A stretch of 43,892 nucleotides of DNA from Paracoccaceae bacterium (lineage in GTDB: Bacteria; Pseudomonadota; Alphaproteobacteria; Rhodobacterales; Rhodobacteraceae): positions 1 through 43,892 of the forward strand of contig JABSSD010000184.1 of the NCBI GenBank assembly GCA_013214575.1. The letters run 5' to 3'. A model generated the notes under the pieces. It was not told the origin of the DNA. It was given only the letters and a program-made list of their open reading frames with translations, and ran no database searches. Of the stretch, positions 1 through 43,892 are shown piece after piece. Within the stretch, counting starts at the first letter, position 1, and every line of letters begins with the position of its first letter. The translations under genes were made by a program, and so were the position numbers.

Positions 1-401
1 AAAGCATGAGCCGCTCATAGGGGGGCAAGTTCAACTCAATTCCAACTGTGGTTGCCCAGCTCATTGGGTCAAAGTTCATGTTTGACTTTTTAACGATCCC
101 TGCCGCATCTTGAACGCGCGCATGGCGCTTGCTTTACTCCCCATCACAGCGCCTTTGATTGGATCCGCCCCCATGAAATCAGCCCTCAGCCTTGAGCGGC
201 TTGGCGGGATCAGCGTCCAGATCTGCGCGCCCTGGGCGCGCTTGATTGATCATTGCATGGCTCGTTTGCTTGCCCTGCCTGGGCGCACTGGTGACGCCTC
301 ATTTGGTGTTTGGCCTGATGTTTCACCCGACCCAGCCCTCAGCACCCACTCCGCCAGGGTCAGGCGCATAGCCAACAACTTTGGTTCCCCGAATTGCTTG
401 A

Positions 402-512
402 TCAGGTTCGGTAGTCCTCTTGCTTCGTTATCATTGCCCAAAGACCACGAGCCATTTCATTCGCCAATGCGATGGCGACGAGCATACGGGGTTTGCGCCG
501 TTCAATCCACAA
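402..512 (-). pseudogene. IS110-family transposase, C-terminal fragment
   Basis: Translating the minus strand from about 512 down to the TGA at 404-402 gives a short tail with RRKPRMLVAIALANEMARG followed by LWAMITKQEDYR. From memory this is the usual C-terminal end of IS110/IS116/IS902 transposases. No N-terminal RuvC-like DEDD part lies upstream in any frame, so this is a truncated remnant of about 35 residues. Upstream the frame stays open but no longer resembles the family. The decay fits the surrounding island. IS110 proteins act on DNA in the cytoplasm, but this fragment cannot be functional. Confidence 0.6.
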
Positions 513-542
513 ATTGTCAGTCAGATCGCCACTAAGACGAGG

Positions 543-764
543 TGCGAACTAAAAGGCTGCCTGCCGCAGGATTTGGTGGAAAAATTGAATGCGATTGCTT
601 CTAGCTACGACTTCGAGCGTCGCAAGTCATCCCTTCCAACGAAGAAGAAGCGGGCGGATTGGCTCAAATCGGTGTCCGGCTCGCTTGATCGGATTGTTAA
701 TAACTTGCCGTTGGATCGACAATTTGAAGGGGTGAGACTGATTCCAGAGCCCATATTCCAGTAG
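543..764 (+). pseudogene. Hypothetical protein fragment of the island
   Basis: An open frame runs to the TAG at 762-764 and encodes about 73 charged residues, including the segment LPQDLVEKLNAIASSYDFER and a Lys-rich stretch. It has no convincing start: the only in-frame ATG is far upstream at 420, inside the IS110 remnant on the other strand. The N-terminus was therefore probably lost when the IS110 sequence arrived. The residue composition looks like coding sequence rather than shadow, but I do not recognise the family. It lies upstream of the alpA-like gene, where such islands carry small unknown genes. Confidence 0.3.
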
Positions 765-949
765 CGGATAACGCCTTCGTTCAAGCAGTGGAATGGGCCG
801 AAAAAGTGGATCGGTGAGTTTCAGGAAAACAGGCGCAAGGTTCAGCTGAAACACAAAGATAAACAAAAATGAAATTTTCTTCTTATCTCATTTTTATGTA
901 GCCGTTCGGTTACGGCAGTCTTCATTCACTAACGGAAATGGAGACTGCA

Positions 950-1135
950 ATGTCAAAGAAAATCATCCAAATGCCTGCCGTTCTCGAAATGATCGGTATG
1001 AAACGGTCTTGGCTTTATGCCGAAATGACTGCTGGGCGTTTTCCACGCCCCGTAAAACTCGGCTGACGCGCTGTCGGATGGCCTGAGGCCACCATCCAAG
1101 AATGGCTAACAAGCCGCTCAGAAGAGAGCGTGTGA
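950..1135 (+). pseudogene. AlpA-family regulator with an in-frame TGA
   Basis: The ATG at 950 opens a 61-codon frame interrupted at codon 39 by TGA (1064-1066). The first half contains PAVLEMIGMKRSWLYAEM and GRFPRPVKLG, and after the stop comes RAVGWPEATIQEWL. Together these are the classic winged-helix AlpA (MerR-like) pattern, where one residue normally sits between LG and RAVGW. The single substitution therefore looks like the only lesion. AlpA proteins are small DNA-binding activators of prophage excision or integrase genes. A decayed primase-like gene follows, the usual neighbour in P4-type satellites. It is probably inactive unless the TGA is read through. Confidence 0.75.
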
Positions 1136-1139
1136 TCGC

Positions 1140-1316
1140 ATGGGCCACAATACATTAGTCCGGATCCGGTTCAACAAGGAACCTAAATTTCGCAATCTTC
1201 ATTCGCTCGCAACGTTCCGAGCACGAGACTTCAATGCCTACCATCGGGCCATCCACGACAGCGCAGAGGCCGTGTCTTGCATCACGGGTACTGTGCTACG
1301 CTCTGACGCTTGGTGA
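1140..1316 (+). CDS. Small hypothetical protein of the island
   Basis: The ATG at 1140, four bases after the alpA-like stop, starts a 58-residue frame ending at TGA 1314-1316. It is rich in Arg, His and Asn and has no membrane segment or motif I recognise. The position between an AlpA-type regulator and a primase-like gene is one where P4-like elements often carry a short unknown gene. Because both neighbours are broken, it may also be the damaged beginning of a longer gene that continued into the primase-like frame. Confidence 0.35.
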   Translation: MGHNTLVRIRFNKEPKFRNLHSLATFRARDFNAYHRAIHDSAEAVSCITGTVLRSDAW

Positions 1317-1373
1317 CCACAGCGCTTGGTTTGGTGCATCGGCAATTTGGATGGCCCGTCTCAGTCACTCTGA

Positions 1374-2176
1374 GCGTGCAACGTTAGCCTTTTGGGCTCT
1401 CAACTGCTGGTGGCACAATCGGCCCTTTCTGTGGCCTCTTTGGCGGTGCAGGGCATTGCCGATGTTGAAACACTTGGTGGTGATGCACCAACCTCTTTGT
1501 TCTGCCTGACAATTGCGGTTTCCGGCGAGCGCAAAAGCGGGTGCGACAAATTACTGATGGCCGGATTGCGAGAGTTCGAGGCCAGCAATTATCAAACCTA
1601 CATCGCAGCTCGAGCGCAGTTTGTAAAAGATAGCAGGCTGTGGGAAGCTAAGCAAAAGCGGCTTATCACAGTGGCAGCAGGTACAGGAACAAAAGCCCTG
1701 CTGTTCAAATATTACAAGGCGACAGAGGAAGCGCAGCGCCCGAATAGTGATTTGGCAAGTGTTCAATCCTATGCCAGTAAGAGTGCAGAACAAGCAGCAC
1801 GAATAGCGGGTGTTCTCACCCTTTGGGCGGACCAAGACGCAACTGAAATTTCGGTGATCGTCATGGGCAACTGAATAGCCCTTGCACAGTTCTATTTGGG
1901 TGAGGCTGTTCGATTGGCGGACGCGGCAGTTATCTCTAAAAGACAGAACAGGCGGAAAATTTACGCAAATGGCTGATGGATGTTTGGGATGAGCAGGAGG
2001 TCTTGCCCAGCGATGTAGTTCAGTTAGGCCCGCGTTCGCTCCGCGATATCACCAAAGCCAAAGCTGCCCTGCAGTTACTGGCTCAATATGGTTGGATTGT
2101 CCCACTGCCAGAAGGGGCACCCGTCCGAGGCAAGGCCAGAAGAATTGCTTATCGGGTTGTGAGGACGGTAAAATGA
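1374..2176 (+). pseudogene. YfjI/DUF3987 primase-like protein, broken
   Basis: Three pieces in different frames resemble one YfjI/DUF3987 protein. The first, up to TGA 1872-1874, contains AQSALSVASLAVQG, then SLFCLTIAVSGERKSGCDKL (a Walker-A-like loop), and ends in VMGN. After the stop, IALAQFYLGEAVRLADAA continues the family pattern. A frame change then leads to the C-terminal piece, ending at 2176, with LPSDVVQLGPRSLRDITKAK. The N-terminal part is largely missing, because a TGA precedes 1374. Intact homologues are replication or primase-helicase-like proteins of phage satellites. At least one stop and one frameshift make this copy non-functional. Confidence 0.65.
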
Positions 2177-2317
2177 GGAAAACACCAATTGAGCACCTTA
2201 CCCGGCTATTCTTGCTATTCCAGCTAATCGAGGCGGCAGTTCCATCCCTGAATAGCCGGAATAGCCAAAATAGCCACCCAGCAGTGTATTTCACCGAAAA
2301 TCCAAATGGGGGCTGTC

Positions 2318-2632
2318 ATGTGGTTTGATGTGCAAGCTGCGCTGTTCGACATAATAGGGCCAGCCAAACCTGAACGGGGAACGCCGTCCCAAGCGGTGCC
2401 AGTGGTTTCAGACCCATGTAGAGGTGACACTCTGAAGCAGTCGGTCGATCACCACGAAGAGCGTGCGGCCATTCACGAATTCGATGGCGGTCAAATACGA
2501 GTCGACGCCGAGCGCTGTGCCTTGGCTGAAGCAGCCTCAGCCTGGAGCGTAGATCCTGCCTCAATCATGCAAACTGTTGGAAATCCGGGCCTTAAAACAC
2601 AGTCTAATCGCACACATGTCCCACAGGAATAA
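2318..2632 (+). CDS. Hypothetical protein of phage-island type
   Basis: The ATG at 2318 opens a frame of 104 residues starting MWFDVQAALFDI and ending at 2632. I recall similar short proteins (MWFDVQAALA...) directly downstream of DUF3987 genes in Rhodobacteraceae islands, but I cannot name a domain. The middle is low-complexity and the C-terminal third (ERAAIHEFDGG) looks helical and conserved. There are no transmembrane segments. Base composition and position match the island. It is possibly intact, but the absence of intact neighbours makes expression doubtful. The 141 bases before it (2177-2317) hold no clear gene. Confidence 0.4.
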   Translation: MWFDVQAALFDIIGPAKPERGTPSQAVPVVSDPCRGDTLKQSVDHHEERAAIHEFDGGQIRVDAERCALAEAASAWSVDPASIMQTVGNPGLKTQSNRTHVPQE

Positions 2633-2636
2633 TATA

Positions 2637-3059
2637 ATGTCGGCTTCCGTGGCGCGGGTCGGTTCAAATCGGCAAAAATACCATGATGGAATTCCAAGCC
2701 AGATCCTCTGCATGTCTCGCAAGGGCATGTTTCCGGAGGAATGGTGCGCAGAACTTTGTAAATCCATGCGGACGCTATACGCGTGGGCGAACGAAAAGGC
2801 TGAGTTTGAAGAAGCGGTCGAAACTGGCTGGCACATTCTACACGCCTACTGGGCACGCCTGCTTCGGGAAAACATCACCAACCCAGCTTTCCGCCAAACA
2901 GCCGCGCTTCAGGTCATGGCGAAACGCTTCCCAGCAACCTGGGGCCAAGCCCCTCGCAACACACTCGACCACTTCACCTCTCGGAACGTGCCCAGCCCCG
3001 AGAACGATGGCTGTCTATGTACCAATTGCTCCAGCTTGCAAAAATTGAACGTTAAATAA
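2637..3059 (+). CDS. Phage terminase small-subunit-like DNA-binding protein
   Basis: The ATG at 2637 gives a 140-residue protein ending at TAA 3057-3059. Residues about 15-60 form a helix-turn-helix of terminase small-subunit type: the chain recognises a step (MSRKGMFPEEWCAELCKS), then MRTLYAWANEKAEFEEAVE. After it comes a helical segment with WARLLRENI, typical of proteins that hand DNA to the large terminase subunit during phage packaging. No large terminase subunit or portal gene follows, so packaging is not encoded locally. The family call rests on pattern memory and other phage HTH proteins are possible. The last 25 residues look frayed and may be out of the original frame. Confidence 0.5.
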   Translation: MSASVARVGSNRQKYHDGIPSQILCMSRKGMFPEEWCAELCKSMRTLYAWANEKAEFEEAVETGWHILHAYWARLLRENITNPAFRQTAALQVMAKRFPATWGQAPRNTLDHFTSRNVPSPENDGCLCTNCSSLQKLNVK

Positions 3060-3110
3060 CTTGAAGATGAATTGCAGATTCTCCGACAATGCCATTTGTC
3101 CCAGCCCATA

Positions 3111-3230
3111 ACCGGCACGCAAGCGGTCGTTCAACTTGGCCTGCCCGCCGAGATCGCCTATTAGAACAAGCGCGCGGTAAATGGCCTGTTTTTCCGCGCC
3201 TCGGCCGAGACTGTTATGGCAGCGCGACAT
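3111..3230 (+). pseudogene. IS91-family (Y2) transposase fragment
   Basis: Reading in the frame of 3135 gives LGLPAEIAY, a TAG at 3162-3164, then NKRAVNGLFFRASAETVM. IS91/IS801/IS1294-type transposases have a closely similar internal block (LPA-IA..NK.AVYGLLF.A.AET). The stop replaces the residue between Y and N, and no family sequence is recognisable on either side, so this is a small relic. IS91 elements move by rolling-circle transposition and often pick up neighbouring DNA. From 3230 to 3725 I see no gene that I can support on either strand. Confidence 0.5.
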
Positions 3231-3725
3231 CTCCGCGCTCATGACCTACCTCGCTAAACACGGCAAAAGGCTTGGCACCCGACGAAAAGGTGCACTGCTT
3301 GCTGCCTTGGTTCAACCACACCACGGAGTTGGACGCCGGGGGCAACTGGTTCTCCCGCATCTATACAGTGCGGCAAGCCCTTCGGATATTAGGATTACAC
3401 CAACGTCTCGTCCGTCCACTCTCAGGTACCAAAACGAATATGAGAACATGATCGTTCGACATCACAACCTTGATGATGTCCTCGTCCCTCTCGCCGTAAA
3501 CCTATCGGATGATGCCACACACCCTGCCCTCAGTTCAGCCCGCATCAGGTTTTCAGTTTGCGCTATGCGAAAAGCCGCCAGAACCAGAAATAATCTGCAA
3601 TCGACGCATCAACGGCCTGGTTACTGCAAAGAGGGCTCTATCTCGGGTAAAATGTCCCCCATGCATCCCCCACAACGACTGGTCGCATTGAAAGATTGCA
3701 AGGAAACTTAAACCATTGGAAAGAA

Positions 3726-3802
3726 TGGTACCACCACCCCGGCTTGAACGGGGGACCTCCTGATCCACAATCAGGCGCTCTAACCTACTGAGCTATGGCG
3801 GC
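3726..3802 (-). tRNA. tRNA-His (GTG anticodon)
   Basis: The minus strand folds into a full cloverleaf of 77 nt including an encoded CCA. The acceptor pairs GCCGCCA with TGGTGGT, the D stem is GCTC/GAGC, the anticodon stem CCTGA/TCAGG encloses anticodon GTG, and the T stem is CCCCG/CGGGG. The discriminator is A73 and the base encoded before G1 is T, so the usual G-1:C73 histidine identity pair is absent. This is a known alphaproteobacterial variant. The 3' end faces the decayed island at 1-3725. Confidence 0.95.
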
Positions 3803-3845
3803 ACTGAGGGCGATTTAGCCAACCCCCCGGGCAATTGCAAGGGGC

Positions 3846-4328
3846 TTAGAGCATAACATGCCAGGTTTGTTCGATCAAATTCGCTCCGAAGGAAAACACT
3901 GGCCGGGAATCGACCAGCTGCCAGCCAAATGCGCGGTACAGGGATCCGCTTGTGCGGTGGCTTTGATAGCTGCGCAGCGCCATCTGGCGATATCCCGCCT
4001 GACGGGCAAAGCCCATGCAATCGCGGATCAATCGCTTGCCCAGCCCCTGCCCCCGCGCCTGCGGCGTCAGCAGGAACAATCGCAGGCGGCCAATCTCGTC
4101 GCTCTCGCGGATGCAGAATATGCTGCCAAGACGCCGCGCCCCCTGCGATGCGATCCAGCCTTTTTCGCGCAGGGGATCATGGGCGCTGCAAAAATCATGC
4201 AGCAGCCCGGTTATCATCGCCCCATAGCTGGCATCCACCCTCTCGTCGCGCGCATAGAGATCCTGGTGGCGGGCCGCCAACCAGTGGAGGTCCCCGGCAA
4301 CGAATCGGCGTACAGTCACATCAGCCAT
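3846..4328 (-). CDS. GNAT-family N-acetyltransferase
   Basis: This 160-residue protein has the acetyl-CoA-binding GNAT core: a strand GRLRLFLLTP followed by QARGQGLGKRLI (the Q/R-x-x-G-x-G/A pyrophosphate loop) at about residues 90-102, and the C-terminal SGSLYRAFGWQLVDSRP segment typical of small-molecule acetyltransferases. It starts at ATG 4328. Members transfer an acetyl group from acetyl-CoA to an amine in the cytoplasm, and the substrate cannot be told from sequence. It is divergent from the small gene at 4417 and its stop lies 43 bases from tRNA-His. There is no sign of damage. Confidence 0.85.
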   Translation of the reverse strand: MADVTVRRFVAGDLHWLAARHQDLYARDERVDASYGAMITGLLHDFCSAHDPLREKGWIASQGARRLGSIFCIRESDEIGRLRLFLLTPQARGQGLGKRLIRDCMGFARQAGYRQMALRSYQSHRTSGSLYRAFGWQLVDSRPVFSFGANLIEQTWHVML

Positions 4329-4416
4329 GTGCTATCAAACCCCAAACCACGGTTGTCTTTCAATGGTGCGCGCGGTAGCACCAGAAATCAGCCACCAGTG
4401 TCTTCAGGAGTGCAAA

Positions 4417-4605
4417 ATGGGTATCAATAGCGAACGTGACATCGAGGCAAATATGCAAATCGGTCCCACCGATGCCGGCATGGTACGCCTGTTCATCGAG
4501 GCCGGAGGGGTAGAAGTTCCGATGGATTTCGAACCGGAAGAAGCCGAAGAGATCGCCGAAGAGATCCGCGCCGCCGCCCAGGCCGCCCGCATGGTCAAGG
4601 GCTGA
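4417..4605 (+). CDS. Small conserved acidic protein (DUF6324-like)
   Basis: The ATG at 4417 is preceded by CAGGAG and gives a 62-residue acidic protein. It starts with a short polar segment, has a predicted strand pair around MVRLFIEAGGVEVPMDF, and ends in a Glu/Ala-rich helix (EPEEAEEIAEEIRAAAQAAR). I recall this as a short protein conserved across Rhodobacteraceae, probably the family named DUF6324. The family name is from memory and the function is unknown. It is divergent from the acetyltransferase, and an array of GC-rich hairpins lies downstream. Confidence 0.75.
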   Translation: MGINSERDIEANMQIGPTDAGMVRLFIEAGGVEVPMDFEPEEAEEIAEEIRAAAQAARMVKG

Positions 4606-4670
4606 GCCAGCCCTCCCAGCCGATGTCTGCCCAGCCGAAGTCTGCCCGGCGCAGAGCCCGCCAGTATCTC

Positions 4671-4886
4671 AGCTGATGGGCGGCCCTTTGCCTGCGCGCC
4701 CATCAGCTGCTTAGCCAACAGAGCCTCCTGCCAACAGCGTCTCCCGCCTGCCGGGAACCTCCTGCCGGAGGCCTCCCTCTCGTTGGGCCCAGCGCCGCTG
4801 CGCGGCGCCACGCCCAACGCCACCGTGGCGATCAACGCAGTTGATGGGCTGGGTGGCGGCGGGAGCGCGCCGCCAACCCAGCCCAT
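4671..4886. repeat. Cluster of three GC-rich hairpins
   Basis: The 388-base gap between 4605 and 4994 has no supportable gene but holds three inverted repeats. The first is AGCTGATGGGC at 4671-4681 with its complement at 4698-4708. The second is CGTTGGGC at 4781-4788 with 4812-4819, with an inner stem GCGCCGC/GCGGCGC. The third is ATGGGCTGGG at 4844-4853 with 4877-4886, extended inward by GGCGGCG. Two of them share an ATGGGC core. They could terminate convergent transcription of 4417 and rpiB, or be REP-like repeats. None is followed by a T-run. Confidence 0.6.
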
Positions 4887-4993
4887 AATTCAACCCATCA
4901 TGGCCTCGAACGCGTCAACCACCGCTTATCGGAGGGTCCGGGGCGGTATTTAACGGCAGCTACTTTTTGCCGGGGAAGAGGCAACGGTCGGCG

Positions 4994-5443
4994 CTAGCCC
5001 TCCGTCGTCTCAATCATCTGCACCCGGGTCGCATGCCGGCCGCCTTCGAATTGGGCGCTCAGAAACGCATCCACGATATCAAGCGCCAGTCCTTCGCCCA
5101 CCACCCGCACGCCCAATGACAGCATGTTGGCATCGTTGTGCTGGCGGATCATACGGGCGGAGAATGCATCGGTGCAAACGCCGCAACGGATGCCCTTTTC
5201 CTTGTTCGCCGCCATCATGATGCCCTGGCCAGTGCCGCATAGAATGATGCCAAACTGGCAATCTCCAGAGGCGACAAGCTGCGCCGCCGCTTTGCCGTGC
5301 TTGGGGTAATGGGTGCTTTCTGGTGATGTCGGTCCGATATCGACCGCCTCCCAACCAAGCTCTGCGATGTGGATGGCAATGGCCTGTCGGAGCTGAATGG
5401 CGGCGTGATCGCTGGAGAGGGCGATGCGGTTATTGGCTGTCAT
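4994..5443 (-). CDS. rpiB: Ribose-5-phosphate isomerase B
   Basis: This 149-residue protein matches the RpiB/LacAB family length and pattern. It has the N-terminal strand RIALSSDHAA with the phosphate-binding Asp-His, and the active-site loop GIILCGTGQGIMMAANK with catalytic Cys69. It also has CTDAFSARMIRQHNDANMLSLG, of which RQHNDANML is the substrate-binding part. The enzyme interconverts ribose-5-phosphate and ribulose-5-phosphate in the cytoplasm. Ribulose-5-phosphate is also the substrate of the RibB enzyme encoded at 8587-9708. It starts at ATG 5443 with no strong Shine-Dalgarno. It stands alone; the 274 bases upstream separate it from the ArsR gene. Confidence 0.92.
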   Translation of the reverse strand: MTANNRIALSSDHAAIQLRQAIAIHIAELGWEAVDIGPTSPESTHYPKHGKAAAQLVASGDCQFGIILCGTGQGIMMAANKEKGIRCGVCTDAFSARMIRQHNDANMLSLGVRVVGEGLALDIVDAFLSAQFEGGRHATRVQMIETTEG

Positions 5444-5655
5444 GGAGAGGTCGTCCCGTTTTTGCGAGGCACATCGGCGGCTTGGCCGCGTTGCCCTGGT
5501 CTTTGTCGAATCGTCAATTTTTCCGATTTTCGAAAGTAAGCATAAGCCCCGTCATCGCCGAGCTCCAGTGTCATCGGCAACACTGCGACCAGACAGCTGC
5601 ATTGGGGCACATTCAGGGCCTGTTTAGCGATCCAAAAAGCAAGCGAGGTGACCCC

Positions 5656-5705
5656 TTGACATGATACCTTTTGGTGTCATAAATTCATGAAACCTTTTGG
5701 TGTCA
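5656..5705 (+). promoter_or_regulatory. Promoter with two operator-like inverted repeats
   Basis: TTGACA (5656-5661) and ATAAAT (5679-5684) form a sigma-70-type promoter with 17-base spacing. Two nearly identical 18-base inverted repeats overlap it: TGATACCTTTTGGTGTCA at 5662-5679, filling the spacer, and TGAAACCTTTTGGTGTCA at 5688-5705, covering the likely start site. Their centres are 26 bases apart. Each has arms TGAnACC/GGTGTCA around TTTT. This placement suggests autorepression by the ArsR protein encoded just downstream. That is inferred from position. Confidence 0.75.
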
Positions 5706-5717
5706 CAAGGAGGGCCG

Positions 5718-6038
5718 ATGAGACCACAACCGCAATCCGCCTTTCGCGCCCTGTCTGATCCAACCCGCCGCGACATCCTGCAAATGCTGACAACCCGCGA
5801 CATGACCATTGCCGAGGTTTCGGACCAGTTCGATATCACCCGTCCCGCGGTCAAGAAACATCTGACCATCCTGCAAGAAGGCAACCTGATTCAGGTGCGA
5901 GCCAAAGGTCGCGAACGGGTCAACAGCCTGAACCCAAGCGGCATGGCGCCGGTGCTCGACTGGCTGGAGTTTTTCGACAGCTTCTGGGATGACCGTCTGA
6001 CCACTTTGAAAACAGCCATCGAAAAGGACACAAAATGA
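5718..6038 (+). CDS. ArsR/SmtB-family transcriptional regulator
   Basis: The start is ATG 5718, preceded by AAGGAGG, giving 106 residues. The winged helix-turn-helix is clear: FRALSDPTRRDILQML at residues about 9-24, then TIAEVSDQFDITRPAVKKHL (recognition helix) and a wing with LIQVRAKGRERV. No metal-binding ELCVCDL motif is present. This is the non-metal subtype that pairs with an SRPBCC gene, as here, where the stop overlaps the next ATG (ATGA). It probably represses its own operon through the two inverted repeats in the promoter and responds to an unknown signal. Confidence 0.9.
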   Translation: MRPQPQSAFRALSDPTRRDILQMLTTRDMTIAEVSDQFDITRPAVKKHLTILQEGNLIQVRAKGRERVNSLNPSGMAPVLDWLEFFDSFWDDRLTTLKTAIEKDTK

Positions 6039-6457
6039 ATGCTCTGACATTGAACAAATCCATTTACCTGAAGGCTGAACCGGCGCTGGTTTGGGACTAT
6101 CTGACCAAGCCCGAAAAACTGGCGCTGTGGTTTCACGCCCCAACAGAGCCCCTGCAACAGGGCAAGCCGCTGGTGATGTATGGCACCGAAAGTGGTGACA
6201 GGCTGATCTGGGGCGAGGTCCGGGTCGCGCAAGCGCCCGAGTATCTGGAATATACCTTCACCATTAAACCGATGGGTGATGCCGTCAGTCTGGTGAAATG
6301 GACCCTGATCCCTGTCGCTGGCGGCACCCGACTTGAGCTGGAGCACAGCGGATTGCCTCAACACATTGAAGCCTTTGATTTAATACTGTCGCTCGACAAA
6401 GGCTGGGACGATCACATCGGCCGAATGCGCAGCTGCGCCCACGAAGTTTCCAGCTGA
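6035..6457 (+). CDS. SRPBCC (AHSA1-type) domain protein
   Basis: This 140-residue protein overlaps the ArsR stop by ATGA, so the two are translationally coupled. It has the START/Bet v1-like AHSA1 layout: an N-terminal strand with SIYLKAEPALVWDYLTKPEK, the helix-break ALWF, a central sheet (GEVRVAQAPEYLEYTFTI), and a C-terminal helix with GWDDHIGRMRSC. Such proteins bind hydrophobic ligands in a deep cavity. Partners of ArsR regulators are thought to take part in stress or detoxification responses, but the ligand is unknown. No catalytic residues can be assigned. Confidence 0.88.
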   Translation: MNALTLNKSIYLKAEPALVWDYLTKPEKLALWFHAPTEPLQQGKPLVMYGTESGDRLIWGEVRVAQAPEYLEYTFTIKPMGDAVSLVKWTLIPVAGGTRLELEHSGLPQHIEAFDLILSLDKGWDDHIGRMRSCAHEVSS

Positions 6458-6816
6458 CCCCTTGCCCTAGCCGCCATCAGCGCCTAAATAGAGGCTGTGG
6501 CGGGTTCTGCCCCTCTCGTGCCGGACAAGCATTCCAGTGGCCTTAATCATTTCCTAGGGAGCTGGCTCTGTTCGGATCCTGGTCCGATTACCTGGTGCCC
6601 ACCTGTACATACAGGTCCTCGGGAATCAAATGTCTGACGGTTGAACTCTGGTGGTCCCGCCACACCTTCACTTTTATAGGCACCTGTTATATTTCACCGC
6701 CCACCGGCGGCCCTTCTGGCGAGCCATCCGGCTGCCGGGTCGCGCTTGGTCTTGAGCTTGGGCTCGGGCCTGATCACTATATCGATCTGCCGCTCTATCG
6801 CACATGTCATCCAAAC
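6458..6816. other. Intergenic stretch without a supported gene
   Basis: The 359 bases between the SRPBCC gene and the terminator at 6817 contain only long frames with unlikely composition (Arg/Pro/Cys-rich). I see no RNA gene, IS end or strong promoter here. A plus-strand frame crosses it from 6595 into 7314, but it lies opposite the better-supported membrane protein gene and lacks a ribosome site. Confidence 0.5.
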
Positions 6817-6853
6817 AGCAAAAAACCGCGCTCTCAAATTGAACAGCGCGGTT
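6817..6853 (-). terminator. Rho-independent terminator of the 6889-7206 gene
   Basis: On the minus strand a 9-base stem AACCGCGCT (6853-6845) pairs with AGCGCGGTT (6832-6824) around a 12-base loop and runs straight into TTTT. It lies 36 bases downstream of the stop of the minus-strand membrane protein gene, as expected for an intrinsic terminator. Confidence 0.8.
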
Positions 6854-6888
6854 TCAAATCTTTGGATATCGCAGGATCAGCGGCAGGA

Positions 6889-7206
6889 TTAACGGCGGTG
6901 CGGTCGCTGGCCTGGCCGGTCCACCGGCACCGGGATTGCCAGAAACTCATGCGCAACCGGAGTGCCCCCACGCGGGCCACGGTCCGTATCGGAGAGCGCC
7001 ATCACCGCCCAGCCAAACTGCACGGCGGCAAACACAATGCCGGTCATGAACCACAACAGAAACACTGCCAGCAGACCCGTTTCACTGGAGCTGACCAGAT
7101 GCCACAGGCCCATGATGTTAAACCACAGCAACATCGCCACAAAAGCCGCAGCAATCACAAAACCAATGATCACATTGCGGATATAGAGCTGTATCAGTTT
7201 GGGCAT
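6889..7206 (-). CDS. Small two-helix membrane protein
   Basis: This 105-residue protein starts at ATG 7206 behind a good GAGGAG site. Two hydrophobic helices are plain: about residues 12-34 (VIIGFVIAAAFVAMLLWFNI) and about 43-68 (GLLAVFLLWFMTGIVFAAVQ). A polar Arg/Pro-rich tail of about 35 residues follows and probably faces the cytoplasm. Similar short membrane proteins of unknown function occur in Rhodobacteraceae next to riboflavin genes, but I cannot name a family. It has its own terminator and lies 336 bases beyond nusB in the same direction, so it may be a separate unit. Confidence 0.75.
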   Translation of the reverse strand: MPKLIQLYIRNVIIGFVIAAAFVAMLLWFNIMGLWHLVSSSETGLLAVFLLWFMTGIVFAAVQFGWAVMALSDTDRGPRGGTPVAHEFLAIPVPVDRPGQRPHRR

Positions 7207-7542
7207 CGACGGTGTCTCCTCTGTTACCAGCCGCAGAGTAGCACTCTGCGCGCACAGGTCCAGCGCCTTCGCTCAGGTCGGCGGAATATGTCGCACCTGT
7301 CGCTATCGTCCTGACGCCGGCAGGCAAACGCGTGCCCCCCCCGAGCAAAGCCGCACAGTCGGGGGATATTCGGTGGGTTTTTTGCGATGTCGCTGCAGAC
7401 GAGATGGCCCGGGCGCAACCCCATCAGGTGCAGCCACTGGTGCGTGCAAGCACACACCCTACAAAGACACTTAACGGCCCTGGGCAACGGTCCTGGGGGC
7501 TGTCGGGTGCGTGCTGGCACGCACCGCTGACAGGGAGAGAGT
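7207..7542. other. Intergenic stretch with one strong hairpin
   Basis: No supportable gene is seen between the membrane protein gene and nusB. Downstream of nusB, GGTGCGTGC (7506-7514) faces its perfect complement GCACGCACC (7517-7525). This 9-base stem could mark the 3' end of the rib-nusB message, but there is no T-run behind it. The rest is GC-rich sequence that presumably contains the promoter of the membrane protein gene. Confidence 0.5.
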
Positions 7543-8037
7543 TCAGAACCCTTCGGGTTTGGCCTCATGTGCCATGTGATCCAGCACCGCGTTAACGAAT
7601 TTTGGCTCTTTACCATCCGGAAAGAAGGCCCGGGCCACATCGACATATTCTGTGATCACCACCTTTGGCGGGGTGTCGGAGTGGGTCAGCTCGGCGCCGG
7701 CCGCGCGAAACAACCCGCGCAGGGTTGGGTCGATCCGTGAAATCGGCCATTTGGCCACCAGTGCCCGATCGGTCATCTGGTCGATCTCCGCCTGATGGTT
7801 GACCGCATCCTCTAGCAGCTTGCGAAACAGCGTGGCATTGCCCTCGGCCATTTCATCGCCGTCATAGATGGCGCCAAACCGGTGGTCGAGAAACTCGACG
7901 ATCACCGCGTCAAAGGTCTGACTGCTGTGCTCCATCTGGAACAGCGCCTGCACCGCATATAGCCGCGCCGCAGATTTCTTCTGGCGTTTTTGAAGCGCCT
8001 TGTCGGGGGCGCCACCTTTGCTGTCCGTCGTGCTCAT
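7543..8037 (-). CDS. nusB: Transcription antitermination factor NusB
   Basis: This 164-residue protein has an N-terminal charged tail, then the RNA-binding helix AARLYAVQALFQME, and the C-terminal NusB signature with TEYVDVARAFFPDGKEPKFV and NAVLDHMA. NusB binds boxA RNA together with NusE (S10) to promote antitermination, chiefly in rRNA operons. Its ATG overlaps the ribH stop (ATGA at 8034-8037), so it is coupled to the end of a riboflavin operon. ribH-nusB is a widely conserved pair in proteobacteria. Length and motifs are normal. Confidence 0.93.
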   Translation of the reverse strand: MSTTDSKGGAPDKALQKRQKKSAARLYAVQALFQMEHSSQTFDAVIVEFLDHRFGAIYDGDEMAEGNATLFRKLLEDAVNHQAEIDQMTDRALVAKWPISRIDPTLRGLFRAAGAELTHSDTPPKVVITEYVDVARAFFPDGKEPKFVNAVLDHMAHEAKPEGF

Positions 8038-8585
8038 GCGTTTTTAGATCCGATGCTGGATTCGGCCAGTATAATGGCCTCCGGGCGGGCCTTGAAACCA
8101 ACGCCCTTGGTTTGGGCGCTCCACTTACGCCCGAGAGCGACAAGATGCAAGGCCGCCGCCGCCGCACCGCCGCCCTTATTCATCGCCGCCGGATCGGCGC
8201 GCACCTGGGCCTGGCCGTAGTTTTCGACCGTCAGGATACCATTGCCAATGCACAGCCCCTGCAGCCCCATCAGCTGCAGCGCCCGGCTGCTGTCGTTGCA
8301 CACGGTGTCATAATGGGTTGTCTCACCCCGAATAACACAGCCCAGCGCCACGTAACCGTCGAAATTGGAGGCGTTTTCGGCGATTGCAATGGCGGTTGGC
8401 ACTTCCAGAGCGCCCGGCACTTCGACCAGATCATAGCGGCCACCTGCGGCTTCGATCTCGGCCACGGCGCCGGCAATCTGATGATCGGCAATGTCCCGGT
8501 AATAGGGCGCCACCACGATCAGCAGCTTTACCGGCCTGGAGAACTCAGCCCTTGGCAGGGAGTAATGTGTTTCAGAAGCAGCCAT
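8034..8585 (-). CDS. ribH: 6,7-dimethyl-8-ribityllumazine synthase
   Basis: This 183-residue lumazine synthase condenses 5-amino-6-ribitylaminouracil with 3,4-dihydroxy-2-butanone 4-phosphate, the penultimate riboflavin step. The substrate-binding blocks are present: VEVPGALEVPTAIA and ALGCVIRGETTHYDTVCND, the latter with the catalytic His in THYD. It starts at ATG 8585, one base after the ribB stop, and overlaps nusB at its end. The C-terminal extension of about 20 residues beyond the conserved core is modest. It assembles as pentamers or icosahedral shells in other bacteria. Confidence 0.94.
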   Translation of the reverse strand: MAASETHYSLPRAEFSRPVKLLIVVAPYYRDIADHQIAGAVAEIEAAGGRYDLVEVPGALEVPTAIAIAENASNFDGYVALGCVIRGETTHYDTVCNDSSRALQLMGLQGLCIGNGILTVENYGQAQVRADPAAMNKGGGAAAAALHLVALGRKWSAQTKGVGFKARPEAIILAESSIGSKNA

Positions 8586-8586
8586 A

Positions 8587-9708
8587 TCAAACCTCGGTCA
8601 AAATTGGGCGGGTGCCGGTTATGGTCAGCCCATAGGCATCCAGCCCCAGATAGCGCGTTTCCGGAGAATCGGTCAGCAGCACTAGCTCATTCACCCCCAG
8701 CTTGGACAGGATCTGCGCCCCCAGGCCGGTTTGCTTGATGGTGCGCGGGCCCTCGTCTTCCACCGCATAGAGCGCGTTGCGGGGCTGACGGAACAGGCAG
8801 ACCACACCGCGGCCCTCAGCTGCGATCAGCTGCATCGCGCGCGGCAGCTCGCTGGCGGGTTTTGGCCCCAGCCCCAGAATATCCGAAGCCTCGTGAACCG
8901 CATGGGTGCGGCACAGCACCGGCTCAGGCGTGGTGATATCACCCTTGATCAGCACCACATGTTCAATCCCGTGGGTCTGGTCGGTGAACAGCCGCATGTC
9001 CCAGTCGCCGCCAAACTCCGAATGGACGCTCTGTTGCGAGGTCTGCACCACCAGATTGTCATTGCGCGAACGATAGGTGATCAGATCCGAAATGGTGCCG
9101 ATCTTGAGCCCGTGTTTCTTGGCATAGATCAGCAGCTCGGGCAGATGTGCCATGGTGCCGTCATCGTTCATGATCTCGCAGATCACCGAAGCGGGGTAGC
9201 AGCCGGCCAGCCGGGCAATATCGCAGCCGGCCTCGGTATGGCCGGCCCGCACCAGCACGCCGCCATTGCGGGCGCGCAGCGGGAACAGATGACCCGGGGT
9301 GGCAATATCGGCGGCACCCAGATCTGGGTTGATGGCGGTGGCCACGGTCAGGGCGCGATCGGCGGCGGAAATACCGGTGGTGACGCCTTCGCGGGCCTCG
9401 ATCGACACGGTAAACGCGGTCTCATGGCGCGAGGAATTATGCATTGCCATCATCGGCAGGCCCAGCGCGTCAATCCGCTCGGATGGCAGGGTCAGACAGA
9501 TCAGCCCGCGCCCATGACTGGCCATGAAGTTGATCGCCTTGGCGTCGGCAAACTCTGCCGGAATGATCAGATCCCCTTCATTCTCGCGATCCTCGTGATC
9601 GACCAGAATGAACATGCGGCCCAGACGGGCCTCTTCGATGATCTCTTCGATCGGGCTGATCGCGTCACGCAGGTCGGTTTCCACCGGTCCGGGGGTTTCA
9701 TAGCTCAT
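8587..9708 (-). CDS. ribB: DHBP synthase fused to a degenerate GTP cyclohydrolase II domain
   Basis: From the ATG at 9708 this is a 373-residue RibBA-type protein. An in-frame extension to 9861 looks non-coding and was not used. Residues about 12-210 form 3,4-dihydroxy-2-butanone 4-phosphate synthase, with the metal/substrate loop [10 protein letters not shown] at 37-46, [12 protein letters not shown], and [10 protein letters not shown]. The C-terminal half (about 220-373) has the GTP cyclohydrolase II fold pattern ([20 protein letters not shown]) but lacks the zinc cysteines of the usual CxxxxxxxCxC/RCDCG region. Only RibB activity is therefore expected, as in RibBX-type proteins. It is in operon with ribH and nusB. 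Confidence 0.9.
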
Positions 9709-10472
9709 TTGGGGCGGCCTTTCGATGCGCAGGAGTCTTGGACACTCGGCTACAAGCCAAATAGACCACCTGCGGCCTGATGGCCAGTGCTGCAAGCGGC
9801 AGGCAATCGCTACAATGCGCCGCTGCTGGCCCAGTGCGGACCCAGTGCCGCGCGCGCACAAATGCCCAGCCAGGAGCCCTGCCCTGCCTGTTCATCCTGT
9901 ACCCGACGCGATGGGTTCCGGCGTTATGGATGGCGACGTCGCCACTGCGGAATCGGACAGGGGATTTACCCCCCATGCGTGACCCGGTTCAAATGCGCCC
10001 CGGCGTAACCCGGAGCCCTGTTTCCTGTGCCGGGGGTGATAGTCCCGGCGGCAATCGCGATTGGTGGGAAGTGTGGTGCAGTGGGGTTAAACTTGCCTCA
10101 AGTGAGCGCACGCTGGGCAGGCAACACCTGGTGCTTTTGTAAAATTGGAATGCCGGGGCAAGGTTCGTTGGGTTTGGGACCGAGAACATCTATAAACTGA
10201 TAGAGAATACGTTTGTGGTTTGCAGGTCTCTGGCCGGAATGGGCGGATTCCGGAACTTCGCTGCGGTTGGCTTATTCGCTGCGGTTGGCTTAAAGGACAG
10301 CTTTGCGCAGATATAACTTTGCAAAATAACGCAAACGGCTTTGGCCGGAACTTCGTGCAAGGCGCGGCTATCGGTCTCCCAGAGGCTGAACTATACTCGT
10401 ATAGATTCAGCTCTTGAAGAGTCTCTACAATACTGTAAAATATTGAAAATCCAATCAACCAAATAACTTACC
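9709..10472. other. Long intergenic region with an 18-bp tandem duplication
   Basis: I find no convincing gene in these 764 bases between ribB and the divergent methyltransferase-like gene; frames crossing it are Cys/Arg/Pro-rich. TTCGCTGCGGTTGGCTTA occurs twice in tandem at 10257-10274 and 10275-10292. TTCGCTGCGGT recurs at 11435-11445 on the other side of the methyltransferase gene. I see no FMN riboswitch consensus upstream of ribB. From about 10400 the sequence turns AT-rich, marking the edge of foreign-looking DNA. Confidence 0.55.
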
Positions 10473-11240
10473 ATGAAAGTCACTACAATGGCTCTACCCG
10501 ACACTCTAATTGCTCGCATCATTGAAACTGTAAATGAGCACCAATTGTCCGGTGATTTCTTGATGCTGGGACGTCAACGTTTGATCGGCACACGAAGGGG
10601 TGTTGCAGCACAGTTGCTTAAAGAAGTGTTGGAAAAATACATGCCTGGTGTGAAGGAAGGCGATCTGAAAAATTTAGATGACGACTTTTCAGAAAATTTC
10701 TTTCGAATACTTGGCTTTAGTACAGTTAATTCAATGGATATTTCATCATTCGAAGGAGCCAGTATTATTCAGGACCTTTCCGGCAAGCTTGATCCGGCTC
10801 TTAAACAACGTTTTGACGTCATTTACGATGGCGGAACCTGCGAGCACATTTTCGAGCTGCCTAAGGCTTATCGCAATCTTCACCGCATGCTGAAACCAGG
10901 CGGTACCCTAATTGGCCATTCGCCATGCAATAATTGGATCAATCACTCGTTTTATCAGATCAGTCCCGAAATGATTTATGGGTTCTGGGAAAAAGCAATG
11001 GGCTATGAGGTGCAGCACGTTTATCTACAGCCACTGTTACCGAATTTTGCCAAGCACGTAGCTACGACTACCAATCCGAATAAAACTGGCAAACGCCCTA
11101 GGATCAAAGGTGGTCTACCCAAGAACTCACCTTTGATCCTGAATTATGCGGTCAGAAAACCGGATGGCCTCTTTAAAGAAAGTGCAAAAGTCTACCAGTC
11201 AGATTACGTGGCAAAATGGCCGGATACGCCCAATAGATAA
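10473..11240 (+). CDS. Class I SAM methyltransferase-like protein
   Basis: The ATG at 10473 gives 255 residues; ATG 10491 is an alternative start. The centre has a Rossmann-like half: FDVIYDGGTCEHIFELPKAY followed by NLHRMLKPGGTLIGHSP, the motif IV to post-motif-V region of class I methyltransferases. The N-terminal GxGxG loop is not obvious; FLMLGRQRL may stand in for it. The gene is visibly AT-richer than its neighbours and sits on the opposite strand between ribE and ribB, which suggests horizontal gain. Related proteins occur in polysaccharide clusters, and the capsule genes at 12501-17054 are near, but a link is only inferred. Confidence 0.6.
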   Translation: MKVTTMALPDTLIARIIETVNEHQLSGDFLMLGRQRLIGTRRGVAAQLLKEVLEKYMPGVKEGDLKNLDDDFSENFFRILGFSTVNSMDISSFEGASIIQDLSGKLDPALKQRFDVIYDGGTCEHIFELPKAYRNLHRMLKPGGTLIGHSPCNNWINHSFYQISPEMIYGFWEKAMGYEVQHVYLQPLLPNFAKHVATTTNPNKTGKRPRIKGGLPKNSPLILNYAVRKPDGLFKESAKVYQSDYVAKWPDTPNR

Positions 11241-11533
11241 GGGCCTGTTGCACAATTTTAACTTTGCCTTCATTTTTTGCAGCATGTTGTTCACACATCG
11301 AGTTCTAACGGGTTATGCCCGCGCTAAAAAGGAGGTTTATTTGGCATCCAAGTCATTCGCTCAAACCCCGGCGAACTACCGCTCCCCGCCCTCCCTGAGG
11401 ATCGTCCATGGTCACATTGGGCTCTGACCAGCCATTCGCTGCGGTGGTCACGAATGGCGGCAGAGGGCCGCAGAGGGCCGCAGAGGGCCGCAATTACCAA
11501 TTGAGAAAAATCGACAAGACCCAATAACAGCCC
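11241..11533. other. Intergenic tail of the inserted segment with 10-bp triple repeat
   Basis: The 293 bases have no supportable gene. CAGAGGGCCG is repeated three times in tandem at 11461-11490. Just before it, GCCATTCG (11431-11438) and CGAATGGC (11451-11458) can form a stem. The strong AGGAG at about 11330 is not followed by a credible reading frame. Confidence 0.55.
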
Positions 11534-11752
11534 CTACTGCCCGTCCGCAATCATCGCCCGTATTTTCACCGCCTTTTCAAAATGATCCAGCGCATGGGTT
11601 TGGATCCACCATGTCGCCGCCTCCATCAGCAATTCGGGGTCGTCGTTCCTGTTGGCAAAGAAGGCATAGAACGACAGCCCGACGCCCTCGCCCTTTTGGC
11701 TGATTTTCTTGTCGCAAACTGCAATGGCCTTGGCCCTAAGGCTGGCTCTCAC
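11534..11752 (-). CDS. Small conserved protein (DUF6500-like) coupled to ribE
   Basis: A GTG at 11752 overlaps the ribE stop (GTGA), giving 72 residues. The protein has a basic start, then GLSFYAFFANRNDDPELLME and a Trp-containing helix (AATWWIQTHALDHFEKAVKI). I recall a family of this length and pattern, probably DUF6500, in Rhodobacteraceae; the name is from memory and the function is unknown. Tight coupling to riboflavin synthase argues for cotranslation. There is no signal peptide or membrane segment, so it is presumably cytoplasmic. Confidence 0.7.
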   Translation of the reverse strand: MRASLRAKAIAVCDKKISQKGEGVGLSFYAFFANRNDDPELLMEAATWWIQTHALDHFEKAVKIRAMIADGQ

Positions 11753-12342
11753 TGAAAATCGCCCAGCCGCGCCACGTAGCGGGCCAACGTGTCAATCTCC
11801 AAGTTGATCTGGGCGCCCAGTTTGACGTCTCCCCAGGTGGTCACCTCTTTGGTGTGGGGGATGAAATTGATATCAAAATCGCAGCCGCGCACATCGTTCA
11901 CCGTCAGCGAAGTGCCGTTCAGCGCCACCGAGCCCTTTTGCGCGATGAACCTGGCCAGTGCGATGGGCGCGCGCAGGGTGACGCGGGTGCTGTCGCCGGT
12001 CTCGACCATCTCCACCACCTCGGCGACCCCGTCCACATGGCCCGACACGATATGGCCGCCCAGCTCGTCGCCGACCTTTAGCGCGCGTTCCAAATTGACC
12101 CGTTTGCCAGTGTGCCAGCCATTGTGGCCAATATTGGTTTTCGACACGGTTTCGGCCGAGATCTGCACGTCGTACCAATCCTCCCCCAGCGCGATCACCG
12201 TCAGGCAGACCCCGTCGCTGGCGATCGAGGCGCCGATGTCGATGCCTGCGGTGTCATAGCTGGTCTGAATGCGGGCGCGCAGGTCGCCGTCCTGCTGCAG
12301 CTCGGTCACGGTGCCGACGTCGGTGATGATACCTGTGAACAT
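11749..12342 (-). CDS. ribE: Riboflavin synthase, alpha subunit
   Basis: From ATG 12342, with AAGGGGCG upstream, this is a 197-residue protein of usual length. A longer frame to 12483 lacks family sequence and was not used. Both lumazine-binding barrels are seen: the first begins MFTGIITDVG and holds DGVCLTV, and the second begins GGHIVSGHVDGVAEV and holds NGTSLTV. The enzyme dismutates two 6,7-dimethyl-8-ribityllumazine molecules to riboflavin. It is separated from ribD by the capsule block and from ribB by the methyltransferase-like gene, unlike the contiguous order in many alphaproteobacteria. Confidence 0.94.
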   Translation of the reverse strand: MFTGIITDVGTVTELQQDGDLRARIQTSYDTAGIDIGASIASDGVCLTVIALGEDWYDVQISAETVSKTNIGHNGWHTGKRVNLERALKVGDELGGHIVSGHVDGVAEVVEMVETGDSTRVTLRAPIALARFIAQKGSVALNGTSLTVNDVRGCDFDINFIPHTKEVTTWGDVKLGAQINLEIDTLARYVARLGDFQ

Positions 12343-12500
12343 AACGCGCCCCTTGCTGGTCTGAAAACTGTTGCAAAACTGGTAGCCAGTGCGCCCAAAT
12401 TGCACAAGCCCAGAACGCCTGCGCCTTGCCATTTGCCCCCCGGTGGACTTAGTTTCGCCCCAGTACGGCATTAACCAAGACATTATCTTAGTGGGCTAGT

Positions 12501-13805
12501 ATGAGCGCCGAAATGACCACCATGACCGAGCCAAAACGCGTATTCCTGTTCCTGCAGGGACCACATGGGCCGTTTTTCAACAGCCTAGGCAAAATGCTGC
12601 GCGCCGCCGGATGTGAGGTCTGGCGGGTTGGGTTTAATGCGGGCGACCGGGCGTTCTGGCATAACCCAGCCAGCTATATCCCATATCAGGGCCACCCCGA
12701 AGACTGGGCCAAAACCGTTGAAGCCCTGTTTGACAGCCATCAGGTCACTGATATTGCACTCTACGGCGACACCCGGCCGATCCATGCCCAGGCCGTGGCC
12801 GAGGCCAAGGCGCGCGGCATAAGGGTGCATGTCTTTGAGGAAGGATATATGCGGCCCTATTGGGTGACCTATGAGCGTGGCGGCTCCAATGGCAACTCCA
12901 AGCTGATGGAGATGAGCCTGCCGGATATGCAGGCGGCACTTGAGCGCTCCGATATGGAGGCGCCGCTGCCGCCGTCCCATTGGGGCGACATGCGCCAGCA
13001 TATCTTTTACGGCGCGCTGTATCATTGGTTTGTGATGTTTAGGAACGGCAAATACCGGGGCTTCAAACCGCACCGCTCAATTTCGGTCACCAAGGAGTTC
13101 CAGCTTTATCTGAAGCGATTTCTGCTGATGCCCAGTCTGGCAGTGCAGCGGCGCATCGCCACCCTGCGCATCCGCAACGGTGGCTTCCCCTATCATCTGG
13201 CATTGCTGCAACTGGAACATGACAGCTCGTTCCAGAAACATTCGCCGTTTTCCACCATGAGCGACTTTCTGGCCGAGATCGTTGAGGGCTTTGCCAATGG
13301 CGCACCGCAGCACCATCATCTGGTGGTCAAGGCGCATCCACTGGAAGATGGCCGGGTGCCGATCCGCCGTGAAGTCAGGCGGTTGGCCGCTGAACACGGC
13401 ATCTCAGACCGGGTGCATTACGTGCGGGGCGGCAAGCTGGCGCAACTGCTGAACGAGGCCCGCACCGCGGTGACCGTCAATTCCACGGCCGGCCAGCAGG
13501 TGCTGTGGCGGGGCATTCCGCTCAAGGTGTTTGGCCGCGCGGTTTATGCCAAACCCGAATTTGTCTCGACCCAACCGCTGACCGAGTTCTTTTCTGCAGC
13601 TGCGCGACCGGACAACCGCGCCTACAAAGACTACCGGCGCTATCTGCTGGAGACCTCGCAACTGCCCGGCGGATATTATTCACGCAAGGGGCGGCGGCAA
13701 TTGTTGCGCCAGGTGGTTGATATGATGCTGTCGGCGGATGATCCCTATGAGGCGCTGAAATCCGGCACAGCGGCGCCACGGCAACAGTTGCGCCTGGTGA
13801 ATTGA
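12501..13805 (+). CDS. KpsS-like capsule polysaccharide glycosyltransferase
   Basis: This 434-residue protein belongs to the Capsule_synth (KpsS/LipB) family. It starts RVFLFLQGPHGPFFNSLGK, followed by CEVWRVGFNAGDRAFW. A middle block has VFEEGYMRPYWVTYE, and a C-terminal block has HHLVVKAHPLEDGR, then HYVRGGKLAQLLNEARTAV and NSTAGQQVLWRGIPLKVFG. In group 2 capsule systems KpsS adds beta-Kdo to a lysophosphatidylglycerol acceptor at the inner membrane, forming the linker for capsule chains. The start could be ATG 12501, 12513 or 12522. It heads a plus-strand block with an export lipoprotein and KpsC. The symbol is withheld because KpsS subtypes differ. Confidence 0.85.
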   Translation: MSAEMTTMTEPKRVFLFLQGPHGPFFNSLGKMLRAAGCEVWRVGFNAGDRAFWHNPASYIPYQGHPEDWAKTVEALFDSHQVTDIALYGDTRPIHAQAVAEAKARGIRVHVFEEGYMRPYWVTYERGGSNGNSKLMEMSLPDMQAALERSDMEAPLPPSHWGDMRQHIFYGALYHWFVMFRNGKYRGFKPHRSISVTKEFQLYLKRFLLMPSLAVQRRIATLRIRNGGFPYHLALLQLEHDSSFQKHSPFSTMSDFLAEIVEGFANGAPQHHHLVVKAHPLEDGRVPIRREVRRLAAEHGISDRVHYVRGGKLAQLLNEARTAVTVNSTAGQQVLWRGIPLKVFGRAVYAKPEFVSTQPLTEFFSAAARPDNRAYKDYRRYLLETSQLPGGYYSRKGRRQLLRQVVDMMLSADDPYEALKSGTAAPRQQLRLVN

Positions 13806-13902
13806 TCCTGCTTTGTCGCAGCACTGGATTTTAGTTCAACTTTCCGATAGTTTGGCAAAAAAAGACTGAGGCAGAACAATAATAGGTCGAGGAGACCGAG
13901 CA

Positions 13903-15036
13903 GTGAATTCCGTTCCCTTTCGGTGGGCACGCCCCATCGCTATGCTGGCTGCGCTGACGCTTGCGGCCTCCTGTGGCTTGCCCAAAGTTGGCCCAAACAA
14001 ACGTCAGATCTTTGCTGGCTCCGTCCAAAAAGAGGGTGACGCCTTTATTGTTTCGGTGAACGACCGGGTTACCCGGGCCACCGCGGTGGTGCCTGCTCTT
14101 GGCTTTTCCAGCGCTTTTCAATCCGCAGGTCAGTTGACATCGGACACCATTCGCCCCGGCGACGTGCTGGGCCTGACCATCTGGGAAAACGTCGATGACG
14201 GGCTGCTGGCCGGTGAGGCCTCCAACGCCACCCTGCTGGAAGAAGTTCAGGTCGACAGCGCCGGGTTTATCTTTGTGCCCTATGCAGGCCGGCTGCGGGC
14301 CTCGGGCAATACCCCGGATCAGCTGCGCCAGACCATCACCGCAAAGCTGGATGAGCAGACCCCCGATCCACAGGTGCAGGTGCGCCGACTGGCCGGTGAC
14401 GGCTCCACTGTCAGCCTGATTGGCATGGTCGGCGCCCAGGGCATCTATCCCATTCAGCGGCCAACCCGCACCCTGGCCACCATGCTGGCGCAGGCCGGTG
14501 GGGTTTCGATTTCGCCGGAGATTGCCCAGGTCACCGTGATCCGCGGCAATGATAAAGGCACCATCTGGTTCCAGGATCTGTATGACCACCCCGAACTGGA
14601 CATCGCCCTGCGCGGCGGTGACCGTATTCTGGTAGAAGAAGACAGCCGCTCATACACCGCATTGGGCGCCACCAACGCGCAGGCGCGGGTGCGATTTGAA
14701 AGCCAGGACCTGTCGGCGCTTGAGGCGATTGCCCAGGTCGGCGGCCTGATCTCCACCGCCTCGGATCCCACCGGCGTGTTTGTGTTCCGCAACGAACCGG
14801 CTGAGATTGCCGGCCAGGTGCTGGGCCGCGATGATCTGGTGGGGGCGCAGCGCATGGTCTATGTGCTCAACCTGACCCAGCCCAACGGATTGTTCATCGC
14901 CCGTGATTTTGTCATCCGCGATGATGATACGCTTTACGTCACCGAGGCCCCCTATGCCCAGTGGACCAAGACCATTTCACTGCTGGCCAGCCCGCTGACA
15001 CCGCTGGCGAACGTCAGCACTCTGGCTGGTGGCTGA
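13903..15036 (+). CDS. Polysaccharide export lipoprotein (Wza/BexD type)
   Basis: A GTG at 13903 behind GAGGAGA gives 377 residues. The signal peptide ends in a lipobox (LAASC, Cys24), so the mature protein is a lipoprotein of the outer membrane. The Poly_export domain follows (IRPGDVLGLTIWENVDDG, FIFVPYAGRLRASGNT). Then come two SLBB domains, one starting around VSLIGMVGAQGIYPI with TLATMLAQAGGV and a second with LSALEAIAQVGGL. Wza/KpsD-class proteins form the outer-membrane channel for capsule export. It sits 97 bases after the KpsS-like gene and five bases before kpsC, so the three probably form one unit. Confidence 0.88.
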   Translation: MNSVPFRWARPIAMLAALTLAASCGLPKVGPNKRQIFAGSVQKEGDAFIVSVNDRVTRATAVVPALGFSSAFQSAGQLTSDTIRPGDVLGLTIWENVDDGLLAGEASNATLLEEVQVDSAGFIFVPYAGRLRASGNTPDQLRQTITAKLDEQTPDPQVQVRRLAGDGSTVSLIGMVGAQGIYPIQRPTRTLATMLAQAGGVSISPEIAQVTVIRGNDKGTIWFQDLYDHPELDIALRGGDRILVEEDSRSYTALGATNAQARVRFESQDLSALEAIAQVGGLISTASDPTGVFVFRNEPAEIAGQVLGRDDLVGAQRMVYVLNLTQPNGLFIARDFVIRDDDTLYVTEAPYAQWTKTISLLASPLTPLANVSTLAGG

Positions 15037-15041
15037 CACCG

Positions 15042-17054
15042 ATGAACAGCTTTGATGACAGGCATCAGGCCGGGAGCAATCGCTCCCGGCTGTTTGTTTA
15101 CAATGGTGGCTTTGTCACCCAGAAACGCCTGCGGCGCATTCTGCAACTGGCCGGCTATGACATTCGGTTGGGCCTGCCCGGCCCCAAGGATCTGGTGGGC
15201 ATCTGGGGCAACTCGCCCACCGCCCATCGCGGCCGCCGGGGGGCCGACAGGCAGCAGGTTGGCCTGCTGCGGGTCGAGGATGCCTTTTTGCGCTCGATCC
15301 ACCCCGGCCGCGCCGGCGAGCCGCCGGTCGGCTTGCAGCTGGATCGCTCAGGCGTGCATTTTGACCCGGCCCGCCAATCGGATCTGGAACAGATGCTGGC
15401 CACAGCGCCGCTGGATGACAGCGCCCTGATGCGCCGCGCCCGCGATGCGGTGTCGCGGATCATTGAGGTGCAACTGAGCAAGTACAATGCCTTTGACCCC
15501 GCCACCCCGGTGCCTGAACCCGGCTATGTGCTGGTGGTGGATCAGGCGCGTGGAGATGCCTCGGTGGTGGCCAGCGGTGCCGATCGGGCGCGATTCCTGG
15601 AGATGCTGGTGTTTGCGCAAGAGGAAAACCCCGGCGCCCGCATTATCATCAAGGCCCACCCGGAAACATCGCAGGGCTTTCGCCCCGGCCATTACCGCGC
15701 CGAGGATGCCAATGACCGCATCACCCTGCTGACTGAGGCGGTGTCGCCGTGGGAGCTGCTGGACGGCGCCATCGGGGTCTATACAGTGTCGTCGCAGATG
15801 GGCTTTGAGGCCATTCTCGCAGGTCATAAGCCGCGCATTTTTGGCCAGCCGTTCTATGCCGGCTGGGGGCTGACCCAGGATGAGTTCCCGCTGGCCAGAC
15901 GCCAGCGCCAGTTGACCCGACAGCAGCTCTGTGCCGCCACCATGTTCCTGTATCCGGTCTGGTACGATCCGTTTCGCGATCAGTTGTGTGAGCTGGAAAC
16001 CGTGCTGGATAATCTTGAGGCACAGGTGCAGGCCTGGCGCCAGGATCGTCACGGCTGGGCCGCCTCGGGGATGCGCCTGTGGAAACGCCGCCCGCTGCAA
16101 AGGATGTTTGGCAGCGAAAAGAAGCTGCTGTTCACCGAGGACGTTAAGAAAGCTCAGGCCAGTGGCCGCAACTGGATGGTCTGGGCGGGCAAGGCCGGGG
16201 CAGAGCATCAGGGCGCCACCCGGGTTGAGGATGGCTTACTGCGCTCGCGCGGGTTGGGGGCCGAACTGGTGCCGCCGCTGTCGCTGGTTACCGACCGTCA
16301 GGGCATCTATTACGATCCGACACAGCCCAGCGATCTTGAGGATCTGATCACGCAGCGTGTCCGCCTGACCGAGGCGCAGGAGCGGCGGGCCGAAAACCTG
16401 CTGCGCAGCCTGGTCCAGTCCAGCCTGTCGAAATACAATCTGGGCGGCGACAGCCCGGAACTGCCCGCAGGGCGTCGCATTCTGGTGCCGGGACAGGTCG
16501 AAGACGATGCCTCGATCCTGACCGGGGCGGGCAAGGTCAAGACCAACCTGGATCTGCTGCGCGCCACTCGGGCCGCCAATCCGGACGCGGTGATCATCTA
16601 CAAGCCGCACCCGGATGTTGAGGCCGGGTTGCGCCGCGGCGCAATCAAAGCCGAGGGTCTGGCCGATGTGGTGGCGCTCAACAGCGATCCCATTGCCCTG
16701 TTTGACGAGATCGGAGAGCTGTGGACGATGACCTCGCTGATGGGGTTCGAAGCCCTGCTGCGCGGCGTCAAAGTCACCACGCTGGGGGCTCCGTTCTATT
16801 CCGGCTGGGGGCTGACGCAGGACCTGTCGAGACAGCCCAAGCGGCGCCAGGCGCGCCCCAGCCTGCTGGGATTGGTGCATGCCGCACTGATCGACTATCC
16901 GCGCTACTGCGATCCGGTGACCGGCCTGCCCTGCCCGGTTGAGGTCGCGGTGCTACGTCTGCAAAGCGGCGAGATCCCACATCCCGGCAGGGCCAACCGG
17001 GCGCTGTCCAAGCTGCAGGGGCTGCTGGCCACTTATGCGCATCTGTGGCGCTAA
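15042..17054 (+). CDS. kpsC: KpsC-like dual-domain capsule glycosyltransferase
   Basis: The start is taken as ATG 15042, five bases after the preceding stop; an upstream frame to 14961 overlaps that gene and lacks homology. The 670 residues hold two tandem Capsule_synth domains with matching landmarks: RVEDAFLRS, SKYN and FYAGWGLTQD in the first half, and RVEDGLLRS, SKYN and FYSGWGLTQD in the second. KpsC has two glycosyltransferase modules that alternately add beta-2,4 and beta-2,7 Kdo residues to build the linker that anchors group 2/3 capsules to lipid. No kpsMT, kpsE or kpsU gene lies in this window. Confidence 0.9.
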   Translation: MNSFDDRHQAGSNRSRLFVYNGGFVTQKRLRRILQLAGYDIRLGLPGPKDLVGIWGNSPTAHRGRRGADRQQVGLLRVEDAFLRSIHPGRAGEPPVGLQLDRSGVHFDPARQSDLEQMLATAPLDDSALMRRARDAVSRIIEVQLSKYNAFDPATPVPEPGYVLVVDQARGDASVVASGADRARFLEMLVFAQEENPGARIIIKAHPETSQGFRPGHYRAEDANDRITLLTEAVSPWELLDGAIGVYTVSSQMGFEAILAGHKPRIFGQPFYAGWGLTQDEFPLARRQRQLTRQQLCAATMFLYPVWYDPFRDQLCELETVLDNLEAQVQAWRQDRHGWAASGMRLWKRRPLQRMFGSEKKLLFTEDVKKAQASGRNWMVWAGKAGAEHQGATRVEDGLLRSRGLGAELVPPLSLVTDRQGIYYDPTQPSDLEDLITQRVRLTEAQERRAENLLRSLVQSSLSKYNLGGDSPELPAGRRILVPGQVEDDASILTGAGKVKTNLDLLRATRAANPDAVIIYKPHPDVEAGLRRGAIKAEGLADVVALNSDPIALFDEIGELWTMTSLMGFEALLRGVKVTTLGAPFYSGWGLTQDLSRQPKRRQARPSLLGLVHAALIDYPRYCDPVTGLPCPVEVAVLRLQSGEIPHPGRANRALSKLQGLLATYAHLWR

Positions 17055-17104
17055 GGCCGTCAGTTTGGGGGGGGGATTACAGGTGGTCGACCGCCATGCT
17101 CAGG

Positions 17105-18205
17105 TCATTGCAGCGACCGGGTCCAGCGATGCTCGACATCCCCTCCGACCTGACGGGTTTCAATCAGCTGGAACCGCGGCGCTTGCTCTAACCGGGTCAG
17201 ACCCAGTGTGCCAATCATCGGCAGCCCCTCGGCACCAATGGCCAGCCCGGCGGTAAAGCCGATCAGCTCGTCCACCAGATCGAGGGCCAGCAGGGACGCC
17301 GCCAGCGCACCGCCGCCTTCGCAGAACACCCGGGTCAGCCCGGCCTTGCCCAATTGCTGCAGGATATCTGCGGCATCCAGCTGCATCCCCCGGACCGCAC
17401 AGGGCAGCAGCCTGGCCCCCAGCCCCTCCCAGGCCCTGAGCCGTTCGATATCAGCGCCGGCGCCGTGACACAGCCAGAGCGGCACCTTATGGGCGGTGCG
17501 GGCCAGTTGGCTGAGCAGCGGCAGATCCAGATGGCGCGAGATCACCACCCGCACCGGCTGCTGCGCAATGCCCAGATCGCGCACGGTCAACGACGGATCA
17601 TCTGCACGGGCGGTGCCGGCCCCGACCATCACCGCGTCATGACGGGCCCGCATCGCATGCACCGACCGCCGCGCCTCGGGGCCGGTAATCCACTGGCTGT
17701 GGCCACTGCTGGTGGCAATACGGCCGTCAAAGCTGGCGGCCAGTTTCAGCGTCACCAATGGGCGACCCTGTTCTGTTTTTAGAAAAAATCCGGCATGGTC
17801 GCGGGCGGCCTGATCAGCCAGCACCCCGGTCTTGACCTCGATCTCTGCCCAACGCAGGCGTTCAAACCCCTGCCCCGAGACCCTGGGGTCGCTGTCTTCG
17901 ATCGCCGCCACAACCCGGGCGATGCCCGCGTCGATCAAAGCCTGGGCGCAGGGCGGTGTCTGGCCCTGATGGGCACAGGGCTCCAGCGTCACATAGGCGG
18001 TGGCGCCGCGGGCCTGCGCCCCGGCCTGGGCCAGCGCCATGGTTTCGGCATGCGGCCGTCCGCCCGGTTGGGTCCAGCCACGGCCGACGATCCGATCGCC
18101 CTGCACCAGCACACAGCCCACCGCCGGGTTGGGCCAGCACAGCCCCTGGCCCCGCCGTCCCAGGCTCAGCGCCAAGGCCATGAACCGGTTGTCGGTGTCG
18201 CTCAC
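17105..18205 (-). CDS. ribD: Riboflavin biosynthesis deaminase/reductase
   Basis: This 366-residue bifunctional enzyme starts with a GTG that overlaps the nrdR stop (GTGA). The deaminase domain (about 1-145) has the zinc site H52-A-E54 and C77/C86 within [12 protein letters not shown]. The reductase domain follows, with [35 protein letters not shown] and [13 protein letters not shown]. It deaminates and then reduces the pyrimidine intermediate to 5-amino-6-ribitylamino-uracil phosphate. In many alphaproteobacteria ribE would follow directly. Here the three capsule genes on the opposite strand lie between, with only 50 bases between the kpsC and ribD stops. Confidence 0.94.
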
Positions 18206-18669
18206 TCTTCCGGCGGCGTCAGCGGCCGCAATTCGTGGACAAAATCCTCAAAATCATCCGCCGCCTGGAAGTTTTTGTAGACGCTGGCAAAGCGCACATA
18301 GGCCACGGTGTCGATCCGGGCCAGCGACTCCATCACGATCTCGCCAATCCGGCTGGATTGAATATCGGTGTCGCCCATGCTTTCCAGTCGCCGCACGATG
18401 CCCGAGATCATCTGATCGATCCGCTCCGGATCAACCGGGCGTTTCTGCATTGAAATGCGGATTGACCGCTCCAGTTTGTCGCGGTCAAAATCTTCGCGCT
18501 TGCCCTTTGACTTGATCACCACCAGGTCACGCAGCTGCACCCGCTCATAGGTGGTAAACCGCCCGCCGCAGGCCGGGCAAAACCGCCGTCGCCGGATCGC
18601 GACGTGATCCTCGGCGGGCCGAGAATCCTTTACCTGGGTATCAACATTCCCGCAAAACGGACAGCGCAT
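18202..18669 (-). CDS. nrdR: Transcriptional repressor NrdR
   Basis: This 155-residue protein of normal length has the NrdR zinc ribbon (C3, C6, C31, C34: MRCPFCGN ... [14 protein letters not shown]), followed by an ATP-cone domain with [20 protein letters not shown]. NrdR senses ATP/dATP and represses ribonucleotide reductase genes by binding NrdR boxes. It leads the nrdR-ribD pair, with ribD starting on its stop codon. A perfect DnaA box lies about 52 bases upstream of its start. No clear NrdR-box pair is seen in the leader. Confidence 0.95.
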
Positions 18670-18721
18670 TTACAGTTCCCCTCAATCAACTCGACCACAA
18701 TTTGTACGGAGTTCAATATAG

Positions 18722-18730
18722 TTATCCACA
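18722..18730 (+). promoter_or_regulatory. Consensus DnaA box upstream of nrdR
   Basis: TTATCCACA at 18722-18730 is an exact DnaA box, 52 bases before the nrdR start codon. It could link nrdR expression to replication initiation. A single 9-mer can also occur by chance in 44 kb, so its role is an inference. Confidence 0.4.
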
Positions 18731-18856
18731 GTTATAGGGCAGACGCTAGGATTTGGGTAGGGGGATATTCACACCCCTAAATAGAGGCCATGATCGGCGC
18801 GGGCAGGCCCTCCGGTGCCGCTGCTTCACTGTGAAACAGGGACTGCGGCACTGTTA

Positions 18857-19285
18857 TTAATCCCACATCAAATTTATGAAAAACGGCCGCCTGTAGCACT
18901 GGTCAAACGCCGCGGTAACCGAACGTGAATAGCCCACGGTCAGCACATTGAGAATTAAACTGGACTGGTAGGGCTCGATGCCGATCGCATCGGGGGTCAA
19001 CGTAAATGTCACCGCATCCCTTGCCCCTGTCGTCACGCCCCGCCCCACATCACTGACGACATAAATCCGGGTTTTCCAGGGCGCCCGCACGACACGGCGC
19101 ACATAATCGCCGATGCCACACCAATAGTCTTCTTTTTGCACCCCGGGGCGGCCAATGACCTCGATCACGTTCTGGTCGACCCGGGTAACATAGAGCGAGT
19201 TGGTCGCCCGGAATTCCTGCGCGGTCAGCGGCAGCGCCAGCACCGAGGCGGCGACAATGGCAAGCGGTTTAAATATCGATTTCAC
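18857..19285 (-). CDS. Exported two-cysteine protein, paralogue of 19382-19795
   Basis: A GTG start at 19285 behind GGAGGT gives 142 residues with a clear signal peptide (hydrophobic core about 8-20, probable cleavage near LPLTA). The mature part holds YWCGIGDYVRR, WKTRIYVVSDVG and DAVTFTLTP, with Cys56 and Cys130 as its only cysteines, suggesting a disulfide in the periplasm or outside. The same landmarks occur in the gene just upstream, so the two arose by duplication. I do not recognise the family. The 187 bases between it and nrdR contain no gene. Confidence 0.75.
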   Translation of the reverse strand: MKSIFKPLAIVAASVLALPLTAQEFRATNSLYVTRVDQNVIEVIGRPGVQKEDYWCGIGDYVRRVVRAPWKTRIYVVSDVGRGVTTGARDAVTFTLTPDAIGIEPYQSSLILNVLTVGYSRSVTAAFDQCYRRPFFINLMWD

Positions 19286-19381
19286 GATCTACCTCCAGTC
19301 CGCCGCTGCCCGGTGATGCCGCTGCAATCGCGCATTTGCATCACTGTGTTGAGGTCAGACCCATATGTTAAAATTCAGCGC

Positions 19382-19795
19382 TCACAACAGGTTGAGCAAA
19401 TACGGATCGCAATGGGAATCTGCGCCTTGTACGGTTTTAGAACGGCCCACATTAAACCCATTCGAGCGTATGGCACTGGGGTCCCCCTGCGAGGCAACCG
19501 GGTCAAGTGTAAAGAGCACGGTGTCTTTGCGGCCTGATACCTCGCCCAGGCCAAGCCCCCGCACAACATAGATCGGCGTCTGCCAGCCGGCCCCCAGATA
19601 GCGGCGCGCATATTCCGAGCCGGCACACCAATAGGCCGAGCGGGTGGCGCCGAATTGTGGTGCCACCTCAAAAACCACGCCCGCATGGGGATAGGCCCGG
19701 GCGCCATATTTTAAACCTTTGAAATTACTGGCTTCGACCGTGCAGGCGGTGATCACAGCGCCGCAGAGAGCCAATGTAGAGAGAGATTTTTTCAT
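19382..19795 (-). CDS. Exported two-cysteine protein, possible lipoprotein
   Basis: ATG 19795 gives 137 residues. The N-terminus is a signal sequence with ITAC at 15-18, which fits a lipobox; cleavage after VEA is the alternative. The mature part has YWCAGSEYARR, WQTPIYVVRGLG and DTVLFTLDP, matching the neighbour at 18857-19285 in order and spacing. Its cysteines Cys57 and Cys129 sit almost exactly where those of the paralogue do. The function is unknown; a small envelope or secreted protein is likely. It lies 96 bases upstream of its paralogue on the same strand, perhaps cotranscribed. Confidence 0.7.
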   Translation of the reverse strand: MKKSLSTLALCGAVITACTVEASNFKGLKYGARAYPHAGVVFEVAPQFGATRSAYWCAGSEYARRYLGAGWQTPIYVVRGLGLGEVSGRKDTVLFTLDPVASQGDPSAIRSNGFNVGRSKTVQGADSHCDPYLLNLL

Positions 19796-19976
19796 TTTGA
19801 AACCAACACTTAAAACGCCGACATGGCCTAGCCACCTGCCCCATCATAGCCAGCTTGCGCCGGGATGCCAGCCCAATCCCGGTGCGCCCCGGTCAGGCGG
19901 GCAAAACCCTGCGCCAAATGAGGGGCTGATGATTGGATCCCGGCGGATTGTCCGGCCTTGGATTACGGCGTTAAAT

Positions 19977-20264
19977 TTATGCGGGCCGAGCCGGAAACGG
20001 GATGATTTTAGCCGATTGGCGCGGCGCAAGCAGCTGTTCCAGCACCGTCAGGATATCGCGGCTGGCGGCGTCATCGGCGAACTTGGCCCTGGCCGATTGA
20101 CGCAGAAAGGCCCGGGCGCCATCGGCGTCCAGCGCCTTGAGCTTCAACGGGTGATCGCGCAGCGCGTCAATCATGAACTGGTTGGCCCGCATCATGGCGT
20201 TCAGCGACTGGAGTTTTTCATCCAACAGGCCGAGCGCCTCGTTCAGGTTTGAATTTGCAGACAT
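19977..20264 (-). CDS. Small helical protein of unknown function
   Basis: I chose ATG 20264, with GGGGAT upstream, rather than the longer frame to 20330, whose extra N-terminus looks non-coding. The 95 residues are strongly helical (LNEALGLLDEKLQSLNAMM, then DARAFLRQ-type segments) and end in a short basic tail with KIIPFPARP. There is no signal peptide, membrane segment or known motif. The sequence looks like a conserved coding frame, but I do not recognise the family. It stands alone, 181 bases before the neighbouring exported-protein gene. Confidence 0.55.
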   Translation of the reverse strand: MSANSNLNEALGLLDEKLQSLNAMMRANQFMIDALRDHPLKLKALDADGARAFLRQSARAKFADDAASRDILTVLEQLLAPRQSAKIIPFPARPA

Positions 20265-20395
20265 CGTAATCCCCAAGCGAATGCGCCCCACCAATGGGCT
20301 CAGTCTAGAGAGGAGGCTGCCGTGGGGCAATGCAGAAGGTTACCAAATGGTTAACGGTTCGGTGCAAGGGTGGCTGGCTGCGTGGCCGGGCGGGC

Positions 20396-20674
20396 TCAGG
20401 TGAACAGCCGGTCGCCCATCTGGTCAATCAGCACCTTGGCCTTCTGGATCGCGGCCTCGGAGGCGGCTTCATTGGAGTTGAGCGTGTCGGCCCGGATCAG
20501 CCGGTGGGTTTTCAACTCACCCTCGATCTCTTTCTCGATCCGGGCGGCAAGACGGTAGTGTTTCCCTTCCGCAAGGGGATCGGGGAAGATGGCGAAATCC
20601 TTGTAGAATTCGGGCTCGGGACCCTTGGCGGCCGCCGCGTCAGACCCGCCGAAGAGTTTTTTCAAAAAGGACAT
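20396..20674 (-). CDS. HlyU-family protein
   Basis: This 92-residue protein starts at ATG 20674 behind AGGAG. It begins MSFLKKLFGG, a short amphipathic start typical of alphaproteobacterial HlyU-like proteins. It then has the domain pattern EFYKDFAIFPDPLAEGKHYR, AARIEKEIEGE, HRLIRADTLNS and IQKAKVLIDQMGDRLF. The name comes from a Vibrio haemolysin regulator, but short family members in Rhodobacteraceae have no proven DNA-binding role, so a regulatory function should not be assumed. It is a single gene; an inverted-repeat region follows on its upstream side. Confidence 0.75.
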   Translation of the reverse strand: MSFLKKLFGGSDAAAAKGPEPEFYKDFAIFPDPLAEGKHYRLAARIEKEIEGELKTHRLIRADTLNSNEAASEAAIQKAKVLIDQMGDRLFT

Positions 20675-21083
20675 GTCGGACTCCTACTGGTTTTGGCGGA
20701 GGGTGACATATCGGGCGCGGGAATGCACGGGGGGAAGATTGACACCTCAACGAAAGGGACGCGCCTGACCTAGGGGAGTTGAGGCTGTCTAGAAAACGAT
20801 CCGGGGGATCGTTTTAAGCCGAGACGGGCGGAGCCCTAAGAAGCGCTTGTTGGTAGAGCTACGTGTCCACAAAGGGTCGCGCCTGACCTTGGTAGTCGTG
20901 CTGAAAGCACGCCTACCAAGGTCAGGCGCGACCCGGCGGTGCCGGGCGGGAGGGCACCGTCTACGGGGAAACGAGGGAGCAATACATGCTGTTACTTATT
21001 CTTAATCACTAACTCGCTTGATTGAAAACTACATGATCCACGCAAATCGAGTATGGTACTAAGAGTTTTCGATTGGACATCAA
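20675..21083. repeat. Gene-free stretch with long inverted repeats
   Basis: I see no gene in these 409 bases. AAAACGATCC (20793-20802) pairs with 20806-20815 across a 3-base loop. A much longer hairpin spans 20874-20934: perfect 22-base arms (20874-20895 and 20913-20934), then one mismatch and an inner 6-base stem CGTGCT/AGCACG around GAA. The outer arm begins GGGTCGCGCCTGACCTTGG. A near copy without its partner (GGGACGCGCCTGACCTAGG) lies at about 20756-20774. This could be a miniature inverted-repeat element or a strong bidirectional terminator. Confidence 0.7.
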
Positions 21084-21689
21084 ATGAACAGTGGCCCTAC
21101 CAAAGATTACATTTCCTATTGGGCAGGCAAAATGAATAATCGCGGTCACGCCACGACTTTTGGACGAGGCAGCACTGAACAAGACAAGAGAATTATCGAA
21201 GCAAGTGTTCTTGCCGAATGGGTAAGGTCGGCATCAAGTGAATTGTCTCTAAACATTACCGACGCTGCTCTTCTTCAGAATGACCCTCCTGATGCGAAAG
21301 CTACTGTAAATGGCTTGCACAAAACGATCGAACTAACCGAGCTGGTCGACGGAGATTTTATCGCCGACGTTAAGCGATCACGAAATAAAGGAAAGCACCG
21401 CAGTGCTTTTTCTGTACGTGATTTCTCTCGAGTTCAGTGGGATAGGGAGCGTTTTTTCACTGAGTTGAACAACCTCATATCAAAAAAGGACAAAAAGTAC
21501 TCAGCCCAAGAGGTGCCCATTGATATCCTAATCGTCTATTCAGATGAGCCTTGGCTGACCCCAGAAGAAGTATCGATCTGGATGCAACCGAATAAAAAAC
21601 CGCGCCTAACAAGCATAGGCACGGTTCATGTTTTGCTAACCTACTCACCCGGCTACCGGGAGTATTGGCCAATCTTTTCGATGGACTAA
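21084..21689 (+). CDS. AT-rich gene, possible PD-(D/E)XK nuclease fold
   Basis: ATG 21084 starts a 201-residue protein that is AT-richer than its neighbours. Residues 66-86 contain NDPPDA followed by an IELTEL strand, which resembles the catalytic PD...(E)xK core of restriction-like nucleases (D70, E83). A preceding helix carries E39, as in such folds, and a Lys/Arg-rich stretch (DVKRSRNKGKHR) follows. The lysine of ExK is replaced by Thr, so activity is uncertain. A second hydrophobic strand (VPIDILIVYSDEPW) lies near 145-158. Its stop lies three bases from the rpoD stop, convergent. No methyltransferase or toxin-antitoxin partner is adjacent. The fold is a hypothesis. Confidence 0.5.
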   Translation: MNSGPTKDYISYWAGKMNNRGHATTFGRGSTEQDKRIIEASVLAEWVRSASSELSLNITDAALLQNDPPDAKATVNGLHKTIELTELVDGDFIADVKRSRNKGKHRSAFSVRDFSRVQWDRERFFTELNNLISKKDKKYSAQEVPIDILIVYSDEPWLTPEEVSIWMQPNKKPRLTSIGTVHVLLTYSPGYREYWPIFSMD

Positions 21690-21692
21690 AAC

Positions 21693-23687
<1,995 letters not shown>

Positions 23688-23800
23688 TCAATGCTCCTAC
23701 AGGGGCTAAGGGCGATTCGGTCTAGGCGAATCATTCACGCAGCAAGTGATTCGTCACCCCGTTTACCCGGTTTTTCTAGGTACTTCCTTATGAAAGCGAC

Positions 23801-25804
23801 TCAGCGGCGTTTTCGTGAGAAGTTGATTCCATCTGTCAGCGCGCTCAACAGGTTGCGTTCATCCCGGTTCAGGCGCGCCCCGTTGTCGGCAATGTCATAC
23901 TGGGCACGGTCTTCGTTTTCACTGCGCACCGCCTTGTTGCGGGCCTCGGCGGCCTGCCCCAAACGCCAGGTCACCGCCTCATCGGCCAGCCCGCTCAGGT
24001 CCTCTTCGGCCTCGGCCACCTCAGCATCCAGCCCAAGCCGCGCTTCTATTTTGGCGAATTCTTCACTCAGCATCAGGCTGGCGGTTTCCAGATCACCGGG
24101 ATTGCGGACACATGCGCTGATAGCGACATGGCGAAGCGCATGCAGGTTTTCAAGGGCGTAGGGTCCCAAAGCATAGAGTATTTCATCCTGCAGCCGCTCT
24201 GGCGCGCCCACGCCGTAGCGCAGGATCATATCGCGCATGATGGCATGGTCCGGGTCAGAGCAAGACATCCGTTCAAAACTGGCTTCAAATTCAACAATCA
24301 CCGCCGGCGTGGCGATGGCACTGGCCAGAATCACCGCCTCGCGCATGGCAATGGCCGCCTGATCGGTGGCTGCCGCCAACATCGAGCTTTTGGTGCTGGC
24401 CAGCGGTTGCGGCACCGCTTTGCCACCGGGGCGCCATTTGCCGCGCGGCCCGTCCTTGAAGCCACCCTTGGGGCTGAAGCCGCCAATGGGGTTAAAGGCA
24501 ACACTGGTCGGCTTGCGATTGCCGCGATACAGCTCCCAGAGCATGTCTTTGATGTCATCGCCATAGTGTTTGCGGATCGACGGGTCGCGGATCAGTTTGA
24601 TCTTCTGGCGCAGGCTTTTGTCCAGCCCGGCCTTGCGTTCTGGGCTGTCGAACACCTTGCCCTCGGTTTCACGCCGCCACAGCAGTTTCACCATCGGCAC
24701 CGCCTGATCCAACAGCGCCTGCACCGCCGCCGGGCCCTGACTGCGGATCAGATCGTCGGGGTCTTTGCCTTCGGGCATCATCGCAAAGCGCAGCGATTTA
24801 CCGGCCTCCAGCAGCGGCAGCGCCAGATCAATCAGCCGCATCGCGGCGCGCAGGCCGGCGGTGTCGCCGTCCAGCGCAATGATCGGCTCATCCGCGATCC
24901 GCCACATCATCATCAGCTGGCTTTCGGTCACCGCGGTGCCCAGCGGTGCCACTGCGGCCTCAAAGCCGCCGTCCGCCAGTGCGATCACATCCATATAACC
25001 CTCGGCCACCAGCAGCGGCTGACCCTTGCCAGCGGCCACCCGGGCGGGGGCGAGATTATACAGGCTGCGGCCCTTGTCGAACAATTCGGTCTCGGGCGAG
25101 TTCAGGTATTTGGCGTTGTCATTGGGGTCCATCGCCCGGCCACCAAAGGCAATGGCACGGCCGCGGGCGTCGCGGATCGGGAACATGATGCGATTGCGGA
25201 AGGTGTCATAGGGTTTGCCGCCCTTGGTCGAGGGTTTTGCCAGCCCGGCGCCGAAGATCAGATCCTCATCCACGCCCTTGCCGCGCAGGTGGTCCCACAT
25301 GTTCTGCCAGCCATCGGGGGCAAAGCCGATCTGCCAGCGCTCCAGCGATTGCTGCGACATGCCGCGCCGTTCCAGATAGGCGCGGGCCTCCTGGGCGCGG
25401 CCGGTGTTCAGCTGCAGCCGGAAGAACTGCACCGCCTGTTCCATCACATCCACCAGCAATGTGCGGCGGTCCTGTTTCTGTTGCGCCTGAGGGTCGCGGG
25501 CGGGCATTTCCATCCCAGCCTCGGCGGCGATGATCTGCACCGCCTCCATAAAGCCGACGTTTTCAGTTTCCTGCACAAAGCCGATCGCATCACCCTTGGC
25601 CTGACAGCCAAAGCAATAATAGAATCCCTTGCGGTCATCGACGTGGAAACTGGCGGATTTTTCGTGGTGAAACGGGCATGGCGCCCACATGTCGCCCTTG
25701 CCCATATTGGATTTACGCTGGTCCCACATGACTTTGCGCCCGACAACCTGGCTCAGGCTGACGCGGTTGCGCAGTTCATCAAGGAATCCGGGGGTCAGTG
25801 ACAT
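23801..25804 (-). CDS. dnaG: DNA primase DnaG
   Basis: This 667-residue primase starts at ATG 25804. The N-terminal CHC2 zinc finger uses C43, H46, C64 and C67. The TOPRIM catalytic core follows, with LLVAEGYMDVIALA (the catalytic Glu) and IIALDGDTAGLRAAMR (the DxD). The C-terminal helicase-binding domain is less conserved. DnaG makes RNA primers for replication and acts with DnaB helicase. It precedes rpoD on the same strand in the conserved order. Length is usual and I see no lesion. Confidence 0.96.
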   Translation of the reverse strand: MSLTPGFLDELRNRVSLSQVVGRKVMWDQRKSNMGKGDMWAPCPFHHEKSASFHVDDRKGFYYCFGCQAKGDAIGFVQETENVGFMEAVQIIAAEAGMEMPARDPQAQQKQDRRTLLVDVMEQAVQFFRLQLNTGRAQEARAYLERRGMSQQSLERWQIGFAPDGWQNMWDHLRGKGVDEDLIFGAGLAKPSTKGGKPYDTFRNRIMFPIRDARGRAIAFGGRAMDPNDNAKYLNSPETELFDKGRSLYNLAPARVAAGKGQPLLVAEGYMDVIALADGGFEAAVAPLGTAVTESQLMMMWRIADEPIIALDGDTAGLRAAMRLIDLALPLLEAGKSLRFAMMPEGKDPDDLIRSQGPAAVQALLDQAVPMVKLLWRRETEGKVFDSPERKAGLDKSLRQKIKLIRDPSIRKHYGDDIKDMLWELYRGNRKPTSVAFNPIGGFSPKGGFKDGPRGKWRPGGKAVPQPLASTKSSMLAAATDQAAIAMREAVILASAIATPAVIVEFEASFERMSCSDPDHAIMRDMILRYGVGAPERLQDEILYALGPYALENLHALRHVAISACVRNPGDLETASLMLSEEFAKIEARLGLDAEVAEAEEDLSGLADEAVTWRLGQAAEARNKAVRSENEDRAQYDIADNGARLNRDERNLLSALTDGINFSRKRR

Positions 25805-25898
25805 GGGGGTAATGTGCCAGAAAACGGAGGCAGTTCCAAGCCCGGGCTGCGTTTACAGCGGGTTTGGATAGCTGCCAATTATGTAGAACGAAGGGGGC

Positions 25899-26219
25899 TT
25901 ACTGGATCTGTTCCAGACAGCGTTCTTTCCAGACTGCTCCCAGATCCTCGTTGCGGATCACCTTCATCTTCATCTCGTAGACCCAGGGTGCAATCAGCGG
26001 AATGGCGGCGTTGTAGTTGTCCGGCCAGTCTGGTTCGGCGGCGATAAGGGTGTCGCTCAGCGCCCGCTCTTTGACCCGGTCGCGCCGGGCCGCTTGGATC
26101 GCCGCCACCACATCCGCCTGATAGCTGCAGCTGTCCTCGGCTGTTACTTCATCTGCCATCACCGGGGTTGCCAGCACAGCGGACAAGAGGGCAGCGCTTA
26201 GTGCGGTCAGGGTCTTCAT
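25899..26219 (-). CDS. Small exported protein with two cysteines
   Basis: I chose ATG 26219, with GGAG about 10 bases upstream, over the start at 26249, because it puts a clean signal peptide at the N-terminus (hydrophobic core about 5-20, cleavage after VMA). The mature protein of about 83 residues is charged and helical. It has Cys31 near its N-terminus and another Cys close to the C-terminus (KERCLEQIQ), which may form a disulfide in the periplasm. It contains YNAAIPLIAPWVYEMKMK. I do not recognise the family. It is a single gene between dnaG and the sox operon. Confidence 0.65.
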   Translation of the reverse strand: MKTLTALSAALLSAVLATPVMADEVTAEDSCSYQADVVAAIQAARRDRVKERALSDTLIAAEPDWPDNYNAAIPLIAPWVYEMKMKVIRNEDLGAVWKERCLEQIQ

Positions 26220-26366
26220 CAGGCAGCTCCGGTGAATCAGTAAGGTCACACCAGACTAAAGCGCCCGTCGCCAAGTGGGAACCGGTTTTCACCGGCGCCG
26301 CGTCGAATGTCAGCGCCGCCGATCCCAGGCCTAATCCCGGGCCAATTCCCCGGCCAATTCCAGAGC

Positions 26367-26924
26367 CTAACCCAGCCCCGCCCGCCGCGCGGTCACAGCC
26401 GCCATCGCCACCTTCAGATCATGCACCAGGCTGCGCGCCATGGAGCGAAACACCAGCACCTGAAACATATCCGGGCCAATGCGGGTGATCGAGGCCATCA
26501 TATGGGCCAGTTCCGTCCGCACCGTATGGCCCAGCTCAAAGCTCTGGCGGCGCAGATCCACCGGCACCAATCGCGCCAGCACATCCTCGGCGTCGCGCCC
26601 CTCCAGCCGCACCACCGCCCAAGCATCGCCCTGATCGGTGAGTGCTGCAAACTCCGCCAGCACTGGCGCAGCCACCGGCCCCTGCAACAGCGCCATGCCC
26701 TGGCCAAACCAGATTGCCCGGCTGCCAGCCTTGCCGGTGCTGCGGTTGATCGCCGGAAAGCCGATGCCATGCGCCGCCTGCAGCGCAGTGCTCAAGGCCA
26801 TGTCCTGCCCGGCATAAGGCGCAATCGAGGTCATCGCCGCGGGCAGGTCTTCGGTCAGGCTGAGGCGACCGATGGTCAGCGGCAACAGCCCATCACAGGG
26901 CGTCAGTGCAATCAGTTCAGCCAC
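26367..26924 (-). CDS. soxG: Sarcosine oxidase, gamma subunit
   Basis: The frame is open to a TTG at 26948, but AAGGAGG lies 8 bases before GTG 26924, which overlaps the soxA stop by 8 bases, so I take GTG 26924 (185 residues). The sequence has the SoxG pattern: an N-terminal LPLTIGRLSLTEDLP-like segment, WAVVRLEGRDAEDVLARLVP and FELGHTVRTELAHMMASI, then an FQVLVFRSMARSLVHDL end. SoxG is the structural small subunit of the heterotetrameric enzyme that oxidises sarcosine to glycine and one-carbon units. It is the last gene of soxBDAG. Confidence 0.9.
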   Translation of the reverse strand: MAELIALTPCDGLLPLTIGRLSLTEDLPAAMTSIAPYAGQDMALSTALQAAHGIGFPAINRSTGKAGSRAIWFGQGMALLQGPVAAPVLAEFAALTDQGDAWAVVRLEGRDAEDVLARLVPVDLRRQSFELGHTVRTELAHMMASITRIGPDMFQVLVFRSMARSLVHDLKVAMAAVTARRAGLG

Positions 26925-29847
26925 GGGCACGGCCTCCTTCGGGATCAAAGAACACAGGGCTCACCACTTCGCACAGCGCGTCAATGCCACGCATGTGATC
27001 CACCAGACGGATCTCTTCGCCGATGCGATCCGCGCCGTTTTTCAAAAACGCCAGGGCGATCGAATGACCCAGGGTAGGCGAGAACCCCGCCGAGGTGACA
27101 TAGCCCTGATCATAGACCCGCTCAACCGGATCACCGGGCTTGAACAGATGCGCCCCGTTGCTCAACTGCTGGACCGCGCCGATGGGTTTCAGCCCCACCA
27201 GCCGCTGGCGATCTTCGTCCATCAACCCCGGCCGCGCCGACATTGCCTTGCCGATACAGTCTTTCTTTTTCGACACCATGGCCTGCATCCCCAGATCAAA
27301 GGCGGTGACGGTGCCGTTCAGCTCGGCATGGGTCAGAAAGCCCTTCTCGATCCGCAGCACATTCAGCGCCTCCATGCCATAGGCACCGCCGCCCAGCGCG
27401 CGGGCCCGCTGCAACAGCGCCCGGAACAGCGCATCGCCATAGCGGGCCGGCACCGCAAGCTCATAGGCTGTCTCGCCCGAGAACGAAATCCGGAACAGCC
27501 GCGCCGCAACGCCCAAGACGTCAACCGCACCGCAAGCCATGAACGGCCAGTTGGCCTCAATGATCGGCTCATCCAGCAGGTCATTCAACAGCTCACGCGA
27601 TTTGGGTCCGGCAATGGCAAACTGCGCCCATTGCTCGGTCACCGAGGTGATCTGCACATCCCATTCCGGCCGCAGCACCTGATGCACAAACTCCAGATGC
27701 GCCATCACCTGCCCCGCAGCGGCGGTGGTGGTGGTCATCACATAGTGGGTGTCGCCCAGCCGCGCGGTGGTGCCGTCATCCATCACAAAGCCATCTTCGC
27801 GCAGCATCAACCCATAGCGCACCCGGCCCACTTTCAGGGTACTGAAGGTGTTGGCATAGACAAAATCCAGCAGCTTCGCCGCATCCACCCCCTGAATGTC
27901 GATCTTGCCCAGGGTAGAGACATCGCAGATGCCCACAGAGCTGCGCACCAGCTCAACCTCGCGATCACAGGACTGCCGCCAGTTGCTCTCGCCTTTGGTC
28001 GGGAAATAGCTGGCACGGTACCACAGGCCAACTTCGATCATCGGCGCGTTTTGCTCTTTGCTGGCCAGATGCGAGGTCAGCAGCCGCTGGGGCCTGAACG
28101 CCTGCCCTGCCGCCCCGGCCCCCATCGCCGCAATAGAGACCGGCACAAACGGCGGCCTGAAAGTGGTGGTGCCGGTCTCAGGTATGCCACGCCCGGTGGC
28201 ATCCGCCAGCACCGCCAGCGCCGCCACGTTGGAGCTCTTGCCCTGATCGGTGGCCATGCCCTGGGTGGTATAGCGCTTCATATGCTCCACCGAGCGGAAG
28301 TTCTCGGCCGCTGCCTGTTTCACGTCCTTGACGGTGACATCATTCTGGAAATCCAGCCAGGCACGGCCCTTGCCGGGCACCGCCCAGAGCGCGGTGATGT
28401 TATAGGGATCATCCTCCGCCTCCGGCACATCAGGTCTGGCTGATTGCACCCCCAGATCCGCCAGCGCCTGCGCGGCGGCCTCAGCCCCCTCGCGCAGCGC
28501 CCCTTTGGTGGAAAACGTGCCATTACAGGCGCCAGCACAGGCCAGCCCCGGCACGGTTCCCGGAGTGGGTACAAAGCTGGCAATGTCGCGGTTCCACTGG
28601 GGCCGCCCGTTCAGATGACAGGTCAGATGCAGCGTTGGGTTCCAGCCGCCGGACATCGCCAGACAATCGGTCTGAATGCGCTGCTCGCCTTTGACCGACC
28701 GCACGGTGATACTGTCGATCCGCTTGCGGCCGCTGGTGTCACAGATCTGCGCGCCCTTGATCACCGGGTATAAATCACTGTCCGGCGCGTCATGGCGGCT
28801 GTCGACCAGCAGTGCCACATGCACCCCAGCCTCAACCAGATCGCGCGCCGTGTGATGGGCCTGATCATTATTGGCAAAGACCGTCACCCGCTGCCCCGGA
28901 GCCACCCCCCAGCGGTTCAGATAAGAGCGCACCGCGCTGGCGGTCATGATGCCGGGGCGGTCATTGTTGGCGAATGCTATGGGGCGCTCAATCGCCCCGG
29001 CTGCCAGCACCGCCCGTCTGGCCACAATGCGCCAGAAACATTCACGCGGCAGGCCATCGCGGCGCGGCTGATGATGGCCGACCCGCTCCAGCGCGCCGTA
29101 GGTGCCCTGATCATAAGCGCCAGTAATGGCAGTGCGCGGCATCAGCCGGACATTGTCCAGGCTGGCCAGCTCCGCCAAGACCTGCGCCACCCAGTCCACC
29201 CCGGACAGGCCGTCGATCTGCTCAACCTCAGCCAGCAGGCGGCCCCCCATGCGGGCATCCTTTTCGGCCAGAATGACATCGGCGCCCGCCCGACCGGCGG
29301 TCAAGGCTGCCATCAACCCGGCCGGGCCAGACCCGATCACCAGTAAATCACAAAACGCATAGGCCTTCTCGCAGGCATCTGGATCCGCCAGCCCCGACAA
29401 GGCGCCAAGACCCGCCGCCTTGCGGATCACCGGCTCATAGAGCTTCTCCCAGAACGCCGCCGGCCACATGAAGGTCTTGTAATAGAACCCGGCGCCCAAA
29501 AACGGCGCCGCCAGATCATTGATGGCTTGCAGATCATGCTCGACCGAGGGCCAGCAATTCTGACTGCGCGCCTCCAGCCCGGCAAAGATCTCTTGGCTCG
29601 TGGCGCGAATATTGGGATCGCTTTGCGCCCCTGAGCCGATGGTCACCAGCGCATTAGGCTCTTCACTGCCCGCCGTCAGAATGCCGCGTGGCCGGTGATA
29701 CTTGAACGAGCGCGCCACCAGATGCACCCCATTGGCCAGCAGCGCCGAGGCCAGCGTGTCGCCCTCCAGCCCCACCAGATGGCGCCCGTTAAAGGAAAAC
29801 GTCACTGGCCTGGCGCCCTGCAACAGACCCTTGCCTGATATCCTCAT
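26917..29847 (-). CDS. soxA: Sarcosine oxidase, alpha subunit
   Basis: This 976-residue subunit is of usual length. The N-terminal part has the 2Fe-2S-like but cluster-free SoxA fold (FSFNGRHLVGLEGDTLASAL). Next comes an NAD(P)/FAD-type Rossmann domain with LLVIGSGPAGLMAALTAGRA near residue 170. The C-terminal 400 residues form the aminomethyltransferase (GcvT-like) domain that binds tetrahydrofolate (LDFVYANTFSTLKVGRVRYG, FSGETAYELAVP, LRIEKGFLTHAEL). It releases 5,10-methylene-THF when folate is present. ATGA overlaps with soxD and an overlap with soxG show tight coupling. Confidence 0.95.
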   Translation of the reverse strand: MRISGKGLLQGARPVTFSFNGRHLVGLEGDTLASALLANGVHLVARSFKYHRPRGILTAGSEEPNALVTIGSGAQSDPNIRATSQEIFAGLEARSQNCWPSVEHDLQAINDLAAPFLGAGFYYKTFMWPAAFWEKLYEPVIRKAAGLGALSGLADPDACEKAYAFCDLLVIGSGPAGLMAALTAGRAGADVILAEKDARMGGRLLAEVEQIDGLSGVDWVAQVLAELASLDNVRLMPRTAITGAYDQGTYGALERVGHHQPRRDGLPRECFWRIVARRAVLAAGAIERPIAFANNDRPGIMTASAVRSYLNRWGVAPGQRVTVFANNDQAHHTARDLVEAGVHVALLVDSRHDAPDSDLYPVIKGAQICDTSGRKRIDSITVRSVKGEQRIQTDCLAMSGGWNPTLHLTCHLNGRPQWNRDIASFVPTPGTVPGLACAGACNGTFSTKGALREGAEAAAQALADLGVQSARPDVPEAEDDPYNITALWAVPGKGRAWLDFQNDVTVKDVKQAAAENFRSVEHMKRYTTQGMATDQGKSSNVAALAVLADATGRGIPETGTTTFRPPFVPVSIAAMGAGAAGQAFRPQRLLTSHLASKEQNAPMIEVGLWYRASYFPTKGESNWRQSCDREVELVRSSVGICDVSTLGKIDIQGVDAAKLLDFVYANTFSTLKVGRVRYGLMLREDGFVMDDGTTARLGDTHYVMTTTTAAAGQVMAHLEFVHQVLRPEWDVQITSVTEQWAQFAIAGPKSRELLNDLLDEPIIEANWPFMACGAVDVLGVAARLFRISFSGETAYELAVPARYGDALFRALLQRARALGGGAYGMEALNVLRIEKGFLTHAELNGTVTAFDLGMQAMVSKKKDCIGKAMSARPGLMDEDRQRLVGLKPIGAVQQLSNGAHLFKPGDPVERVYDQGYVTSAGFSPTLGHSIALAFLKNGADRIGEEIRLVDHMRGIDALCEVVSPVFFDPEGGRARG

Positions 29848-30113
29848 CGCGCGCCCCCCAGATCCGCAGCCGAGGCCAGCGCGGTCGACAGCACCGCATG
29901 GCTGACAACATTGCGACAGACATCGATCCAGGCACCGCAGCCCATTTCATGATACCACAGCTCGTGCAGCTCCCCTGCCGGATTGTCCCGCAGATTGACA
30001 TGATCATGCCAGGCCTCCAGCGCCGCAGCCGCAGCCGGGCGCGCCAATGCGGCGCCCTTGACGTAAAACTCGCGACGATCGCGCTCGCCGCAATTTGGAC
30101 AGTTGATCCTCAT
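29844..30113 (-). CDS. soxD: Sarcosine oxidase, delta subunit
   Basis: I take ATG 30113, behind AAGGGGG, instead of the longer frame to 30200. The 89 residues are the usual length. Zinc ligands are in place: C5 and C8 in NCPNCGERDRREF, and H55 and C59 in WYHEMGCGAW, matching the Cys-Cys-His-Cys zinc site of the solved enzyme family. SoxD is a small structural subunit joining alpha and beta. Its stop overlaps the soxA ATG. It is 93 bases downstream of soxB in the same operon. Confidence 0.93.
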   Translation of the reverse strand: MRINCPNCGERDRREFYVKGAALARPAAAAALEAWHDHVNLRDNPAGELHELWYHEMGCGAWIDVCRNVVSHAVLSTALASAADLGGAR

Positions 30114-30206
30114 GCGCCAGCCCCCTTCTTCTTGTTCAAAATACCTCGGGGGTGAGGCCGCCCGGCCGAGGGGGCAGCGCCCCCAAAATCCCCAACCCAA
30201 CCCAAA

Positions 30207-31460
30207 TCAATGCAGATTATGTTGCGCACCGGTGCCCTCCTCATCCATCAGCCCATGCCCCGAGCGGAACCGGTCCAGCTTGAACTTTGTCGCCGCGCCA
30301 TGCGGGCGATCGGTGGCGATCAGATGGGCATAGGCATCGCCGGATCCGGGGATCGCCTTGAAGCCGCCATAACACCAGCCACAATTGAGATAGAGCCCCT
30401 CGATCCCGGATTGATCAATGATCGGCGAACCATCCGGGGTCATATCCATGATGCCACCCCAACTGCGCAACAGCCGCGCCTTGCCCAGCGCCGGCACCAT
30501 CGCCAGGCAGCTTTCCATGGTGTGTTCCACCATCGGCAGATTGCCGCGTGCCGCATAGGAACTGTAAAAATCCAGGTAGCTGCCAAACACCAGACCGCCC
30601 TTGTCGGACTGGCTGATATACAGATGGCTCTCGGCAAAGGCGATGACGTGGTTGAGCACCGGCTTCAGCCCCTCCGAGACAAAGGCCTGCAGCACATGGC
30701 TTTCGATCGGCAGCCGCAGCCCGGCCAGGGCTGCCACCTGTCCCGACCGACCCGCCGCCGCCAGCGCCACCTTCTTGGCCCGGATCACTCCTCGCGTGGT
30801 CTGCACCCCGCGCACTTTGCCATTGTCGATATCAATGCCGGTGACTTCGCAGTTCTGGATCAGATCGACGCCGCGCATATCAGCGCCGCGGGCAAATCCC
30901 CAGGCCACCGCATCATGGCGGGCAGTGCCGCCACGCCGATGCAGCAAGCCACCCATGATCGGGAAGCGGTTGTTGTCAAAGTTCAGAAATGGTGCCCGTT
31001 TGCGCACCCCTTCGACATCCAGCAGCTCGGCATCATCGCCCTGATTGATGATAGCATTGCCGCGCCGCACCATGGCGTCGCGCTGACCATCATTGTGATA
31101 GATCATCATCACTCCGCGCTGTGACATCATCGCGTTATAGTTCAGATCCTGCTCCAGCCCCTCCCAGAGCTTCAGCGAATGGGAGTAGAACTCGGAATTG
31201 CCCGGTAGGTAATAATTGGCCCGCACAATAGTGGTATTACGCCCCACATTGCCGCCGCCCAGATAGCCCTTTTCCAGCACCGCGATATTGGTGATGCCGT
31301 AATTTTTTGCCAGGTAATAGGCGGTGGCCAGCCCGTGACCGCCGCCGCCGATGATCACCACATCATATTCGGGTTTCGGCTCGGGGTTGCGCCAATGCGG
31401 TGCCCAGCCCTTGTTGCCTGTCAGCCCTTCTTTGAGCACCCGCCAGCCTGAAAACCGCAT
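30207..31460 (-). CDS. soxB: Sarcosine oxidase, beta subunit
   Basis: This 417-residue flavin-dependent dehydrogenase is the first gene of soxBDAG; its ATG at 31460 follows GGAGGTAG. It opens with a DAO-type FAD fold (DVVIIGGGGHGLATAYYLAK at 33-52). The segment LLHRRGGTARHDAVAW (H174 and H182) includes the His to which FMN is covalently bound in this family, most likely H174. The active-site region near the C-terminus has CGWCYGGFKAIPGSG. It oxidises the methylamine carbon of sarcosine, and electrons pass from FAD to FMN to O2. The genes glyA, purU and folD, often near sox operons, are not in this window. Confidence 0.96.
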   Translation of the reverse strand: MRFSGWRVLKEGLTGNKGWAPHWRNPEPKPEYDVVIIGGGGHGLATAYYLAKNYGITNIAVLEKGYLGGGNVGRNTTIVRANYYLPGNSEFYSHSLKLWEGLEQDLNYNAMMSQRGVMMIYHNDGQRDAMVRRGNAIINQGDDAELLDVEGVRKRAPFLNFDNNRFPIMGGLLHRRGGTARHDAVAWGFARGADMRGVDLIQNCEVTGIDIDNGKVRGVQTTRGVIRAKKVALAAAGRSGQVAALAGLRLPIESHVLQAFVSEGLKPVLNHVIAFAESHLYISQSDKGGLVFGSYLDFYSSYAARGNLPMVEHTMESCLAMVPALGKARLLRSWGGIMDMTPDGSPIIDQSGIEGLYLNCGWCYGGFKAIPGSGDAYAHLIATDRPHGAATKFKLDRFRSGHGLMDEEGTGAQHNLH

Positions 31461-31742
31461 GGGCTACCTCCAAATTCGAATACGGGGAGGCCGACCAATC
31501 CGCCGCCACCTCCCGCTGAAACCTTGCTAGCCGCTTTACCGCCTGGCTCCTACCCCTGTTGGTAGAAACGCCACGGCCCGGCACCTTGTTCCCGGTACAA
31601 ACGCACACACTGGGCAGGTCTGTCTAGTCCCATTCACAACGGCCTGTGCCGATCTTTGACAATTGGCTTTTGCACCTTTGTATTTTGACCGCGTTTCAAC
31701 CCCGTCCCTCCTGATACCGACGACCAGACCCACAAACGCAAA
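31461..31742. other. Promoter region of the sox operon, no gene seen
   Basis: The 282 bases between soxB and the gdh terminator show no supportable gene; frames here are Arg/Cys-rich shadows. I see no classic sigma-70 pair or known regulatory site that I could stand behind. Since gdh has its own terminator at 31743-31768, the sox promoter should lie within this stretch. Confidence 0.45.
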
Positions 31743-31768
31743 ACGGCGCGCTGATATCAGCGCGCCGT
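31743..31768 (-). terminator. Rho-independent terminator of gdh
   Basis: A perfect 26-base palindrome (outer arms ACGGCGCGC, centre TGATATCA) lies 22 bases after the gdh stop. On the minus strand its 3' end runs into TTTT. It should stop gdh transcripts before the sox operon. Confidence 0.8.
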
Positions 31769-31789
31769 CATGGTCATCTGCCTGGCAGG

Positions 31790-33220
31790 TTACAGCCCCT
31801 TGGCCCGATAGCTGGCCGCCACTTTGCCGATCGACACCAGATAGGCGGCGGTGCGCAGGTCGGTGACATCGTCACGACTGTGCCAGACCTCGCGCATCGA
31901 CTGGTAGGCAATCCGCATGGTGTCATCCAGACCCGAGCGCACCAGTTCCAGCTCACCGGCGCCCCGCAGGTATTTCTGACGGAAGTCCGGTGACATTTTC
32001 CAACGGCCCTCCATCACGGTTTCCAGCTGCGCCAGTTCGTTGATCACCAACTGGTGGCGGGCCTCTTCCTGGCGACGCTGCATGCGGCCAAAGCGGATAT
32101 GCGACAGGTTCTTGACCCACTCAAAATAGGACACCGTCACCCCGCCGGCATTGGCATACATGTCAGGGATGATGACCGTGCCCTTTTCACGCAGGATGTC
32201 ATCGGCGCCGGCAGTCACCGGACCATTGGCGGCCTCGATGATCAGCGGCGCCTGAATGCGCGCCGCATTAGAGAGATTGATCACCCCTTCCAGCGCCGCC
32301 GGGATCAGGATATCGCATTTTGCCTCCAGCAGCGGTGCGCCATCCTTGGAATAGGTGGCGTCGGGATAGCCGGTGACGCCGCCATGCTGGCCGATCCACT
32401 GGCGCACCGCCTCAACGTCGAGTCCATTGGCGTCAAACAACCCACCATCATATTCAATGATGCCGATAACTTTGGCGCCGTCTTCCTCACTCAGGAACTT
32501 GGCGGCGTGATAGCCCACGTTGCCCAGCCCCTGCACAATGACCCGTTTGCCATCCAGTGAGCCGCTCAGCTTGGCCGCCTTCACATCTTCCGGGTGGCGG
32601 AAGAATTCCTGCAGCGCATATTGCACCCCCCGGCCGGTGGCCTCGACCCGGCCGGCAATACCGCCGGCGTTCAGCGGCTTACCGGTGACGCAGGCGCGGG
32701 CATTGATGTCGGTGGTGTTCATGCGGGCGTATTGGTCGGCGATCCAGGCCATCTCACGCTCGCCGGTGCCCATGTCAGGTGCCGGCACGTTTTGCGACGG
32801 GTGGATCAGATCGCGTTTGATCAGCTCATAGGCAAATCGCCGGGTGATCAGTTCCATCTCATGTTCGTCATATTGCCGCGGATCAATGCACAGACCACCC
32901 TTGGAGCCGCCAAACGGCGCCTCGACCAGGGCGCATTTATAGGTCATCAGTGCCGCCAGCGCCTCGACCTCGTCCTGGTTGACCCCCAGCGAGAAGCGGA
33001 TACCGCCCTTGACCGGTTCCATATGTTCGGAATGCACCGAGCGATATCCGGTAAAGGTCTTGATCTCGCCACGCAGGCGCACCCCAAAGCGCACCGTGTA
33101 GGTGGCGTTGCAGACCCTGATCTTTTCCTCCAGACCAGGTGGCAGTTCCATCAGGGCGACGGCCCGGCTGAACATCCGGTCAACGCTTTCACGGAAACTG
33201 GGTTCGTTGACGTTACTCAT
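31790..33220 (-). CDS. Glu/Leu/Phe/Val dehydrogenase (glutamate dehydrogenase-like)
   Basis: This 476-residue protein starts at ATG 33220. It has the dimerisation and catalytic domain with KGGIRFSLGVNQDEVEALAA, and APFGGSKGGLCIDPR with the catalytic lysine. The Rossmann domain follows (VIVQGLGNVGYHAAKFLSEE). Late sequence includes EWVKNLSHIRFGRMQRRQEE. Members interconvert glutamate and 2-oxoglutarate with NAD(P). In Rhodobacteraceae this type is usually annotated as Glu/Leu/Phe/Val dehydrogenase, and substrate preference cannot be fixed here. Near the sox operon it may help handle nitrogen released downstream of sarcosine oxidation to glycine, but that link is only inferred. It has its own terminator. 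Confidence 0.92.
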   Translation of the reverse strand: MSNVNEPSFRESVDRMFSRAVALMELPPGLEEKIRVCNATYTVRFGVRLRGEIKTFTGYRSVHSEHMEPVKGGIRFSLGVNQDEVEALAALMTYKCALVEAPFGGSKGGLCIDPRQYDEHEMELITRRFAYELIKRDLIHPSQNVPAPDMGTGEREMAWIADQYARMNTTDINARACVTGKPLNAGGIAGRVEATGRGVQYALQEFFRHPEDVKAAKLSGSLDGKRVIVQGLGNVGYHAAKFLSEEDGAKVIGIIEYDGGLFDANGLDVEAVRQWIGQHGGVTGYPDATYSKDGAPLLEAKCDILIPAALEGVINLSNAARIQAPLIIEAANGPVTAGADDILREKGTVIIPDMYANAGGVTVSYFEWVKNLSHIRFGRMQRRQEEARHQLVINELAQLETVMEGRWKMSPDFRQKYLRGAGELELVRSGLDDTMRIAYQSMREVWHSRDDVTDLRTAAYLVSIGKVAASYRAKGL

Positions 33221-33567
33221 TGGCTCTTCTCCCTAATTCTGAGACGACTCGCCTACAGTTGTCACTGAAAGGTTATGACGACTTCTTTAATAAGTGCGAC
33301 CTTTTTGACCATTTCATTTCAAAAAAACCTGTTTTTTCCGCGTTTTGGAAACCTTGGCGATTCCCCGCAGCGGCGATACGGCGATCAGGCCAGCGGTCGG
33401 GGCATTGGCAAATAAAGGCAAAAATTGCCTTAATTTTATGACTAATCCGAAAGTTAACGCCATGTGAAGGCCCCAATTCCGCCATCTTCATCAAGCATTA
33501 ACACTTCAACCAAATCCCACAGTATCCATACGGGCCCTTTGTCACTTTTGGGCCGGAGAGGACTGCA
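33221..33567. other. Divergent promoter region between gdh and tadG-like genes
   Basis: The 347 bases contain no supportable gene. They are AT-richer than neighbouring genes, with T- and A-rich tracts around 33275-33340 and 33410-33440, as expected of promoters reading both ways. GGAGAGG at 33555-33561 is the ribosome site of the TadG-like gene. I could not fix a -35/-10 pair with confidence. Confidence 0.5.
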
Positions 33568-35196
33568 ATGCCACTGCCGCTACGCCAGACAACTGCCCTA
33601 TCCAGACTTGCGGCAAACCGCTGCAGGATAACCCTGTGCAAATTTGCGCAGGAAGAGGACGGGGTTCTGATCAAACCCACCATATTCATATTCCTGTCGA
33701 TGCTGGCGGTTGGCGGTATTGGGGTTGATCTGATGCGCATGGAGCGCGACCGGACTGAGTTGCAGTATACTCTGGACCGGGCGGTTCTGGCCGCCGCCGA
33801 TCTGGACCAGACCCAGACGCCAGCGGCTGTGGTGCTCGACTACCTGACCAAATCCGGTCTGAGCGAATATTATAGCCCGCCCACCTCGGACATCGGCTTG
33901 GGCTACCGCATCGTTACCAGCACGGTCAACACCGATTTCGAGACCCATTTCATGAATTTCACCGGCGTTGGCAGCATCCCGATCTATGCCTCATCGACCG
34001 CCGAGGAAAGCATCGATGGGCTGGAAATTTCGCTGGTGCTAGATGTGTCCGGTTCGATGAATTCAAACAACCGTCTCAAAAACCTAAAAGTGGCCGCCAA
34101 GGACTTTATCGACGAGATGGTGGCCAATACCACCGATGGCAAAATGTCGATCTCGATCATTCCCTATGCCACCCAGGTTTCAGTCCCGGAAGCGTTGTTT
34201 GACCAATACAACGTCTCAACCGAGCAGGATTACTCCCACTGCGTGAACTTTTCCTCTGCCGACTTCAACAGTGTTGCGCTGCCGCTGACGACCTCTTTGC
34301 AGGGCACCATGCATTTCAGCCCCTGGTATACCAGTAATTATCGCCCGAGTGGACGGTTGGTCGATTATGCCGTGTGCTCTGCTGATGCAGATCGCGAAAT
34401 ATTGCCGCTTCAAAAAGACGCCGCGACGCTCAAGGCCTTCATCCAGAATCTCGAAGCATGGGGAAACACCTCCATTGATCTGGGGATGAAATGGGCCACC
34501 ACATTGCTGGACCCCTCCGCCCAACCGGCCATCAACGCCCTGACCACCGGCGCGGATGCAAGCATTCCTGTTGATTTTGCGGCGCGCCCGTCCAGCTATA
34601 CCGATGCTGACACCATCAAGATCGTGGTGCTGATGACCGATGGGCAGAACACATCGCAGTATTATGTTCACGAAGATTTCCGCAGTGGAATGTCGGACCT
34701 CTGGTACAACGCAGGCGCGAACCGTTATTCATCTTATGACCCGAACAGTACGCGTTCGTACGACAGAGATTACTACTGGGATAATTACGGAACCTGGAAA
34801 GATCACCCCTATGGCAACGGGTCGAGCGAAAGCGGCACTGCGGTTCAGCTGAGCTATGCTGAACTCTGGGCGCGGACCTCTTTGAAGTATAACTACAAGT
34901 ATATTTTCGGGGAATGGATGGGCACCTCGAGCGCCAAGAACAAATACTACTATCCGGTCCGGATGTATTACGGCACAAGCACCAAGAACACCCGCACCCA
35001 AAACATCTGCAACGCAGCCAAGGAAGCGGGCATTATCGTCTACACCATCGGCTTTGAGGCCCCCAGCGGCGGTCAAGCGGTGCTGCAGGACTGCGCCAGT
35101 TCAGACGCGCATTACTTTGATGTGAGCGGGTTGGAAATCTCCGATGCCTTTGCCTCGATTGCCACCTCGATTAGACAGCTGAGGTTGACCCAATGA
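33568..35196 (+). CDS. TadG-like protein with von Willebrand factor A domain
   Basis: ATG 33568 gives 542 residues. The N-terminus has a TadE/G-type anchor: an FAQEEDGVLIKPTIFIFLSM segment where the pseudopilin-like cleavage pattern is imperfect, then one hydrophobic helix and GVDLMRMERDRTELQYTLDR. A vWA domain begins near residue 150 with a MIDAS motif (LVLDVSGSMNS) and IKIVVLMTDGQN, and contains a large Tyr/Ser/Asn-rich insert (about 365-465). TadG-like proteins are pilus-associated or adhesive surface proteins. The stop overlaps the next TadE-type gene by ATGA. No other tad genes (tadA, tadB, tadC, cpaB) are here. Confidence 0.88.
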   Translation: MPLPLRQTTALSRLAANRCRITLCKFAQEEDGVLIKPTIFIFLSMLAVGGIGVDLMRMERDRTELQYTLDRAVLAAADLDQTQTPAAVVLDYLTKSGLSEYYSPPTSDIGLGYRIVTSTVNTDFETHFMNFTGVGSIPIYASSTAEESIDGLEISLVLDVSGSMNSNNRLKNLKVAAKDFIDEMVANTTDGKMSISIIPYATQVSVPEALFDQYNVSTEQDYSHCVNFSSADFNSVALPLTTSLQGTMHFSPWYTSNYRPSGRLVDYAVCSADADREILPLQKDAATLKAFIQNLEAWGNTSIDLGMKWATTLLDPSAQPAINALTTGADASIPVDFAARPSSYTDADTIKIVVLMTDGQNTSQYYVHEDFRSGMSDLWYNAGANRYSSYDPNSTRSYDRDYYWDNYGTWKDHPYGNGSSESGTAVQLSYAELWARTSLKYNYKYIFGEWMGTSSAKNKYYYPVRMYYGTSTKNTRTQNICNAAKEAGIIVYTIGFEAPSGGQAVLQDCASSDAHYFDVSGLEISDAFASIATSIRQLRLTQ

Positions 35197-35729
35197 TCCG
35201 GCGCATTCAACAGTCACTGCGGCAGTTCCGCAGCCGCGAAAATGGCAACGTCACGGTGGAGTTTGCCATTGTGGTGCCTCTTTTCCTGATGATTTTGATG
35301 TCGACGGTCGAATTGGGTCTGATCACCATCAAGCAATCCATGCTGGAGCGCGCCTTGGACCTGACGGTCCGCGATCTGCGACTGGGAACCGGCGCCGACC
35401 AGCAACATGACGACATCCGCGACGCCATTTGCGCCAGATCAGGCTTTATCGACAATTGTGACACCTCGCTGCGTTTGGAGATGGTGCAGGTCGATCCGTT
35501 CAACTGGACTGGCATTGACGCCTCGCCGGACTGTGTCAACGCGATCGAAGATGTGCAGCCGGTGCGCAGCTTTATCAGCGGTCAGTCAAATGAGCTGATG
35601 TTCATTCGGGCCTGCATGAAATTCGACCCGGTATTCCCGCAATGGGGGCTAGGTGACAGTCTGGACAAAGATTCCGGCGGTCGTGTCAGCCTGTTTGCCT
35701 CGTCAGCATTTGTTCAGGAGCCGAGGTAA
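35193..35729 (+). CDS. TadE-family pseudopilin-like protein
   Basis: This 178-residue protein starts at ATG 35193, inside the stop region of the TadG-like gene. Its N-terminus is textbook TadE: a basic leader, then ENGNVTVEFAIVVPLFLMIL with the conserved Glu of the prepilin-type segment, then a continuing helix. The rest is a mainly extracytoplasmic domain with cysteines (CARSGFIDNCD, and DCVN, ACMKF) that may form disulfides. TadE proteins are minor pseudopilins processed by TadV. In this locus the group stands apart from the core tad secretion genes. Confidence 0.88.
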   Translation: MIRRIQQSLRQFRSRENGNVTVEFAIVVPLFLMILMSTVELGLITIKQSMLERALDLTVRDLRLGTGADQQHDDIRDAICARSGFIDNCDTSLRLEMVQVDPFNWTGIDASPDCVNAIEDVQPVRSFISGQSNELMFIRACMKFDPVFPQWGLGDSLDKDSGGRVSLFASSAFVQEPR

Positions 35730-35731
35730 TC

Positions 35732-36331
35732 ATGGATCGTTTCATAAAGCCCGCCTTTAAGGCCTTTCGCCGCGACACCGATGGATCTGTGTCAATCGAG
35801 ACGGCATTCTACCTGCCGTTCCTGATGCTGGTCTTTGCGTCGATCTACACCTATTTTGATGCCTTCCAGCAGGAAAGTGCCAACCTTAAGGCGGCCTATA
35901 CGATATCGGATCTGGTTTCGCGTGAGACCAATGCGATTAATAACGACTACATCGACAGCATGCATGCGCTGACCGAGCTGCTGGTCCGCTCAGATTCATC
36001 GGTCTCGCTGCGGATCTCGGTCATTCGCTGGGATCAGGACGATGATCGCTATTACGTCGACTGGTCGGTCAATCGCGGCACCCATTTCTTCTCCTGGACC
36101 GATGCCACCATCAGCCAGGTCGAGGATGATCTGCCCGCCATGCCCGATCAGGAGCGCGTCATTCTGGTGGAGACACAAAACGACGTCAACGCGGCCTTTA
36201 AGATCGGCCTGCCGGACATGAATATCTACAACTTTGTGTTTACCCGGCCGCGCTTTGCGCCGCAGATTGTCTTTGAAGGCAGCCTGTCAGCCGGTGGCAC
36301 CCATGAAGACGGGACCGAAGACACCAGCTAA
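35732..36331 (+). CDS. Second TadE/TadG-like membrane-anchored protein
   Basis: ATG 35732 lies two bases after the preceding stop and gives 199 residues. A short basic leader is followed by DGSVSIETAFYLPFLMLVFA, the TadE-type helix with its conserved Glu at the expected place. The extracytoplasmic part (about 45-199) has no cysteine and no known domain; it is acidic at its end (THEDGTEDTS). Three successive genes with the same N-terminal anchor suggest a complex of pseudopilin-like proteins. The stop is two bases from the convergent gene at 36334-36825. Confidence 0.8.
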   Translation: MDRFIKPAFKAFRRDTDGSVSIETAFYLPFLMLVFASIYTYFDAFQQESANLKAAYTISDLVSRETNAINNDYIDSMHALTELLVRSDSSVSLRISVIRWDQDDDRYYVDWSVNRGTHFFSWTDATISQVEDDLPAMPDQERVILVETQNDVNAAFKIGLPDMNIYNFVFTRPRFAPQIVFEGSLSAGGTHEDGTEDTS

Positions 36332-36333
36332 GG

Positions 36334-36825
36334 CTAGAGCCGACCATCGCCAGCCTGGTTGCGCATCGCCACCATCGCGGCGAGGATTTCCGAGGCGGCC
36401 TTGCTTTGCGATCCCGGGGTGACGCCGCCAACACCAATCCGGCGCCCCATGCGCCAGTACAACCCCGGCCGCCAGATCCGGCTGGCCGGGGTTTTGGTTC
36501 TGATCAGGAAGCCATTTGACGGTTTGAATGCAAAGAAGCCACTGTCGACGTTTTCAATGTCGTCGATCCGCGCGATCACATTGCCATCGGTGCAGCGCAG
36601 CTCGGTCTCGGTCAGCTCGATGGTATATTGCGTGGCCTGCCACATGCGGGTCGCCAGCCAGAGGGTCGAAACGCCCACTGCCAGCAAGAACGCCAACCAC
36701 CCCATTGAGGGCGGGGTGGAGAGCGCCACGTAAAGAACCAGCACCCCGACCGCGCCCAACATGCCAACGCCCATATAGCGACGCCCCTCTGACGCGCTGA
36801 TTGTTACTATGATGTCGTCGTTCAT
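36334..36825 (-). CDS. Two-helix membrane protein with a PH-like tail
   Basis: I chose ATG 36825 (GGGGAG upstream) over the start at 36852. The 163 residues begin MNDDIIVTISASEGRRYMGVG and contain two hydrophobic helices (about 21-38 and 43-62). They end in a soluble domain with ATQYTIELTETELRCTDG and IARIDDIENVDSGFFAF, which resembles bacterial PH-type domains. The function is unknown. Its stop almost touches that of the convergent TadE-like gene, and it has no obvious partner on its own strand. Confidence 0.7.
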   Translation of the reverse strand: MNDDIIVTISASEGRRYMGVGMLGAVGVLVLYVALSTPPSMGWLAFLLAVGVSTLWLATRMWQATQYTIELTETELRCTDGNVIARIDDIENVDSGFFAFKPSNGFLIRTKTPASRIWRPGLYWRMGRRIGVGGVTPGSQSKAASEILAAMVAMRNQAGDGRL

Positions 36826-36914
36826 GATCCGCTCCCCAGATGCCGCACCCAAAAGATGCGCGACGGGTCTAGCCTGAAATTGGCGCCGCGAACAGCCCCC
36901 ACTATTGGGTATGG

Positions 36915-37883
36915 CTATTTCGCTGCGGCCCGGTTGACCACCACCTCATAGCCCGGCTGTTCCGGCTCGTCGTCGATCAGATCAGAGGGAAATCCATCGG
37001 CCAGAACCCGGTGCCCCGTCGCCTCTTCGAGCCGTTCGATAATGCGGTCCGACTGGGCCCGCTCGCCATAGCGCTGCTGGCCATCCTTGATGATGCGGAT
37101 CACCGCCGGCGACAGCTCCAGCGGCACATTGTTGCGCTCGGCGATGGTCTGGAACAGCCCAATGTCCTTGAGCACCAGATCCATGGTGAAATTGACATTG
37201 CGCGCCCCTGACAGGATCAGCTGGCTTTCGGTTTCATGGGTGAACGAGGTGCCGGAGCTGATCTTGATCGCCTCATAGGTGGTGGCCATGTCCAGCCCCG
37301 CCGCCTTCATGGTCACCATCGCCTCGCATAGGGTCAGCAGGTTGGCGGTGGCCAGATAGTTGGTCATCACCTTCAGGGTGCTGGCGGTGCCGATCTCTCC
37401 GGTGTGCAACACCCGGCGCCCCATCAGGGTCAGCAGCGGCAGAATGCGCTCAAACGTCGGGCGATCACAGCCCGCAAAGATCGAGATATTGCCAGTGTCG
37501 GCACGGTGGCAGCCCCCGGAAACCGGGCATTCAACCGCAGCACCACCACGGGCAATCACCGCCGCCCCCAGTCGCCGCACCTCGGCCTCGTCGGTGGTGG
37601 ACATTTCCATCCAAACCTTGCCCGCGATCACTTGCGGCAGCATCTCTTGCACCACCACAGCCGAGGCGGCGGGCGACGGCAGACAGGTGATCACCACATC
37701 GCAATCGCGCATCATCGCCGCAGCTGAGCCGCCTGCGCTGGCGCCTTTGGCCACCAAGGCCTGCACCAGATCCGCGTCCAGATCATGCACCATCAGATCC
37801 ACACCATTGCGCAGCAGGCTGCCCGACAGCTTGGCGCCCACATTGCCCAGGCCGATAAATCCCACTTTGAGTTCTATTGTCAT
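36915..37883 (-). CDS. 3-hydroxyisobutyrate dehydrogenase-like NAD(P) oxidoreductase
   Basis: This 322-residue beta-hydroxyacid dehydrogenase has the N-terminal NAD(P) Rossmann motif GFIGLGNVGAKL. It also has the substrate-binding ECPVSGGCHRADTG (family: D-P-V-S-G-G, here with Cys/His after the motif) and the catalytic lysine region STLKVMTNYLATAN. The C-terminal all-helical domain follows (VNFTMDLVLKDIGLFQ). The family oxidises 3-hydroxyisobutyrate, tartronate semialdehyde and similar compounds, and the exact substrate is not determined. It is divergent from a LysR gene, which probably controls it. The ECPVSGGC variation is worth noting. Confidence 0.85.
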   Translation of the reverse strand: MTIELKVGFIGLGNVGAKLSGSLLRNGVDLMVHDLDADLVQALVAKGASAGGSAAAMMRDCDVVITCLPSPAASAVVVQEMLPQVIAGKVWMEMSTTDEAEVRRLGAAVIARGGAAVECPVSGGCHRADTGNISIFAGCDRPTFERILPLLTLMGRRVLHTGEIGTASTLKVMTNYLATANLLTLCEAMVTMKAAGLDMATTYEAIKISSGTSFTHETESQLILSGARNVNFTMDLVLKDIGLFQTIAERNNVPLELSPAVIRIIKDGQQRYGERAQSDRIIERLEEATGHRVLADGFPSDLIDDEPEQPGYEVVVNRAAAK

Positions 37884-37905
37884 TCTACCACCGCTTGGAG
37901 TCCAT

Positions 37906-37998
37906 TTAGCAACAACGGCTAGCTTGACCTCATCTATAAATAAAACGAATAATAACGCGGCCTGACCCCCAATAATTTAGCACCAGAAAATTAGCAAC
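37906..37998. promoter_or_regulatory. TTAGCA repeats in the oxidoreductase/LysR intergenic region
   Basis: TTAGCAAC, TTAGCACC and TTAGCAAC occur at 37906-37913, 37977-37984 and 37991-37998, all in the same direction. The last two are 14 bases apart and abut the LysR start at 38001. Such repeats between a LysR gene and its divergent target are plausible binding sites; no classic T-N11-A palindrome stands out. Confidence 0.45.
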
Positions 37999-38000
37999 AT

Positions 38001-38876
38001 ATGTCGGATCTGCCCAATCTCGTCTGGCTGCGCGCCTTTGAGGCCTCGGCCCGGTTACACAGCTTTACCGCCGCCGCCCGGGAACTGGGGCTGAGCCAGG
38101 CGGCGGTGTCGCACCAGATCCGCAGTCTGGAGAGCAGTTTTGGCGTTGCCCTGTTCCTGCGCCGCGCCCGCCATCTGGAGCTGACCGCATTGGGGCATGC
38201 CTATTACCCCAGCATCGCCCAGGCGCTGGATGATATCGCCTATTCCACCCGTGGGCTGCTGCGACCGATGGAGGCACGCACCATCACCCTGCGGGCGCCG
38301 ATCTCAACCGCGGTGCTGTGGATCGCGCCGCGTCTTGGCAGCTTTCAGGACCGGCACCCGCAGATCAAACTGCGGCTGATCTCGGCGATCTGGGCGGATA
38401 GCACCAGCGACGAGGATGTGGATATTGACCTCCGCCTTGGCCCCTCCAGCTGGTTTGACCGCCGGGCGCATCTGCTGGCAACGGAGACCGTGGTACCGGT
38501 GGCCACGCCAGAGCTGGCGGCGCGATTGACATCGGCGCGACAGCTGCTTGAGCACAACCTGATCCATATTCACGGCTATCAGGACAACTGGCTGCGATTT
38601 GCCAAAAGTCAGGCGCTGGAGCCGCAGGATCGTGCCGCCGGGTTGCTGACCGATACCTCACTGGCGGCGATCGAGATGGCGGCGGCGGGCGCCGGAGTGG
38701 CGATGATCATGCGACGCTATGCGCAGGCGCCGCTGGATCAGGCTAGGGTCGCTCGGGTGATGGATTTTGAAATGCCGATGGGTCAGGGGCATTATCTGAT
38801 GCCGACCACCGGATCAGACCCCAACAGCCCCGAGGAAAGGCTGGTGCGGGACTGGATCACCGAGATTTTTTCGTGA
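38001..38876 (+). CDS. LysR-family transcriptional regulator (GcvA-like)
   Basis: This 291-residue protein starts at ATG 38001. The N-terminal winged HTH is clear: LVWLRAFEASARLHSF, then AARELGLSQAAVSHQIRSLE and FGVALFLRRARHLELT. The C-terminal ligand-binding half has the GcvA/AmpR-type pattern (LRLGPSSWFDRRAHLLATE, AAAGAGVAMIMRRYAQ). LysR regulators usually act on the divergent gene, here the 3-hydroxyisobutyrate-dehydrogenase-like oxidoreductase 117 bases away, and on their own promoter. The inducer is unknown. Confidence 0.92.
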   Translation: MSDLPNLVWLRAFEASARLHSFTAAARELGLSQAAVSHQIRSLESSFGVALFLRRARHLELTALGHAYYPSIAQALDDIAYSTRGLLRPMEARTITLRAPISTAVLWIAPRLGSFQDRHPQIKLRLISAIWADSTSDEDVDIDLRLGPSSWFDRRAHLLATETVVPVATPELAARLTSARQLLEHNLIHIHGYQDNWLRFAKSQALEPQDRAAGLLTDTSLAAIEMAAAGAGVAMIMRRYAQAPLDQARVARVMDFEMPMGQGHYLMPTTGSDPNSPEERLVRDWITEIFS

Positions 38877-38954
38877 AACCAACGTCAGTTACCGCGCAGA
38901 GTGCCGCCAATAGTAAATGTTGCGCCGCCGAACTTTGGCCGCTAGCTTCGCGCC

Positions 38955-40133
38955 ATGGCATGGCCCAACAACACCCCGCCCCAACGTGATGGCGACGCCG
39001 AGGCAGGCATCGAAGTCAGTGATGATTTTGAGGGCTTTGCCCAACGCAACGACATTTTCAGCCGCGCCTTCTGGGATGATCGGGTGATCTCGAAACACAG
39101 CGCCAAGTTCTTTGCCTCCTACCGGATGGAGGCCGCGCCGCGCCGCGGTGACGGCTTTACCCGCCGCGATTTTGCCCTGCGCAATGCCGCCTGGCTGATC
39201 TCCGACAATGTCTCTAACCGCACTGCCGATCAGGGGCTCCGGCAGGGGTTTCAGGCGCCGATCCAGTCGGACACCCCGGTTGCAGAAGACACCGCCGAGA
39301 TTGATGATCCGGCGCAGATGTCGGCCGAGATCAAACGCGTCGCCACCTTCTTTGGCGCCGATCTTTGTGGTGTCACCGATCTGGATGAACGCTGGCTCTA
39401 TACCAGCCGCGTTGACACCCGCGACATGTCTGACGCACCGCATGATCTGCCCGAGGGCCTGACCAATGTGATCGTGCTGGGCCATGAAATGGATCAGGAA
39501 CTGGTCGCCACCTACCCCTCGGCGCTGGCCGGGGCGGCAACCGGTCGCGAATACAGCCACGAGGCCTCTGTGGTGATGCAACTGGCCGCCTATATCCGCA
39601 ATCTGGGCTATGAGGCGGTGCCGTCGATGAACGACACCGGTCTGGTCATTCCCTATGCGGTCAAGGCGGGCCTGGGCGAATACGCCCGCAACCAGATGGT
39701 GATCACGCCTGAGTTTGGCCCCCGCCTGCGGTTCTCCAAGATCTTTACCAACCTGCCGCTGGCCCATGACAGCGCCAAACCGCAAGGGGTGCGCGATTTT
39801 TGCGACATCTGCACCAAATGCGCCGTGGCCTGCCCGGTCAAGGCGCTGCCCTTTGGCCCGCCTGAGATCGGCGGCAGCAATGTCTCAGCGATCAAGGGCG
39901 TGCGCAAATGGACCTCGAACGCCGAGAAATGTTTCTCGTTCTGGGCAAAAATGTCGTCGGATTGCGCCATCTGCATGCGGGTCTGCCCATTCAACCGCGA
40001 TTTTTCCAAGCTGCATCACCGGTTGTGGCTGAAACTGGCCCTGTCGCCGCTGCGCCATCTGGCGCTGAGACTGTCCAAATCCCATGGCGGACGTCAGAAA
40101 CCGGGCAATTGGTGGACCAAAACCGCCAAGTAA
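38955..40133 (+). CDS. Soluble reductive dehalogenase-like [4Fe-4S] protein
   Basis: This 392-residue protein has the RdhA catalytic-domain pattern. A helical middle with AAYIRNLGYEAVPSMNDTG and PYAVKAGLGEYARNQMVI is followed by a GPRLRFSKIFTNLPL segment. Two cluster motifs follow: C283, C286, C289, C293 (CDICTKCAVACP) and C326, C337, C340, C344 (CAICMRVCP). Such proteins bind a corrinoid and catalyse reductive dehalogenation or related reductions. There is no Tat signal and no RdhB anchor gene, so it is cytoplasmic, unlike respiratory RdhA. The N-terminal 120 residues are unlike RdhA. A chelatase-like gene follows. The substrate is unknown. Confidence 0.75.
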   Translation: MAWPNNTPPQRDGDAEAGIEVSDDFEGFAQRNDIFSRAFWDDRVISKHSAKFFASYRMEAAPRRGDGFTRRDFALRNAAWLISDNVSNRTADQGLRQGFQAPIQSDTPVAEDTAEIDDPAQMSAEIKRVATFFGADLCGVTDLDERWLYTSRVDTRDMSDAPHDLPEGLTNVIVLGHEMDQELVATYPSALAGAATGREYSHEASVVMQLAAYIRNLGYEAVPSMNDTGLVIPYAVKAGLGEYARNQMVITPEFGPRLRFSKIFTNLPLAHDSAKPQGVRDFCDICTKCAVACPVKALPFGPPEIGGSNVSAIKGVRKWTSNAEKCFSFWAKMSSDCAICMRVCPFNRDFSKLHHRLWLKLALSPLRHLALRLSKSHGGRQKPGNWWTKTAK

Positions 40134-40164
40134 CCTATCCTCGACCAGTCAGCCAGTCAGCGAA

Positions 40165-40881
40165 ATGATGATGCCAGACAGACGCCCCATAGCCCTGATC
40201 ACCGCCCACGGCCAACCCTCAGCCCCGCAGCCCCCCGAGGCGGCGCTGGCCCGGCTGGCGGCACAGCTGCAGGACCTTTTGCCAGCGTGGCACATCCGCG
40301 CGGCCACCTTATCAGCGCCGGGCCGGTTTGAGGGTGAACTGACGCCCGGCGCGGTGATCTATCCGTTTTTCATGGCCCGAGGCTGGTTTGCCGGTAAGGT
40401 CCTGAGCCGCCGGATTGGTGAAGTGCCGCATCAGATGGCCTGCCCCTTTGGGCTGGACCCTGCCCTGCCCGCGCTGGTGGCCTCGGCTCTGGAAGACGAA
40501 GTGACCCGGCGCGGCTGGACCGGCCAGAGCTATGAGCTGCTGCTGGCCGCACATGGCTCGGCGCGCGGCCCCAAAGCCGCCCAAGCCGCCGAGGATTTTG
40601 CAACAGCCCTGCGCCCCTTGCTGCCACAGGCCCGGATCACCACCGGATTTGTGGAACAGGAGCCGCTGATTGAAACCGCCGCGCGGGTGTTAAGGGATCG
40701 GGCGCTGTGCCTGCCGTTCTTTGCCCAAGCCGGAGACCACAGCCGCATCGACATTCCACAATCGCTGACCGCGGCTGGATTTACCGATGCCCCCCTGCCA
40801 GTGACCGGCGCCCTTCCGGGGGTCGCCCACTTAATAGCCCGGGCCCTTGAAAACTGCCTTGGCACCAGGGTCACCCGATAA
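40165..40881 (+). CDS. CbiX-like sirohydrochlorin cobaltochelatase family protein
   Basis: The start is uncertain among ATGs at 40165, 40168 and 40171; a longer frame to 40084 overlaps the preceding gene and was not used. The 238 residues form two repeated CbiX halves, each opening with the metal-binding histidine motif: LITAHGQPS near the N-terminus and LLLAAHGSARGP near residue 125. CbiX inserts Co(II) into sirohydrochlorin for anaerobic-type cobalamin synthesis, though such two-domain proteins may have other chelatase roles. It follows the RdhA-like gene by 31 bases on the same strand. tRNA-Cys is 83 bases downstream. Confidence 0.8.
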   Translation: MMMPDRRPIALITAHGQPSAPQPPEAALARLAAQLQDLLPAWHIRAATLSAPGRFEGELTPGAVIYPFFMARGWFAGKVLSRRIGEVPHQMACPFGLDPALPALVASALEDEVTRRGWTGQSYELLLAAHGSARGPKAAQAAEDFATALRPLLPQARITTGFVEQEPLIETAARVLRDRALCLPFFAQAGDHSRIDIPQSLTAAGFTDAPLPVTGALPGVAHLIARALENCLGTRVTR

Positions 40882-40964
40882 AACTTCAAACATCCACCCT
40901 CCAGCGGGTATTGAACCCTTGCACGCCTTGGGCGCTTATGATTAATGACGCTCACACCATAGGC

Positions 40965-41038
40965 GGCGAGTTGGCGGAGTGGTTACGCAGCGGATTGCAA
41001 ATCCGTGTACACGAGTTCGATTCTCGTACTCGCCTCCA
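40965..41038 (+). tRNA. tRNA-Cys (GCA anticodon)
   Basis: A full cloverleaf of 74 nt with encoded CCA: acceptor GGCGAGT/ACTCGCC, D stem GCG/CGC, anticodon GCA in the loop TTGCAAA, T stem ACGAG/CTCGT. Its 3' part (40992-41038) is repeated imperfectly at 43524-43570, marking an integrated islet downstream. Confidence 0.96.
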
Positions 41039-41044
41039 AATTAA
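40992..41044 (+). repeat. att site (tRNA side): 3' part of tRNA-Cys
   Basis: This segment (anticodon arm through CCA plus AATTAA) matches 43524-43576 with only three differences in the first 47 bases. It is the side where the intact tRNA has been reconstituted, so it should be the left attachment site of the 2.5-kb islet. Confidence 0.8.
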
Positions 41045-41783
41045 TCCCAAAAACCAAGGGGTTAATCGTAGATAGAATTTTTGCCAAAACTGTCAAAAAC
41101 TTTGACACAACCTTGACACAAGAATTCCCCCCTTGCGCCTATCACACGTCATCCGTGAAATCAGAAGGCATCGGCAACGCGTCGTTGATCACCTGTGCCA
41201 CCTGAATATGCACTCTCACCCCTTCAGCAGTCGCTTGACCTAGGCAAACATGTCTTGCGAAACCATCGATACAGATGTGCTGTCAGCGGCATATCAAACA
41301 AAGTCCGTGCTGGTGCCGTTCCACAGATATTCAACATAGGTTGCACCTTGCAGCATGGAAAATCCGGCCAATGATGCAACCTGAACAAGTCATTCAGAGT
41401 CACTTGTGCACCTGCGGCCTGGCAAAGCGCATGTGTAACCGGCCTACTTGGAGCACTTCAACCTCTTTCAATCCCAGATTCGCACTTGGGCGTGTGCAGC
41501 ATTGTTTTGCGAGCGGGATGAGTTTCGCGATGAATGGAGTGACCAAACGATTAACGCCCGAGCATCTCATCTATTCCAAGATGCGCTGAAAATATGGCCC
41601 ATGGACTGTTGAGATACTTATAGTACAATCCTGAGTAGATTTAACGCCTTGCTTGGACACTCACTCCGTGATTAATTAATTGACAGAGAGATATAACTTC
41701 ACCTGCATATGCCGCCACAGACTGTTGGGTTCCATGCAACGGGTTCGCTCAACCTATAGAAAACGAGTATCGGAGGCGACGCT
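41045..41783. other. Islet left part with no supported gene
   Basis: Direct repeats TTGACACAA at 41102-41110 and 41113-41121 lie 64 bases past the tRNA end. On the minus strand a short frame ending at TGA 41144-41142 reads GVRVHIQVAQVINDALPMPS, which looks like a coding remnant. It is closed by stops after about 45 residues and I do not recognise it. A plus frame at 41275-41589 is Cys/Trp-rich and probably a shadow. No integrase is recognisable. Confidence 0.5.
41102..41121 (+). repeat. Paired 9-bp direct repeat (possible integrase arm sites)
   Basis: TTGACACAA occurs at 41102-41110 and 41113-41121, 11 bases apart. An analogous pair with the same 11-base period lies past the second tRNA-Cys copy (43631-43652). 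Position and period suit arm-type binding sites of a tyrosine integrase. Confidence 0.5.
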
Positions 41784-43361
41784 GTGGATTTATCGAAACT
41801 TGCCGAGCATGTACGGACAACTCATTTCGCGATCGTTGTGGTTAGCGTGACGATCTTGATTGTCGCGCAGACTAGGATAGCCTCGCCCCCCTATGATGCA
41901 CTCAACGAGTTGCTCATCGTTGAGAAGCTGTCGAAAGACTGGACGCCAGGTGACTTGGAAGCGCTTGCGCTTGATGCCTATGCGGACCGTCACGGTGTCA
42001 AGCCGACCCAGAAAATTTCCGGCACGGCTACCCTCTACCCCGAAGGAGACGATACAGAAACGCCTGGGTGGTTTTTCGACGATCCGATTGAGAGTCTGGG
42101 CTATCCAGAAACCGTGCAATTCTCTGCCTCGGCGGTGTCACTACTTTCTGATTCACTCCTATCGAAATGGGAAGAGCTTTCAAATGAGACACTGTCTACT
42201 GGTCGTTATGCCCCACCTAGGGCTCCATACGAAGAAAAAATCGAAGACGGTCCTTACTATCACACCCCACACCGCATGGTAGAATTTCCCCGACCATCTT
42301 CGCTACTCGACTTTGGTGATTTTTGGAATGTACTCTCACTGGATCACAGCCTTCAAACCGTCGAGCCCTCACAGTCAGATATTGCTGGTGTCTTTTCGAT
42401 GACCAAATTCGTCTGGTTTGCGGTTGGCGGCGCTTCCGTTCAGTTTCACCTTAACGAACCCGGAGGGGTGGAAACCGAAGAGGAGGAAACGGCGGCGTAT
42501 TCCCTTTGGACACTTGCTGGCGGACTTCAGAATCGAGGTAGCGCATTTGAGAGCTTGCAAAGCGCAATTCCAACCGACCTCACCGACAGTGATGACTCAG
42601 GCTTCCATTTGCGGGGAGATATTTCGAAATACGTGGGCGAACTCGAGACGAGTTCGAACATGATACTGCATCTCTCTCCCCAGAAGGATTTTGTAGCAAT
42701 GGTTACACTGGGTATTGGGTGGATGGACGCTTGGGATGGGACCCATCCTGCAAAGGACTATTCGGTATTCACGCAGGTTCTGATACCCATCGGGACAAAA
42801 ACCACTCCCTTCGATGCGCAAAGGTTAGTACTGGCGCGTCTGCCGCTTGGAACTCTACATGAGACATCGATCGCCCCAGGTTCCTTTGCGGAGAGTTTTC
42901 CAGCCCTCGAGACATATCATAAGCAGTACGGCACGATGCCGTACGCTGAAATGGACACGCTAATCCGGCAGCAGCTGGAACAGGGGGAACGCGCCGCAGC
43001 AGTTAGCCTGTTCGGTTTGTCCATTCCGATTGGGCTGCTGTCCCTGTTTGGCGGTGCGTTCGTCTTTTTCGCTCAAACCTATCATTACCTTCACGCCGAC
43101 CAGCTGTTTCGTCGCCTCGATACTACAGGAAAGGACAACGCCGTTTGGGGGGTGCCTTGGGTCGGGCTGTATCTCGATCGTGTACTCGCAAGGACTACCG
43201 TGATGCTGACTGCAGTAGTTTTCCCGGCTGGCGCTGTGGCATACACGTTCGCGTCTCTTGCATTGGATGGAGAATGGATCGCCTTGGTGACGCTGCCTGT
43301 AGCGTTAATGTCGTTGAGCACGCTACAGCTGTACTCACAGTTTTGGCGACGTCTTAGATAG
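41784..43361 (+). CDS. Membrane protein of unknown function, islet cargo
   Basis: GTG 41784 behind GGAGG gives 525 residues. One helix lies near the N-terminus (about 14-29) and three near the C-terminus (about 404-430, 470-493, 497-517). The 370-residue part between helix 1 and 2 is acidic and most likely extracytoplasmic; it has no cysteine. The short loop between helices 2 and 3 (LFRRLDTTGK) is probably cytoplasmic. I recognise no family. Codon use and GC are lower than in the core. As the only gene of a tRNA-borne islet, it may be accessory cargo such as a defence or surface factor; that is a guess. Confidence 0.75.
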   Translation: MDLSKLAEHVRTTHFAIVVVSVTILIVAQTRIASPPYDALNELLIVEKLSKDWTPGDLEALALDAYADRHGVKPTQKISGTATLYPEGDDTETPGWFFDDPIESLGYPETVQFSASAVSLLSDSLLSKWEELSNETLSTGRYAPPRAPYEEKIEDGPYYHTPHRMVEFPRPSSLLDFGDFWNVLSLDHSLQTVEPSQSDIAGVFSMTKFVWFAVGGASVQFHLNEPGGVETEEEETAAYSLWTLAGGLQNRGSAFESLQSAIPTDLTDSDDSGFHLRGDISKYVGELETSSNMILHLSPQKDFVAMVTLGIGWMDAWDGTHPAKDYSVFTQVLIPIGTKTTPFDAQRLVLARLPLGTLHETSIAPGSFAESFPALETYHKQYGTMPYAEMDTLIRQQLEQGERAAAVSLFGLSIPIGLLSLFGGAFVFFAQTYHYLHADQLFRRLDTTGKDNAVWGVPWVGLYLDRVLARTTVMLTAVVFPAGAVAYTFASLALDGEWIALVTLPVALMSLSTLQLYSQFWRRLR

Positions 43362-43523
43362 CAGCAATGCCGTAGATGTTCGCTCGCACTGAAATCGACT
43401 GTGTGACAACTTCGATCCAAACCACTGTGTGCATTTTACTTCCTACAGCTAACCTACTGATACCCCACAGGCATCCTACTGGTCATTTTACCAAAAACAT
43501 AAATAGAAACAGTGCAATACTTA

Positions 43524-43576
43524 GGATTGAAAATCCGTGTACACGAGCTCGATTCTCGTACTCTCCTCCAAATTAA
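43524..43576 (+). repeat. att site (distal): degenerate 3' part of tRNA-Cys
   Basis: This copy of the tRNA-Cys 3' part through TCCA and AATTAA has three substitutions in the tRNA-derived part, including C to A at the anticodon base (40998 vs 43530) and a G to T in the acceptor stem. There is no D arm upstream, so no tRNA can form. It marks the right end of the islet at 41039-43570. Confidence 0.8.
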
Positions 43577-43630
43577 CCACGTAAGTCAGCGGGTTAAACG
43601 GAAAATTGGAACTTTCCAGAATAGAAAAAT

Positions 43631-43652
43631 ACCTAGACATAACCTAGACTCA
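43631..43652 (+). repeat. Paired direct repeat past the distal att site
   Basis: ACCTAGACATA at 43631-43641 and ACCTAGACTCA at 43642-43652 repeat with an 11-base period, 61 bases past the distal CCA. They mirror the TTGACACAA pair at 41102-41121, which suggests that a second, related element starts here. The rest of 43362-43791 holds no supported gene. Confidence 0.5.
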
Positions 43653-43791
43653 AGAATTTTCTAAGATTTCCAGTGCACGCCATCCCGCCTATCTGCCGGT
43701 ATAGATTCGCCGCCTGTTGTCGCCCTATAGGCCAATCTGTGGGTATTCACACGGTAATCCCCCCATTTTTAATGGGGCTCAGCCGTAGAAC

Positions 43792-43892
43792 TTACGCGGC
43801 CATTTTCAGTTTCATGGCAGGAGTGATCCCGCCGATGCCCATGTTGGGTCGGTCGTTGTTGTATGTCCATAGCCATTCAGTGGCCTGTTCCT
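43792..43892 (-). CDS. IS3-family transposase, C-terminal part (cut by window edge)
   Basis: Reading the minus strand from the window end gives EQATEWLWTYNNDRPNMGIG, then GITPAMKLKMAA and TAA at 43794-43792. This is the usual C-terminus of IS3-family (IS2/IS3-type) OrfB transposases, whose DDE domain ends with a YN..RP..G.GG.TP pattern. The start and the DDE residues lie beyond the window, so intactness is unknown. Downstream, a G-rich run near 43745-43780 (GGGGGGATTACCG on the minus strand) probably lies in the terminal inverted repeat. Confidence 0.75.
   Translation of the reverse strand, partial: EQATEWLWTYNNDRPNMGIGGITPAMKLKMAA

Follow-up and report, generated by a model that had tools for sequence, protein, structure and literature searches.

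Probable decayed tandem array at tRNA-Cys of a Paracoccaceae bacterium: a probably composite, integrase-less islet and the arm-type-like repeats of its element ends

The usual way to distinguish arrays of elements at tRNA genes is by core and integrase, and small islands at such genes include the phage satellites (P4-like elements, PICI and PLE), which depend on other elements as the first of the two islets described here would. Tandem accretion at tRNA genes and CIMEs (cis-mobilizable elements) that lack an integrase are already known; in the part of PMC5704250 available to us, CIMEs are units with att sites on both sides and no integration or transfer genes, and tandem accretion is modelled in three steps. 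In Dehalococcoides, islands lie in tandem between repeats of the 3' end of an RNA gene, ssrA, 16 with and 15 without an integration module (PMC3146451, in extract). For ICEMlSymR7A, the available portion of PMC11963761 describes an alphaproteobacterial tyrosine integrase, IntS, and an attP with several short arm-type motifs. No paper that treats tRNA-Cys, integrases, Rhodobacterales and genomic islands together was found in the literature searched.

The window, ie the whole stretch of DNA that was analysed (43,892 nucleotides), is all of contig C95 in an assembly of 5.59 Mb and 218 contigs. Three features frame the first islet:
40965-41038, plus strand: intact tRNA-Cys (GCA), the insertion target, called by ARAGORN.
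40992-41038, plus strand: att core at the left end of islet 1, the 3' 47 bases of tRNA-Cys; the same stretch stands at element boundaries in relatives.
43524-43570, plus strand: second att core, which bounds islet 1 on the right and islet 2 on the left; 44/47 identical to tRNA-Cys.

An earlier note, made from the sequence of the window, had described the 3' part of tRNA-Cys recurring with three mismatches and framing a 2,532-base islet with one gene, and this was confirmed. The core at 43524-43570 lies 2,532 bases downstream of that at 40992-41038 and differs from it at 3 positions; a 45-base core pattern, allowed up to 3 mismatches, has 2 matches in the window where 0 are expected (100 shuffles). 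The single long gene between the cores (41784-43361) encodes 525 aa, and the G+C content of the islet is 51%, against 59% for positions 1-40965. Just upstream of tRNA-Cys, the 392-aa product of 38955-40133 combines a reductive-dehalogenase-like stretch (PF13486) with a double 4Fe-4S domain; a CbiX-like gene comes next (40084-40881).

Islet 1 differs from the phage satellites in having no integrase and no capsid-hijacking or regulatory genes; it holds one long gene, to which no PHROGs family corresponds. As in CIMEs, so far as the available part of PMC5704250 describes them, there is att on both sides (cores at 40992 and 43524, from sequence), integration and transfer genes are missing, and the islet stands in tandem with same-site elements. 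Unlike in CIMEs, the ends carry different arm types, so islet 1 may be unable to move as one unit. A left-end search of 394 family genomes found no parental ICE or IME. The array is close in form to the Dehalococcoides ssrA arrays, with islands in tandem between RNA-gene 3'-end repeats, but the extract of PMC3146451 concerns serine recombinases and ssrA, whereas tyrosine integrases (PF00589) and tRNA-Cys are involved here. ICEMlSymR7A, in contrast, is a functional ICE of 502 kb (PMC11963761, in part); the present islets lack an integrase and their arms are predicted.

The tRNA-Cys gene of the relatives is an insertion hot spot for many different mobile elements. With tRNA-Cys and 92 bases of flank as the query, 46 of 61 genomes match. 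Genome G003 has the full tRNA-Cys and four further copies of its 3' end within 144 kb, with a fifth about 0.9 Mb away; extra 3'-end copies also occur in G004, G005 and G006 of the same genus and, in the family, in G012, G014 and G020, among others. The earlier note had proposed a search for an empty site, and none was seen in the genus: an element left end stands behind tRNA-Cys in all six same-genus relatives with a full match (6/6). Integrases apart, no family is common to more than two of the 23 loci behind tRNA-Cys, and the right flank of an empty site could therefore not be fixed. The genome itself has a third core on contig C144 (98%), followed by a DUF6538/PF00589 integrase reading away from the core. 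At C144:9267-9285 there is a 19-base core remnant; the left end behind it holds a single copy of GTTTACA, and the integrase there is of the GTTTACA type. Outside the window, tRNA-Cys fragments were found on C144, C137, C186 and C149.

Several other sequences related to this tRNA were noted. On C137 (22537-22593, minus strand; locus L020) a decayed tRNA-Cys-like sequence, 84% over 57 bases, lies 2.4 kb from an integrase gene at C137:24950-25360. In G003 (L137, G003:C1:2918834-2930153) the intact tRNA-Cys has an integrase-like frame ending about 100 bases upstream of it, and 11 kb further on is a 5' half of tRNA-Cys (93%); a different element class may use the 5' half. The genome studied here has a similar 5' fragment at C186:58306-58345 (88%). 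Cores with complete left ends were also seen 101-113 bases behind tRNA-Asn (L066, G003:C1:3848180; L075, G002:C33:3623), that in G003 being about 0.9 Mb from tRNA-Cys, and these are possibly a secondary attachment site.

The sequences that follow the two cores in the window contain these features:
41039-41160, plus strand: left end of islet 1, homologous to 43571-43690 (global score 81; 72% over 103 bases).
41049-41065, plus strand: candidate accessory left-end motif AAAAACCAAGGGGTTAA, resembling, by eye, AAAATCAATGACTTA of relatives' left ends.
41102-41121, plus strand: arm-type-like direct repeat pair TTGACACAA, period 11 (P 0.020 against its own shuffles).
43571-43752, plus strand: left end of islet 2, from BLAST and the alignment to the left end of islet 1.
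43631-43649, plus strand: arm-type-like direct repeat pair ACCTAGAC, period 11 (P 0.007 against its own shuffles).

AATTAA directly 3' of the core, with paired short repeats of 11-base period 61-64 bases on, had been reported for both copies and was found at both. AATTAA occupies 41039-41044 and 43571-43576; TTGACACAA starts at 41102 and 41113, its first copy 64 bases past the core, and ACCTAGAC at 43631 and 43642, its first copy 61 bases past. The alignment of 41039-41160 with 43571-43690 that had been suggested as a check showed the flanks to be homologous beyond the tRNA: the 130 bases past each core reach a global score of 81, whereas 2,000 dinucleotide shuffles average 14.4 and do not exceed 43.5. 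The BLAST alignment has 72% identity over 103 bases, the first 15 being tRNA. The local score between the two left ends is 38, and that of either against 32 other left ends is at most 23. At the boundary of both islets stands a core that equals the tRNA-Cys 3' end or nearly does, and their repeat pairs, with a period in the 11-12 class, fall between about +36 and +83. Beside the arms islet 1 has no integrase of its own and islet 2 is interrupted by an IS3 fragment before any integrase, a lack shared by some relatives' left ends. By analogy with the elements of relatives, both islets are most likely left ends of tRNA-Cys-specific integrative elements, and it is as two related left ends of this kind that the proposed pair of related elements in tandem at one tRNA is supported.

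Neither the family genomes nor the genome and viral collections yielded an element that has TTGACAC or CCTAGAC left ends together with an integrase, so that the repeats of the two window islets are assigned by analogy, and the longer, integrase-bearing version that the earlier note had suggested looking for did not appear in these searches. An ungapped DNA search of 394 family genomes gave a long match to the window left ends in the genome itself only; in the 393 others there was no long match, two having 19-25 bases, and none of seven same-genus genomes has a long match to the left end of islet 1. An 18-base left-end pattern occurs at 5 loci in the genome collection and 1 in the viral collection. 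Two of these six were read, the other four being in bacteria outside Rhodobacterales, and neither was accepted as the same left end. L146, the sole Rhodobacteraceae locus among the five, has no arm pair by eye, and the viral locus L147 has, by eye, one unpaired TTGACAC inside a tRNA cluster. Repeats beside an integrase end on C137 were likewise rejected; they have a similar look and the opposite orientation, and no core was seen by eye.

Thirty-five left ends were collected, 25 of them distinct. An 8-base repeat pair with a spacing of 10-13 (P<=0.1 against shuffles) is present in 18 of the 25, where 2-3 would be expected by chance; these include both window islets and also L058_10034, which is probably a chance case. 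The remaining 7 show no significant pair. The class seen most often has an integrase gene directed towards the core, with the repeat pair lying between the core and the end of that gene. Eleven of the 13 integrase frames with an arm motif end 66-90 bases past the core, one ends at 19 and one at 785; L053, with its integrase end at 185, was left out of this table by the filter. The motifs vary across elements (TTGAAAC, GTTTACA, GGTATCA, CGCAACA and others). Integrases sharing an arm motif are at least 55% identical, and those with different motifs are below 50% where BLAST aligned the pair, with the exception of TTTTGCA versus GTTTACA (47-61%). In CGCAACA-type elements of five same-genus genomes (L061, L069, L074 and the second cores of L067 and L073) only a short tip, EQNGTET, stands at the left att end; it resembles the end of integrases of other elements and is followed by a stop in 4 of the 5. 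In the CGCAACA-type elements of G003 and G005, tblastn places an integrase-like frame 6.9 and 5.6 kb inside the other end.

The left motif, 7 bases chosen by eye from the left end, is present in the right end of 11 of 13 relatives' elements (at most 6/200 shuffles as good), the 13 pairs not being independent because several of the elements are related. The two without a match are element 4 of G003 (155/200 shuffles) and the G012 element (46/200). For the 11 matching right ends, 0 to 5 of 20 other right ends, some of them related, are equally good. Eight of the 11 have their right sites at -38/-39 and -79 to -91; in L067, L068 and L073 the better site is at -81/-82 and a second is further out. 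The L073 match belongs to a left end without a significant pair (P 0.92), and 5/20 other right ends are as good. When no motif was specified, an exact 8-base repeat in that right-end register was present in only 5/21 right ends.

Because the motif tracks integrase lineage and recurs in the right end (11/13), the repeats are most likely arm-type sites of the integrase. The main alternative, that the period-11 repeats bind a recombination directionality factor (excisionase) and not the integrase, we regard as possible though unlikely. Excisionase sites are typically direct repeats one helix turn apart, as stated in the portion of PMC7498355 available, and the left-end pairs have that form; but the occurrence of the same motif at both ends, widely spaced on the right and following the integrase lineage, is the behaviour expected of arm-type sites. 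In addition, the five IntS arm sites of ICEMlSymR7A, with the consensus TGKTGGTATC (PMC11963761, in part), share GGTATC with one of the types found here.

Between its two ends islet 1 is made up as follows:
41127-41783, no strand assigned: stretch without a convincing gene, 50% G+C, with no detectable integrase remnant.
41784-43361, plus strand: orphan gene of 525 aa, GTG start preceded by GGAGG.
43432-43491, plus strand: right end of islet 1, with CATTTTAC at 43432-43439 and 43484-43491 (-92/-40).

The 525-aa product is predicted to be an orphan membrane protein, the sole cargo of islet 1, with one N-terminal and two or three C-terminal hydrophobic stretches. Pfam, PADLOC and PHROGs gave no family, and NCBIfam gave maltoporin only, below cut-off (17.1 bits against 765). 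A PDB search returned one weak match (27 residues, E 0.0006), and a single-sequence structure model was useless (mean pLDDT 34.5). No relative of the protein was found in 100 relatives or in viral, plasmid and phage collections, none of 18 pattern stretches in the genome collection was confirmed as one, and the genome has no second copy of the gene.

The first reading of the window had noted no visible integrase in islet 1, and this was borne out: among 17 integrase queries there was no convincing match in 41039-43752, the best having E 0.010 over 22 residues, and the same queries recover an integrase piece on contig C15 at E 0. A decayed integrase was also sought in the islets with 602 frames from relatives' loci and was rejected; among the matches listed were tRNA-core and short weak ones. 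The CATTTTAC repeat in the right end is matched in 0/500 shuffles for 8-mers and 7/500 for 7-mers. Its register (-92/-40) is close to that of three GTTTAC-type right ends (-93/-40), and the right end as a whole resembles one on C112 of the same genome (72% over 111 bases). The left arms of islet 1 are TTGACAC, different from CATTTTAC, and TTGACAC in the right end is not beyond chance (50/200 shuffles, 11/20 other right ends as good). Arm sites matched at both ends, the mark of origin from a single element, are thus missing from islet 1. No core remnant that would mark an internal junction was found. The two ends seem to stem from two elements, and islet 1 is read as composite because the left TTGACAC arms and the right-end CATTTTAC differ. 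Most likely, we infer, islet 1 is a composite left by deletion within a tandem array; it would be close to a CIME and not a satellite mobilised as a unit.

Beyond the left end of islet 2 the window closes with one further feature:
43753-43892, minus strand: IS3-family terminal fragment (tail of the transposase gene), running to the contig end and overlapping C15.

The IS3-type end begins near 43753, and the claim that the second element was hit by an IS3-type element is upheld, islet 2 being cut by such a fragment. In a plasmid search, the best 12 of 445 records were from Rhodobacteraceae (Loktanella, Pseudorhodobacter, Sulfitobacter, Phaeobacter and others), most of these 12 matching through the IS3 end alone; by count, Xanthomonas is commonest in the plasmid records (228/445). 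From the best 12, a host in the Rhodobacteraceae is likely. The window's last 99 bases are the same as C15:1-99, and nothing else in the rest of the assembly matches them at full identity; the contig following the window would be C15, a join defined by the 99-base overlap only. On C15 the IS3 fragment stops by about base 135-140, and C15:136-2335 has 97.3% identity to a TTGAAAC-type tRNA-Cys element of G003; the last part of the integrase is missing there, as are the arms and the core. Should the overlap be a true join, islet 2 would have been fused to another tRNA-Cys element through a deletion linked to the IS. A cargo gene of C15 is present in 2 of 10 relatives, not on the contigs with their tRNA-Cys.

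We consider it likely that the stretch belongs to a decayed tandem array at tRNA-Cys, of which it would be the tRNA-proximal part, with islet 1 composite and islet 2 cut by IS3. The elements would use the 3' end of tRNA-Cys as attB, and their left ends would run from the 47-base core through an accessory motif to the paired arm-type repeats, with no integrase left in either islet. Islet 1 (2.5 kb) would most likely have arisen by deletion or recombination between two neighbouring elements, keeping a TTGACAC-type left end, one cargo gene and a TTTAC-type right end. Islet 2 would keep a related, CCTAGAC-type left end, later cut by the IS3-family fragment.

The earlier note had favoured for islet 1 a satellite-like islet mobilised in trans, and this was unsupported. 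An intact satellite- or CIME-like unit without integrase, moved by the integrase of another tRNA-Cys element, would have the cores and arm-like sites at both ends and the intact cargo gene with a ribosome-binding site that are seen here. There are other integrases beside tRNA-Cys cores in the same genome, and in some prophages of relatives, too, no integrase stands at the left att end; two of these have it 6.9 and 5.6 kb inside the other end. Islet 1, however, has different arm sites on the left and on the right, against matching ends in 11/13 relatives' elements, and the second core has 3 mismatches. Nor is there a second copy of the gene in the genome or its relatives, a second copy of the left end, a long left-end match in 393 other family genomes, a relative of the gene in 100 relatives and the collections, or a known integrase with TTGACAC arms among those found. 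We therefore hold mobilisation as a unit to be doubtful.

More improbable is a single integration, with the second left end a duplicate of the first through slippage, recombination or an IS-mediated event. The two window left ends are indeed closer to each other than to any of 32 others, but they have diverged by about 28% over 103 bases, including 15 of tRNA, their arm motifs, in nearly equal register, differ, and directly before the second core stands a right-end structure that has homology elsewhere. A long shot, going beyond the composite remnant preferred here, is that many distantly related integrase lineages share one core while each recognises an arm motif of its own, closely paired at the left end and spaced apart at the right; in that case islet 1 would be an island with two codes, its ends readable by different integrases, mobile only if two resident elements act together, and array remnants would shuttle cargo between element lineages. 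That the second tRNA fragment marks no element boundary and is a tRNA-derived repeat present by chance or scattered in the genome, the case named beforehand as refuting the two-element reading, has next to no probability: other tRNA-Cys fragments do exist in the genome (C144, C137, C186, C149), but 0 are expected by chance, copies in relatives mark element ends, and the homology of the flanks refutes it.

In itself the islet is unremarkable, a remnant that carries an orphan gene for a membrane protein. What is worth keeping is the arm code, which is specific to the element and is read at both ends of a site that the elements share. The arm repeats would provide a second, element-specific label at both ends of an element, and by means of it orphan islets could be assigned to lineages, composites separated from intact units, and the arm specificity of integrases predicted from sequence.
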